Below, piece by piece: positions 1-64,000 of a stretch of 64,000 nt of DNA. The position numbers were made by a program, and so were the translations under genes. The notes beneath the pieces were generated by a model. The model did no database searches, had not been told where the DNA came from, and saw only the letters and a list, made by a program, of their open reading frames with translations. Every line of letters starts with the position of its first letter. Position 1 is the first letter of the stretch. Source of the DNA: Arctopsyche grandis (taxonomy: Eukaryota; Arthropoda; Insecta; Trichoptera; Hydropsychidae); NCBI RefSeq assembly GCF_051622035.1, contig NC_135357.1, forward strand, positions 36,935,691 to 36,999,690, in the 5' to 3' direction.

Positions 1-96
1 CCTGAGGGGGCCGAGTATTGTTCAAAGGTTGTAAATGCATTGTTAAAGGTTTGCCGAACAATGGATAGCACTGTGACTATCCTACCTCTAATTATG
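1..96 (+). repeat. Fragment of a short palindromic MITE (family M1)
   Basis: This is the cut end of a short element also seen at 19652-19787 and, inverted, at 60580-60712. The shared core reads TTGTAAATGCATTGTTAAAGG followed by TTTGCCGAAC, and fuller copies continue into a mirror-image half, so the element folds into a hairpin. The edge next to CTACCTCTA is shared with the 19.7 kb copy. No coding capacity is seen. The family was inferred by comparing copies inside the window only. Confidence 0.6.
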
Positions 97-419
97 GGTC
101 TATAGCTCGTGCAGCGAAAGCTGGCACGTACCAATACAAGCACGTATATTGTGTCCGTGAAGATATGAATAAGATTTTTTGTATCTGTTTTCTAGGACAA
201 TCAGTTGGTCCCTTTCATACGCACCCACTTTCCGAGCATGACAGAAACAACAATTATCTTTTGTATTGTTCAAAGTGTGCACTACCGGGATGATTTTTTC
301 CAGTTTCACTGGTCAGTCACCGATCAACCCCCACAAACTGACGTAACGCGTTCTTATATTGTTTGCTAATTGGTTAATTGAAGTTAGTTCATTAGAATTA
401 GTGGATATATGATAATAAA

Positions 420-1435
420 ATGCTTTGCAATAAAATTGGTTCTGGGAAAACACTAACGGGACAATCTCGCGAAATTGTGTATAATGTTTTCAACTATTTC
501 ATGCATCGTATAGTGAATAGTGAAAGTGACGAAAGAAATAGTTTTATGAAAAATTTATATGCTTCAACTGCGGAAGCGACTGGTGTTTCCAAAAGAAGTG
601 TTCAGCGAATTGTTTGTGAAGTACGAAATCAATTTGTGGTGGCTAACCGCCACCGCCAACATCGCAACCTTCAATATCGGAGCCATCAACGAAACAACCT
701 ATATCTTCAGAGTCATATCTTCCTATATCTTCAGCCTATATCTTCATCAGATCCAGCAGCATCCTCATCTTCATCGATTGTGCGAGTTGTTTTAAGGACA
801 CCGGGCAAAAATCGTGTAAGGTTATCAAAAATAACTACAGTGGATAGTTTTGATCAAGAGGTCATCAGGCGAACTATCTACGATTTTCATCTAGTTCATA
901 AGACATTTCCGACCCTACAAAAGTTATTAGAAGTTTTGAAAGATAGTTTAAAATTTAAAGGTGCAATTTCTTAGTTAAGAGTTATCGTTCGTAGGCTAGG
1001 TTTCAAATGGAGAAAGATGAAAAATAATAAACAAATACTTATTGAAAAAAGTGTAATTCGACTGAAGAGATCCATATATCTTTCCAAATTAGAAGAGTAT
1101 AGATTGCAAGGCCGCCCTATAGTTTACACGGATGAATCCTATATAAATAGCTCACATACGATGCCAAAATCATGGTCCGATGAAACTAGCAAAGGTTGCA
1201 GAGTACCGATATAAGGGTAATATGCTAATAATAGTTCACGCCTGTTCTGAAAAAGGATTTATTCCAAATGCGTTACTTATATATCCATCTAAAATTAAAA
1301 CCGGAGATTATCATAATAATATGAACGCGATTAATTACCAAAAATGGATTTAAGAAAAGCTTGTTCCAAATTTACAACCCCAATCTGAAATTGTTATTGA
1401 TAATGCGTCGTACCATAATGTCATGTCAGAACCTA
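420..1435 (+). pseudogene. Broken DDE (IS630/Tc1-like) transposase
   Basis: The reading frame starts with an ATG at 420 and encodes an N-terminal helix-turn-helix region (GVSKRSVQRI at about residue 55-65), then a segment ending in FDQEVIRRTIYDF. A stop at 972-974 is followed in a shifted frame by a piece with the first catalytic Asp (IVYTDESYI) and, past two more stops (1212-1214 and about 1351), the second one (VIDNASYHN). The third acidic residue is missing; similarity ends near 1435. The order of motifs fits the DDE endonuclease superfamily of insect IS630/Tc1-type transposons. An odd stretch at 640-780 is built of TATATCTTC-like repeats and keeps the frame. The element is dead: it has at least three in-frame breaks and a truncated C-terminus. 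I could not place its terminal inverted repeats. Confidence 0.75.
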
Positions 1436-1828
1436 TGCCCACACTTCATTCGTACGTACGTACGTTTGTTTTACTTATAATTAAAAAAAAATGCTATTTA
1501 TCATTTTATTCGTGGCACGTATTCAAATATTAAATAAATATGCCATCCAAATTATATCATAGATCTTAAAAACATTACACGATCGGTTGAAATAAAATAT
1601 ATAAATATTAGCGTGTTTCTTTCAACAGCCTGTATATGAAAAATGCATTTGTGTGAGTACTGTGTACGCGCCTTCTGTAGCTAATATACCTATACCTCAC
1701 GGGACCTAAAGTGAAATGGTCGAAAAAGCAAATATCGGAAGGCAAAGATCGAAAATCGAAAGATCTTAAGTCGAAAGATCAAAAAAAATGGTGCATGGTA
1801 AACGGTACTATGTATATATAATATATAT

Positions 1829-1998
1829 CAGTGGCATGCGGTGAAATTATCTCTCTTTTTGTCATACAGCCTTGTTTAATGTGCGCACGCAGGATACGGG
1901 AGGAAAAGCCTGTTCCCCTTGTTCTTGTTGTATCCTGCTCGCGCGAATTAAGTGAGGATGTACGACGGAGGGAGAGAGAGTTTTACCGCACGCCACTG
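1829..1998. mobile_element. 170-bp MITE (family M2) inside a TA-rich tract
   Basis: The element begins CAGTGGCATGCGGTGAAA and ends in the near-perfect inverse TTTTACCGCACGCCACTG. The interior is itself a foldback, with GGAGGAAAAGCCTGTTCC on one side and a complementary arm region. It is flanked on both sides by ATATAT. Open frames across it on both strands are by-products of the inverted repeat. A second copy is at 3036-3205. Confidence 0.7.
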
Positions 1999-2625
1999 AT
2001 ATATATACTAAACGTTTTTCATATGTATGCATGATAAACGAATATTTTCGACTTTTTCACGGTCACCCATGTATTATGTATTGTGTACTTTTTTAATATT
2101 TTTTACGATAGTTACATACATACAAAGTCACTTTCGAAATTATATATTAGATTATATAGCGAAAGTCTTTCTTCTGAAGTTTATATTATATTATACACAC
2201 ATACATATGTACCTATAGTATAATCTGCCAAGTCGACAACTCGAGATATATATTTTTAATGATACACGCACGATTATTGAGAATCGCTGACGTCGAATCG
2301 ATATCGTTCAGTGTCTGAAAGACGAGCACTTCTCAAAGCTCACAAATTGACAGCCTATAATTGACATTGAAATGTGAATTTATTCGTTCGTTTGACGGAG
2401 GCGCTCAAATAATACGAGCACACACACACACACACATATTCTGTTAGAATATTTAATTATATTGAAAATTTATTACACACGATATAAGTACAAAATTAAT
2501 TACTGTACTTACACATTAGCCGATGTAGCTGTGGTGAATCTATTGCACGCGTGTCAAACATACATGGCACGCAAATCATATAAACATATGTCTATACTAA
2601 ATATAATAGCGCTATTCTGTGTATG

Positions 2626-2706
2626 TCACTGTGTGTGTCTGTGTGTGTGTGTGTGTGTGTGTGTATTCTGTGTGTGTGTGTCTGTGTATCTCTGTGTTCA
2701 TCTGTG
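2626..2706. repeat. (GT)n-rich microsatellite
   Basis: This is an imperfect GT tract with TCT and ATTCT interruptions. The cysteine- and valine-rich reading frames over it are low-complexity artefacts. Confidence 0.85.
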
Positions 2707-2825
2707 TTCGATAACGCTCGCCGTGCTATAAATTATAGTACGGCGAGTCGTTTCTATTCAACATACATATGTATGTACGTCACAGCTAAAACACTTCCAA
2801 TAAAACGTACAAATATAATTAGTGA

Positions 2826-2912
2826 TCGGACCGGAAGCGTGTCGTTCATTGTTAATTGTTGCTGTGCTTTGTTAAATTTTATGAAGAACCTTTTTTTTGC
2901 ACTCTAGCTTTG
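2826..2912 (+). repeat. Degenerate M1-like MITE fragment
   Basis: GGACCGGAAGCGTG followed by TTCATTGTTAATTGTTG resembles the left end of the M1 copy at 60580. The remainder has diverged, and the identification is tentative. Confidence 0.4.
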
Positions 2913-3035
2913 TAAATAGACCCAAAACGCCCTGATCTAAAACAAAACACCGTCACCGCATCGAACGGTCGAAAAATGGAAAATTTTCGCTTACCATGAA
3001 TACATATGAAAAGCGGGTAGTATATATGTACATAT

Positions 3036-3201
3036 CAGTGGCGTGCGGTAAAACTCTCTCTCCCCCCGTCGTACAGCCTCACTTAATTTGCGCGAGCAAG
3101 ATACAAGAGAAACAAGAGGAACAGGCTTTTTCTCCCGTATCCTGCCCGCGCACATTAAGCAAGGCTGTACGACAAAAAGAGAGGTAATTTCACCGCATGC
3201 C

Positions 3202-3205
<4 letters not shown>
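3036..3205. mobile_element. Second M2 MITE, bordered by (TA)n
   Basis: It starts CAGTGGCGTGCGGTAAAA and ends with the inverse TTTCACCGCATGCCAC. The interior matches the copy at 1829-1998 and the loop of the 18.4 kb hairpin (TTAATTTGCGCGAGCA, CAAGAGGAACAGGCTTTT). On its right it runs directly into a long (TA)n array. Confidence 0.7.
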
Positions 3206-3288
<83 letters not shown>

Positions 3289-3317
3289 CTGGTATGAAAT
3301 AAAATAAAAATAAAAAT

Positions 3318-3371
<54 letters not shown>
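3206..3371. repeat. Two (TA)n arrays split by a short AAAAT-rich spacer
   Basis: TA dinucleotides run from about 3206 to 3284 and again from about 3321 to 3369. The spacer holds TGGTATGAAA and AAAATAAAAATAAA. Alternating Ile-Tyr frames over it are not genes. Confidence 0.9.
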
Positions 3372-3374
<3 letters not shown>

Positions 3375-3579
3375 CATAGTACTGTTTACCATGCATACAT
3401 TCTTTTTAATCTTTCGACTTGAGATCTTTCGATTTTCGATCTTTGCTTTCTGATATTTGCTTTTTCGATCTTTCGACCTTTCGATTCCGTGATGTAGACC
3501 CTGTTTATATGTATGTAGGTAGTTTTTACCATTTTTTTTTCATATTAAACAATTAAATATAAATATTAAATTAAATTAG

Positions 3580-4002
3580 CCAGCAGCATAGCTCGGACGT
3601 TAAGCTTCTGCTTACTGTCAAGAAGGTGCCGGGTTCTATCCCTGAATGAAAATGAATTTTTCAGAGTATGCTGTTGGTCAGACCTGGATTTGTGACTCCA
3701 GGTTGATCGTTTCCTATCAGAGTTTGCCAATTTTCTCTGATTTCATTGTTGAAACGGTTCCCGGAAAAAAAAATTGGCTAAAAATCCTTCCTACATACTA
3801 TGTCACCACTATTTGAAATTTGATGGATGTACAATAAGAATTTATGTACAATTCATAGATGTCTCGTTAATTTGCGAGTTTTTTCAGTGTCTCGCAATTC
3901 AACGAATTATAATAAAAAATGCTGCATTTGTATTTGTAATTGGCCAGGAAGGCGCATTGGGATTTTCCTGTAAGGCCTTCCTGGTATATATGTAAAATAA
4001 AA

Positions 4003-4037
<35 letters not shown>
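3580..4037 (+). mobile_element. tRNA-derived SINE, family S1, with A-rich tail
   Basis: The head reads CCAGCAGCATAGCTCGGACG, which contains an A-box-like promoter, and GGGTTCTATCCC is a B-box variant. The body includes GTGACTCCAGGTTGATCGTT and TTGAAACGGTTCCCGG. The 3' tail is GGCCAGGAAGGCGCATTGGG, then GGCCTTCCTGGTATAT, ending in a long A tract (4003-4037). It is one of many copies in this window. Confidence 0.75.
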
Positions 4038-4040
<3 letters not shown>

Positions 4041-4115
4041 TTTAAAAGGTATTTGAAAATAAAGTAAAAATACGAATGCGAATTTCTTTAACTTTTTTTT
4101 TACTTGATAGCTTAA

Positions 4116-4715
4116 CCCTTTGAATACTGACTGACGCCGATCGGCGTTTTGCTGACCATGTCCATGGGGCTGCAAAACGCCGATAGGCGTTGTATATTGA
4201 GCATGTACAAAGTAAACAAGAACACTCCCTGCTAAGCCTTTAAAGGTATGTAGCATTGAAAAAAAATGCATTGAACATGGGTCGTGTAATCCGTGTCATT
4301 CATTTGTCAACGTTTATAAAGACTCGTTTACACCGGAATTTCAGAATTTATAACCATAGCAGAATTTCCCGATGCAAATCCCTAACTGCTGAGTGTTTTA
4401 AGATTGTAGCTTGGCATTCACATTGTGAGCATTACATTTTAACAACAATGAAGAAGATGGAACTAGTTTTGGAAAAATACATTCATCAATAGACTTTCTT
4501 TGTTTATTTTATATTGTTGCAAGATATATTAGAGAGTCTAAGCACACCTTTACAAAACTCGAAATCCTCGGCGGTAGTTATCTAGGGTTTGTTTGGATTA
4601 GCAGCAATTTTCATAGCTGCTTTCTATCGGATTTCTAAATAATTCTAGTTGGAAATGTTGTCGACATTTTCAGCGTGGCGGGCTTTCAACAGAAAAGACG
4701 TCAGCACTCAAAGGG
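4116..4715. mobile_element. piggyBac-type MITE flanked by TTAA
   Basis: TTAA occurs directly outside both ends (4112-4115 and 4716-4719). The termini are CCCTTTGAATACTGACTGAC on the left and, read inward from the right, CCCTTTGAGTGCTGACGTC. TTAA target duplication and a CCC-start terminus are characteristic of piggyBac-type elements. A subterminal foldback pairs GCCGATCGGCGTTTTG with CAAAACGCCGATAGGCG. The interior has no transposase, so it would need one from elsewhere. A second, minus-strand copy begins at 32492. Confidence 0.75.
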
Positions 4716-5001
4716 TTAATGTGCCATAACCCATGCGATGATATTTCATCGGGCACAACACTACTAGTAGTATTGCATTTTTCTTCAATTTAAATAATAA
4801 AGAAAATAATTCGATTTAAGAATGATTTTCATCGACAGTCCGGACGTGGCATTATACCAATTTTGGTAACCATTTTTTGATTCACGTATCAGATATCGGT
4901 CACGAAACCACCATATGGCATCAATATTTTCCGTGAAAATGCAGCTTTAGTTATCAGTATACGTATTTATATACATAAATACGTATTTATATACATAAAA
5001 A

Positions 5002-5413
5002 CCAGCAGCATAGCTCGGTCGTTAAGCTTCTGCTTAGCATCGAGAGGCGCCAGGTTCGATCCCATGAGCTCAATCGAAAATAATTTTTCTGAGTATATCG
5101 TGGTGCTGCTGGCTAGACCTGGATATTTGTGACTCCAGGTCGATCGTTTCCTATCAGAGTTTGCCAATTTTCTCTGATTTCATTGTTGAAACGGTTCCCG
5201 ATAAAATTCGCTAAATATCCTTCCTACCTACTATGTCACCATTATTTGAGATTGATTAATGTACAATTCCTGGATGTCTCGTTAATTTTCGAGTTTTTCA
5301 GTGTCTCGTAATTCAGCAACTCAGTAGTTGGACAGAAAGGCGCATTGGGGTTACCTGTAAGGCCTTCCTGGTATATGTACATATATGTAAAAAAAAAATA
5401 AATAAATAAATAT
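5002..5413 (+). mobile_element. SINE, family S1
   Basis: The head CCAGCAGCATAGCTCGGTCG and B box GGTTCGATCCC are well preserved. The body matches the copy at 3580, and the 3' tail GGCCTTCCTGGTATATG is followed by AAATAAATAAAT. Confidence 0.8.
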
Positions 5414-5555
5414 ATGCAGTATGAAATTTTACTTGCCGCTATTATATTGTGGTTATTATATTATACGGTGATGGCCAGCTACTTGAAGTTAATATTTTAT
5501 GGCTATAAACCATAAGATGAGGGTAGTGTGAATGTATGTATGCACATATATGTTT

Positions 5556-5558
<3 letters not shown>

Positions 5559-5634
<76 letters not shown>
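5559..5634. repeat. (TA)n microsatellite
   Basis: An uninterrupted run of about 38 TA units. Confidence 0.95.
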
Positions 5635-5637
<3 letters not shown>

Positions 5638-5814
5638 ATACGTTCGTGCGATATTGGTATTAGCAGCGGCAACCCAAATCAGAATTTCTATTTGGTTCTC
5701 CCCCGCGGTTTATTGGTGGCTTATTGGAGGGCTTATAAAGCCATTACGGCGTCCCAGGGCTGAATTAAACCGGAACCGGAACGAAAATCCGTCACTGTCT
5801 ACCCCCCACCCCTT

Positions 5815-5873
5815 AGTGGACATCTATAACACGCATATAGTATACGTATATGTATTATATGTAGATGTCCACT
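5815..5873. repeat. Short perfect inverted repeat
   Basis: AGTGGACATCTA at 5815-5826 pairs with TAGATGTCCACT at 5862-5873 across a 35-nt TA-rich loop. It lies just outside the left end of the hAT-like element. Confidence 0.6.
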
Positions 5874-5879
5874 GAGGGA

Positions 5880-7092
5880 AGGGTTGTCAGTTTTCATGCA
5901 AGTCAAACCGGGGCACCCCTCCTCAATAAAAAAAATCAGATCTTTGACTTTTTTATAGATATATTTTCAATATCTATAGTTGATTTTTTTCCCTTCTATT
6001 TTTAATATATGTAAATGAAAAGTGTTACAATTACAATGAAGAAACCAAAGATTGGTTTCACTAAAACTAAAAAAAAACTTTTAAAGCTTCAAATAGCTTT
6101 AGAGTGCGTTCTATTGCAGGTAATATTTTTTATAGCCACTTAATTTTTGAATGCGAGGGTAGATTTTTATATTCAATATTAGCAAAATCACAGAAATCTT
6201 TTGGTCTTTCTGTTCTGACAGTGTCTATTCCGCATCTGCGTCTGATGAATCATTCCGAGTGTGAGAAAATTATCGATTCAAGATAAATTGATTGATGCCT
6301 GATACACATAGTTTCCCAGAAAATATAAAACAGAGATAAATAGTTCATTGTTGAATATTGCTGCAGTGTTTACCAGACTGTCTGGTCCAGACATCGACAT
6401 TTTGTTTATAGTGTAGGAATATAAATAGTTATACTAAGAGTAATGTCAAATAGTTGTTACACATTAGTTTTGGTTTTTAAGAGTTGGTACCCCAGATACC
6501 GATTGAGTGCGGCTGAACTGTGATTGGTCGGGAGTGTCAGTGAGGCAGTCAGGGCATCATGCTTGGTACGAATGGAGTACTGGATTGGCTGTATAAACAT
6601 AACAACGAATAAAAGACTTGCTATAAAGTCGTGTATAATTTCTCCCTCTTCACGATCTTCCCTTACATGAATTCCCACAATAGTTATATAGGAAGTCCGC
6701 TGGGTAGTAGGGAGGATTGCAGGAGAGAGAGAGACAAGTAAAAGCGATCTCAATTCAATCTTATACGTTTATTTAGAACAATAGGTACTCGATGCGAAGT
6801 CACACCGCGACGCTACTGTCGCCCGGACAAGGTTCGGTAGTACCAACCTTAAAATTAATACATACAGTGCATAATACCAACTGTTCGACATGAGCCACAT
6901 CATTATACATAATTATAATCATTTTATATTAACATCCTACAGTTATGTTAATTATGAGTTAAAAACTTCTGCAGGAATTTAAAAAGTAGTAAACTAGGAC
7001 ATTTGGGCGTCTCGAGAGGTTTGTTCGGGATACCGGGACACGAGACTTAAAACTGGTGACAATCCCGATTAATAGGGACGCCTGACAACCCT
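5880..7092. mobile_element. hAT-like DNA transposon, non-autonomous copy
   Basis: The left end AGGGTTGTCAGTTTTCATGC is mirrored on the right by CTGACAACCCT. Subterminal GTCAAACCGGGGCACCC on the left and ACCGGGACACGAGAC plus ATCCCGATTAATAGGGAC on the right are shared with the copy at 34009-34566. That copy also encodes a hAT-like C-terminal fragment. No clear 8-bp target duplication is visible here. The interior carries a GC-richer block (6454-6890) absent from the other copy, so something has probably inserted. Confidence 0.55.
6454..6890. other. LTR-like GC-rich insertion inside the hAT-like element
   Basis: The block opens with TGTTACACATTAG and contains CCAAT-type motifs, a TATAAA (about 6590), AATAAA-type signals on both strands and a polypurine run GGAGAGAGAGAGACA. 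The composition and signals suggest a solo LTR, but I cannot prove its ends or a target duplication. Its orientation is undecided. Confidence 0.3.
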
Positions 7093-7763
7093 AACTAATG
7101 GGGACTATATAATTGGTCGTGCATACATACATATGTACATATATTCCGGGCTTTATTCCTATTTAACGTGGTGGACTTATAATATGTACATTTAATAAAC
7201 ATATACATACATACTAGGTAATCATTGGTTTTGTTATGAACCTGATCCAATAATTTAAAATACATATATTTATATAGATAAAATAAAAAATATGCTAAGC
7301 GATGAAATTTTTCAAACCCAATTATTTTAGCGAAGTGAGTTTGTAACTTTCACTGAATTTTGTACAGCGGAATTATTCGGTTAATTACCTGTGGTAATTA
7401 GTTGGAATTTCGAAGCATTTTATCAGCCGCATTTATCACCGACCTGCCTCGCAATTAGCTCAGGTAAAACACCTGTAATTATCACCCTGAAAATAGGAAC
7501 GACAACGCAAATCCATCTAATCAGAGAGCTGGAGTGTTAAATGTGATATTTTTTTTCCTGAGTAAACCTGTGTATACATATGTATTATATGTTATTTTCA
7601 TATCTTATCTGCGGACGGTGCTAAAATCGATATTTTGCTTAGATATCGAATAAAATATAATAGCAGTTGTCCAAACTTTGAAAAATATGTCCTGTCTGAT
7701 TATTTTTTGTAATTATATAATACATTATGTCAGTTAAAAAAGCGGTAGGAATATAATATTAAT
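7093..7763. other. Gene-free stretch
   Basis: AT-rich sequence with scattered ATACATACATATGTAC motifs. I see no coding exon, RNA gene or bounded repeat here. It lies in the presumed last intron of the RGK GTPase gene. Confidence 0.6.
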
Positions 7764-8217
7764 CAGCAGCGTGGTCTAGTGGTGAGTGTTGTATTGTGTC
7801 ATGCAAGGTGTCACGGGTTCGATTCCCACTAGTTTCGTTGTTGGCCAGACCTTGATTTGTCGAGGTCGATCGTTTTTTATCAGAATTTGTCAATTTTTCT
7901 GATTTTCATTGAAACGGTTCCTGTAAAATTGGCTTTTCCTCTCCAATTTTCTATTGCAAACCTTGATTTATGGTTATATCTCAGGTTCCGCCAGATTTTT
8001 TTTCCATAGATAGTCTGTGGATGTTTTATTGAATGTAAAAATTCATATTGTTACATGAAAAATGTTATTAATCGTATTGTATACGATGTTTGTAATGTCT
8101 GATGTATGTTATGTATTTAATATATGTAATATATAATTTCGCAAGCCTTAATCTGTTTAGTACACTCGCCGCTTTGGAGCAATCTGTTAGGCGAGATTAA
8201 TTGGAAAAAAAAAACTG
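7764..8217 (+). mobile_element. tRNA-derived SINE, family S2
   Basis: The head CAGCAGCGTGGTCTAGTGG and B box GGGTTCGATTCCCACTAG define a second tRNA-like family. Body motifs include GATTTTCATTGAAACGGTTC. The 3' region carries TAGTACACTCGCCGCTTTGG and an A run. Confidence 0.75.
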
Positions 8218-8629
8218 AATTTTGAACTAACTTCAGATTTCGATTCATATTGTCATACGAGCTTTGTCAATAAGACCAATAAAGAAACGCATTATTTTCT
8301 TCTCACTGTTCAAATTACATATGTTTTTATACATACATAGATCTATAAAATGAAATGAATTGAACAATAATACACATATATGTACGTCCATTAAATCCTC
8401 TTTGATTAAAATCAAACGACGTCACGGGGCTGTATAAAAGTTTTTACTACCGCCACTGTCAAATGAAAGTCAATATTGTTACCCATGAACATTTTGATTT
8501 GGCCATAAAGCTATTTTTATGTTGTGCGTATTTTTCGCTTTACATAGAACGAACGATGATTAAATTTGGCCTTTAAATAAGATGCACTTAAAATTTAAAA
8601 TTTATAGGAAAATTGTATATAATATTTAA

Positions 8630-8972
8630 CCGGCAGCGTGGACTAGTGGTAAGTTTATTATGTTTTCGAGCGGAGTGGTCACGGTTCGATTCCCACCAGT
8701 AGCTGTTGGCCAAACTTTGGATTTTGACTCCAGGTCCATCGCCCTGTTAACAAACTCTGGTAGGAAACTATCAGAGTTTGTCAATTTTTCTGATTTTTAT
8801 TGAAGCGGTTCCGGTAAATTGGTTTTTTCTTTCCAATCTCTCTTGAAAATCTTAAGTTATTCAGCGTCTTGAGGTTCGTCAATTTCTATATTAGAATACT
8901 GCGAAAATTTCTCCATAGATGTTTGTATGATTTCGCGTTGTATAAAAATGCTTGTATTAATTTAATAAAAAA
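8630..8972 (+). mobile_element. SINE, family S2
   Basis: The head is CCGGCAGCGTGGACTAGTGG and the B box is GGTTCGATTCCCACCAG. The body resembles the copy at 7764, and the 3' end is shortened. Confidence 0.75.
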
Positions 8973-10218
8973 ATACTAATTTTAGAAATTGTAAAAGAGT
9001 ACAAACAATTCATCCAATATATAATAAATGTATATATGTATATATATATATTTATTAAATGTGAAAATTAATCAATACAGTAAAATTGTGTGTTGTTCAA
9101 ACGACGTGTATATTCGTGTGTGTATGTACATATACATATATACATACATACATACAGATATCTAATATTTATTTTTCAAACGACAGCAAAAAAAGACGAC
9201 AAAACGTAGCTTACGACAAAGTGTTCCATTAAGTCTTGCCAAGATTGTCACCTGTCGATCAAGTTGATTGTGGGTTGGGGTGTTTGTGGAAGGGGTTGAT
9301 TGTTTCGGTCCTCTTCAAGAGGGAAGGTGAGGGCTTTGTGTCGTGACCTCGTTGCAAATCGTCTGTGAAATCAGCAACGACGAATTACAACTGAAATTGA
9401 GGTTATGTAAATTTCACGCGACGCCATCTTGAAAATCAGACGGCCATTTCAGAGCCATCAATAGTAATCTAATGAAAGATAACTTTTGGAGTTTGTACTC
9501 TATTTTTGTTCGCTTTTGGAAACAAGTCGTTCATTTTATGTTATTTAGAACCCGACAGATTGTATTGCGTTGTTAAAAGCAGACGTTGCTCGTCGTTGAG
9601 AAGCAGCTACCACAAACAAATGGCTAGATAAACTGTCGATTTGTTCGAAGACGAATATCTGTCAGTGGGAAACTTAAGATGATATTGCGAAATGATTACA
9701 TAATCAATTTAAAAGTATCGAAACACATCTGGAATCTTTTAATAATCCCATATGTACATTTTCCGAGTTGTCACTGAAAGGAAAGTTCGAAAATATATTT
9801 TTTACACACCTACCCAATTTTAGTGGGTCAGCTCTCCTTTCTCAAATTGGGTGTGTGTTTATTTTGTGACGCGTTCCACAGTTTAATATAATGCTACGTG
9901 GTGTGACCAAGTGACAGACAATGGCCGCACACCTGTCAATCACAGTCACAGTCTGACGGATTGGCGACCCGGTATTTCTAGACACATATCGGTCACGAAT
10001 TTTCAGAACGAAAACTTCATATGAGCCAACGTCTGATACACGGAGACTTCAGTGTCAATTAATACGAAACTTTATTATATGTATTTTGAGTGATTGAATT
10101 TCATATTTTCAAATTGAAAGGACTCCCCTGTCTGGTTTGATAGGTCTGACATGAATAGGGTTGCCACGTCAGACCTACATACATATGTAAGTTTCACCCG
10201 GAGATTATGACAAAAAAA
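8973..10218. other. Gene-free stretch, probably intronic
   Basis: This region is less repetitive than its surroundings, particularly 9190-10010. I searched it for the missing C-terminal exons of the RGK GTPase (NKxDL and C-terminal basic motifs, minus strand) and found none. A short GTGTGTGTATGTACATATAC region is at about 9115-9155. Confidence 0.55.
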
Positions 10219-10728
10219 TCTATATATATAAAATTGAATGTTTGTCTGTCTGTCTGTTTCGAATAGGCTTCTAAACCACTGAACCGATTACGATGGAACT
10301 TTCAGGATTTGTTGTATTCATGTCCAGGAAGATTACTGTGAAAATAAAACGGGAAAAAAACCTCTTAATAATAATATTCGTAATTACGATTTCACCAACG
10401 CGAAAGTATGAAGCGCCATTGTGTAGTTAAGGAAATGTGTACGTTGGTAACCAGCTTGCGCACACGCACGCCAACCTACAAATACGTACCACTCATAACA
10501 ATCCTACATATGTATATAAATCAAGGTTTGGCTGTTTGTCACAAATGCGTTCCTATACTTAACTATAATTTAATTTAATTATTAAGTATTAATTTTGTGT
10601 GTTTGTTGGTAACCAAGATAATAGGTTGGTTTATGATGGCACGGCGTTGAACCATCACTTGAAACGGGAGCGGGAGCGGGAATTGCATGCGTTATTGTGG
10701 CATTGCAACGCATGCCGGGTTCAGCTAG
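10219..10728 (+). mobile_element. Non-autonomous Helitron, complete ends
   Basis: The element starts TCTATATATATAAAATTG and ends CAGCTAG, inserted between A (10218) and T (10729): the TC...CTAG with A/T flanks expected of Helitrons. Near the 3' end GCATGCGTT pairs with AACGCATGC around a 13-nt loop, and the hairpin stops 13 nt before the terminus, as Helitron termini do. Just upstream is a GGGAGC/GGGAAT purine run. The interior includes AACCACTGAACCGATTACG, which is shared by all copies here. No Rep/helicase gene is present. Confidence 0.75.
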
Positions 10729-10766
10729 TATTTATATAAATTGATGGAAATTAATTTATATAAATA
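10729..10766. repeat. Palindromic junction between two Helitron 3' ends
   Basis: With its borders the sequence is AGCTAGTATTTATATAAATT, a 10-nt spacer, then the exact inverse. The arms are 20 bp and include the terminal CTAG of the Helitron on each side. Confidence 0.8.
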
Positions 10767-11121
10767 CTAGCTAAAATTAGGAAAAATGTACATGCTATCT
10801 TCCTTACCGCCTCTCGACCAATAGCATTTCCTGCAGACGGTAGAACATTTGATATACTAGATTTTGAGTCAAAGACTGCAAAAGCCAAAAATATGTAAAA
10901 ATTGCGCATTTTTAAAACCGTAAATGAGAAAAAGCCAGCAAAAATCAATATCATATTCAAATTAAGCGGCTCAAATTAAGTATAGATTGATTATTTTCTC
11001 AGTGTCACCAATGTTTCCAACGTCAACTGTTGCCACAATAACGCGAGCAATTCCCGTTCCCGTTCCCGTTTCCGTTCTCGTTCCCGTTCCACAGACATTC
11101 AATTTTATATATAGGTATAGA
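10767..11121 (-). mobile_element. Helitron, minus strand, altered interior
   Basis: Read on the minus strand it begins TCTATACCTATATATAAAAT (terminus at 11121, flanked by A) and ends CTAG at 10767, flanked by T. A CCCGTT hexamer run lies at 11049-11092 (plus-strand reading). The segment 10810-11000 is unlike the other copies. It matches a repeat near 58860-58980 (GTAAAAATCGCGCATTTTT, AAAAATCAATATCATATTC) and another near 45880-45930 (GACCAATAGCATTTC). This looks like foreign filler within Helitron ends. Confidence 0.55.
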
Positions 11122-11221
11122 TATATTTGATGACGTGGCCCATTCGCTGTGTGTTTGTGGTACAGCCCTGAATGGTCAGTATATTCGAGTGCGAGGTAGT
11201 CGTGGCGCGATTATTGTCACA

Positions 11222-11864
11222 TTCGCCGCGTGATGCGTTGAAGGTGGGATAGCTTTACTTTGGCGTCAGTAAAATCGTAATTACGAATATCATTATTAAG
11301 AGCCAATAGCATAGCTCGATCGTGAGGTGCCGGGTTTGATCCCAGGTCGGGCCTCGTGTGAAAATGAATTTTTCAGAGTATGCTGCTGGTCTGACCTGGA
11401 TTTGTGACTCCAGGTTGATCGTTTCCTATCATAGTCTGCCAATTTTCTCTCATTTCATTGTTGAAACGATTCTCGGTAAAAATTGGCTAAAATCCTTCCT
11501 ATTTATATGTACAATATGTCACCAATAATTTGTTTTTGATTAATGTGCAATAAATAAGTTTGTGTACAATTTGATAGATGTCTCATTGATTTGCGAGTTT
11601 TTCAGTGTCTTGTAATTCAGTGACTTATATAATGAATAAAAAAAATGCTGCAATATTTGTAATTGGCCAGGAAGGCGCATTGGGGTTACCTGTAAGGCCT
11701 TCCTGGTATGTGTGTGTAGAAAAAAAAAAGGTTTTTCCCGTTTTTTTTTCACAGTAATCTTCCCGGACATGCATACAACAAATCCTGTTCAGTGGTTTAG
11801 GAGCCTATTCGAGACACACACACACACACACAGACATTCAATTATATATACATACATATATAGA
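11222..11864 (-). mobile_element. Helitron 5' part, minus strand, split by a SINE
   Basis: The 5' terminus reads TCTATATATGTATGTATATA on the minus strand at 11864, next to A. The conserved body (CGTAATTACGAATAT, ACAGTAATCTTCCCGGACAT in plus-strand reading) is interrupted by an S1 SINE at about 11301-11725. The 3' terminus is not found. Confidence 0.5.
11301..11725 (+). mobile_element. SINE, family S1, inserted in Helitron sequence
   Basis: The head AGCCAATAGCATAGCTCGATC is shortened and GGGTTTGATCCC serves as the B box. The tail is GGCCAGGAAGGCGCATTGGG followed by GGCCTTCCTGGTATGTG. Confidence 0.7.
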
Positions 11865-12097
11865 TTCACCGCTAGCAAGTTTCACTGTATTGTGTGCGAT
11901 CTCACACAAGCATGTGATGTTTTATTTATCTTTGAAATTCAAGTGACCAAATATTATTGCGATTCAATACAGTTTACCGATTACAGTGTTTAAATCATTT
12001 TATTTATCTTTTGAGATATTTCTACGATTTCATTCCGAACAATTGTTATGTAAGTAAGTGCTTATAAATATTATAATTAATTTTGATTATTACTTAC

Positions 12098-12189
12098 AGA
12101 CATTTCAACTGATGGATGATCGATGAATACTAATTCGGATTCTTCACCGTCTAACAGAACGCTGACAGATTTCTCTCCAAATTCGTCGT
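12098..12189 (-). CDS. RGK-family GTPase, coding exon 5 (G3 region)
   Basis: This 92-bp exon follows an acceptor (TTTGTAG at 12190-12196) and ends at donor GTAAGT. It enters in phase 1 and leaves in phase 0. The peptide runs DDEFGEKSVSVLLDGEES and then ELVFIDHPSVEMS. In ordinary Ras proteins this part carries the DxxG motif of G3. RGK proteins are known to lack it, and here the position reads FIDHPS, consistent with that family. The next exon, which should hold the NKxD and C-terminal calmodulin-binding parts, is not found between 1 and 12097 and must lie outside the window. Confidence 0.85.
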
Positions 12190-12349
12190 CTACAAAGTGA
12201 AATAAAATAAAGGTTTAATTTTCAATTAGCCTTTTTGTGTCCGATTGAACTCTGACAAAGCTTTTTTTATCCATTGAGCTGCTTTGAGTGGAAAATGTCA
12301 ATAAAGGATTTATACATAATTTCAAGAATTCATTAAAAAAAATACATAC
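12190..12349 (-). other. RGK gene intron 4 (160 bp)
   Basis: Donor GTATGT follows exon 4 and the acceptor TTTGTAG precedes exon 5. The intron is short and AT-rich and contains no repeat that I recognise. Confidence 0.8.
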
Positions 12350-12458
12350 CGAGACTGGCGTCGTACGTGTTCATGTATTCAGAGGTCATGAACTGTGACA
12401 CGAGAGCCGTTTTGCCAACCCCTGAGTCACCCAATAGCACCACTCGATATTTGGGAAT
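12350..12458 (-). CDS. RGK-family GTPase, coding exon 4 (P-loop)
   Basis: The exon is 109 bp with acceptor TTTCGCAG and donor GTATGT. It encodes IPKYRVVLLGDSGVGKTALV, continuing with SQFMTSEYMNTYDASL. GDSGVGKT is the nucleotide-binding P-loop (G1). The following segment corresponds to switch I, which in RGK proteins is divergent. RGK GTPases inhibit voltage-gated calcium channels and act on the cytoskeleton at the plasma membrane; that is family knowledge, not visible here. The P-loop and flanking residues make this the most diagnostic exon of the gene. Confidence 0.92.
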
Positions 12459-12767
12459 CTGCGAAACAAAAATCTTATCAAAAATAATAAACGAAAAGAA
12501 CGATTCTCAAATTACAAAGTTTTCACATCGAAAAGTCTTATTTTCGATCAGACAACTTTTAACGATCGACATGCCTGCTAATTACTAATCATAACTTCTA
12601 GGCAACATTCTGTATTTACTTTTCAAAAGTTATGTAATAATCATCGAACTTATTAAGGCTCGTCTCACACGTCAAATTAGCCACGAAGCCAAGCTCGGAT
12701 TTTCATCGATAATGTACATATATAATTTTGCTCTAATTTCTCTTGAGGGGTGTTTCTACTTTTTTAC
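12459..12767 (-). other. RGK gene intron 3 (309 bp)
   Basis: Donor GTAAAA follows CCACAG and acceptor TTTCGCAG precedes ATTCCC. I see no other feature in it. Confidence 0.8.
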
Positions 12768-12867
12768 CTGTGGTGCTTCGTCGGCAGCTGGGGAGCTGGG
12801 AGTGCTGGAGTCTACTTGTTGATACCCAGAACAACAAGATCCGTCGAAAGGTGATCGATCACTTGCT
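12768..12867 (-). CDS. RGK-family GTPase, coding exon 3 (linker before the G domain)
   Basis: This 100-bp exon has acceptor TGATTTCAG and donor GTAAAA. It enters in phase 2 and leaves in phase 0. It encodes ASDRSPFDGSCCSGYQQVDS followed by STPSSPAADEAPQ, a Ser/Pro-rich linker that leads directly into the P-loop exon. The retrotransposon at 13092-18289 lies only 224 bp upstream of this acceptor, in the same orientation as the gene. Confidence 0.85.
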
Positions 12868-13091
12868 CTGAAATCAGAATTTTATCTTGAAAATTGGATT
12901 TACCTACGGAGAGGCGTATAATTAAATCTTAAAAAGTTTCAGCCCTTAGCCTGAGTCATTCTCAAGATGGCGACTTAGCATGAAAAGTATGGTTTTAATA
13001 TCTATGTTTGCAGCCGTCTAAATATTTCTTGAATTTGACCGATTCATAGGTGTAAATATTTTGAAAACCACTGAATTACAGTAGATATTAC

Positions 13092-13388
13092 TGAAGAGTA
13101 TTCAAAGGTAAGTGGAGTCAGGTCGAGGTACAAGAAAACACGCAGGCAGGTTCCAGTTCTTTATTGCTGCTCGTCCGGTGGAGGTCAGGATCCGAATGCC
13201 ACCGATCGAGAGCGTACCGTTCTTATATCATAGAGCGCTCAGCGCATACACGTTTATGACACGTCAACAAGTACAGTCATTGGTCAAGGAGTCGGGTGTA
13301 GCCATTGGCCACAACGCCCGACTCCACCATTGGTCGGCGTCACCATGACGTCACCGGTCCACGGGGCGTCTCCCTATGCAACGCTACA
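13092..13388 (-). repeat. 3' LTR of Gypsy A
   Basis: It begins TGTAGCGTTGCATAGGG and ends GAATACTCTTCA on the minus strand. It reads the same as the 5' LTR over all 297 bp. Confidence 0.92.
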
Positions 13389-13404
13389 CAACCCCCCTCT
13401 TAAG
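13389..13404 (-). other. Polypurine tract of Gypsy A
   Basis: CTTAAGAGGGGGGTTG lies directly upstream of the 3' LTR on the minus strand, the expected place for plus-strand DNA priming. Confidence 0.7.
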
Positions 13405-13429
13405 AGAGATCGTCCCGATCGACCCACCA

Positions 13430-13482
13430 ATTTACACCTTAATTTACACATTAATTTACACATTAATTTACAATTACAAAAC
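13430..13482. repeat. 12-bp tandem repeat between pol and the polypurine tract
   Basis: TTAATTTACACA (plus-strand reading) is repeated about three times with small changes. Element C has only one such unit at the matching place (61158-61175). Confidence 0.7.
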
Positions 13483-13500
13483 AGCTACATACAATTACAG

Positions 13501-16500
13501 TCAATATTCGACGGCCTTATACCTTGCGAGTCTATCCAGGTGCACCACCATTAATCGGTTTGAGCCGTCGAATTCCCTGCGTATCCTATATACTACGTCA
13601 CTAAGTTTAGTCACTATGGTGTACGGTCCTTCCCACAACGATTGCAGCTTTGGTGAAAGCCCTGGAGTCTTGGCAGGGTTGTACAGCCATACTCGGTCAC
13701 CTGTTTCGTACGCCGGTTCGGTTCTGCGGACGTCGTATCGCGTCTTCATACGGCTATTCTGCATCCGGAGGTGGGCTCTGGCGAACCGATGTACCTTGGC
13801 CATGCCTTCGGTCAACTTCGTGGTATATCGGTGTGGATCTTGAGGTTCGCTGTCTGGTGGAGGGCCCCCATATAGTAGGTCCGCCGGCATGCGCAGTTCT
13901 CGTCCGTACATCATGGCTGCTGGTGATGCTCCTGTCGCATCGTGTTGGGCCGCTCTATATGCCATGAGGAAGTGCGGAACCAGCGTGTCCCAGTCGTCCT
14001 GCTCGTCGTTGACGAACTTCGTCAAGTGCGCCCGCATGGTTCGATTGAGTCGCTCGACCATTCCATCGGACTGAGGTCGGTATGGTGTTGTTCTCGTTTT
14101 GTGTACGCCCAGCCGGTCCAGTGCCTGACGGAACAACTTCGACTCGAAGTTTCGTCCCTGGTCAGAGTGCAGCTCGTTCGGGACGCCTAGCCGCGTGAAC
14201 ACTTGTTCTACCAGGGCGTCTGCTACGGTCTCTGCCTCCTGGTTCGGTAGTGGAATCGCTTCCGGCCACTTCGTGAAGTAGTCCATGGCCACCAGTATGT
14301 ATCGGTTTCCTCGTTCGGTGGCCGGGAGTGGACCCAGAATGTCGACTGCCATTCGTTGTAGTGGCGTCCCCGAAAGGTACGGTTGAAGTGCCCCGCGATT
14401 CCTTCGGTGTGGTCCGTTGTGGGCCCCGCACTGTGCGCATCGTTCGCACCACTGGGTGACGTCGATTCGACACGTCGGCCAGTAATATTTTTGGCGCACG
14501 TTTCGGTACGTTTTATTGATACCGAAGTGGCCCCCCGTGGGCGCGTTGTGCATCTCCCACATGATTTCGGGTATCTTCTCAGTCGGCACCACCAGCTGCT
14601 TTGTGTGACGTGTTCCCGCGGTGTTCTCCCATCTCCGGTACAGCTTACCGCCTTCCACCTCCAATGCGTCCCATTGGGTCCACAGTATTTTCAGTTCCTG
14701 CTCCTCAGCAGATACTGTTTCCCACGGTGGTCTCGTTCCGGCGTTCTTCCACTCGACGATTTTGTCGATCGTCGAGTTTGTCATCTCGTTGGGCAAGATC
14801 CCTACGAGGGCTACTCGTGCTTCCGGTTCTGCGGGTTCTACTGGTTCCGTTCGGGCCGAGTCGTTTTCTTGATCGGTTGTCTCTGCGCGTGAGCATTTGG
14901 GACACTCTTCCGTACACGGCCTTCGCGATAGTGCGTCCGCGTTCCCGTGCTTTATCCCCGGTCGATGAATGATGGTCACGTTGTACTGGCCCAGAATTTC
15001 CAGCCACCTCGCCAACTGGCCCTCCGGTCTTTTGAAGTTCTTCAGCCACGTTAACGCTGAGTGGTCGGTTCGTAACGTGAACTTCGAGCCCGATAGGTAG
15101 TGGTGGAAGTGTTGAATGGCTTTAATTGCCGCCAATAGTTCTTTTCGGGTCACGCAATAGTTTTGTTCGGGTTTGTTCATTGTCCGGCTGAAATACCCGA
15201 TCACTTTCTCCACCCCCCCTTGAACTTGAGACAAAACTGCACCGATGCTATGTTGACTGGCGTCGGTGTCCAACACATATCGCTCTCCCGGCTGGGGATA
15301 CGACATAATTGGCGTGGTAGTCAGCGCTTCTTTCAACTTTTCGAACGCTTGTTCGCACGTCGGTGTCCACTTGAACTCGCGCCCTTTTTCCGTTAGCTGA
15401 TGGAGTGGTTTCGCGATCTCGGCGAAATTGCGCACAAATTTTCGGTAGTACGTGGCCAGTCCCAGGAAGCTGCGCATTTGGGTTTGTGTTTTCGGAGTCG
15501 TCCAGTCCCGCACGGTTTGGACTTTCTTCGGATCTGTCGAAATTCCTTCGGCTGACACTCGGTGTCCCAGAAATTCGACCTCGCGGCAGCACAATCGACA
15601 CTTGTCTGCATTCAATTTAAGGCCGGCTGCCTGTATCCGTTCGAACACATTGTTTAAATGCACCAAGTGTTCGTCGTAAGTTTTGCTGTGCACGATAATG
15701 TCGTCTAGATACACGAGGACATTGCTTATGTCACCGACCACTTTTGTCATTAACCGTACGAACGTCGCTGGCGCGTTACACAACCCGAATGGCATCACTT
15801 TGAACTGAAACAGACCGAACTCTGTTACGAACGCTGTCTTCTCGCGGTCTTCCGGGGCGACCGGTACCTGCCAGAATCCGCTCTGCAGATCCAGTGTGCT
15901 GAAATAGCTCGCTCCGTTCAACTGGTCGAAAGTGTCGTCGATCCTCGGGATGGGGTGTGAATCTATTTTGGTGACGGTGTTCAGTTTCCGGTAGTCCACG
16001 CACATCCTTAGCGACCCGTCCTTTTTGGCGACCGGAACTACCGGTGACGCCCACGGCCCGTGCCCCGGTTCTATCGCGCCCTGCTTCAGTAAGTCGTCGA
16101 TCATAGCGCGTACTTCCTCTTTCCGTGCTAGCGGTATCCTTCTCGGCGGCTGTTTCATCGGCTTCGCGTCTCCCACGTCGATGGTGTGGACCGCCTTGGT
16201 GGTCCTTCCTTGGTCCTTCTCGTCCCGGGCGAACGCTTTCCGATTTTCCCGAATCATGGTCTCGAGGCGCCGTTTCTCTTCTGGCATAATATCGGCCCTC
16301 TCGAGTAACGCCGTGATCTTCGGGTGGGGTACTTCCCCGCGGATGCTCTTGACAGCAGGAGCATTTTTCTTGCCTTTCTCGCGTTGCACGCCCCTGATGA
16401 TACACTTCTCCTCTCCGCCCAACTCGAACGTAGCTCGGACATGTCTCAGTGCGTCCAGTCCCAACAATATGGGATCCTGGATATCCGCCACCGCTACGTT

Positions 16501-16827
16501 CCACGGAAACTTTTCGCCCTGCAGATTAAGGGTCACCCGTATCCATCGGTGGATCTTGATGGTTTGGCCCGCCGCTTGCCGCGCTCTGCTGTAATGGCCC
16601 TTCACGACGGTGTAATCTTTAGGAGAGATCTTCGCGAACAGTTCCGGGTTGATCACCGTGATGCACGCCCCGGTGTCCCCCACCATTCGACACGGCACGC
16701 CTCCGATCTCTCCTTTCACGACAAACGAGCCGGCCGTGCCGCTGCCGTCCAGTTTGTTCACTCCGGGTGTTTTGCGTGCACCGGTGATCGGTCTGACCCG
16801 TAACAGGCCGATCACTGCTCGTTTCCC
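13501..16827 (-). CDS. pol: Gypsy A Pol: protease, reverse transcriptase, RNase H, integrase
   Basis: The frame is open from 16851 to a stop at 13501-13503; translation most likely enters by -1 frameshifting at 16827-16821, because no ATG precedes the protease. Numbering from 16815: protease active site DTGA (47-50), reverse transcriptase with VDYRKLN (274-280) and catalytic YLDD (369-372), RNase H DTDAS (516-520), integrase zinc finger H756-H763-C790-C793, and integrase D825, D885 and E921 with 35 residues between the last two. The end carries a GPY/F-type module. All catalytic residues needed are present and no stop interrupts the frame. The domain order protease-RT-RNase H-integrase is that of Ty3/Gypsy elements. 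The protein would copy element RNA into DNA and integrate it. Confidence 0.93.
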   Translation of the reverse strand, partial: GKRAVIGLLRVRPITGARKTPGVNKLDGSGTAGSFVVKGEIGGVPCRMVGDTGACITVINPELFAKISPKDYTVVKGHYSRARQAAGQTIKIHRWIRVTLNLQGEKFPWNVAVADIQDPILLGLDALRHVRATFELGGEEKCIIRGVQREKGKKNAPAVKSIRGEVPHPKITALLERADIMPEEKRRLETMIRENRKAFARDEKDQGRTTKAVHTIDVGDAKPMKQPPRRIPLARKEEVRAMIDDLLKQGAIEPGHGPWASPVVPVAKKDGSLRMCVDYRKLNTVTKIDSHPIPRIDDTFDQLNGASYFSTLDLQSGFWQVPVAPEDREKTAFVTEFGLFQFKVMPFGLCNAPATFVRLMTKVVGDISNVLVYLDDIIVHSKTYDEHLVHLNNVFERIQAAGLKLNADKCRLCCREVEFLGHRVSAEGISTDPKKVQTVRDWTTPKTQTQMRSFLGLATYYRKFVRNFAEIAKPLHQLTEKGREFKWTPTCEQAFEKLKEALTTTPIMSYPQPGERYVLDTDASQHSIGAVLSQVQGGVEKVIGYFSRTMNKPEQNYCVTRKELLAAIKAIQHFHHYLSGSKFTLRTDHSALTWLKNFKRPEGQLARWLEILGQYNVTIIHRPGIKHGNADALSRRPCTEECPKCSRAETTDQENDSARTEPVEPAEPEARVALVGILPNEMTNSTIDKIVEWKNAGTRPPWETVSAEEQELKILWTQWDALEVEGGKLYRRWENTAGTRHTKQLVVPTEKIPEIMWEMHNAPTGGHFGINKTYRNVRQKYYWPTCRIDVTQWCERCAQCGAHNGPHRRNRGALQPYLSGTPLQRMAVDILGPLPATERGNRYILVAMDYFTKWPEAIPLPNQEAETVADALVEQVFTRLGVPNELHSDQGRNFESKLFRQALDRLGVHKTRTTPYRPQSDGMVERLNRTMRAHLTKFVNDEQDDWDTLVPHFLMAYRAAQHDATGASPAAMMYGRELRMPADLLYGGPPPDSEPQDPHRYTTKLTEGMAKVHRFARAHLRMQNSRMKTRYDVRRTEPAYETGDRVWLYNPAKTPGLSPKLQSLWEGPYTIVTKLSDVVYRIRREFDGSNRLMVVHLDRLARYKAVEY
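16764..16827 (-). promoter_or_regulatory. Predicted -1 ribosomal frameshift signal of Gypsy A
   Basis: Slippery heptamer GGGAAAC (16827-16821) is in the gag frame as G GGA AAC, two codons before the gag stop. After a 5-nt spacer, GTGATCGG (16815-16808) pairs perfectly with CCGATCAC (16791-16784). CGGGT in the loop (16800-16796) can pair with ACCCG (16768-16764), giving an H-type pseudoknot with a 15-nt last loop. Shifting -1 continues in the open pol frame. Element B has the same layout with different sequence. Confidence 0.8.
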
Positions 16828-17969
16828 GAAGCCGCCTCCTCCTCGTCGTCTTCATCCTCGTCGTTCGTTGGCTCCAGCTTCCGGACCCTCTTCTTGCGGC
16901 ACAACCGGCTAATGTGTCCCGTTTGTCCGCAGTTCCAACACGTTGGAGTGGTAGTGGCTGGTCGCGCTGTCTGGTCCGATGACACCCATCGTGGGGGTCG
17001 CACGGCCGGTCGAGATGGTCTGAACGCTCCCGCGTCGGGACGTACTGTTCTCGACGTTGGTTGTGCCGACCGTTGTTCCTTCGCTTCGAAGATGACGGCT
17101 TGTCGTGTTGCGTCGGCTCTGGTTATCACGTCCGCTGTAGTCGGGGTGATCCGGAGCGCGCCAAGTTTGGCCCGTAGACTGGGGTACGTGAAGGAGTTCG
17201 CCGCTATGCACACGGTCATGCGTTCGACTGCTTCGGCGTTCGTGTGGACGCCCTCCAGCATGTCTTCGCAGAGGGCTCGTATCGCGTCTATGTGGTCCGC
17301 GGCTGGTTCTTCCGCACTCCATCTTCTCTGTTCCGCTGCCGCATGGCATGCAATCGGTGTGCCCTGTCGTCTGAAGCGTTGGGCCAGCTCTTCCGTCAAG
17401 TCATCGTAGCTCAGCGTCGATGGCAGCTGACTGGCGAAAATGGCGGCCGCACCTCGGAGTTGGCAGCACAGTCGGTCCTCCAGGTTCGTCGTCTCCTTGT
17501 TCAGCCGTGCAGCAAACTCGAAGTGGTTGAGGAAGTCCTTCCACCGTTCAGTACCGTCGAACGTGGTGTAGTCGTACCGGTGGGAATGTTGCCGCACCCC
17601 GTACGTGTCTCGCTGTGTGGTCCGCCTGTCCTCGTAACATACCTCTGATCTCCTCGGTGGTTCTGGATGTACGTCGGCTTTCGGCTGCGTTGGTGTCGCA
17701 GACTTCTCCCAGGACTGCAAAAACGTGGCGAAGGTGTTTTGCAGGGACTGGACCTGCTCTTGGCAGCTCGCCATTCCCTGGCTTAGCTCCTTGTAGCTCG
17801 GCTCCGGTGTCCTTGGCACCCGGCTCCTCGACACCCGGCTCCTCTGCTCCTCCCGTCTCCGTCCTCCGTTGCTCAGCTCCCCAGGGCTTTGTTCTCGATT
17901 CGGCTCCATTTCTTCCGGCAGCGATGAAGACCCCGAATCCGCACCTTTGTGGCTCCTTGTCTCAACCAT
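16812..17969 (-). CDS. gag: Gypsy A Gag with CCHC zinc knuckle
   Basis: A 385-residue protein starts at the first ATG, 3 nt past the primer-binding site. The N-terminal quarter is charged and Ser/Pro-rich. The middle (about 130-275) has the helical character of a capsid domain, with FDGTERWKDFLNHFE and LTEELAQRF motifs usual in Gypsy Gag. A single zinc knuckle, CWNCGQTGHISRLC, has the canonical C-x2-C-x4-H-x4-C spacing and would bind element RNA. The C-terminus is acidic (EDEDDEEEAA). The stop follows the slippery heptamer, so most ribosomes would make Gag alone and a minority Gag-Pol. Confidence 0.9.
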   Translation of the reverse strand: MVETRSHKGADSGSSSLPEEMEPNREQSPGELSNGGRRREEQRSRVSRSRVPRTPEPSYKELSQGMASCQEQVQSLQNTFATFLQSWEKSATPTQPKADVHPEPPRRSEVCYEDRRTTQRDTYGVRQHSHRYDYTTFDGTERWKDFLNHFEFAARLNKETTNLEDRLCCQLRGAAAIFASQLPSTLSYDDLTEELAQRFRRQGTPIACHAAAEQRRWSAEEPAADHIDAIRALCEDMLEGVHTNAEAVERMTVCIAANSFTYPSLRAKLGALRITPTTADVITRADATRQAVIFEAKEQRSAQPTSRTVRPDAGAFRPSRPAVRPPRWVSSDQTARPATTTPTCWNCGQTGHISRLCRKKRVRKLEPTNDEDEDDEEEAASGNEQ

Positions 17970-17972
17970 GTA

Positions 17973-17991
17973 GATCCCACTTCTGACACCA
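17973..17991 (-). other. Primer-binding site of Gypsy A (tRNA-Leu-like)
   Basis: TGGTGTCAGAAGTGGGATC begins one nucleotide after the 5' LTR. It is complementary to a tRNA 3' end ...ATCCCACTTCTGACA plus CCA, which is the acceptor end known for animal tRNA-Leu. The match was made from memory of tRNA sequences. Confidence 0.7.
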
Positions 17992-17992
17992 G

Positions 17993-18289
17993 TGAAGAGT
18001 ATTCAAAGGTAAGTGGAGTCAGGTCGAGGTACAAGAAAACACGCAGGCAGGTTCCAGTTCTTTATTGCTGCTCGTCCGGTGGAGGTCAGGATCCGAATGC
18101 CACCGATCGAGAGCGTACCGTTCTTATATCATAGAGCGCTCAGCGCATACACGTTTATGACACGTCAACAAGTACAGTCATTGGTCAAGGAGTCGGGTGT
18201 AGCCATTGGCCACAACGCCCGACTCCACCATTGGTCGGCGTCACCATGACGTCACCGGTCCACGGGGCGTCTCCCTATGCAACGCTACA
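17993..18289 (-). promoter_or_regulatory. 5' LTR of Gypsy A with promoter signals
   Basis: On the minus strand the U3 holds a palindromic CRE-type TGACGTCA (18247-18254), three CCAAT motifs, and an inverted pair GGAGTCGGG/CCCGACTCC bracketing one CCAAT. A TATA-like GATATAAG follows (about 18122-18130) and an AATAAA signal is at 18061-18066. These fit a pol II promoter and polyadenylation signal within an LTR. Confidence 0.75.
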
Positions 18290-18435
18290 TTACAAATTTT
18301 TAATTTGGCAATGAGATTATTTTTATTTTTATATAGGATCATACCATATTATAAGATTTGGAATATATGTATATTTAGAAGATGTTTTCATATATCTATT
18401 TCATTGATTTTATTGCATATTTTCATATCGAAATA

Positions 18436-18829
18436 GCCGGTCTCCGTGACGAGCCGGAATGTTAAATTACAGAAAACGCAAATATCGGAAGGCAAAGATC
18501 GAAAATCGAAAGATCTTAAGTCGAAAGATCAAAAAAAAGGTGCATGGTAAACGGTACATACTCACTTAATTTGCGCGAGCAGGATACAACAGGAACAAGA
18601 GGAACAGGCTTTTCCTCCCGTATTAATGTGCGCGCGCAGAATACGGGAGGAAAAGCCTGTTCCTCTTGTTCCTGTTGTACCCTGCTCGTGCAAATTAAGT
18701 GAGTATGTACCGTTTACCATGCACCTTTTTTTTTTTGATCTTTCGACTTAAGATCTTTCGATTTTCGATCTTTGCCTTCCGATATTTGTGTTTTCTGTAA
18801 TTTAACCTTCTGGCTCGTCACGTAGACCC
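18436..18829. mobile_element. 394-bp foldback MITE (long hairpin)
   Basis: The two halves are near-perfect inverse copies. Outer arms are GGTCTCCGTGACGAGCC and, inverted, GGTCTACGTGACGAGCC; inner arms pair GAGGAACAGGCTTTTCC with GGAAAAGCCTGTTCCTC. The turn is close to 18625. CGAAATA flanks both ends (18429-18435 and 18830-18836), a likely target duplication. Internally each arm contains a smaller palindrome, GATCGAAAATCGAAAGATC. No protein is encoded. A transcript through the intron would contain a very long double-stranded hairpin. Confidence 0.85.
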
Positions 18830-18836
18830 CGAAATA

Positions 18837-19229
18837 ACATACCATGAGACTATTTTACTAAATTGTTTTTGCATCAAAGAAATGTGAAACGTAGTTATTC
18901 AATATTTTTTCTTTATTTAGGATATTTCTTTATTATTAGATTTTATTATGTTATTATAAATAAAATAAATTTAATATTGAATCCTTATTTTATAATTTTT
19001 AATAATACATTTTTTTAAACTATCACTTTGGTATATTCGAATGACACTTTGATTTTGAACTTATTATTGGAACGATGAAATTGAGAGATGCATAAAACAG
19101 ATTTTACGAGCATTTGCTCGTACTTGTCGAACTGGATATATGTACATACTGTACTAACTGTCGCACCGAATTGCGGTTTATATAGTCGATACTTATTTAT
19201 TTATTTACTTATTTTTTACATATACATAC
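18837..19229. other. Gene-free AT-rich stretch
   Basis: I see no exon or bounded repeat. Composition is strongly AT-rich. Confidence 0.6.
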
Positions 19230-19629
19230 ATATGTATACCAGGAAGGTGCCTTCCTGGCCAATTACTAACATTGTAGCATTTTTTTTATTATACAAGTCG
19301 CTGAATTACGAAACACTGAAAAACTCGAAAATTAAAGAGACATCTATGAATTGTATATAAATTTTATTGTACATTAATCAATATCAAATAGTGGTGACAT
19401 AGTATGTAGGTAGGAAGGATATGTAGCCAATTTTACCGGGAACCGTTTCAACAATGAAATCGGAGAAAATTGACAAACTGTGATAGGAAACGATCGACCT
19501 GGAGTCACAAATATCCAGGTCTGACCAGCAGCACTACAGATATACTCAGAAAAATTCTTTTCAATCGAGGTCAGCTTATGGGATCGAACCCGGCGCCTTT
19601 CGACGCTAAGCAGAAGCTTAACAACGACA
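19230..19629 (-). mobile_element. SINE, family S1, minus strand
   Basis: The tail ATACCAGGAAGG is at the low end and the B box GGGATCGAACCC (plus-strand reading) near 19583. The tRNA-like head stops at AGCAGAAGCTTAACAACGAC and is truncated. Confidence 0.7.
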
Positions 19630-19651
19630 TAATTATGGACTTATTATTAAA

Positions 19652-19787
19652 GCCCGGACCCAGAAGGTGCCGCGTATTGTTAAAATGTTGTAAATGCATT
19701 GTTAAAGGTTTGCCGAACCTTTTTTACAAAGGATTTACAACAATGGAACAATGAGCGGCCCCTTGGCTATCCTACCTCTACTTATTA
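19652..19787 (+). mobile_element. M1 MITE, full-length hairpin copy
   Basis: GGACCCAGAAGGTGCCGCG opens the element. ATTGTTAAAGGTTTGCCGAA then meets its partial inverse around TTTTTTACAAAGGATTTACAAC, so the element folds on itself. The right end GGGGCC-type sequence is followed by CTACCTCTA, as at 81-90. Confidence 0.6.
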
Positions 19788-19854
19788 TATCCAATGTCTG
19801 ACATTCCTGTTTTATAATCTGCAAATATCTTATTGCAATTTACTAATCGCCTTT

Positions 19855-20209
19855 AAAGATCGCTCCAAAGCGACGAGTGCACTTAAACAGATACAATTAA
19901 TATAAATAAGTATTTTATATAATTCATACAAATATCCACAGTGATATATATGGAGAAATTTTTAAAATCAAATTGGCGCATCTGAAGACGTTGATTTACT
20001 TGAGATTAGCAAGAAATATAGGAAGGAAAAGCCAACTTTACAATAACCGTTTAATTAACCGTGAAAATCAGAAAAATTAGCAAATTCTGATTAGAAACGA
20101 TCTACCTAGAGTCACATAGCCAGCAGCGGGACTATAGTGAGACTCGAACCCGTGATCACTTTGCTCGAAAGCATAATATGCTAACCTTGCTAGTCCACGC
20201 CGCTGGTTA
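19855..20209 (-). mobile_element. SINE, family S2, minus strand
   Basis: The low end has the tail TCGCTCCAAAGCGACGAGTG. The tRNA-like head GTGGACTAGCAAGGTTAGC (minus-strand reading) and B box GGGTTCGAGTCTCAC are at the high end. Confidence 0.75.
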
Positions 20210-22288
20210 ATATTTTTATAGTTTTATTATTCCCACGTATGACCATGTGAAGAGTGAAATTGGAGTATGGGTGATTGGAAGATAGGCGATGTACATAAGA
20301 GTACATATATTTTTTTATTAATTTGTTATAATATATGCACACTTGTAGATACCGTTCGGTGATTATTGGTCACAAAGCGCTCACCCAAAAGCCTCTATAA
20401 CGGAACGTCTGGCAGCCAATAAGTCCATCATACTAACGATAACTATCATACTAACGAAAACTCGAGTGCCAAATAATATTGTCTTTTGGCTAATAACACT
20501 GTTCGACACGAAAAATGGTTCAGAGACGAGATATGACTTTTCTTATAGATCTATGCCCAGTAAACACGAATCTGGTAATAAAAAATGTTGATTGGCTCGA
20601 TATTCAGAGATATGTATGTATATGTGTTTTTTAAATCGCGCGATTTTTCTATATCTTGGTGTTGTTCGGTCGATGTCTCAAAACCTGTCAATTTCCTGTT
20701 CAAAATGAATATTGGAATCTATAATCAGGTATTTTATCTTTCATTTGTAGTATTTTTCAGCTTTCAAATCTCTCTTAAGTAGTCGTCCAGTTCAAATCAA
20801 AAGTCAAAAGTACGTATTTTCACTTGGGATTTTTTTCCACTGTTAATACTATTTTATATTGAGTATTTTCTATTGAAACATGTTTATTGGGGTAGTGTTC
20901 TGGCCACACTATTGTTTGTTTTCGTTTAAAAGGGTTAACTGGAAGTGTGCTGAACTTTAAATCGGTGAAATTGCGAGGAAAAAGCTCGTACTAGTGTTTA
21001 CTCGTATTTACACGAATCTGAATTGAATTAATAGTGATAATATATTAAATTATCTTTATATGAGAATTAAATAAAATTCCACTTAGAAAAATCATATTTC
21101 GACTATTCTTGTGGATTAATAACAAGAATTCTATTGATAACTGGCTTACCTCGATAAAATAAACGAAGCTTGTTAGCCTTGTAAATTTATCTTCGGTTAA
21201 AAACAATATCTTAATGCTATCTTTTATATAATAAATATTCAAAATCCAAATCTGTACGAAAATTTAGAACCATAACTACAAAAATAAGATAAAAGAATTG
21301 TGGTAAAACGTTATATTCTCCCTTAAAATCTAAAAATAAAATTTTAGGTTTACAAATTAATGTAACTATAAATAAAAGCTACATCTCGGACATTAGTTAC
21401 ATTGACACAATCACATGCATAAATGATACTCGTATGTACATATGTAAGGTACTATGTAAGGCAATTTCTATTTAGAAAATAGAAATTGAAGTGACGTCGC
21501 GTGAAGTGATAGCACGCACAGAATCGAAAATAAGTATCTTACAACATGAAAAACGATAATTAATTTGTAATTGAATTAAGAGGCGGGCAAAGGAGGGGGA
21601 GGGGTGGTGTAAAACTCAGGAAAATCCCCGGAAAAGGCTAACGGCTTAATTCGCGAACAATCGCCGGAAAAGTTTTAGTGCTCTCGACGCCGTGTTATTA
21701 AATTTAACTTCGACGTCTGTGTATACATAATAATGTAATATTATATTATTAAATCTCTTTCACAAGTGAGTGGCCCTCTTTTGACAGAGGAAAATTGCGA
21801 TTTATGTCGACATTTTCAACGACATGGCTTGAATTTTCGGCGAGGGAATGAAAGGTCATCGCGAAAGGAAATTGGCGTATAATGTGCTCGTGGATGTGTA
21901 CGTACAGGTAACTACAATAAATAAGCTCGCACCTGAGAAATTTGCTCAAGTGGGTCACGACCTCACCGTTTCTTTGATTGCGAGCTGAGGAAAACCGCAC
22001 AGGGGATTTTCGTGGAAAATTGTACCGGTAAAGTTTCTTTAAATAGAATGTGTACCGTTTTTCCTATGTTTCAAGTGTTCATTTATATTATTTTGATATA
22101 TGTTTGTACTTAGACCTCGTTCTATTTATTATGTCTTCTCGAGAAAAATGCGCACAGCTTACAACCCTTTCCTTGGGATGAGGGTGAGCTTTCATAAATG
22201 GACCGATCTTTAGTGGGTAGCATCCAAGGCTTTTTATTAGCTCTTGCTTTTTTGTGAAGGGTATATAAGTAAGGGATAAATAAAATAA
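20210..22288. other. Gene-free intronic stretch
   Basis: About 2 kb of AT-rich sequence with no recognised repeat boundaries. Open frames of 60-80 codons on either strand show no recognisable domain. 21590-21700 is locally GC-richer but not obviously coding. Confidence 0.55.
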
Positions 22289-22500
22289 TCAGTATAGCTC
22301 GGTGGATGCGTTAATGCTAACCACCGAGAGGATCCTGGGTTCAAACCCTGGGTTGACCTCTATAGAAAGATAATTTACTATGCTGCTGGTCAATCTTGGA
22401 TATCTGTGACTAGGGGTTTTTCTATTAGAGTTTGTTAATTTATCTGATTTCTTCGTTGAAACAGTTCGTCGACAAATTGGCGAATCCACTATGTTTCTTC
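22289..22500 (+). mobile_element. Truncated S1-type SINE
   Basis: The head TCAGTATAGCTCGGTGG and B box GGGTTCAAACCC are clear. The body breaks off near a Helitron 3' end at 22533. Confidence 0.65.
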
Positions 22501-22532
22501 GATTTGAATATGATTTAAAAATTTATAATTTA

Positions 22533-23545
22533 CTAGCTGAACCCGGCATGCGTTGCAATGCCACAATAACGCATGCAATTCCCGTTCCCGTTCCCATTCC
22601 CGTTCTCGTCCCCGTTTCCGTTCCCATTCCCGTTCCCGTTCAAATTTGTCGGAAAAACGCAGGCAGCGAACACATTTGAAATTATTCAATTATTTGTTTA
22701 TTTTACCCTAACAGCGCATGTCGCGATGCGAAAACATTTGAAATTATTGTTATCTAATCAGTAGTATGGCGGATCGAACCCACTGATCACTTGGTGCTAA
22801 ACATACACGCTACCATTAAGCCATTTAGGAGCCTAAACCACTGAACCGCTTACGATGGAACTTTCAGGATTTGTTGAATGCATATCCGCGAAAATTACTG
22901 TGAAAAAAAAACGGGATAAACCCTCTTTATAATAATATTCGTAATTACGATTTTATGGACGCGAAAGTATGAAGCGTCAGTGTGTAGTTGAGGAAATGTG
23001 TACGTTGGTAACCAACTTGCGCGCACGCACGCCAACCTACCTGACATTACGTACCACTCATAACAATCCTACATATGTATATAAATCAAGGTTTGTCTGT
23101 TTGTCACGAATGCGTTCCTATACTTTACTATGATTTAATTTGATTATTAAGTATTAATTTGAAACTGAAATATTCACTTATCGAAACGCATCAAGACACG
23201 GGAACGGGAACGGGAATTGCATGCGTTATTGCACGATGGAACGATGGAACTTTCAGAATTTATTGTATGCATGTCCGGGAAGCTTACTGTGAAAAAAAAA
23301 ATCGGCCAAAAACAGGAACGGAAAACTGGAAAAACGGGAATAAGTGGCATTGCAACGCAATAATTTCAAATGTTTTCGCGTCGCGACATGCGTTGTTAGG
23401 GTAAAATAAACAAATAATTGAATAATTTCAAACGTGTTCGCTGCCTGCGTTTTTCCGACCAATGGGAACGGGAACGAGAACGGGAACGGGAACGGGAATT
23501 GCATGCGTTATTGTGGCATTGCAACGCATGCCGGGTTCAGCTACT
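22533..23545. mobile_element. Rearranged Helitron cluster with CCCGTT arrays
   Basis: A minus-strand Helitron 3' terminus (CTAGCTGAACCCGGCATG in plus-strand reading) starts the cluster at 22533. Plus-strand Helitron pieces follow from about 22828 (AACCACTGAACCGCTTACG), and a plus-strand 3' end (CATGCCGGGTTCAGCTA) lies at 23545. The two facing ends are inverted copies, including the motif CAGGCAGCGAACAC and the CCCGTT/AACGGG runs. A S1-type SINE head fragment (minus strand) sits at 22745-22828. Several internal segments repeat, so this is a scrambled or multiply inserted array. Confidence 0.6.
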
Positions 23546-23566
23546 GTAGTAATAAAATGCTGCATT

Positions 23567-23662
23567 GTTTGTAATTAATTGTCCAGGAAGGCGCATTGGG
23601 GTCTTCCTGTCAAGCCTTCCTGGTTTATATCTATGTATGTAAAAATAAATAAAAATAAAATA
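23567..23662 (+). mobile_element. S1-type SINE tail only
   Basis: GTCCAGGAAGGCGCATTGGG and AAGCCTTCCTGGTTTAT followed by an AAATAAAAATAAA tail. The tRNA-like head is absent, as expected of a 5'-truncated insertion. Confidence 0.65.
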
Positions 23663-24317
23663 TACCATAAAAATAGTCTACGATCGACAATCGGGGAGGA
23701 TGGGCAACTCTCCTATAAGGTTTACATATATTTACGTACATATGTACATACATATTATAGTATTTTTTGGACAGAATATGATTTTGCGTTTCCGTTTCGA
23801 ATGTTTAGTATTTTCTCAGCATGGAATGAAGGACGTGGAAAGACGAATAATCGAATAATTGGATCAATCTAGAGAAGGCAACGCAAGATGGACAGGCTGG
23901 GTGGAAAAGTGGGATTATAATTATACTAAGAATAAAGGGAATGAGATGAAGGGGAGTTGGAATCTGATGAATTCTTCTTCAGACCACTTGTTCGATATTC
24001 AATACGCGCACGGAGGGACTATACTGATTTTTTACGTTATTGGATTGTGGAAAATTCGCCGAATTCTCAATTTATTTATCATGCGTATTTTCCCCGTCGA
24101 AGCCTCACCTTCGTTCCGGGAATTTTCCGCAAACAACATATTTTTGGAAAGCCTTGATAAAAGTTTCCACTATTCAAATACAAAATATATTCGTATATTT
24201 GATATCCAAAAAGAAATCTTTTTAAAGAATATAGTGATCGAATTTTTCAACCATTGAAAAAATCTACATAAATATGAATAATGTATATATGTTCATATGT
24301 ACATATACATAACTACT
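23663..24317. other. Gene-free stretch
   Basis: Two open frames of 97 and 132 codons overlap here (23579-24257) but show no recognisable motif and have simple composition. I do not call them genes. Confidence 0.5.
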
Positions 24318-24740
24318 TATGAGGGTTGCCAAACCACAACGTTTCAAGTGCCAGAAAATTAAGTTTACAGAAGGGACTTAAAACTGTTCTTTTTATAGTT
24401 TTAAAAATTTATTTTTCCAGTATTTAAGTTTTATTGATTGCCCATTGAATTATTATAATACCTCGAAAAGTTATGGTTTATAAATAAACAATGAAAATAA
24501 TTATCAGTAAGCTATAATTTTGCGAGGTACTAAGTGGGCTCTTCAGTTTGTTCGCTCCTGATTTTATTTCTTCGTATGAATTTCGTAATTTACTAACATT
24601 CTCATACATACGATTCAACACCAAAGTGGTTTCGTCTAAACTTTAAAGTAAGATCTCGTTTCTGCAATGTTTTCGTACTCGAGCGGGTCCACGCCTGATT
24701 TGTTATTGACACGCCTACTTAGATTATACGCAAGTGTATA

Positions 24741-25090
24741 ACAGGGGCGTACGGTGAAACTGTTTCAAATCGAGCATGGGCCGTGATGCTTTGCATCATT
24801 CTGCGAAATGGTAGCTATGCCACTGGACTTCGCACGAAGTTCTCCGCCAAAAACGGGGATCGTTGCAAACCGGTATTCGACAGCTCGGCGACGAAGGAAT
24901 GACGTTTTCACCGTGTGTGTGAGTCGAAATGTGAGTGTGTGCGTTTCGCTTCGTCGTCGTGACGCGTCCCTTCGTCGCGGAACAAAGCATGGGGGACGCC
25001 ATGAGGCACGAACTCGAACGCGCGAAACGCACACACTCACATTTCGACTCACACACGGTGTTCGCGGCCGCGCACGGTGCGAATAAAGAG
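24741..25090. mobile_element. GC-rich foldback element
   Basis: The left end CAGGGGCGTACGGTGAAAC resembles the M2 terminus (CAGTGGCGTGCGGTGAAA). Inside, a 41-nt arm at 24909-24949 (starts CACCGTGTGTGTGAGTCG) is the inverse of 25022-25060 except for one GT unit. The loop of about 72 bp is GC-rich. Long open frames on both strands follow from the inverted repeat and the GC content. Confidence 0.6.
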
Positions 25091-25295
25091 TCCGCTTTAT
25101 AATCATTCAACGAGTAATCAAGAAAATTTAAATATTAGATAAATAAATTCAAAAACAGTAAAAAGAACAAAACGTTTTAAGTGCCATCAATTTGTATCGT
25201 TATTAAATGCCAAAATAACCATATGTACCACTTTCATATTAGTAAATGGACAAATTCTATAGCGTAGTCTCTCTTCGATGGGCCTGGATTCATCG

Positions 25296-25500
25296 ATTCT
25301 CGTTAAATGAACTCTTTGTTTCTATACTTGAATATAATTTATCATTAATTTTAAATAAGATTAATAATTTTATGTTTTTTACAGCAACATGCATAAGTAT
25401 GTATGTATGTATTTAATTCATTTCAATTAATTCATACACTTCGAGTACCAAGCTGACGAGACAAGTATACATATAAACGGAGAGTTCATTTAACGAGAAT
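25296..25500. mobile_element. 205-bp MITE
   Basis: ATTCTCGTTAAATGAACTCT at the left is the exact inverse of the right end AGAGTTCATTTAACGAGAAT. Similarity continues inward to TATACTTG. The core is AT-rich. Confidence 0.7.
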
Positions 25501-25859
25501 TGATATTACGGAAGGGGAACCATCTTTCAGATGCTACCCTGATCATGGTGGCTGAAGATATCATCAATATTCATCCAGTTAAAGAATGTCGTAAGAATCA
25601 CTAAATATATATACAGATATACATACTTATATACATATATTCATCTTTACAATGCTGACAATATAAGTGACAGTGCAACTAATACTTACAAAGATACAAC
25701 GTTATGACTAAGAATACCCCTTGGAGGTGGTATTCTTTTAAGGGTGCAAATAAATGCCGGCACATATGTATGTACGTACACCGCAAATCACGAATAAAAC
25801 GCATGTGGCACTTACAACGTTATGGTTTGGCATCCCTCATATTTTATTTTATTTTTTAC

Positions 25860-26257
25860 ATATATACCAGGAAGAAGGCCTTACAGGTAAACTCCAATGT
25901 GCCTTCCTAGCCAATGCAGCATTTTTATTACACAAGTAGCTGAATTACGAGACACTGAAAACTCACAAATTAACGAGACATCTATGATTTGTACTTTTTT
26001 TTTTACTGTGCATACATATGTAGGTAGGAAGGTTTTTAGTCAATTTAACCGGGAACCGTTTCGAAAATCAAATCAGTAAAATTGGCAAACTCTGATAGGA
26101 AACGATCGACTTGGAGTCACAAATATCCAAGTCTCACCAGCAGCACTACAGATATACTCAGAAAAATTATGTTCAATCAAGATCAGCTCATGGGATCGCA
26201 CCCGGCGCCTCTCGGTGTTAGGCAGAAGCTTAACGACCGAGCTATGCTGCTGGCTGG
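25860..26257 (-). mobile_element. SINE, family S1, minus strand
   Basis: The 3' tail ATACCAGGAAG is at the low end. The head GCCAGCAGCATAGCTCGGTC is complete at the high end, directly followed by an S2 copy in the opposite direction. Confidence 0.75.
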
Positions 26258-26277
26258 TGTAGATAATATGTAGATAA

Positions 26278-26634
26278 CCAGCAGGTTAGCATATTATGCT
26301 TTCGAGGAGAGTGGCCACGGTTCGATTCCCACTAGTAGCTGTCGGTCACACTGTGGTTTTTGACTCCAGGTCAATCGTTTCCTACCAGAGTTTGCCAATT
26401 TTTCTGATTTTCATTGAAACGGTTCCTGTAATTTGGCATCTCCTTTCCAATCTCTTTTGCATATCTCAACTAATTCATCGCCGATTTCTATGTAATAAAA
26501 TGCAGCAAAAATTTCTCCTTAGATGTCAGTGTGGCTAATGTTTGTATGAATTCGCATTATATAAAAAAATGCTTGTATTAATTGTATTGTATCTATTAGT
26601 ACACTCGTCGCTTTGGAGCGATTTGTAAAGGAGA
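26278..26634 (+). mobile_element. SINE, family S2
   Basis: The head CCAGCAGGTTAGCATATTATGC lacks part of the A-box region. The B box GGTTCGATTCCCACTAG is intact and the tail is TTAGTACACTCGTCGCTTTG. Confidence 0.7.
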
Positions 26635-26655
26635 CTGTATGGGTTCTAGGAAACT

Positions 26656-26750
26656 TACCCCTGACATATACCCCCCCGGAAATATACCCCCGGTCAAATA
26701 CCCTCTGGTCATTAACCCCCCGTGCAAATAACCCCCCGCCAAGGATAAAA
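26656..26750. repeat. Degenerate C-rich tandem repeat
   Basis: Units of 14-16 nt repeat about six times: CCCCCCCGGAAATATA, CCCCCGGTCAAATA, CCCCCCGTGCAAATAA and variants. The regular C5-C7 runs at 14-16-nt spacing are unusual in this AT-rich setting. Confidence 0.7.
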
Positions 26751-28413
26751 ATATTTTATAAAAATTTACAGTGTCTTTAATAAAAAGTCAGTATCATTAT
26801 CATTATCATATTAATCATTATCATTATCATACTAATTTATTTCAGTTATAATACATACATATATCGGATATGTATGTACATACATACGTACATGTTCGAT
26901 TGAAATAAAATATTAAAATATTTACCAGATTTACCTCGGACATACGATATGGACAAAGCGAAAAGTTTGTTCGTTATTTGATAATGTGGTCATTCATGAT
27001 AAATTTGTGCCGCTTTTGATATTTAATAGTGTCATGTGCAATGATGATAAATCATTGTCACGAAATAAAAGCTAAAATTCGACCGAAATGACGTTTTTGG
27101 GTCATCCCGCAGTTTTTTTCCCCGGTACGTGTTTTTTTTTATTATTTTTTGTCAGAGAATCCTTTAATAAAAATTGAAGAGAGAAAAAACCCACATTTTC
27201 CCGTGAGCGTTTCGGTGAAAATCTGCAAAGTCCTAATTAAAAATACAGAATTTTCACCGTTCTCAAATGCGAAAACGGTCGCAACTTTTTTAATGTACCG
27301 TGGCTTAGCATTTTTTTTTTGTTATTTTTCAGCGTAGTATCACTGAAAGAATCCATTGAAAGCGTTTTCCTTTCGACCATCAACTTTTTATCATATACGA
27401 TGACGATTTATGTGTATGCCATTTTTCCCTATACAATAGTATTATCCGCATACATACATACGTATATATATGTATATATGAATGTATACTTTCCATTACG
27501 CGCAAAAATATTTTTGTGTGATGAATTTGTGTAATAAAACTTGCTTGAGCATTACGATTATGAAGACGGAACCCAAATCTACCCCAAGATTATTGTAAGA
27601 GCTTACGAAAAAAAAATAATACCAAAAAAAGGCGAAAAAACACATTAACGCTCAGAGTGCTTTTAGCAAATACGTACATTTTTGTTGTTGTTTATGAGTG
27701 TACATTTATTTTGTATACTACATACATACATACATACATACTTGCAAGTAAGTAAGTATATACTTTTATTTTATGTCGACGAAAATGTTATATGATTAAT
27801 ATTTCAATTTATGAACTAGTCTCCAAAGTATCAGAGACTCGTTCATAGGTAATTTTATTTTAATTTGGATAGTAAATTAATTAATAAATAACCTGTAAAA
27901 TAAATAAAATTAATGTGTATTAATAAATTTCAAATAAATGAAAATAATGTTTGAACGACTAAAAGTGTTTACGTTTAATACGATAAATTAAGCTTCACAA
28001 CGAGTTTCACATTTCATCGTTGTTTTTATTGTAATATGATAAATTAGACGATTTATTCGACAAATTCAACATTTGTATTTTTGACTGCTTTTTACAATGC
28101 GTCATCACGGCCAACCTTGTACATTATAGCTTCATAGCATAGATATTTATATCACAATGTTATTTAGTGAATGACGACTGTTGCATCATAAGATTTTATA
28201 ATAATGGAGAAAGTGAAATGAGACACGTTGGTCGATTTAAAACACTGCTTATTACTTGGAGAGCCGCAACGAACTACTCCTCACATTACATATTACCAAC
28301 CGTCATTCATTCTACTCATGCATGCCAACTTAATTATACACACATGCTTTATTTTAGGTTATAAAACTAAATCGCACAATAATTTATAAGGTAAAACAAT
28401 TAATTATTAATAA
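26751..28413. other. Gene-free intronic stretch
   Basis: Contains ATCATTATC repeats (about 26795-26830), scattered ATACATAC motifs (27715-27745) and no recognisable exon or element ends. Confidence 0.55.
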
Positions 28414-28872
28414 CCAGCAGCATGCACTTGTGGTTAGCATATAATGCTTTCAAACTGAGTGGTCGCGGGTTCAAGTCCTACTGGTAGTTGCTGACCGGAT
28501 CTTTTATGACCGATTTGTGACTCCAGGTCAATCGTTTCCTACCAGGGTTTGGCAATTTTTCTTATTGAAATGGTTCCTTCAAAATTAGCAACACTGTCCA
28601 AAAATATGATTTATTCAGCATCTCGATTTTTTGCTGGTTTGTATAAATGCTGAAAATTTTTCCATAGATGTATCTGTGGATGTTGGTCGTATTTGTCTTG
28701 AATAATGCTTACAATGCTTCTGTACAATGTTTGGCCATAAATGTCATGTTTAATATAAAATATATGATTATATATTTATAATTGATATTTCTTGATCTGT
28801 ATAGTACACTCCGTGCATTGGAGTGATCTGTAAGACGAGTGTGCATGATTGATTTAAAAAAAATAAATAAAT
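28414..28872 (+). mobile_element. SINE, family S2
   Basis: Head CCAGCAGCATGCACTTGTGG, B box GGGTTCAAGTCCTACTGG, and tail TAGTACACTCCGTGCATTGG followed by AAAAAAATAAATAAAT. Confidence 0.7.
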
Positions 28873-29508
28873 TCACCATTATCGTAACCACTTAAATATT
28901 TAAAAAAAATCCGTCAAAATTTACTTTTACAACGTTGCTCATGGTATTTGAAATACTTCCAAACCAATTACTATGTTTGGTACGGTTACTATATACATAT
29001 AATAATATACTAGTAACCAAGTGCACGCATTCGTTCACTTAATACGGCTGCGGGGTTAAAAATTTACAAAATTACGTTTTGACGTTTGTATTATTATCCA
29101 CGTCTCCATTATATTATCCACGTCTCGGCATATTATCAGCACAGCACTGCACGGAAAAAACTACTTCTGTCCTATACTATACTATACAGCACCGCTCGTT
29201 TTCGGCACATTCATGCTTGTTTTGGACAAGTGCAAGGCGAAGTCGGCTTACATTCTATACATTGCGGCAACGATATAGCACAATATTGCTTGCATCCTAT
29301 CATCGAGTCGATATTGTCCCAATATACATTTTTGAAAATATTCATATGCACATGGCAACAATTTCGTTAGTTAGAGTATACTCGCCACTATGACGTCACT
29401 TCATGCATGAATATTTTCATAGAAAACCAGTTCTGCTTGATACGTTTCGGTCACATGTGCTGCTTCTTAATATGAATAGACCGTGTCGGTTGTCGCCGTT
29501 TCGGTAGG

Positions 29509-29540
<32 letters not shown>

Positions 29541-30368
29541 TGCGGTACATATATAATGTATTAAAGAATATTTTTCGTACTGTTGTTGACGTTTAGTTGC
29601 CGGCTGAGCTCTGCTGATATAAACCAACTTCAACCAGTGCGAAGAAATGAACATTTTCTATAGGTAAATAATACATATATAGAAGATTTGGGTTTAAATT
29701 GAGATAATATGATAGTTGAAGCCCTGAATGAAAATGTAAACATCATTGGACATGTATTTATTTAATGCTAAAAGAATTTTTTGCACAATTTAGACTTCTT
29801 CCTCTTGGGGAATTGTATATAATATGATGATATATTGCAAATAAGCTGACATACTCGATGGGGGTGAGATAAGGGGTGGGTGGTGCAAAAACAACAATTA
29901 CCGAAGGTCATTCCAGTACACAAGGGACCATCGTGGCAAAATATTATACGACGGCAGAAAAACTAGTGGGCGAATTCGAACACACGCGAACGACGAAAAG
30001 GTTAAACGGATATGGGAGAGGGAAGGGGGAAAAGTGTGCTACGTGTCAAGAGTGAAAGGGTACGAAAATTGGGAAAAGCGTTCCACTTTGCGGAAAACAT
30101 TCGACTAGACTCGTTCATTTTTTAGTGACATAGAATTATTAGTCACATGATGGTGTTGCTTCATTTTTTACCTATATATATACATACATGGTGTAGGTTG
30201 CCATCTACACAGATGGAATGATTTGCAAACAAGTTGCATAACTTATTAGACATCTTGGTTTGATCACTGTCAAAACTTTTTTACAAGGAAAAATGACCTT
30301 GTCAGAGATATGTGGAAGTATTATATTTAGAACCTCAATTGGAAAATGTAGACGTTGAAATCATTTAC
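28873..30368. other. Gene-free intronic stretch
   Basis: Includes an (AC)n tract at 29510-29540 and a CRE-type TGACGTCA at 29391-29398. I found no exon. The segment 29040-29480 is less AT-rich than its surroundings and could be regulatory, but nothing proves this. Confidence 0.5.
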
Positions 30369-30699
30369 CCAGCAGAATAGACGAGTGGTTAGCATAATGC
30401 ATCGAACAAAGTGGTCACGGGTTACTTCTGGTCAGACCTTGGATTTGTAACTCCAGGTCGATCATTTCCAATCAGAGTTTGACAATTTATCTGATTTTAA
30501 TTGAAACGGTACCTAAAAATTGGCAACCGTACCCATTTTATAAAATGCCTTTGTGGATGTTAATTGATATGTATTTACTTTGTATAGTACTAATAATACT
30601 TGTATCAAATGTACAATGTTTCTGGCCAGGAAGGTGCATTGAGGTTACCTGTTGGGCCTTTCTGGTATAAATTAAATATAAAAATAAATAAATAAAAAT
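30369..30699 (+). mobile_element. Hybrid SINE: S2 head with S1/LINE tail
   Basis: The head CCAGCAGAATAGACGAGTGG is S2-like. The 3' end is TGGCCAGGAAGGTGCATTGA, then GGCCTTTCTGGTATAAATT and an AAATA tail, the S1 and LINE type. Confidence 0.65.
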
Positions 30700-30787
30700 T
30701 TGAGCTTTTTACACCTAATTTTGATTTGTCGTCTGGGCAATTCGCAAAAACTACACTGCAAACACGAAGGCCAGTATATGAACCAAG

Positions 30788-31274
30788 CTAGGGCTTCCAA
30801 GCCGGCTTAAACCAAAATCAAAAAACCGGCTTTTTGACCATTTTTCATAAAACCGAAAACCGGCTTTTTTGGCTCGATCAACCGGATTTTTAAGGTCTTC
30901 TTGAATTAATGTTTTTTTGTCTCAAAACTAACAATTATGAATTTCAAATTTCTATGAAAGATCAAAAAAAATGTGTATATCCAAACTTTCTTAGGGAATT
31001 GGCGTATATTTCTTTGAACAACAAATAAGTTACAGCGGTGGCTTTGAGATTTAGTAATTGACGAAGACCAGGTCAAAAACTTTTATTTATGGGCAATTAT
31101 TTTTTGCGTAATCTAATATGTGTATTTACAATTTTTTTTTTTTTTTGATATAAAAATTTAAAACTTAAAAAAAATCTTAATTTTCAGAAATTGGTGAATG
31201 TCGCTTAACCGGTTTTTATTTGTAAAAAAACTGAAAACCAGCTTTTTATTTCGGGCGGTTTTTTGGAACCCTTA
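30788..31274. mobile_element. hAT-type MITE with 8-bp target duplication
   Basis: The ends are CTAGGGCTTCCAAGCCGG on the left and, inverted from the right, TAAGGGTTCCAAAAAACCG. Flanks GAACCAAG (30780-30787) and GAACCTAG (31275-31282) match at 7 of 8 positions, the size expected for hAT elements. Internal AAAACCGGCTTTTT motifs repeat several times in both directions. It ends 77 bp downstream of RGK exon 2. Confidence 0.65.
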
Positions 31275-31351
31275 GAACCTAGCAGTGGGCATCGTTTCTG
31301 TGAAGTAGGGTAAATGGAACGAATTCTAAGAGGAAAAACAATGATCTGTAC

Positions 31352-31538
31352 CTGCTAGCAGTTGTGTTGACGCTGGTGTTGGAACGGGATCGACGACTGA
31401 TGATGGAGTCGCCACAATTGACTACGCTGCCTTTGTTAGTAATGGAGAAAGTCCTTAGCCTGTACAGATCTTCAGAGATCCTCGGATTGAGAGGCTGCTC
31501 GGGAAGTGAACACACCCTTGGACGAGCGTGAGCAACCA
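31352..31538 (-). CDS. RGK-family GTPase, coding exon 2
   Basis: The exon is 187 bp with acceptor GGTTGCAG and donor GTACAG. It enters in phase 1 and leaves in phase 2. The peptide VVAHARPRVCSLPEQPLNPR continues ISEDLYRLRTFSITNKGSVV and NCGDSIISRRSRSNTSVN. The RxRxxS-type sites (SRRSRSNTS) are candidate basophilic-kinase or 14-3-3 sites, as known for RGK proteins. It is basic and Ser/Arg-rich. Confidence 0.88.
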
Positions 31539-31614
31539 CTGCAACCACACACACACAGTGAAGTTGTAGTAAAACAATAAGAGTAGCAGTGGTGTGTGAG
31601 AATAAGTTTCGTAC
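31539..31614 (-). other. RGK gene intron 1 (76 bp)
   Basis: Donor GTACGA after CCAG and acceptor GTGGTTGCAG. Reading straight through would add a run including LILTHHCYSYCF and then go out of register, so I prefer splicing. Confidence 0.8.
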
Positions 31615-32401
31615 CTGGTAATTCTAGAAAGTTGGAAGTCCTTCTTTGCCTGCCTCGAACCGTGTTTTGGAAGATGAGAGGTCCGATGTCCTCTTTGGAG
31701 CAGTTGGAAGCTGCAGAGTCTCTGGAGCCTCTCCTGCTTGCCAAATATGCCAGACCACCCTTCATGGAGCCTCTTCTCATCGGTGAGCATGGTCTGCTTA
31801 GACTGGTCGATTTGGTTATTGGAGTGTCGTCTGTCTCCTCGGTGAGGTCCGAAGTTGACTTCCTGCACCTTCGGACCGATCTCTCACTGTCCCTGTCACT
31901 TTCGTTCATCAAATTGTTGCTGGACGAGTAGGGACTTTTCTTGTTCAGCGTCGAGTTGGAGTTGCAACGCGAAGAGCAGTTGCTCGGAGATACGTATCCT
32001 GGATTGGTGTGTATGTGAACTGGTGGGGTTCTGACTTTGTGGGTCTTCTTGAAGGATTTGAAGATGGGTGAAGAAGAAACCGTAGTCGAGCTTGGACTTC
32101 TGGGTGGCATTTGAAAAGGGCACTCTAGCACGGGACTACTTTGCTCTGAGCTGCCAAAGTCGAACTGTATCGGACTCTTGGGACTGCGCAGATTGACTAT
32201 CTTCGGAGATTTAGGAGGTTTACAGTACGCATTAGGACTTCTGTCGTAACTACAGCCTGATTGAGGAGTGTAATATCCTGAAGAGCCACTAGACACAACC
32301 GATGGACTCTTCTGGGGGAACACAAAGTGTCTAGGACTCTTAGGAGTGTGCGGTTTCGGCGATATCTGAGAACCGAACGATCCTGGACTGTTTATCGCCA
32401 T
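31615..32401 (-). CDS. RGK-family GTPase, coding exon 1 (N-terminal extension)
   Basis: Exon 1 gives 262 codons and leaves in phase 1. The ATG at 32401 begins MAINSPGSFGSQISPKPHTP. The frame stays open for 5 codons back to the upstream acceptor (CCGCAG at 32421-32416), so a further upstream start is possible. The N-terminus is Ser/Pro-rich with repeated KSP sites (PKSPRH, PQKSP, PPKSPK, SPKSPI), suggesting proline-directed phosphorylation. The last 60 residues (GSMKGGLAYLASRRGSRDS, then RGRQRRTSNFLELP) are basic and look well conserved. The extension is expected to be mostly disordered; insect RGK proteins are known to have long N-terminal extensions. The gene runs on through exons 2-5 to 12098 and off the left edge. 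I do not assign one of the fly Rgk numbers. Confidence 0.88.
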
Positions 32402-32415
32402 TTTGAAGTCAGGGC
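32402..32415 (-). other. 5' untranslated (or coding) part of RGK exon 1
   Basis: Fourteen bases separate the acceptor CCGCAG from the ATG. They are in frame and open, so this may be leader or coding sequence depending on the upstream exon. Confidence 0.6.
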
Positions 32416-32491
32416 CTGCGGAAAAAAAGAAAACAAAATGTGATTAACTTTTATTTAGTAGAAAATACTAAATAGTCACACCAACTATTAA

Positions 32492-33485
<994 letters not shown>

Positions 33486-34008
33486 ACAATATATGTACCG
33501 AATATATTTAGAACACCACTTTTTACGAAAAGTTTTAACGAGGAAAAATAGTAGGGGGACATGCTCTGATCAGCGCACGCCCCCCCCCACTCTATGCCTT
33601 AATAAATTATTCCGCTTTTAAACAAATAAAAAGCTAGTTGAACACTTATTGTTCTTGTTCACTTTTTTTTCCTTTTTCTTTTCGAATTGTACGAACCGAG
33701 TAGATCGATTGCGTTTTGCATATCTGATGAATGAGTACCCATTGTTGGAACACAAAAGAGATGGCAGCACAATAGGCGCGTAAAGGTTATATCCGTTTCC
33801 GGTAGGTGGAAAGTATTTGCCACTTTCCCTTCAAAGTCAAATAACGTCGAAAACGGGTCATTGGAATTTTTTCGGTCTGAGAGCAAATATTCAATATACC
33901 CACACTGTATGTTCTTCCATATGTAAGTGGCACATTGCTAGGGTCAAATATAATTTCCCGGATTTATCGATCAAATGTTGTATCGTAGCCAACAAATTGT
34001 GGTAAGCT
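33486..34008. other. Gene-free stretch
   Basis: No recognised exon or repeat. A C9 run is at 33581-33589. Confidence 0.5.
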
Positions 34009-34566
34009 AGGGTTGTCAGATTTCATGCAAGTCAAACCGGGACATCCCCCCCCCCAAATACCAGATCAAATAATTTTTAATTTATATTAAATAATTTAAT
34101 TATATTAATTACTTAAATAGGAACGAATGTAGTCATAAAAAAATAAATTTAAAAACAATTGACAATATAATATATGTAAACTAACGAATAGGAACAAAAG
34201 TAACCATAAACATCTAAATTAAAATAATACAATTTTTTTAATAATAGGTTATACTTGTCATTAGGTTTAGCCTTTTGCAAGAGTATTTTGTTTGTAATTA
34301 GATACATTTGGCAACAATTTAAATCATAGTTTTCAATGCATTTTAAAATACTTGCAACAGTATCCACAGAAAGTCTATCTATTTCATCTGTCATCGATTT
34401 TTTGTTCATAGTTTATGTTACATATTTTTTAATTCCGAGTTAAAAACTTCTGTAGGAATTTAAAAAGTAGTAAACCGGGACATTTGGGCGTCCCGAGAGG
34501 TTTGTGCGGGACACCGGGACACGAGACATAAAACTGATGACAATCCCGATTAATCGGGACACCGTA
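34009..34566. mobile_element. hAT-like element copy with transposase remnant
   Basis: The left end AGGGTTGTCAGATTTCATGC and subterminal GTCAAACCGGGACATCCC match the copy at 5880. The right part carries GGACATTTGGGCGTCCC and ATCCCGATTAATCGGGAC but lacks the terminal CTGACAACCCT. Confidence 0.6.
34165..34409 (-). pseudogene. Fragment of a hAT-like transposase C-terminus
   Basis: The minus-strand peptide includes RLSVDTVASILKCIENYD and LLQKAKPNDKYN-like sequence (read as ILLQKAKPNDKYN), resembling the C-terminal tail of hAT transposases where a conserved RLS...N...C precedes a Lys-rich LLxKxxxxxKY. It is far too short to work alone. The match is from memory of the family pattern. Confidence 0.4.
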
Positions 34567-35195
34567 ACGAGAGATAAATTGTCCAACTTTTTTGGGCCAC
34601 TTCTTTCAGACCAAAAATTTTATCCAACAAATAATCTCAACGTCATTATATACATGCATACATATTTAAGAACAAAATAAACATAATTTTAAGCTGTTTT
34701 AACAAAGTTAAAACCATTGAAACCCTCAACGTGAAATAATCTCTAGGCGAAAATGTCCATCAAAATTATTCAATATTGAAAATAGCCAGACTGCAGTAAA
34801 TAAAATACTTAACAACTGTCAACAACATTTGTTTGCAAAACTTGGTCGTAATAAAGTTGGAATAAATTTTTTAATAACTACATATGTAATTTGCAATTTC
34901 TCGAGACTCGTTTTCTCAACTTTTCGTCTGTTTGAACGGGAGTTTGTTTATTGTGTACAAAAATGTTTTTTGTATACATATATGTACATATGTAATATCA
35001 TAGATATTTAATCTATTAACACTAATTTTAAATATTTAAAAACGATTAAAAATCAATTCTTACTATGTTTTTACTTTATCTGTATGTACGTAGTAATAAT
35101 ATGTATGTATGTAGATTAAGCTTTGTGATTGTGCATATGTTTAATGGTTATGATGTCAACCGAAGTATTAATATTTTTACAAGCCTTTTCAAAGC
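34567..35195. other. Gene-free stretch
   Basis: AT-rich with no recognised feature apart from scattered TACATATGTA motifs. Confidence 0.5.
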
Positions 35196-35711
35196 TTGTC
35201 TTCGCTCGTTCTTCTGACAGCATTTGTCTTCTGACATCTTTATCTATATGTATATATGTACATAATAACAATAGATGAAGTTTTGTGATCATGCGAAAGT
35301 TCGAACTCGAGATTTTGACTGATTCGAACTCAGAATCGATCACTGATCACGTTTTCATGATCTAGAAAAACTGTGTGTGTATGTGTGTTTGTGTATTTTC
35401 GGGATTTTTTGAACACCGTTAGTTCTATCGAACTGAAACTCGGCATCGATTACTGAAATACATATGCTATGTACTTATCGATACGACGTAAAATTTTGGT
35501 AAATTTTAAAATTGTACCTACTCTTATACATAGGTGTCCTCTGTTTTAAGTTTTTGGATTAAATTATCTCCCAAACCACTCAATGCATTTGATAAACTTT
35601 TTTAAATGTAAAAAAAAATATAAATTTTATACACTTATATTTTTTAAATATTTTTACCTCAACCGGAAGTAGTACTTTTACTCTAGAGAATTGAGGTATT
35701 TTATGTTTTTA
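35175..35711. repeat. Repeat family R1, adjoining a Helitron
   Basis: Characteristic sequences are TCGCTCGTTCTTCTGACAGC, GATGAAGTTTTGTGATCATG, CTGATCACGTTTTCATGATC and AACCGGAAGTAGTACTTTTA. A second copy is at 49815-50284, with related starts at about 46605 and 59998. Both long copies are followed at once by minus-strand Helitron sequence. Confidence 0.6.
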
Positions 35712-36148
35712 CTAGCTGAACCCAGTATGCGTTGCAATGCCACAATAACGCATGCAATTCCCGTTCCCGTTTTTCGTTGTGTTTCAGTTTCAAATTAAAA
35801 TAATCTTAATAATCTTAATAATCAAATTAAATTACAGTAATGATAATTTGTTTGAAAAATGCAGGCGGCGAATAGCAATGTCATCAGGCGGCAAAAGATT
35901 TGTCGTCATAAACCAACTGGTAACGTGGTTACCAACGAACACATTTCCTTCACTACACAATGGCGCTTCAAACTTTCGCGTCGGTAAAATCGTAATTGCA
36001 AATATTATTAAGAGGTTTTTTTTTCACAGTAAGCTTACCGGACATGCATACAACAAATCCTGAAAGTTCCATCGTAATCGGTACAGTGGTTTAGAAGCCT
36101 ATACGAGACAGATAGACAAATAGACATTCATTTTTATATATACATAGA
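35712..36148 (-). mobile_element. Non-autonomous Helitron, complete ends
   Basis: On the minus strand it starts TCTATGTATATATAAAAATG (flanked by A at 36149) and ends CAGCTAG with T outside (35711). The 3' hairpin GCATGCGTT/AACGCATAC precedes the terminus. The interior CCGATTACGATGGAAC block matches the copy at 10219. Confidence 0.75.
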
Positions 36149-36158
36149 TTAGAAACCA

Positions 36159-36193
36159 TTTGGTGTATTGAACTGAAATTTCAATACACCAAA
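36159..36193. repeat. Perfect 14-bp palindrome between a Helitron and a LINE fragment
   Basis: TTTGGTGTATTGAA (36159-36172) is the inverse of TTCAATACACCAAA (36180-36193), separated by 7 nt. Confidence 0.8.
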
Positions 36194-36550
36194 GTTCAAG
36201 GGAATTATACCCAAGCATGCTCAAAAGGAAAGGAGTAGGGTAGAGATATGGGTAGTACCCATACTCTTTCTTATATAGAAAAAAAATAAATGCATTTTGC
36301 ACTTTTTCGATCATAAGAGAGTAATTGGCATCATGCCGATTCCACACAATCGCATTATACTCTAGCTTACTTCTAACAAGCGAGTTGAAGACAAGGGGTT
36401 GGAGAATAACCAAACGTATCTCAAGACAAATCCAAGTCAACGAAAGGAAACGTCAGCGACTGTCTTGATGTGGTTGTGAAAGGTGAATTGAGGATCAAAA
36501 GTGATACCCAAGTCGACCATAGATTCCACACGTTTCAACAACACGGATCC
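36194..36550 (-). pseudogene. LINE reverse-transcriptase C-terminal fragment
   Basis: Minus-strand reading gives VDLGITFDPQFTFHNHI, a stop, then FNSLVRSKLEYNAIVW and a LGYNSLE tail. These are the conserved C-terminal motifs of Jockey/CR1-type LINE polymerases (LGVxxDxxLxFxxHI, LVRSxLEYxxxVW). It is 5'-truncated and interrupted by a stop. Confidence 0.7.
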
Positions 36551-37879
36551 AATGGAATATCATATATCAAATATGTGTGCTCTTCACGAGAAATTTCAAG
36601 TATAGTCCTTGTATTAATGTGACAAATATAAATTTTATAAACAGCAATTGGGATTTTTTAAAATTTTTTATTATTTTTAAACAATTTTCTTCCAATATAT
36701 TATGTATATGTTTGTATGTATTATACATAAGTGAGTGTGTTAGGCATGTTCCATTAGTTGGAGCACAATGGAAGACTGCATGCTGAGATGGAACAATGGA
36801 GACGATTTAACCGACCAGACTCGGGGTTTTCATAGAAAATCGCAGCGGGCAGTAAATCGGTTTTCCGGTTGCAAATAGGCCACAAAGCCCGCCATTGACA
36901 GCTCAACTTTAATTGCGATTCCGCTTTAGGTGTAAGTACTCGTAGATGAGAATTTTCCAGAACACTAAATATGTAGAATCGGTCTTACCCCGCGCCACCC
37001 CAAGAGTTTTGAATTGTGAACTTTTAAGACAAGAGTACAAAAGGATGTGACGTCATGTAATGAAACATTCGTGTTTGCCGCCCGTCGGTTGCTTTCCACG
37101 CCTTACCTTTGACACATTTTTCGATAAAATTGCACTGTGATTGCACTGAGATAGGCGCGAAAATACGCTGACCTTGTTAACCTTTTTTTTATTCTCTAGA
37201 GACCAAAAAAAAGGTGAACGATAGAAATTAACAAAAGAAACCCATATATTTCGAGCTGGCGCATTCTACCTCCGCTCACTGGTGATTACTATAGGGCGGT
37301 TAGGAAACGTGCTTTTTCCAGGAATCAGGGCATTTTGGGTCTATTTACAAAGCAAGAGTGCAAAAAAAAGGTTCTTCATAAAATTGAACAAAGCACACCA
37401 ACGTTTAACAACGAACGGCACGCTTCCGGTCCGACCTCTAGTAATTACCTTTCGTTACCACTTTCGTAACGGTATAGCACCATGTGTTGCATTTGATTGT
37501 AATATATGAACAAATTTTAATGATAATTGTATGTATGTATGTACATATATTTGTTACAGAGAAAGTATATTTCAAGTGAAAATGTATGAAACAATGAATT
37601 TACAACGTTTAACTCTATAAATTTAGCCCTAACAACCCAAACTTAAATGAATAGGGCCAACCCTTACTTCACCTAGCCTATCCTAACCCGTAAATAATAC
37701 CAACCCTAACAATCTAATCTTAACCGCGTCTTCACCATAAGCGCACCGGTGCACGCTCTTTCGTATTTAAGGCTATTAATCGAAATTAATTTTGGTTTCT
37801 TCACAGTGACATCTAAAAATATTATATATATACGAACATACATTTTATTTTATTTCACAGAACATGAACACTCGCGTAA
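36551..37879. other. Gene-free stretch
   Basis: No exon recognised. 37030-37170 is less AT-rich, without a distinct feature. Confidence 0.5.
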
Positions 37880-38237
37880 ACAGATCGCTCCAAAGGGATG
37901 AGTGCACTTATACAGATACAATATAATCAATATATGTACATAATTATTTTATACGATGCGAATTCATACAATCATCCACAGTGACATATATGGAGAAATT
38001 TTTGCAACATTTTATAATAAAATTGGCGAACCTTAATACGCTGTAGAACTTGAGATTGGCAAGAGAGATAGGAAAGGAGATGTCAATTTTACAAGAACCG
38101 TTTCAATGAAAATCAGAAAAAATGGCAAACTCGGATAAGAAACGATCGACCTGGAGTCACAAACCAAGGTCTGGCCCACAGCGGGACTCTAGTGGGACTA
38201 GAACCTGTGACCACTCTGGTCGAAAGCATAATATACT
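37880..38237 (-). mobile_element. SINE, family S2, minus strand, interrupted by an S1 copy
   Basis: The tail AGATCGCTCCAAAGGGATGA is at the low end. The sequence stops at GCATAATATACTAG; the missing tRNA-like head (ACTAACCACTAGTCCACGCC) is found beyond the S1 insertion at 38683-38708. Confidence 0.75.
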
Positions 38238-38682
38238 AGCCAGCAGTTTGGCTCAATGGTAGCGTGTATGTTTAGCACCAAGAGATCAGTGGGTTCGATC
38301 CGCTATACTGCTGGTTAGATTTGGGCGTATTTGTGACTCCAAATCGATCGTTTCGTATCAGAGTTTCCCAATTTTATCTGATCATTGTTGAAACGGTTCC
38401 TCAAAATTGAAAAAAAATCATCTTTCCTGTTATCACAAATCTTCTGTATTTATTGTATGTACAATTTGTAAAAATTATGTACACATCTAAATCCATAGAT
38501 ATCTCAATTGATTTATTAATTAATTAATTGTTATTTCGTGTTCTTTAGCTTCTCGAAATACATTGATTTATGTAGTAATAAAATGTTGCATTGTTTGTAA
38601 TTAATTGTTAAGGAAGGTCTTCCTTTCAAGCCTTCCTGGTATATATTGTATGGATCTATGTAAAATAAATAAAATAAATAAT
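38238..38682 (+). mobile_element. S1-type SINE inserted into an S2 SINE
   Basis: The head CCAGCAGTTTGGCTCAATGG and B box GGGTTCGATCCGC are followed by a full body and the tail AGCCTTCCTGGTATATATTG plus AAATAAATAAAATAAAT. A near-repeat ATAATAxxCTA flanks it. Confidence 0.75.
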
Positions 38683-38708
38683 ACTAACCACTAGTCCACG
38701 CCGCTTAG

Positions 38709-39602
38709 TGATATACATATATGTTGGTCGATACATATGTATGTATATAAAGATAAACTCATCACGTTTACATGATTTAATGAATTCGCTATTTTAAAAT
38801 GTACCGCAATTGTCATGTTTTAACAGCGATAAAATGGCGGCTATAATTTGACACGTAACTGACGGACAGTCAGTCGGGTTTAACATTCAATATTCTTGAA
38901 ATAAATAAATAGGCATTAATTAATAGTAAAGTAAAAAAAATCATCTCACATTATATTTTAAATAAAAAGCAGCACTCGGTTCCATTGGCATTTCAAATGC
39001 ATACTAAAATGATTGTAAAATGACATTTGATGGGCTAACCGGAGTACATTAATAAAAAACGGAGACGTTGTGATGGAAAAAAAGAGTTGTTATATATTTT
39101 AGAGTTATTACAGGCGATATTTTAATTGAAACGAAAAAGTCAGTGCCGGAGGGAGCACTTAACCCCTTCCATTTCGCAAATGGAAGTGCTCCATAATTGA
39201 AATGGGACGATAAAATTCCGCGAAAGGACTGTTTTTCGGCGGTTGGATGGAAGCTTTTTCAAATATTTACAGAGCGTGTCAACTTTTGTCGCGATTACGA
39301 TGCGCCGAAGAAGCTGATTGTAATATTGTAATAGCAGGGCTACCACCTTTCTATTATTTATTTAATATTGTAGTGAACGAGAATGAAAATTGTTTGAAAC
39401 CGCAATAATTTGAGATACTATTTCACGGTATGATAAAGAAGGCTACTTACTAAGTCTAATTTACATTCGATAAAAAAAGTTTTATTCAATAATAGATTCC
39501 TAGAAAGTAAGTCAAGAAATTCGTTTGTCGATAAATTGCTCGTAGATTCGTTTGTTACGATAGATTTAGTAGCAAGCAACCTACCATTCGATAAATTGTT
39601 CC
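38709..39602. other. Gene-free stretch
   Basis: AT-rich. An open frame at 39140-39346 (minus) has no recognisable motif. Confidence 0.5.
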
Positions 39603-39840
39603 GTAAGTGGCCTCCTTAAAGGTAACTATGGCTTAACTCTGGTGTTCAAATAATTAATTATGGTGATCAAATGTATAATGCCCTTCCTGAAGGCATTAGA
39701 AGTTCTAATAACATTGATGCTTTCTTGAAGGGTGTTAATGGATACCTTTGTGGAAGATGATTTATAATTTTTTGTTATTATTTTGATATTTTGTTTTATG
39801 TGTATTAGCAGATTGCTATATAAATAAATAAATAAATAAA
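39603..39840 (+). pseudogene. LINE 3' end (C-terminal tail of the polymerase)
   Basis: It encodes YGDQMYNALPEGIRSSNNID followed by AFLKGVNGYLCGR and a stop, the typical ending of LINE polymerases. AAATAAATAAATAAA follows. Confidence 0.55.
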
Positions 39841-39864
39841 ATTTGACATAAATAAATAAAAAGT

Positions 39865-40493
39865 TTGGTCTATTATTTACACTATGCTGCGTTTCTTCAC
39901 AATAGAGAGTTTGGGCGCTATCCCTACTTATTTCCCAGTAAGTTTGTCATGGGCTCCTTGGGCTTTGACTCCTTAGCTTCAAGTAGAAACAATCATCTTG
40001 GTAAGCTTTTTCTAAAAATTCTAAGGGGTGAATGTCTTCTTCCTGATGTTCTGTGTAATCTTAAACTTAGAGTACCTGAGAAACTGAGAGAATCTCGCTC
40101 CAGAACTCTGTTCCTGCCTATTCGGGCCAGAGCTAATGTGCTTGATGACTCACCCCTTTCAAGAGCCATTCGACTATTTAACCTGCTTTCTGGGAGCCTT
40201 GATGTTTTTACTTCATCATACAATTCTGTCAGGCAGCATATTTTAAATGACTTCTAGCTACATACATATTTACACATGTTGTTTTCATTTTGTAATTTTA
40301 TTATTTAGCATAATGTGTATGTATGTTGGTTTTATCTTTATTTATATATGTATGCTATTTTTTATTTTTATATTTATATGAGTAATTTATCTTTATTTAT
40401 GTGTATTTATGTGTTTATGTGTATATGCATGTATAATGTTTGTATGTAATGTATGTGTATGTGTATATGTATATGTATATGTGTATGTATATG

Positions 40494-40576
<83 letters not shown>

Positions 40577-40860
40577 TTGTATAAAAAAATTTGGAAACTC
40601 GTTGTAACAAAATTGGGGTGACACCACTGCCTGCTTTCTATTGGATTTCTAAATAATTCTAATAATAATTAATGTGTAGGTGTGTATGCATGTATATGTA
40701 TATATGTGTATTTTTATATTTATGTATGTATGTATGTGTATTTGTGTATATATGAATGGTGTACATATATGTTTATATAATTGTCTTTGGCCAGGAAGGT
40801 GCATTGGGCTTACCTGTTAGGCTTTCTTGGTGTAAATTAAATAAAAAAATAAAAAATAAA
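39865..40860 (+). pseudogene. Jockey/CR1-type LINE 3' part with 3' UTR
   Basis: The open frame to a stop at 40255-40257 includes YPYLFPSKFVMGSLGFDSL and VPEKLRESRSRTLFLP, then DSPLSRAIRLFNLLS, the conserved end of LINE polymerases. A (TA)n array lies in the 3' UTR at 40497-40573. The 3' terminus, GGCCAGGAAGGTGCATTGGG, then TTACCTGTTAGGC and an AAATAAA tail, is the same as the S1 SINE tail. The element is 5'-truncated. Confidence 0.7.
40497..40573. repeat. (TA)n microsatellite
   Basis: About 38 TA units in the LINE 3' UTR. Confidence 0.95.
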
Positions 40861-41569
40861 AATAAATAAAAATATGCCGCGTCTCTTTCCTCGATATACG
40901 ATTCCAAGGGGAGAGAGACGGAGCATTTTGTTAACAGCGGGTACTTCGTACACATGTACGTGGACAAACATTGACAATTATTATATACGATAGTTTGAAT
41001 CATTCAACAAACCCACTTATAAATAAAAATAATAAAATAAAATAAAATAAAAAAAAGTTACGTATCGTACCACCGTGCGTTGCTACGATACTTTCTTAGA
41101 TGCGAGTTGGTTGAATGGGACGTCGATGCAGTAGAAGTTTATGTTTGTGGCTTCGAATAAAGGGTTGGTCCTTTGACGGTGGGTGGCAGGTGGTGGGTGG
41201 TGGGTGGTGGGCGGGCAACAGGCGAGTATCGATCGGGCCCACCTGTTGCGCAGGCCCGAGGCCCGGGCCCGGCCCCTGGCCACCCCCTACTCTAAATTAT
41301 CTCTAACCCCAACCACCCCACCTCCCACGATTCAAACTTTTGAAATGACGTTCCACCACGTGTTCAAAATTCAACCATTTTTACTTTTGATTGAGGGTGG
41401 CATCGACACCCAGAAGATGAAGAATATACATATCAAAGGACACGAGGAAAGGGACGATTGTGTCATTATAGTTAAGCCATTATTTTATTTTATACATATG
41501 TACGTTTCTATCATGGGTACCATGACAGGTTGCCTAGGTCATTTTTTTTGTACATAAGTGCTTATTATA
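40861..41569. other. Gene-free stretch with a G-rich block
   Basis: 41165-41290 is the most GC-rich non-retroviral segment of the window. It has GGTGGGTGG-type repeats (41178-41216) and then CCCGAGGCCCGGGCCCGGCC. No exon structure is evident; open frames there are composition artefacts. Confidence 0.5.
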
Positions 41570-42248
41570 TTAGGGGGACCGAACAGTAATCAAATTTTTT
41601 CGACGAGCTGTTTCGCAGTCAGTTTGTGTCGAGACACTGTCCAGTAAACAATTAAGTTTTGTTATTGTGTTGAAGTTATTGTTGTAAATTTATCGCTAAG
41701 GATGTCGAGACCAATAATAGAGTAAGGGCACTTGCGTCATTATATGCTGTTTATGTTAGACCAAGTAATGCAGGCAAACGAAATTTATGTTAGACTAAGT
41801 AATGAGTAAAGACCGGCGCAACTCGATGCCGGCTCGAAATAAATGGGTTCCTATAGTAAATTTCTATTGTTAACCTTAATAACAATAGATTTTTTTTAAC
41901 AATAGATATTGACAATAGGAACCCATTTCAGCACGCTCATCCGCCGATCTCTAGTAATGAGCGGTGAAAAAAATCACCGATACTTACGAGATATTCTGAA
42001 ACTAAACAATTGTCATCGGTGGTATAAATAATTTAAAAATGGGAATAGGGACATCAAGGAGATCGCACGAAAAGAAGAGCTCAAAAATTAGATGATGATA
42101 TCCTTACATCCTCGTCAAACCATCGAAGAATTATCGTCGAAGATTGGTTGTCCATGGTCTATAGCTCAAGATCATCTTCGTCGCATAGGAAAATTGCACA
42201 GAGAGGGAATTGGGAAATATTTTTTTGATTAATTTCCGGTCCTCCTAA
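41570..42248 (+). mobile_element. Mariner-derived element, 679 bp, TA target
   Basis: The left end TTAGGGGGACCGAACAGTAA matches the inverse of the right end (TTAGGAGGACCGGAAATTAA). TA lies just outside both (41568-41569 and 42249-42250). A transposase remnant at 41985-42230 reads HPRQTIEELSSKIGCPWSIA then QDHLRRIGKLHREGIGK, the second helix-turn-helix of mariner transposases, with frameshifts before it. The catalytic domain is deleted. Confidence 0.75.
41841..41928. repeat. Nested palindrome inside the mariner-type element
   Basis: AAATGGGTTCCTAT (41841-41854) is the exact inverse of ATAGGAACCCATTT (41915-41928); the loop carries further mirrored CTATTGTTA/TAACAATAG. It may be a small inserted foldback. 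Confidence 0.7.
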
Positions 42249-42335
42249 TAATACAATAGTGTCATCTATGGACACACTGGTTTTTTTTCCTCACACATTT
42301 AGGACGAATGTGCGAGAAAAATATTCTACATTCAA

Positions 42336-42372
42336 TGGCACTTGCAACGTTATGGTTTGGCATCCCTTATAT
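42336..42372. repeat. Lone right terminus of the 24.3 kb TIR family
   Basis: TGGCACTTGCAACGTTATGG followed by TTTGGCATCCCTTATA matches the right end of the element at 24318-25841. Confidence 0.6.
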
Positions 42373-42380
42373 GTAGATAG

Positions 42381-42735
42381 CCAGCAGCGTGGACTAAAGT
42401 TTAGAATATAATGCTTTCGAGCAGAGTGATCACGGTTCGATGATGCTGTCGGCCAGATTTTGGTTTGTGACTCTAGTTCAATCGTTTCCTATCAGAGTTT
42501 GCCAATTTTTCTGATTTTCATTGAAACGGTTCCTGTAAATTGGTATCTCCTTTCCAATCTCTCTTGCAAATCTCAAGCTATTCATCGTCTTGAGGTTCGC
42601 CAATTTCTATAATAGAATTTCTCCATAGATGTCACTGTGAATGATGTTTGTATGAATTCACAATGTATAAAAATGCTCTTATTAATTGTATTATTGTAAT
42701 GTATCTGAATTAGTACACTCAATAAAAAAATAAAG
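42381..42735 (+). mobile_element. SINE, family S2
   Basis: Head CCAGCAGCGTGGACTAAAG; the B box is reduced to GGTTCGATGATGC. The tail TTAGTACACTCAATAAAAAA is truncated relative to other copies. Confidence 0.7.
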
Positions 42736-43790
42736 TAAATTTTAATCGTATAATATGTTTAATATTATACGATTAACATATTTAAGTAAATTAAGCATAT
42801 ACATATGTATGTACACACAGTATATTATATGTATGTATAGGTACATACATAATATATGTAACTTTGTCATTTTTTTCCATTTTTCTTTAATTTAATTTAA
42901 TACCTGAATATAGAAATTGTAAGAGCCAGAACTGAAGGGTTCGTTATCAGAAAACTAATAGAGCTGAATTGGCGATAAAAATAATTTTATAACCTTTTCA
43001 AATACAAAATTTAATTTTTGAAAAATATTAAAATAAAATCTCAATTTGTTTTCATTCAGCAATACTAAAATCATTTATTTTAATATCAATGAATATGCAT
43101 GTTTAATCATAACATCATCGATTGAAAATAGGATGGACAGTTCGGGTAATTCTCAGAATCGAAATTATCTGTTAAATTAACGTGTAAAAAATTTACTTTC
43201 TGTATATATGCATGTATAATAGTATGAATTTGAAATGTAATTGAGTATAAATTAATATAAAAAAATGGATTTCAATACGTTTACTTTTCATTTGTCTGTT
43301 AAAAATGGGGAGAACTAAATTGTATTATTTAAAAATATAAACGTACATTTAAAAAAAAATTGAGAATAAGAATGTCGCTACGTCAGGTCGTATTGTACTT
43401 TTTAAAACCAAATATGTACATATACATATTTGATTAAAAGCGTGTCCTTTTGTATCGCAATATGCGAAGGTAAAACAACACAGTTTCGCACATTTAATAG
43501 GTTGAAGTATAAAAAGTTGGAAATACAAACCTCTCGGCATAAAGTATTATACACATATATATGTACATATGTATGTATGTATATATGTGTGTATTTTTGT
43601 CTGCTTTATTTTTTATTGCACTTTAAAAGTCATGTATACTACTCCTCGCTGTCTGTTTTATACGAGCAAATATCGTGTCCATAGAGCGCAAATATGATAA
43701 CTCCACAAGACTTAATTGACCAGGACAGAGTTTTGAAAATTGTAATCAATCAGGCACTGGATATAAAAACGATCTTTTTTTACGATTAAT
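42736..43790. other. Gene-free stretch
   Basis: AT-rich with a local palindrome near 42755-42785 (ATCGTATAATATG/CATATTAT-like). No exon recognised. Confidence 0.5.
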
Positions 43791-43802
43791 AACTCTGGTT
43801 AG

Positions 43803-44394
43803 TTGTTTTTTCTAACGTTGGATGGAGAGGTGTTAGAAAGAGTGAAAATATTCAAACACCTGGGTACCAGGCTGAATGAAGAGATGGACCCAGATGTAGA
43901 TCTAAGAATCCGCATCGAGATGGCTAGAACAGCATTTATCAAAATGAAGGCGGCACTTACAAACAAGCATCTCAATCTTCGTACGCGGTTGAGATTCGCG
44001 AAGAGCTATATCTGGACAGTATTACTACATGGATGTGAGACGTGGACTCTGAAGACCAAGATGATCAGCCGCATCGAATCTTTTCAGATGAGGGTCTAAG
44101 GGCGTATGCTGAAGATTCCACGGACCAAAAACATATCAAATGAAGCTGTCCTCGGCATGATAGGGAGAGACAGAGAACTTGTTTCTGTCATCAAGCGGAG
44201 AAAGATGGAGTACCTCGGATATGATACGGGGTCCAAAATACGAATTTATCCGTTTCATAACCATGGGGAAAATAGAAGGTAAAAAATGGATTGGCAGGAA
44301 AAAGTTGTCTCGGCTTCGAAACATGTGCATGTGGACCGATATGAGCGCCGAAGAGATGTTCCGAGCCGCTGAAGACCGATGCGGATATCTTTAA
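43803..44394 (+). pseudogene. RTE-type LINE polymerase C-terminal fragment
   Basis: The first frame includes VKIFKHLGTRLNEEMDPD and VLLHGCETWTLKTKMISRIE, then a stop at 44097-44099. The frame continues as GRMLKIPRTKNISNEAVLGM and, after a +1 shift, GKIEGKKWIGRKKLSRLRN up to a stop at 44392. LHGCETWTL and the GKxxGxxxxGRxxxxWLRN tail are diagnostic for this LINE polymerase group, here broken by a stop and a frameshift. Confidence 0.75.
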
Positions 44395-46770
44395 ATAATA
44401 TACGATTTAATTGTTATTTGAATGAGTGATTTTTGAAAGGAATTGATGCTTTAGTTTCTGATTAAAGTTAAAACTGACAACTGTATTGCAAAAGACTTAT
44501 TATTACTGTTTACCAACGGAGTTATCATATTTACGCTTTATGGCCGCCGTATTGTACATATAAAAATAAGGATTCGTAATAAAATTTGTACTGAAGCAAT
44601 ATTTCCGATAACGGATACACAAAATATATGTATATATGTTAATATATGTACATATATTAAACCTACACACTCATAAATGTTATATTGATAAAAGTAATTC
44701 GGGAAAATTCGATTCAATATTTGATCAGGCCAATTACAATTAATCGACGTAAAAATTTCCAATTTATTAAATGAACAAATGAAACATTTTTATAAATTTT
44801 CAAAATGAATAAAAAAAGTTATATTACATTACGCAAAGGTATTCTGATTAATAGCCATCGCGGTCAATAGGAATCGAAAGTCAAAAACAGTCCTTATATC
44901 GTGGTTTTGGGGACAAAGGTTGAACCTAATTAGCTGGTTTAAAGTTTATATGAGTATGTATATATGAACCGTTACATTTGAAAGTCCAATTTTGAAAAAA
45001 AAATAGTTGAAAAAGCTAGAATTAGGTTTTTTTTTTAATCTATAAAAAATCGAAAACGCATAGTTGTCTATAAAAAAATATTTATTTAATGTTTTTTTTT
45101 TGATAATTGTGATTTGTTACATTATAAAACTACACCTGAGAAAATGACACAAATTGAAATTTTATATTGTGTTTGTATTATATATTTTATTTAAGTTTCA
45201 TTATAAATGAAAGTGGTGTTGATCTATTTGAAACACTACTTCAGTTTGACTAAATTCACATATTGTTAAAAGGTACTATTTTAAATTAGATATGCCAGGA
45301 ATTTTATTACCAATTAACATTATTTTTAAATATTGTAAAACGCAAAAAATTAAATTTCTCAAACTGAAGAAAAGTGGGAAAATTTCAAATATTACGGCTC
45401 ATATATTTATATAAGATTTTACATATATTATATATATAAGATGGTTCATATATCTTTCATTTTTAACCACTAAAAAATGAAACTTAAAAATTTTACTACA
45501 CAATTTGTGGTAACAAAAATTATTTTTTTTATATACTGTTCCTGTGCAAGGTCTTCTCTTATTTATTTTTTTGGGAAAATATTGAAATTAATATTTGTAC
45601 ACGGTTTCATCCGCTTTATTTATTTATTTATTATTTTTATAATAATAATAACAATAATATGACCAATGCGACCTGACAGATTGGCCAAAGTGTCACAGTA
45701 GTCTTACAAAAACAGAAAAGAACAATACAAATTACCAATCATTCATCTCATTCAAATAGACTTGTGTTGAATCTCATGAAACTGACCAGCTCATCAACAT
45801 GACAATTGAACAGGTCCAAATGTTCATCTATCACATTAAGCAACCGGAAATCCTTTACGAGACAAGATGACGCGTACAATGTTCTATGTACTGTCTGCAC
45901 GAAATGCTATTGGTCGAAATGGGGTGTAAAAGACAGCATGTGTGTACCCCAATTATTGATTATTTTTATCTTTGTTACCAAACGTGGCATGGGACGGTTT
46001 CCTATATCCATTCGTTTATGTCGAATTTGTAACTATGTACATAGAAAAAAAAAAGAAACAAAATACATGTAAATATGTCGATGAAATATCGTTAAAGTGA
46101 CCCCTGAAGAATTTTTGAAAATGTAAATTATCACCATTTTGACAAACTATTGCGTGTAATATGTAGATTAGCAGAATGAATATAAATGAAGCTTTTTCTT
46201 TTGTTGCCGATTTACAAAAATCAACCGAAGAATTGTCTATTAAGCATACAACATAGCAATAATTTAAATGTACATATTTGAATTCCGTAAGTGGGGAGGG
46301 GGAGATGGCGTTTAAGGGCTTCTGAAATGCAAAATAGTTTTATATGAGGGGTAATTAATTTTTGGAAGTTAGCTGACAAGGAATATGTGAGTTGAAAGAT
46401 TTTTGCAATCGTGAAATTCTATAAAATTACGTGAAATTCTATAAAATTATTGATAAAAAACATCCTCCGGGGTTGAATTATTTTTATTGAGTAAAATTAC
46501 TTTTGGTATTAAATTTTGTTCAATTTTACCTATTTTTACTTACCTCTTATACAGTTCATATGGTTTTCGTGTTAGTGGTTATTTTTTATATCTCTTATCT
46601 CTTATTACAAGCCTCTTCTTAGCTTGCCTTCGCTCGTTCGTCTGACAGTATTAGGATTTGATATCCTACATTTTTCCGATCGTTTTGAAACTTTGCCATT
46701 TCGCGCGGTTTGGTCAACAATATATATTCAAATCAAATCCACCAGTACGATGGTGAAAAATAATCGTAAT
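44395..46770. other. Gene-free stretch with a repeat remnant
   Basis: The stretch 45600-45960 looks like the inverse of a LINE or SINE 3' end: read on the minus strand it ends CGCATTGGTCATATTATTG plus an AATAAATAAATA tail. GACCAATAGCATTTCG (minus) is shared with 10816. A short R1-type start (CTTCGCTCGTTCGTCTGACA) is at about 46628. Otherwise I see nothing. Confidence 0.5.
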
Positions 46771-46807
46771 AGACAAGTTTAAAAAATTCTACAATTTTGA
46801 CCATCTT

Positions 46808-47590
46808 GTCGTTACCATGTTTATCTCCGGAGAAAGTCTGAAATGGCAGTCAGTAATAAAATATTTTGGAGTAACGTTCGATAAAAGAATGAGATGGGCA
46901 CCTCACATTGAGGGAGGGATGCGGGGTATATCCTCAATATACCCAATATTTAATCGCCATAGTTCTTTAACAACTCATAATAAAATAAAATTATATCGCG
47001 CGCTCATATTACTATTATTAACCTATGCTTCAACTGTATGGAATAACGCCTCGAATACTTTCCGCCTTTCCAAGTTCCAAGTAATACAAAATAAATCCCT
47101 AAAAATAATTTATAATACACCCATATATGTATACTAACTTGAAAAAACTGCATGCCATTTATAATATTCCGTTTGTTACAGACATTACTAACAAACTAAC
47201 CAGTAGATTCTATGACAGAATCACTAATAACCATACTAACACACTTGTGAAGAGTCTCGGTGATTATAACAAAATGTCTATACCCTTCAGGTATAACACA
47301 CAGATTACCTAAACACAATCTGCTTTAGGTCATCGACTTTAGAGAGTCTTTAATTAATATTATGTATTAGATGTATTATTAGCATTTATAGGAATTGTAA
47401 ATAGGTTTTCGAGCTCTTTTTCCTATTATGCTGTACATTAACATTAGAATAATATAATACTATGATTACTAACAAAATTAAATTTAAATTGTAAAATAGA
47501 AAATGATCAGTAGATCAGTAGCTATTAAAATATATATAAGATGTATTGTGAACAAAATTTAGTAATAATAAAAAGCATTCAAAAATAAAA
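46808..47590 (+). pseudogene. Jockey-type LINE 3' end, copy 1
   Basis: The frame from 46817 contains VIKYFGVTFDKRMRWAPHI, YRALILLLLTYASTVWNNAS and FQVIQNKSLKIIYNTP; after a frame change it continues TNLKKLHAIYNIPFVTDITN to a stop at 47310-47312. These are the C-terminal motifs of Jockey-clade polymerases. The catalytic part is missing (5' truncation). The 3' UTR runs to about 47590. Confidence 0.75.
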
Positions 47591-48267
47591 ATCAATATGT
47601 ATCTGCCTTTCTGCCACCCTCACGCTTTGTCAGATTTTAATTGTTTAATCGCCTATAACTTTATCTTTTTCACGCTATATCTTATAAAATTTGCATTATA
47701 GGTTCGCATGATCTTTCATATACATATATGTTTTTACGTCACTCATAGGTTTTATATTGAATGTTATTACCTATTAAATTTTGTTAAATTTTTTATTTTT
47801 ATTTTCTTGTTTTTTCTCTCTTCAAATTTTTGGGTAGCATGTGAATGTTTGTTAAATGAAATAAAATGTGTTTTTATATATTTTATACGTATGAACATAC
47901 ATATGTACATATGTTTATATACATAACATGTATGTTATTTGGCTACACTGCCATATTGGGGCAAACTGTGAAGACACTGTGATAAAAATAAAATACATAA
48001 TATAAAATGAAAACATGCTTCGGAGATGAAATACATATGTTTCGAATATCCTTATATACAAATGCGTGGATTTGTTTATTTGTATATGAAAAATCGAACA
48101 TATCTAAGCTATGAAAGATTTGATTGAAATACTAAAATCATCTCTCGTATTTTATGCATTGTATGTTGATAAGTTATGTTTTAATTGTACGCTATATTTT
48201 TACATACCTCCTTTATGGTTAAGTGAAGATCACAATACATATGTATGCACATATTTATAATGGAAAT
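47591..48267. other. Gene-free stretch between two LINE copies
   Basis: AT-rich with TACATATGTACATATG motifs around 47900. No exon seen. Confidence 0.5.
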
Positions 48268-48268
48268 A

Positions 48269-48830
48269 ACTGTATGGAATAACGCCTCGAATACTAACCT
48301 TTCCAAGCTCCAAGTAATACAAAATAAATCCCTAAAAATAATTTATAATACACCCATATATACTAACTTGAAAAAACTGCATGCCATATATAATATCCTG
48401 TTTGTTACATATGTACATTACTAACAAACTAACCAGTAGATTCTATGACAGAATTACTAATAACCATACACTAACACACTTGTGAAGAGTCTCGGTGATT
48501 ACAACAAAATGTCTATACCCTTCAGGTATAAACACAGATAACCTAAACACAATCTGCTTTAGGTCGTCGACTTTGGAGAGTCTTTAATTAATATTATGTA
48601 TTAGATGTATTATGAGCATTTATAAGAATTGTAATAGGTTTTTAAGCTCTTTTTCCTATTATTATTAACATTAGAATAATATAATACTATGATTACTAAC
48701 CAAATTAAATTAAAATTGTAAAATAGAAAATGATCAGTAGATCAGTAGTTATTAAAATAGATATAAGATGTATTGCGAACATAATTTCGTAATAATAAAA
48801 AGCATTTAGAAATTAAAAAAGAATGGAAAT
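48269..48830 (+). pseudogene. Jockey-type LINE 3' end, copy 2
   Basis: Near-identical to 47035-47590 (CTGTATGGAATAACGCCTCG, CTCCAAGTAATACAAAATAA, GTTATTAAAATAGATATAAG) with small deletions that break the frame. It starts further downstream than copy 1, so it is an independent 5'-truncated insertion or a segmental duplicate. Confidence 0.75.
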
Positions 48831-48912
48831 AAATTGCTTCGAGAAATCGATGTTTCGATGATCACGTATGTATTAAGAAAATGAAACAGTTTAAATGAAA
48901 ATTGTGGCTTAC

Positions 48913-49010
48913 CTTTGGTTACTTTACGCCGATTGTGTTTTTCCGAAGTATTTTCGCGCAGCTCTTAAAATGCGGCTCGGCGTGGTTTCTAAACTTTGTG
49001 CACATTTTAA
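48913..49010 (-). promoter_or_regulatory. Possible 5' noncoding exon and promoter
   Basis: On the minus strand a GC-richer block (GCCGAGCCGCATTTTAAGAG, GAAAATACTTCGG) ends with AACCAAAG followed by GTAAGC, a strong splice donor. It lies upstream of the RGK coding exons on the same strand. No start codon or TATA box is convincing. This is a candidate only. Confidence 0.25.
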
Positions 49011-49814
49011 TTGTTGTTAAATAAATTCACAATTCGTTTATATTATACGATTTTTTAAGTTTGTATGTACATATATAAAATAAAGTAAAAATACGTGTGA
49101 AGGTGAGGGATTCGCGTCCGATCCAAACGAACGTCATTCAGCCACTAAAGCCTTCGAGTCACATGGACGATTCTCGCCAAAGGGCATACGCCACGGGTTC
49201 TCAAACTGCTGGATTACATTATATTTAATACGATACATATGAATAAATTATATGTACATATAGACTAAAGTTCTACTTGTGTGTAAATATGTGGTCACAA
49301 CATTTTTCACTTTTCTAAGAGGAAAAATCCCATTTAAAGTTTATTAAATATACTGATTTTTATTTTATTTTCATCACATTGATTGACTGACTTGATGTTT
49401 TTACTGCATCATACAGTTATGTCAAGCAACATATTTTGAATGGCTCCAAACTGTATATTTACACTGAACTATTTTTACATACCTCATTTACGTTTCAGTT
49501 ACGATTACAATTCAGGAAAAAGTTTGCCTCTTATCCGATCGCTTTCATACTTTGCCATATTGCTCATTTTGGTCATCAATATCAGTAAATAGAGCCTCCG
49601 CCATTACGATAGAGATAAAATATCGTATAAGAAGCATTTCTGGTCCGAATATTTTTAATCTCGTTGACAGCTGGTAGTCTTTAATTTTATACATAGATGG
49701 CGGTAGTAAAAAAAAAATATTGGTGTTTTTATTCAAAATAATAATTTTATATACAAATTATACAAGAGGTATGTTTTTAAAAAACTTTTTTTATTGTAAT
49801 TATTTTATCTATGT
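49011..49814. other. Gene-free stretch
   Basis: 49095-49215 is moderately GC-rich and unique-looking. No exon was recognised. Confidence 0.45.
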
Positions 49815-49936
49815 ACATATGTACGTAGTAACAATAGATGAAGTTTTGTGATCATGCGAAAATTCGAAATCGAGATTTTGACTGATTCGAACTCAGAATC
49901 GATTACTGATCACGTTTTCATGATCTAGAAAAAAAC

Positions 49937-50001
<65 letters not shown>

Positions 50002-50284
50002 TGTGTATTTTGGGGATTTTTTGAACACTGTTAGTCCTATCAAACTGTATCGGTTACTGAAATTCTTATGGACATGACGTAAATTTTTTTCAAATTTTTA
50101 AGTTGACTGGAAATGGTACCTCCCCTTATAGGTGTCCCCTTTTTTTGTTAATTTTTGAATTCAATTATCTCCCAAACTGCTAATTGAATTGGGCTGAAAT
50201 TTTTTTGTATGTAATAGAAATAATAATCTTTATATTTTTAGAATATTTTTATCTGAACCGGAAGTAGTACTTTTACTCTAGTTT
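49815..50284. repeat. Repeat family R1, second long copy, with (GT)n
   Basis: It shares GATGAAGTTTTGTGATCATG, CTGATCACGTTTTCATGATC and AACCGGAAGTAGTACTTTTA with 35175-35711. A (GT)n tract has expanded at 49945-50000 where the other copy has only a few GT units. Confidence 0.65.
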
Positions 50285-50324
50285 TTTTTAAATATTATTG
50301 TACATATGTATGTACATATATGCG

Positions 50325-50515
50325 TTAAAATGCCTCAATAACGCATGAAATTCCCGTTCCCGTTCCCATTTCTCGATGTGTTTCGATAAGTGAATGTTTC
50401 AGTTTCAAATTAATACTTATAAAAAAATCAAATTATAGTAATGATAATTTGTCGGAAAAAGGCAGGCGGCGAACACATATGAAATTATTCAATTGCTTGT
50501 TTATTTTACCCTAAC
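50325..50515 (-). mobile_element. Diverged Helitron 3' part, minus strand
   Basis: CAATAACGCATGAAATTCCC, the CCCGTT run and GGCAGGCGGCGAACACAT match other Helitron copies. The CTAG terminus has been lost. Confidence 0.55.
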
Positions 50516-50890
50516 GACGATCTCCAACACGCTTCCAATCGTCTCTGTTTTGCGCAACTCTCACCCATCTCACCCCACACATTTTCCTAATTTCGGCCAT
50601 ACATCTTCCCTACGATCTTCTTTTTACCCTTTTGCATTCTCTCAGGTACCATTCTAGCACTTCTTTTGTCCACCTTTTGTCCCTTATTCTAGCCACATGG
50701 CCTACCCTTGACATTTCAATCTCTTCACTATATCCACTACATCTGCAACTCTTGTCATACTTCTCACTTACGTGTTCCGTTTCCTGTCTTTCCTCATTAT
50801 GCCGAGCATACAGCGGTCTATACTTCTTTGAGTGCATTGACTTTGTGTAGCAACTCAGGGTTGAATATTCAGGTTTCACATGCATACGTC
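50516..50890 (-). pseudogene. LINE endonuclease/RT C-terminal fragment
   Basis: Minus-strand reading gives EEIEMSRVGHVARIRDKRWT then KEVLEWYLRECKRVKRRS and, in another frame, a WGEMGESCAKQRRLEAC-like ending. The pattern (W/R)xGHVARxxDxRWTxxVLEW is the well-known tail of insect non-LTR polymerases. It is truncated and frameshifted. Confidence 0.65.
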
Positions 50891-51441
50891 ATCACTGGCA
50901 AAATACATTGATCGAAGATCTTTTTATTACAAACCTTCTTTACGTTTCACTTACGATTACAACGATCGGAAAAGATTTGCCTCTTATCCGATCGTTTTCA
51001 TTCTTTGCCATATTGCTCATTTTGGCCATCATTGCTTATGTTGGTCATAAAATATCGTTTAAGACGCGTTTGAAGTTTGATAATTTTAAATATCGGTGAA
51101 GTCTATGTAGTCTTTAGTTTTATACATAGATAGCGGTAGTAAAATAAAATTATTGCTATTTTTATTCAAAATAATAATTTATATATCTTAATATTATATA
51201 CAAAACTAAAAAAGAGGTTTGTTTTTAAAAAACTTTTTTTTCCTCAGGCAATGTGGCATTTTTGATTTATTAAAAACCGTATTCATTCGTCCAAATGCAC
51301 TCCATCCTTATTTCATTCGTCTCATTTTTTTTCTTCTTTACTTCCGGACATATCTATTATTTGACATAAATTAATATAAATAATTATTTACTACTCCTAC
51401 TATTTTATCATCTAATAAAATGCTATCAGGCATGCAATAAC

Positions 51442-51523
<82 letters not shown>

Positions 51524-51729
51524 TTTATTGCTTTAAAATACTTCTAATTAATTGCCTAGCGAATTTTAAAAGTCAAAAATATATTTTTTTTTACGGAATT
51601 TTTCCCGTGCTATTTTTCATTTATTTGGCAAATTTTTTATTTCACCACGTTTATAAGGATTGGTTTTGTATCCCAATATTTTTTTTTTATCTAAACGCAC
51701 TAACTCGAGTGGTTTTTGCGTAAGAAAGA
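50891..51729. other. Gene-free stretch with (TA)n
   Basis: (TA)n runs from about 51447 to 51519 with one ACATA interruption. Otherwise AT-rich without recognised features. Confidence 0.6.
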
Positions 51730-53621
51730 TTTTCGTTCAGTTCCCGAATGCGTATTGAAGCAACAGAAGCGTTTGTGCATCCCTTATGTAATAACATTGT
51801 ACTGAATTACAGAAGATGTAATTTTGGTAATTGCAGAACTAATTTATCATTAATAGATTGGTCTGATCTTTTTAATAATTTGAACATTGATGAATCGGTC
51901 AGTGTATTCTACAACACATTATATAGTATTATTGGTGACAATACACCTACAAAGAAGATTGTATCTGACACTGGCCGATATCCAATCTGCTTCAGTAAAT
52001 CATTGGTGATATGTCTTAAGGAGAAAGCCAAAGGACATAAAAGGTACAAAGTCTTTGGTAATCCCAGAGATTACGACACCTTTGCATTATTAAGAACTCG
52101 CTCCAAGAGACTGTTGTCCAAATGCCATACTGACTACTTGTCCTATTCTGAATCCCTCATTTCTCTGAACCCTAAATGCTTTTAGTCTTACACCAAGTCT
52201 AAATGCAAGGGTAATTCTTTGCCCGTAACTTTAAAATTTAATAACATTTGTGCCTCATCTGGCTTAGATATGTGTGAATTGTTTTCGGAATATTTTTCAT
52301 CTGTGCATAGCAATGATGATTTCTCCCTTTCATATGTGGACGCTCACATTGACAATTGCTCGTACTGCCTTGGTAAAATATATGTTGAAAAAAAGGAGAT
52401 TATTTATGTCCTATTAAATTTAGATGTAAATAAGGGTGCTGGACCTGACGGCATACTTCCATACTTTATTAACACTTGTTATTTGGAACTTGTGGAACCC
52501 TTATTTATAATTTTTAACAATTCTTTATCTGCTGGTGTATTCCCTTCTAAATGGAAACTAGCTAATATTGTACCTATTTTCAAGTCTGGCGATAAATCAC
52601 GTAATAACTATAGACCAATAAGTATCTTATCCTGTTTTGCTAAAATTTTTGAATGTTTAACTTATAATCATATTTATTCTCATGTAGTGCCTAAAATTGC
52701 ACAGGAACAACATGGATTTGTTAAAAAAAAATCAACCGTGTCTAATCTTATTGAATTCACTACCACAATTTATAAATATCTTAATACTCGTACACAAGTA
52801 GATGTTATATATACAGACTTTCAAAAGGCTTTTGACAAGGTTAATCACGGTTTGCTAATTCGTAAATTATCTAAATTTGGAATTCATGGCAATTTACTTA
52901 GATGGTTAACTTCCTATGTTAATATGAGAAGTCAATTGGTTACAATTAAGGGTTTCTCATCTGTTCCTAGAATAATCCCTTCAGGAGTTCCTCAAGGTTC
53001 TCACCTTGGACCACCTATGTTTATTATTTTTATTAATGATCTAATCCCCCTACTAAAGTGTTAATGCTTACTTTATGCCGATGATCTTAAGGTTTTCCAT
53101 CCTATCAATAGTGAGTCGGATTGCTTAAAATTACAATCCGACATTGATATAATATCTGAATGGTGTAATGTAAACCTTATGCATCTCAATATTTCTAAAT
53201 ACTTCTCATTGACACTTTCCAGAAATCGTAACCTAATTGACTTTACTTACAATATTAATAACGTAGATCTTAAAGCAAAAAATTGTGCCAGAGACTTAGG
53301 TATACTTATAGATTCCAAACTATCATTTAATGAACATATTAATCATATTGTTACTAAATCTTATAAACTCTTGGGATTTATTTGCTGAGTTGTGAAGCCC
53401 TTTAAGAATCCCCATACTCTGATTCTACTCTATTACAGTTTGGTTCGTAGTAATATGGAGTATGCCTCAATCATATGGTCTCCCTATTACCAAACTCACA
53501 TTGAGCATTTAGAAACAATCCAGAAGCGTTTTTTGCGCCATTTATCCTATAAGACTGGTCTTTTAGTATTTCTAGGACAAAGGTGAAGAAAATAATATGT
53601 GGTTGATTTGCTTCTTCACCC
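51730..53621 (+). pseudogene. Jockey/CR1-type LINE polymerase, split by Gypsy B
   Basis: The 5' part (from about 51748) matches the linker before the polymerase (NPKCF then a stop where Trp is usual). From 52219 the RT domain is readable: KGAGPDGILPYFI, WKLANIVPIFKSGDKS, NYRPISILSCFAKIFE, DFQKAFDKVNH, PSGVPQGSHLGP, and after a stop YADDLKVF at about 53067, so the catalytic Asp pair is kept. The tail shows ARDLGILIDSKLSFNEHI and LVRSNMEYASIIW. At least three stops and the missing endonuclease and ORF1 show it is dead. Gypsy B is inserted at 53621; the LINE resumes at 58623 and ends in an AAATAAAATAAA tail at about 58861. Confidence 0.85.
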
Positions 53622-53851
53622 TGTAACGTACGCCCCCGCAGCCGAAGGAGTGGGGGGAAACTACCCCCGCCCTCGGATGCTGGGGAGTGGGAGAAAGTAC
53701 CGCTACTTTCTCAGCTATAAAAGAAGCGCCCTTTCCTTCGGAAGTCGAGTCGGACCACAGCTTTCTCTGAGAACTGTCGTTTCCTTTAGACTCCCATCTC
53801 TGCTGGTCTTTCCCTGTTCAGTCAAAGCCACCCACTTCACCCCACGTTACA
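53622..53851 (+). promoter_or_regulatory. 5' LTR of Gypsy B with TATA box
   Basis: It begins TGTAACGTACGCCCCCG and ends CCCACGTTACA. A TATA box, GCTATAAAAG, is at about 53722-53731. GGGGGGAAACTACCCCC forms a small palindrome upstream of it. The LTR is GC-rich against its surroundings. Confidence 0.8.
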
Positions 53852-53852
53852 C

Positions 53853-53866
53853 TGGTGTCAGAAGTG
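53853..53866 (+). other. Primer-binding site of Gypsy B
   Basis: TGGTGTCAGAAGTG starts one nucleotide after the LTR, the same sequence and spacing as in element A, so the same tRNA-Leu-like primer is expected. The match is shorter here. Confidence 0.65.
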
Positions 53867-53903
53867 TTTGACCTGAGCCGCAAAAGGAATACACCACGCA
53901 AAG

Positions 53904-54944
53904 ATGCCCCCAAAAAGGAGACAGGCATCTCCTCACCAGTTGGACGAACCATCACGTGTGGAACGTCTGGAGGAGCAGATGGCGCGACTCGTCGCGCTTC
54001 TCGAGAGGGACACCACAACACGCACGCCAGCGATTCCGGCAAGCCCTTCAACGAGGGTCCCAGCGGTTCCGGCGAGCACACTGAGTCCCTCGTCATCAGT
54101 ATGCAGAAACGACGCTACTCCACGACCTGTCACCGACCCCATGCTAGGAAGCACCATCCACAAGCAACCGACCGAGCTTCCTGTTTTCGACGGAACGGGC
54201 GACGTAGAACGATTCATCCGCGAATTTGAAATCGTGTCACGAGCCCTACGCTGCGAACCGACGGCAAACTCACTCATTCTCGCTCTACGAGGTCAAGCGA
54301 GAATATTCCTCATCGACGAAGTACCGAAAGAAGCGTACGAAGCGTACGAGGAGCTGAGGGAGAGGCTGGTGAAGCGTTTCAAATCTTCGCCACACCCGTA
54401 CGACGCATTCCGTGACCTAATTTCCCCGTCGATCCGCAACAACGACGATATAGAAGCTCGGTTCGCGGACATCCGTCGAAAAAGGATGGAGGCCTTTCCA
54501 GAGCCTATCCCGTTGGACGTCCTAGACAAGATACTCCTCATATTGTCGTTTCACGACGAGGATATCCGCGCTGCCGTCTTCACCGCAGATCCGACGACCC
54601 CACTGCAGGAGCTGTTACGGCTCGCAAAACACGCGAGGGATGCGAAACGGCTGAGGAGTCAAGGGAGGGGGGCGGCCAACAGACCAGCCCAAGACCACCA
54701 GCCTCACTTCAATACCGCAGCTCGAAACGCCAGCAGACCTCCCTGGCAAGCAGAGGGCCGTAACGGTCACAGACCTCCCTGGCAAGCGGAGGGCCGTAAC
54801 GGCAACAGACCGCCCTGGCAAGGGCAAAGGAACTGCCGAAACTGCGGAAGCCCACAATGTCGCGGGCGGAACTGTCCGAAGGTACGGGCAGTCGAGAACG
54901 CCTCCGACGAGGAAGAGGTGCGATCCCAGTCGGGAAAAGAATAA
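53904..54944 (+). CDS. gag: Gypsy B Gag with a CCCC-type zinc knuckle and internal repeat
   Basis: The protein has 346 residues. A coiled-coil-like stretch near the N-terminus (VERLEEQMARLVALLERD) is followed by a Ser/Pro linker and a capsid-like region (about 90-250) with PVFDGTGDVERFIREFE. Near the C-terminus RPPWQAEGRNG is repeated (54735-54830) as two full and one partial 12-residue unit. The single knuckle CRNCGSPQCRGRNC has Cys where His is usual. The stop at 54942 lies just after the slippery heptamer. I chose the first ATG after the primer-binding site; its context suits the length of capsid that follows. Confidence 0.88.
   Translation: MPPKRRQASPHQLDEPSRVERLEEQMARLVALLERDTTTRTPAIPASPSTRVPAVPASTLSPSSSVCRNDATPRPVTDPMLGSTIHKQPTELPVFDGTGDVERFIREFEIVSRALRCEPTANSLILALRGQARIFLIDEVPKEAYEAYEELRERLVKRFKSSPHPYDAFRDLISPSIRNNDDIEARFADIRRKRMEAFPEPIPLDVLDKILLILSFHDEDIRAAVFTADPTTPLQELLRLAKHARDAKRLRSQGRGAANRPAQDHQPHFNTAARNASRPPWQAEGRNGHRPPWQAEGRNGNRPPWQGQRNCRNCGSPQCRGRNCPKVRAVENASDEEEVRSQSGKE
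54735..54830 (+). repeat. 36-bp in-frame tandem repeat in gag B
   Basis: AGACCTCCCTGGCAAGC, then GAGGGCCGTAACGG, repeat with few changes in units of 36 bp, 12 codons each, immediately before the zinc knuckle. Confidence 0.85.
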
Positions 54945-54996
54945 TGGTCAGTTCCACACGGGCAGGACTGATCATCGAAGACGAAGAAAAGCCCGT
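54932..54996 (+). promoter_or_regulatory. Predicted -1 ribosomal frameshift signal of Gypsy B
   Basis: Slippery heptamer GGGAAAA (54932-54938) is read G GGA AAA in the gag frame. After 5 nt, ATGGTCAGT (54944-54952) pairs with ACTGATCAT (54967-54975), 9 bp with one G-U. The loop ACGGGC (54958-54963) pairs with GCCCGT (54991-54996), leaving a 15-nt last loop. The gag stop (54942-54944) overlaps the start of the first stem. Confidence 0.8.
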
Positions 54997-57900
54997 CCCA
55001 GTGTTAGGGAGCGTCGGCGACTCACCTTTCGTATTAGACACCGAAGGCGAGATCGGAGGAGTACCATGTAGGGTACTGTTGGATACCGGGGCAAGCGTCT
55101 CCGTTATCTCCAGCAAACTGTTCGCCAAAATTCCCCGCGAACATAGAAAAAGGGTGAACGACAAAAGGGAAAGAATACGAGTCGCAGACGGTCGACACGT
55201 AGCGATCTACGTATGGGCCGAGACTACGTTGGCAATTAAAGGCACACAAGCGAGATGGAAATTTGCCGTCACTGATTTCTCCTCAGAGGTCATCATGGGG
55301 ATGGATCTCCTGCGCCACCTCAATACGATCGTCGAACTGGGAGGAACCACGACAAGGGTCACTTTCCGGAACGACATTGCGCCCCATCGACCAGTAAGTT
55401 CAGTCCATTCGTGTCAGGAAATAAAAAGACACGAACTGAACGGAAAGCGACAAGACGACCTGCCCCGCCAACTGGACGTTGCTATCATCGACCTACCACC
55501 TGGAAAACGGTCGACGATCGTCAACTCCCTCCTCCAACATCGACAAGCCTTCGCCCAAAGCGAACGGGACTTAAGCCAAGTCCATAAAGGGAGCCATCGA
55601 ATAAATAGCGGCGACGCCGCCCCCATCAAACAGGCCCCTCGCAGAATACCGCTGCACAAGAAGACAGAGGTACGGTCCCTCATCAACGACTTGTTGACAA
55701 GACAAATAATCGAACCAGCAGCCGGTCCCTGGGCCTCCCCCATCGTATTGGTCACGAAAAAGACCGGCGAGTTGCGCCTCTGCGTTGACTATCGTCGGTT
55801 AAACGCCGTGACAACGAAAGACTCGTTCCCGATGCCACGAATGGACGACGTCCTGGACAGACTCGCGGGCGCCAAATTCTTCTCGACGTTGGACCTGCAG
55901 ATTGGTTTTTGGCAAGTCCCAGTCGAAGAGAAAGACCGACCAAAAACCGCCTTTACCACTGAATTTGGTCTGTTCCAATTCCGTGTTATGCCTTTCGGCC
56001 TCTGCAACGCGCCTGCCACATTCTCCCGGCTAATGGAAGACATTCTCGGCGACCTGACCGGATCAACCTTGGTATACCTCGACGACATCATAATATTTAG
56101 TCCGACCCCGGAGGCCCACTTGGAACACATCCAGACGGTCCTCAAACGCCTACTTGCGGTCGGACTCAAAGTAAATACGCGGAAGTGCCAGCTGTTTAGG
56201 AATGAGGTCTGCTTCCTTGGCCATAAAATCAGCTCCCACGGCGTCTGCACGGATCCAGAGAAGACAAAAGCCGTGAGAGAGTGGCCCACCCCCAAATCGA
56301 AGGCACAACTCCGCAGCTTCTTAGGCCTCTGCACCTATTACCGGAGGTTTGTGCAAGGGTTTGCGCAAACGGCGAAACCACTGCATCGTCTCACGGAGGA
56401 GAAAACAGTCTTCACGTGGGACCAAGACTGCGAGCATGCCTTCAATGCCCTCAAAAACGCTCTGACAAATGCGGAAACAATGGCATTCCCCCGACCCGAG
56501 GGAATCTATATTCTGGACGCGGATGCCAGTCAACATGCCATCGGAGCCGTGCTCTCCCAAGTTCAAGACGGCGAGGAGAAGGTGATCGGGTACTATAGTC
56601 GCACCTTGAAGGTACCGGAACGGAACTACTGCGTCACCCGGAAAGAGCTGCTCGCCATCGTCGACGCAGTAGAGCACTTCCACCACTACCTGTACGGAAG
56701 CCCCTTCACACTCCGAACCGATCACGCCGCACTGACGTTGCTCCGCAGCTTCAGAAAACCTGAAGGTCAATGGGCCCGCTGGTTGCAACGACTGGGACAG
56801 TACCACATGGACGTACAGCATCGAGCAGGGAAGAAACACGGCAACGCCGACGCCCTCTCTAGACGTCCATGTGACCCAGACTGCCCGAAATGCGCGAAAA
56901 TAGAGAGTGAGCAAATAGCACCCGAAGCCAAACTCGTCACTCTAGGGAACCCACAAAGTCCCCAGGCCACCGACTCCACAATCTCACGCTTCATCGCCTG
57001 GAAAGAGTCCGGGAGACGACCACTGTGGGAAGAAGTTTCGGCAGAAGAACCCGAAGTTCGGATTCTATGGGCCCAGTGGGACGCACTAACTGTCGACCAG
57101 GGTCAGCTCTTCCGGCGATGGGAAAGCCCAAACGGCGAGCGTCAGATCCTGCAATTGGTCATTCCCGAGAGCCACACAAATGAAATCCTATGGGAGATGC
57201 ACAGTTCCCCGACTGGCGGACACTTCGGCGTCAATAAAACGCTAAAGAATGTCCGCCGCCGATACTACTGGCCAACATGCCGCCCCGACGTTATAAAATG
57301 GTGCGAAAAATGCCCCAGGTGTGCAGCGCAAAACGGACCACATACGAGGAACAGGGCGGCCATGCGGCAATACGTGTCAGGGGCACCGATGGACCGAATG
57401 GCGATCGACATATTGGGACCACTACCGGTTACCAATAGGGGGAACCGTTACGTGCTAGTGGCCGCTGATTACTTCACAAAGTGGCCAGAAGCCATTCCCT
57501 TACCGGACCAAGAGGCGGAAACGGTAGCGGAAGCCCTAGTAACCCATGTCTTCGCCAAACTGGGCACACCTCGAGAACTGCACTCCGATCAAGGCCGTAA
57601 TTTTGAAGCCCGAGTCTTTGCCGAAACGCTGGATAAATTGGGCATCTGCAAAACTCGGACGACCCCTTACCACCCTCAGTCGGACGGGATGATCGAGAGG
57701 TTAAACCGCACTCTACTTGGATACCTCCGGAAATTCCTGTCCTACTACGACGAGGAGGCAGAACGAGACTGGGACACGATGCTGTCCCCGTTCCTCATGG
57801 CTTACCGCTCAACCCCACACGACGCGACAGGAGAGTCGCCAGCCCTGATGATGTTCGGCAGGGAAATGCGCCTTCCGCCCCAACTTATTTACGGCGGACC

Positions 57901-58264
57901 CCCGGACAGTATACCCGAGCAATCAGCCCACAAATACGTCCAAAATCTCATAGAAGGGATGGCGGAAACGCACAAATTCGCTCGGAAACACCTCCAGAAG
58001 ACGCATAAAAGAATGAAAGCGGCTTACGACGGGAGGATCTGGGAACCACGATACGAAGAGGGCGATCGCGTTTGGTTGCACAACCCAGCCAAGAAGCCCG
58101 GTCGCACCCTTAAACTCCAATCCCCTTGGGAAGGTCCGTTCCGGATTATTAAGAGGATCAGCGACGTTGTCTATCGGATCCGCCGGGAAACAGGGAACTC
58201 CCGGTATCTGGTGGTACACGTCAACAGATTAGCGCGATACCTCGCAACACCGGATCCGATCTAA
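54932..58264 (+). CDS. pol: Gypsy B Pol: protease, reverse transcriptase, RNase H, integrase
   Basis: The frame is open from before 54857 to the stop at 58262-58264. The -1 frame is most likely entered at the heptamer, although an ATG at 54857 lies in the same frame inside gag. Numbering from that ATG: protease DTGAS (76-80), RT VDYRRLN (about 310) and YLDD (407-410), RNase H DADAS (about 554), and an integrase zinc finger (SSPTGGHFG, then KCPRC). Integrase catalytic motifs are MAIDILGPL, HSDQGRNFE and PQSDGMIERLNR. A GPF/Y-type module (WEGPFRII) ends the protein. Every catalytic motif is intact. Compared with A, it shares most motifs but differs throughout, so it is a related but distinct family. 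Confidence 0.92.
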   Translation, partial: GKRIMVSSTRAGLIIEDEEKPVPVLGSVGDSPFVLDTEGEIGGVPCRVLLDTGASVSVISSKLFAKIPREHRKRVNDKRERIRVADGRHVAIYVWAETTLAIKGTQARWKFAVTDFSSEVIMGMDLLRHLNTIVELGGTTTRVTFRNDIAPHRPVSSVHSCQEIKRHELNGKRQDDLPRQLDVAIIDLPPGKRSTIVNSLLQHRQAFAQSERDLSQVHKGSHRINSGDAAPIKQAPRRIPLHKKTEVRSLINDLLTRQIIEPAAGPWASPIVLVTKKTGELRLCVDYRRLNAVTTKDSFPMPRMDDVLDRLAGAKFFSTLDLQIGFWQVPVEEKDRPKTAFTTEFGLFQFRVMPFGLCNAPATFSRLMEDILGDLTGSTLVYLDDIIIFSPTPEAHLEHIQTVLKRLLAVGLKVNTRKCQLFRNEVCFLGHKISSHGVCTDPEKTKAVREWPTPKSKAQLRSFLGLCTYYRRFVQGFAQTAKPLHRLTEEKTVFTWDQDCEHAFNALKNALTNAETMAFPRPEGIYILDADASQHAIGAVLSQVQDGEEKVIGYYSRTLKVPERNYCVTRKELLAIVDAVEHFHHYLYGSPFTLRTDHAALTLLRSFRKPEGQWARWLQRLGQYHMDVQHRAGKKHGNADALSRRPCDPDCPKCAKIESEQIAPEAKLVTLGNPQSPQATDSTISRFIAWKESGRRPLWEEVSAEEPEVRILWAQWDALTVDQGQLFRRWESPNGERQILQLVIPESHTNEILWEMHSSPTGGHFGVNKTLKNVRRRYYWPTCRPDVIKWCEKCPRCAAQNGPHTRNRAAMRQYVSGAPMDRMAIDILGPLPVTNRGNRYVLVAADYFTKWPEAIPLPDQEAETVAEALVTHVFAKLGTPRELHSDQGRNFEARVFAETLDKLGICKTRTTPYHPQSDGMIERLNRTLLGYLRKFLSYYDEEAERDWDTMLSPFLMAYRSTPHDATGESPALMMFGREMRLPPQLIYGGPPDSIPEQSAHKYVQNLIEGMAETHKFARKHLQKTHKRMKAAYDGRIWEPRYEEGDRVWLHNPAKKPGRTLKLQSPWEGPFRIIKRISDVVYRIRRETGNSRYLVVHVNRLARYLATPDPI

Positions 58265-58388
58265 AATTAAAACCCCGTATTGTATTTCCTTGTATTTGTT
58301 TATTTATTGTATTTCCTTGTATTTGTTTGTATATGCTTTTGTACATTAATAAATCGCTCGAGACGACCGATCCTGAAGGAGAGGGCAG

Positions 58389-58618
58389 TGTAACGTACGC
58401 CCCCGCAGCCGAAGGAGTGGGGGGAAACTACCCCCGCCCTCGGATGCTGGGGAGTGGGAGAAAGTACCGCTACTTTCTCAGCTATAAAAGAAGCGCCCTT
58501 TCCTTCGGAAGTCGAGTCGGACCACAGCTTTCTCTGAGAACTGTCGTTTCCTTTAGACTCCCATCTCTGCTGGTCTTTCCCTGTTCAGTCAAAGCCACCC
58601 ACTTCACCCCACGTTACA
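58389..58618 (+). repeat. 3' LTR of Gypsy B
   Basis: Identical to the 5' LTR as read, 230 bp, from TGTAACGTACG to CCCACGTTACA. Confidence 0.92.
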
Positions 58619-58622
58619 ACCC

Positions 58623-58861
58623 TTATAGTATTTCTTTTTCTTTTTCTTTTTTACTTTATCTGTATCTTTTTCTTTTTTTTAAATCTTGATGTTTTTGTAA
58701 TTTTACTTTTTTATATCACCATGTGGTGCTCACTGTTAATGGAATATTATATTTTTATTTATGTTTATTATTATTTTTTGTCTCATTATATAACTTTCTT
58801 TTTATATTTTATTCTGTATGTGTGCCTATTTAAATAAAATAAAATAAATAAAATAAAATAA
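58623..58861 (+). mobile_element. 3' remainder of the LINE interrupted by Gypsy B
   Basis: After the target duplication the sequence is pyrimidine-rich (TTTCTTTTTCTTTTTC) and ends with an AAATAAAATAAAATAAAT tail, as expected of a LINE 3' UTR. Confidence 0.65.
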
Positions 58862-59105
58862 AAGCCAAAAAACTGTAAAAATCGCGCATTTTTTTAAACG
58901 CTCATATCTCGTAAACGATCACCCACCAACAAAAATCAATATCATATTCGAATTCAGTGGGTCAAACTTAGTAAAGATTGACTAGTCTCCGCTCTGGTAT
59001 TTTTTTTTGTTGCTCAGTGTTATTATTTTCTCTTTGAAATTGGGCAGATAGGCGCATTAGGTTTACCTGGTAGGCTTTCCTGGTATAAATATATAAAAAT
59101 AAAGT
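58862..59105. repeat. Repeat shared with 10.9 kb, followed by a SINE tail
   Basis: AAAAATCGCGCATTTTTTTA and AAAAATCAATATCATATTCG match 10870-10965. TTGGGCAGATAGGCGCATTA and TAGGCTTTCCTGGTATAAA at 59037-59086 are an S1-type tail. Confidence 0.6.
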
Positions 59106-60339
59106 GAAGGTGTACCAAGTGAATTGTAAGTAACTTAAAGTGAAAATCAGCTGAATTAAGGTGCAATTAAGGTCAAAAATGAAGTCCAATTATATATTCT
59201 GAGTGAGAAACATATTGCTTTGGGTTTTCAAAGTAAGCTCCATAAAGGCTCAAAAAATATCGGAAAATTTCAGACAGCTTAATTTTGCAAGAAAAATCTT
59301 GTGATAAACAAGGTCAAAGGCTTTCTTGAAATCCGTATTCAACAATATCAACCTGTCTTCCGATATTCAGCTTTTATGTAACAAAATTTGACAGACTGAG
59401 TAAATTTTCACTGTTAAGTGGACCGCCTCAAACCATCCTGCTGATTAATGAGAGAAAAATCACAGTACCTATGTATAAAGGTATCTGTGGATAAATATCT
59501 CAAAGAGTTTTGCTAAAGCGAAACGAACGGCTTTACATATGTATGTAGGTCTACTAGTGGCCTGTGACCCTTTTTAAAAACCACTTTATAGAATTTCCAT
59601 TGATCTGGAAAAACTCAAGATTTAAGACAATAAGTCTAAGAGTTTCAGTTAGATATTTCTGGCAGTTTGTTAGGACGAACGCTGAGATGAAATCGGATCA
59701 GTTGACATTTTGGGTTTGATTTTAATAAATGCATTGTTAAAATCACCAAAGATTGTCGGTCATATTATCAGCGTTCATCGTATTAACTTGAATGTTGAAT
59801 ATTCATAAAATGCATCAGCAATATTTTGCAAACCAAGCATATCATAATTTTTATATTTTAATGAGGTTCGGATATACATATGTATGTACATAGTTAGTGC
59901 AAAGAATTTGGTAATACGCTTTTTTTTAAAACGCATCGTAATTTTCAATATATTATACTTTGAGAGTTAAGCATTTGGTTTGGTGAATTTCGAATTTTTA
60001 CAAGCCTCTTCTATACACACTTCACTTGGCTCTTTCGTCTGACAACAGTTTGGGTTTTTTAATCTTGTCTCAAAAACTGAGTTTTGTCACATAGATATGT
60101 GAGTTTGTATTTTTGTACATGTGTGAGTTTGTTTTTTTTTGAAATTCATCATAATTTCTAATTAAAATTAAGGAGAAAGTAAACATTTAACAAAACTATT
60201 GAGGTTTATTTTTTAATCGAATTTCAATCCGGTAATTTACAATTCTCATATATTATACACCATAAAACTCATTTGGAGTAGTAGTTGGGGTTTTTTAAAG
60301 AATCATCTACATATGTGATGGATATGGATTGACTTTATA
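59106..60339. other. Gene-free stretch downstream of the protease exon
   Basis: AT-rich. At 59200-59780 the minus strand recalls decayed LINE polymerase sequence, but no clear motif remains, so I leave it uncalled. A short R1-type sequence is at about 59998-60048. Confidence 0.4.
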
Positions 60340-60548
60340 TTATAGATATTGTTCTATTATTTTGGTTAAGAACATATTGTGGGAAAATATACTAGTAAAT
60401 AGTGTATAGGAATTCAGTCGACAGGTTGTTCTGCTCTCATCAAGATCTCCAAAGCTCACTACACCCCTGATATACCATCTTGTAACACCTATTTCAATAC
60501 TTTTGAAGACTATACCCCCGCCACTGTCACCATTGCATACTGTCGTAC
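60340..60548 (-). CDS. Trypsin-like (S1) serine protease, terminal exon
   Basis: Following an acceptor (TTTTTTTGTGTGCAG), the exon encodes TTVCNGDSGGGIVF, which holds the catalytic serine (GDSGGG), then RWYIRGVVSFG, a Cys partner in TTCRLNSYTLFT, and a short C-terminal helix before the stop at 60340-60342. VCNGDSGGG with a following WxIRGVVS is the standard C-terminal block of S1 proteases. The exons with catalytic His and Asp should lie upstream, at higher coordinates, beyond Gypsy C. The extended acidic insert FGDLDESRTT is typical of insect modular or clip-type proteases, but I cannot assign the subfamily. Substrate is unknown. Confidence 0.75.
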
Positions 60549-60843
60549 CTGCACACAAAAAAAAAACAGTCATATCTAGAGGTAGGACCGGAAGCGTGCC
60601 GTTTATTGTTCAATTGTTGTAAATTCTTTGTAAAAAAGGTTTGGCAAACCTTTAACAATGCATTTACAACATTTGAACAATATACAGCCCCCTCAGGGTC
60701 CAGGTTGATATGACTCATATCAACATTCAGAAACACACTGACTTCGTGCTGCTTCATAGTCACACCATTCAAAATACGGAAAAACTTAACCTATTCCGAA
60801 AGAACAATTTCATACTCAAAATTGTCCAATTACAAATTGGTAT
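60549..60843 (-). other. Intron 5' of the protease exon
   Basis: Contains an M1 MITE (60580-60712) and about 130 bp of unique sequence. One minus-strand frame there (GVTMKQHEVSVFLNVDMSH) is open, but I see no protease motif or clean splice sites to support an exon. Confidence 0.5.
60580..60712 (-). mobile_element. M1 MITE copy
   Basis: It runs from GGACCGGAAGCGTGCCG to the inverse of GGACCCTGAGGGGGC. The halves mirror each other (TTGTAAATTCTTTG / CAATGCATTTACAAC), and AGGTA/AGGTT flank it. Confidence 0.65.
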
Positions 60844-61121
60844 TGAAGAGTATTCAAAGGTAAGTGGAGTCAGGTCGAGGTACAAGAAAACACGCAGGCA
60901 GGTTCCAGGTCTTTATTGCTGCTCGTCCGGTGGAGGTCAGGATCCGAATGCCACCGATCGAGAGCGTACCATTCTTATATCATAGAACGCTCAGCGCATA
61001 CACGTATTATCATTGGTCAAGGAGTCGGGTGCAGCCTTTGGTCGCAACGCCCGACTCCACCATTGGTCGGCGTCACCATGACGTCACCGGTCTACGGGGC
61101 GTCTCTCTATGTAACGTTACA
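60844..61121 (-). repeat. 3' LTR of Gypsy C
   Basis: It is 278 bp, missing 19 bp relative to the LTR of A (around 61005), with several substitutions such as GTAACGTTACA for GCAACGCTACA at the terminus. Confidence 0.85.
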
Positions 61122-61205
61122 TAACCCCCTTCTTAAGAGAGATCGTCCCGATCGACCCATTAATTTACACTTAAGCAATTACAAAATAGTTACATACAAT
61201 TACAG

Positions 61206-63950
61206 TCAATATTCGACGGCCTTATACCTTGCGAGTCTATCCAGGTGCACCACCATTAATCGGTTTGAGCCGTCGAATTCCCTGCGTATCCTATAAACTA
61301 CGTCACTAAGTTTGGTCACTATGGTGTACGGTCCTTCCCACAGCGATTGCAGCTTTGGTGAAAGCCCTGGAGTCTTGGCAGGGTTGTACAGCCATACTCG
61401 GTCACCTGTTTCGTACGCCGGTTCGGTTCTGCGGACGTCGTATCGCGTCTTCATACGGCTATTCTGCATCCGGAGGTGGGCTCTGGCGAACCGATGTACC
61501 TTGGCCATGTCTTCGGTCAACTTCGTGGTATATCGGTGTGGATCCTGAGGTTCGCTGTCTGGTGGAGGGCCCCCATATAGTAGGTCCGCCGGCATGCGCA
61601 GTTCTCGTCCGTACATCATGGCTGCTGGTGATGCTCCTGTCGCATCGTGTTGGGCCGCTCTATATGCCATGAGGAAGTGCGGAACCAGCGTGTCCCAGTC
61701 GTCCTGCTCGTCGTTGACGAACTTCGTCAAGTGCGCCCGCATGGTTCGATTGAGTCGCTCGACCATTCCATCGGACTGAGGTCGGTATGGTGTTGTTCTC
61801 GTTTTGTGTACGCCCAGCCGGTCCAGTGACTGCCGGAACAACTTCGACTCGAAGTTTCGTCCCTGGTCAGAGTGCAGCTCGTTCGGGACGCCTAGCCGCG
61901 TGAACACTTGTTCTACCAGGGCGTCTGCTACGGTCTCTGCCTCCTGGTTCGGTAGTGGAATCGCTTCCGGCCACTTCGTGAAGTAGTCCATGGCCACCAG
62001 TATGTATCGGTTTCCTCGTTCGGTGGCCGGGAGTGGACCCAGAATGTCGACTGCCATTCGTTGTAGTGGCGTCCCCGAAAAGTACGGTTGAAGTGCCCCG
62101 CGATTCCTTCGGTGTGGTCCGTTGTGGGCCCCGCACTGTGCGCATCGTTCGCACCACTGGGTGACGTCGATTCGACACGTCGGCCAGTAATATTTTTGGC
62201 GCACGTTTCGGTACGTTTTATTGATACCGAAGTGGCCCCCCGTGGGCGCGTTGTGCATCTCCCACATGATTTCGGGTATCTTCTCAGTCGGCACCACCAG
62301 CTGCTTTGTGTGACGTGTTCCCGCGGTGTTCTCCCATCTCCGGTACAGCTTACCGCCTTCTACCTCCAATGCGTCCCATTGAGTCCACAGTATTTTAAGT
62401 TCCTGCTCCTCAGCAGATACTGTTTCCCACGGTGGTCTCGTTCCGGCGTTCTTCCACTCGACGATTTTGTCGATCGTCGAGTTTGTCATCTCGTTGGGCA
62501 AGATCCCTACGAGGGCAACTCGTGCTTCCGGTTCTGCGGGTTCTACTGGTTCCGTTCGGGCCGAGTCGTTTTCTTGATCGGTTGTCTCTGCGCGTGAGCA
62601 TTTGGGACACTCTTCCGTACACGGCCTTCGCGATAGTGCGTCCGCGTTCCCGTGCTTTATCCCCGGTCGATGAATGATGGTCACGTTGTACTGGCCCAGA
62701 ATTTCCAGCCACCTCGCCAACTGGCCCTCCGGTCTTTTGAAGTTCTTCAGCCACGTTAACGCTGAGTGGTCGGTTCGTAACGTGAACTTCGAGCCCGATA
62801 GGTAGTGGTGGAAGTGTTGAATGGCTTTAATTGCCGCCAATAGTTCTTTTCGGGTCACGCAATAGTTTTGTTCGGGTTTGTTCATTGTCCGGCTGAAATA
62901 CCCGATCACTTTCTCCACCCCCCCTTGAACTTGAGACAAAACTGCACCGATGCTATGTTGACTGGCGTCGGTGTCCAACACATATCGCTCTCCCGGCTGG
63001 GGATACGACATAATTGGCGTGGTAGTCAGCGCTTCTTTCAACTTTTCGAACGCTTGTTCCAGGAAGCTGCGCATTTGGGTTTGTGTTTTCGGAGTCGTCC
63101 AGTCCCGCACGGTTTGGACTTTCTTCGGATCTGTCGAAATTCCTTCGGCTGACACTCGGTGTCCCAGAAATTCGACCTCGCGGCAGCACAATCGACACTT
63201 GTCTGCATTCAATTTAAGGCCGGCTGCCTGTATCCGTTCGAACACATTGTTTAAATGCACCAAGTGTTCGTCGTAAGTTTTGCTATGCACGATAATGTCG
63301 TCTAGATACACGAGGACATTGCTTATGTCACCGACCACTTTTGTCATTAACCATACGAACGTCGCTGGCGCGTTACACAACCCGAATGGCATCACTTTGA
63401 ACTGAAACAGACCGAACTCTGTTACGAACGCTGTCTTCTCGCGGTCTTCCGGGGCGACCGGTACCTGCCAGAATCCGCTCTGCAGATCCAGTGTGCTGAA
63501 GTAGCTCGCTCCGTTCAACTGGTCGAAAGTGTCGTCGATCCTCGGGATGGGGTGTGAGTCTATTTTGGTGACGGTGTTCAGTTTCCGGTAGTCCACGCAC
63601 ATCCTTAGCGACCCGTCCTTTTTGGCGACCGGAACTACCGGTGACGCCCACGGCCCGTGCCCCGGTTCTATCGCGCCCTGCTTCAGTAAGTCGTCGATCA
63701 TAGCGCGTACTTCCTCTTTCCGTGCTAGCGGTATCCTTCTCGGCGGCTGTTTCATCGGCTTCGCGTCTCCCACGTCGATGGTGTGGACCGCCTTGGTGGT
63801 CCTTCCTTGGTCCTTCTCGTCCCGGGCGAACGCTTTCCGATTTTCCCGAATCATGGTCTCGAGGCGCCGTTTCTCTTCTGGCAGAATATCGGCCCTCTCG
63901 AGTAACGCCGTGATCTTCGGGTGGGGTACTTCCCCGCGGATGCTCTTGAC
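61206..63950 (-). pseudogene. pol: Gypsy C pol, defective
   Basis: The frame reads through RT (YLDDIIVHS), RNase H (DTDAS) and integrase (MAVDILGPL, HSDQGRNFE, SDGMVERLNR) with few changes from A. A 108-bp in-frame deletion at about 63058 removes 36 residues between the RT thumb and RNase H (jumping from MRSFL to EQAFEK). Upstream, near 63952, an 8-bp deletion (GACAGTTTTTCTT for the longer A sequence) shifts the frame, disconnecting the protease. The copy is therefore very unlikely to make a working polyprotein. Arg to Trp in ATFVWLMTK is another difference. Confidence 0.8.
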
Positions 63951-64000
63951 AGTTTTTCTTCCCTTTCTCGCGTTGCACGCCCCTGATGATACACTTCTCC

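Follow-up and report, generated by a model that had tools for sequence, protein, structure and literature searches.

A putative pseudoknot-type -1 frameshift signal conserved at the gag/pol junction of divergent Gypsy elements of Arctopsyche grandis

How pol is translated when its reading frame overlaps that of gag in the -1 register is the question raised by two divergent retroelements, A and B, in the window, that is, in the whole 64,000-nucleotide stretch of Arctopsyche grandis DNA that was analysed. This window is part of one contig, and the genome searched for further copies comprises 475.7 Mb in 189 contigs. As judged from sequence, the junction very probably serves a Ty3/Gypsy-type LTR retrotransposon as a conserved signal for programmed -1 frameshifting, by which Gag-Pol would be made. 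This reading draws on the phase of a slippery heptamer, the uniqueness of that heptamer in A and B, the pairing downstream of it, the excess of this pairing over chance and the covariation found over four families.

Element B is bounded by identical LTRs of 230 bp each, with the 4-bp target duplication ACCC on both sides, and its gag and pol overlap by 145 nt with pol in the -1 frame:

53622..53851, plus strand: left LTR of B, identical to the right LTR
53904..54944, plus strand: gag ORF of B, 346 aa, with its stop TAA at 54942-54944
54857..58264, plus strand: pol ORF of B in the -1 frame, with protease, RT, RNase H and integrase
58389..58618, plus strand: right LTR of B

Element A has identical LTRs of 297 bp with the target duplication TTAC on both sides, and its -1 (pol) frame is already open upstream of the heptamer:

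16812..17969, minus strand: gag ORF of A, 385 aa
13501..16815, minus strand: pol ORF of A, counted from its first start-like codon

In both elements pol encodes protease, RT, RNase H and integrase in the Gypsy order (Pfam; P0002, P0004). With this domain order and paired LTRs flanked by a short target duplication, A and B are Ty3/Gypsy LTR retrotransposons. They share 55% identity over 1097 aligned positions of pol and 28% over 157 positions of gag. Database relatives of pol are distant, with 30-62% identity over parts of pol among the matches listed. For gag of B, none of the 7994 candidates scored from the protein database reached E <= 0.001. No relatives were found in viral contigs with the queries P0002, A1 and A2.

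The window also contains a second copy of family A, copy C, which occupies 60844-64000 and runs past the window end (L009/L010). Around the junction 694 of 700 bases are the same as in A, with one loop base different within the signal itself (L009). The LTRs of copy C are about 89% like those of A and 98.9% like each other, which suggests subfamilies with a common interior and different LTRs, and its pol falls in two frames by tblastn. LTRs resembling those of A (86-88%) occur at L014:891-1151 and L016:6401-6660 with no pol nearby by tblastn and are perhaps solo LTRs.

The junction of B is built from the following parts:

54932..54938, plus strand: slippery heptamer GGGAAAA, in phase as G_GGA_AAA
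54939-54943, plus strand: spacer of 5 nt
54944..54954, plus strand: 5' arm of stem 1, 11 bp including 2 G-U
54958..54963, plus strand: 5' arm of stem 2, ACGGGC, 6 bp
54965..54975, plus strand: 3' arm of stem 1, pairing with 54944-54954
54976..54990, plus strand: last loop, 15 nt
54991..54996, plus strand: 3' arm of stem 2, GCCCGT, pairing with 54958-54963

The heptamer, the 5-nt spacer and the 6-bp second stem are present as the initial annotation had described them. The 9-bp first stem that it gave, which has one G-U pair, exists as well, and the pairing extends further to the 11 bp listed here. Within the 145-nt overlap GGGAAAA is the sole X_XXY_YYZ in phase with the gag frame. The arms make up an H-type pseudoknot with a loop 1 of 3 nt, a junction of 1 nt and a stacking energy of -30.7; this and the other pseudoknot energies are stacking sums only, without loop terms. 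Rfam gave no match across 54800-55100.

The signal of A, which as a whole covers 16827-16764 on the minus strand, follows the same plan:

16821..16827, minus strand: slippery heptamer GGGAAAC, in phase
16808..16815, minus strand: 5' arm of stem 1, a perfect 8 bp
16796..16800, minus strand: 5' arm of stem 2, 5 bp
16784..16791, minus strand: 3' arm of stem 1
16764..16768, minus strand: 3' arm of stem 2

Here too GGGAAAC is the sole in-phase heptamer, within an overlap of 40 nt, and the pseudoknot is H-type, with a spacer of 5 nt, a loop 1 of 7 nt, a junction of 4 nt, a last loop of 15 nt and a stacking sum of -26.4. The plan proposed for A (heptamer, spacer, perfect 8-bp stem and 5-bp second stem) is accurate, and the 15-nt last loop ascribed to both elements is borne out. 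If positions are numbered from the first heptamer base, stem 1 of A could be extended by the pairs 22-35 and 23-34 beyond a C-A mismatch. In both elements the gag stop overlaps the foot of stem 1, and the heptamer is in phase and unique in A, in B and in one further copy of each. Both junctions consist of an in-phase X_XXY_YYZ in a -1 overlap with a structure at a short spacer from it, the features by which a -1 frameshift signal is recognised.

Aligned from the heptamer through to the end of stem 2, A and B require no gap. All 13 pairs that the two structures have in common form in both elements and none is broken, with changes on both sides in three of them (13-44, 19-38 and 32-60) and on one side in another (16-41). 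The differences between A and B fall on 7 of 26 paired sites as against 29 of 42 unpaired sites (Fisher p 0.001). Of 200000 trials in which seven substitutions fell at random on the 26 paired sites, 52 left all 13 pairs intact; with the 3' arms slid by 1-3 positions, at most 7 of the 13 remained. The assertion that pairing and spacing are kept despite changed sequence is upheld by these 13 intact pairs and extends to two further families, D and E, described below.

A search of the genome with the junction of B found 98-100% identity in the 40 scored of 48 candidates, 18 of them at 100%. Twenty of the 22 copies below 100% were read, that is, all except C3:35898539 and C3:34064509, and all 20 keep GGGAAAA. 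Their commonest changes, C51T (18 copies) and G49A (12), both lie in the last loop. Rarer are C28T (one copy), which keeps its pair as U-G, C67T, which is outside the signal, and G64A (one copy, L030), which breaks one pair of stem 2. The site is also intact in two more copies, of 93-95% protein identity, one of which (L068) has C61T, giving a G-U in stem 2; all 22 of the further B copies read thus retain heptamer and core. A blind sample of 200 kb adjoining the window yielded one extra B copy with an identical junction. The matches to B are clustered: 26 of the best 40 are on contig C3, 22 of these 40 being within 34.0-37.7 Mb, in the last 4 Mb of that contig.

Of the 21 further family A pieces that were read, 18 retain the heptamer together with the beginning of stem 1; in L063, L082 and L083 this part is deleted or rearranged. 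L083 was rearranged in such a way that the heptamer side is gone and the 3' arm of stem 1 belongs to a longer hairpin. Stem 2 has lost its end pair in L065 and three pairs in L081, while a changed pair is kept as U-G in L055 and L084 is rearranged downstream in such a way that the new arm can still pair, mostly by G-U. One piece (L064) has neither gag nor pol and yielded no junction. A search of the genome for the exact junction pattern gave 90 matches, mostly other things; GGGAAAAAGAAGAACGGGC accounts for 28 of them and, with flanks alike at two loci, looks like an unrelated dispersed repeat.

Families D and E were found elsewhere in the genome by a protein search with 159 matches, from which upstream pieces were examined. 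In register with the heptamers of A and B, family E has GGAAAAC (G_GAA_AAC), which is not a strict X_XXY_YYZ, in 10 of 12 E-type copies read (L066, L070-L077 and L091). The exceptions are L090, a decayed relative with GGAATAC that has kept much of stem 1, and the copy L078/L093, in which the heptamer side is deleted; in a thirteenth E-type piece (L095, a 68% E-like fragment) no junction was found. The spacer of E is 5 nt, and its perfect 9-bp stem 1 and 5-bp stem 2 occupy the same positions as in A and B. Pair 20-37 is U-A in E and G-C in A and B, and pair 21-36 is C-G in E and U-A in B. Decayed fragments 68-86% like the family E protease lie on one strand of contig C2 at 11.79-12.17 Mb, some of them spaced 5.5 kb apart in the manner of a tandem array.

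The heptamer of family D is GGGAAAC in seven of eight copies, with GGCAAAC in L052. Of the 11 in-register positions of its stem 1, 8 are paired (15-19 with 38-42, 21-23 with 34-36). A last loop shorter by 3 nt would allow its stem 2 to form 6 pairs; MAFFT, which was given no structure, places a 3-nt gap in this loop that puts stem 2 in register. The spacer is 7 nt with the in-register stem 1 and 4 nt by a simple scan, whose top-scoring stem 1 is a different one of 5 bp. As this stem competes with the in-register one and the overlap contains further in-phase heptamers (AAAAAAG and, in some copies, AAAAAAT), D is the weakest of the four cases.

Whether such pairing could arise by chance was approached from several sides. 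Dinucleotide shuffles matched the observed pseudoknot stacking energy in 0 of 1500 cases for B and 6 of 1500 for A, and matched what was observed in E and D in 1 and 39 of 5000, respectively. Under synonymous recoding with the pol protein kept, the observed score was matched by 8 of 5000 recodings in B, 46 in E, 110 in D and 232 in A, which makes A on its own borderline under this codon-preserving null. Along both gag-pol stretches (n = 8650 start positions) 6 positions match the score of B and 14 that of A; the 6 would be the count expected from B's own site under the six allowed spacers. On the plus strand of the window 45 of 63900 positions are at about the score of B and 130 of 63900 at about that of A. 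For the in-register pairing of stem 1, matches were found in 0 (B), 6 (E) and 88 (D) of 20000 shuffles, and among 220 other registers none pairs equally well in B, one does in A and four each in D and E.

Compensatory changes, for which the initial annotation had advised a search among homologues, are present over the four families. The alignment was made by MAFFT from one representative each of A, B, D and E of this one genome. Standard pairs fill 88.2% of the 68 pair cells, 8 of 17 pairs are changed on both sides (each matched in 0 of 500 shuffles) and there are 13 further pair types (matched in 7 of 500), all counted on a structure drawn from B, which favours B's register over slid versions, and over four rows, which are few. 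Slid structures reach at most 45.6% standard pairs and at most 2 double-changed pairs. The double changes affect both stems, with 6 of 11 pairs in stem 1 and 2 of 6 in stem 2; for the latter 91.7% of cells are paired, given MAFFT's 3-nt gap in D, and all four representatives have the same CGGG in its 5' arm. Covariation supports two crossing stems.

In mechanistic terms, ribosomes translating gag would meet an H-type pseudoknot 5 nt past G_GGA_AAA and pause, and a fraction of them would slip back by one base onto GGG_AAA. Having slipped, they would miss the gag stop and make Gag-Pol, presumably as a minority product, with the knot rather than a hairpin alone as the likely stimulator. For family E this would entail a shift of the P-site from GAA to GGA, with a mismatch in the middle of the codon, and of the A-site from AAC to AAA. 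Family E corresponds in part to one outcome that had been named in advance as contrary to a frameshift function, namely copies that keep the frames but not the heptamer or the pairing: E lacks the strict heptamer and has kept the pairing and the frames. The E heptamer and, in D, the 3 of 11 unpaired positions of stem 1, the competing fold and the further in-phase heptamers were counted against the simplest frameshift picture, as were the codon-preserving nulls of A and D and the damage to stem 2 in L030, L065 and L081. A more tentative proposal is that one homologous knot was inherited by a Gypsy lineage comprising at least A, B, D and E and co-evolved base by base within it, and that the strong knot of E relaxes the P-site rule so far that G_GAA_AAC works.

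Other explanations of the junction have to be weighed against a knot-stimulated frameshift. The stimulator could be the long stem 1 hairpin alone, with stem 2 incidental or a later add-on. Hairpins can act in this way, as described in PMC5175198, and a pseudoknot-free fold of stem 1 and a small second hairpin already reaches -15.7 (B) and -20.1 kcal/mol (A). By contrast, each of the four families is able to form stem 2, in which 2 of the 6 pairs are double-changed, once the D gap is accepted, and this explanation appears unlikely. Far less probable still is that the pairing is a functionless by-product of common ancestry and protein constraint. The nulls for A (232 of 5000) and D (110 of 5000) would allow it, whereas those for B (8 of 5000) and E (46 of 5000) do not favour it, and double changes at 8 of 17 pairs have occurred in register while unpaired sites diverged. 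The open pol frames of 1100-1156 aa found in many copies among the matches listed moreover indicate that the arrangement has been maintained.

Termination at the gag stop followed by reinitiation would produce pol without any slippage, and B does have UAAUG at 54942-54946, over the foot of stem 1, with the AUG in the pol frame. However, the codon at the position of this AUG is GUG in A and E and CGG in D, the gag stop of D lies about 57 nt beyond the heptamer, and reinitiation needs neither heptamer nor knot, all of which makes this route highly improbable.

Of 51 animal retroelements in a 2003 survey, 28 had pol in the -1 frame, many with classical heptamers (as summarised in PMC5009743); they are like A and B in this respect, and the summary of the survey names no pseudoknot for them, which does not show that they lack one. 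Nine AgCR elements of the CsRn1-like group likewise have a -1 gag/pol overlap, and the words slippery, pseudoknot and heptamer are absent from the main text of that paper (PMC2582038). No insect Gypsy element with a defined pseudoknot was found among the matches listed in the open-licence literature, as covered by titles and the beginnings of abstracts. As gag of B also lacks a relative among the 7994 candidates scored, it is possible that the exact element is undescribed. What A, B, D and E offer is a candidate for the stimulator that would act at the -1 gag/pol overlap in a lineage of Gypsy elements, resolved to the base and supported by covariation, and, as four natural variants with three heptamers and differing stems, a set suited to studying the trade-off between heptamer and knot strength.

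A close counterpart is PEG10, in which G GGA AAC is followed by a pseudoknot from two nucleotides past the intercodon (PMC4598141), a position that we read as a 5-nt spacer. The likeness to A and B is one of heptamer, spacing and fold type, PEG10 being, unlike them, a domesticated mammalian (vertebrate) gene derived from Ty3/Gypsy. In the dimensions of its knot (spacer 5, S1 11, S2 6, L1 3, L2 15, L3 1) B falls among the animal-virus recoding pseudoknots of Table 1 in PMC3835772, where, in the order spacer/S1/S2/L1/L2/L3, Breda virus has 5/11/6/1/11/2 and CAEV, with the heptamer GGGAAAC, 4/10/7/1/15/0. These differ from B in host and gene, and the energies in the table come from another program. 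The same table gives the arterivirus heptamer GUUAAAC, in which the first triplet is relaxed, and the GGAAAAC of family E can be likened to it. The type of signal is already well known, as the same architecture is present in PEG10 and in many animal viruses.
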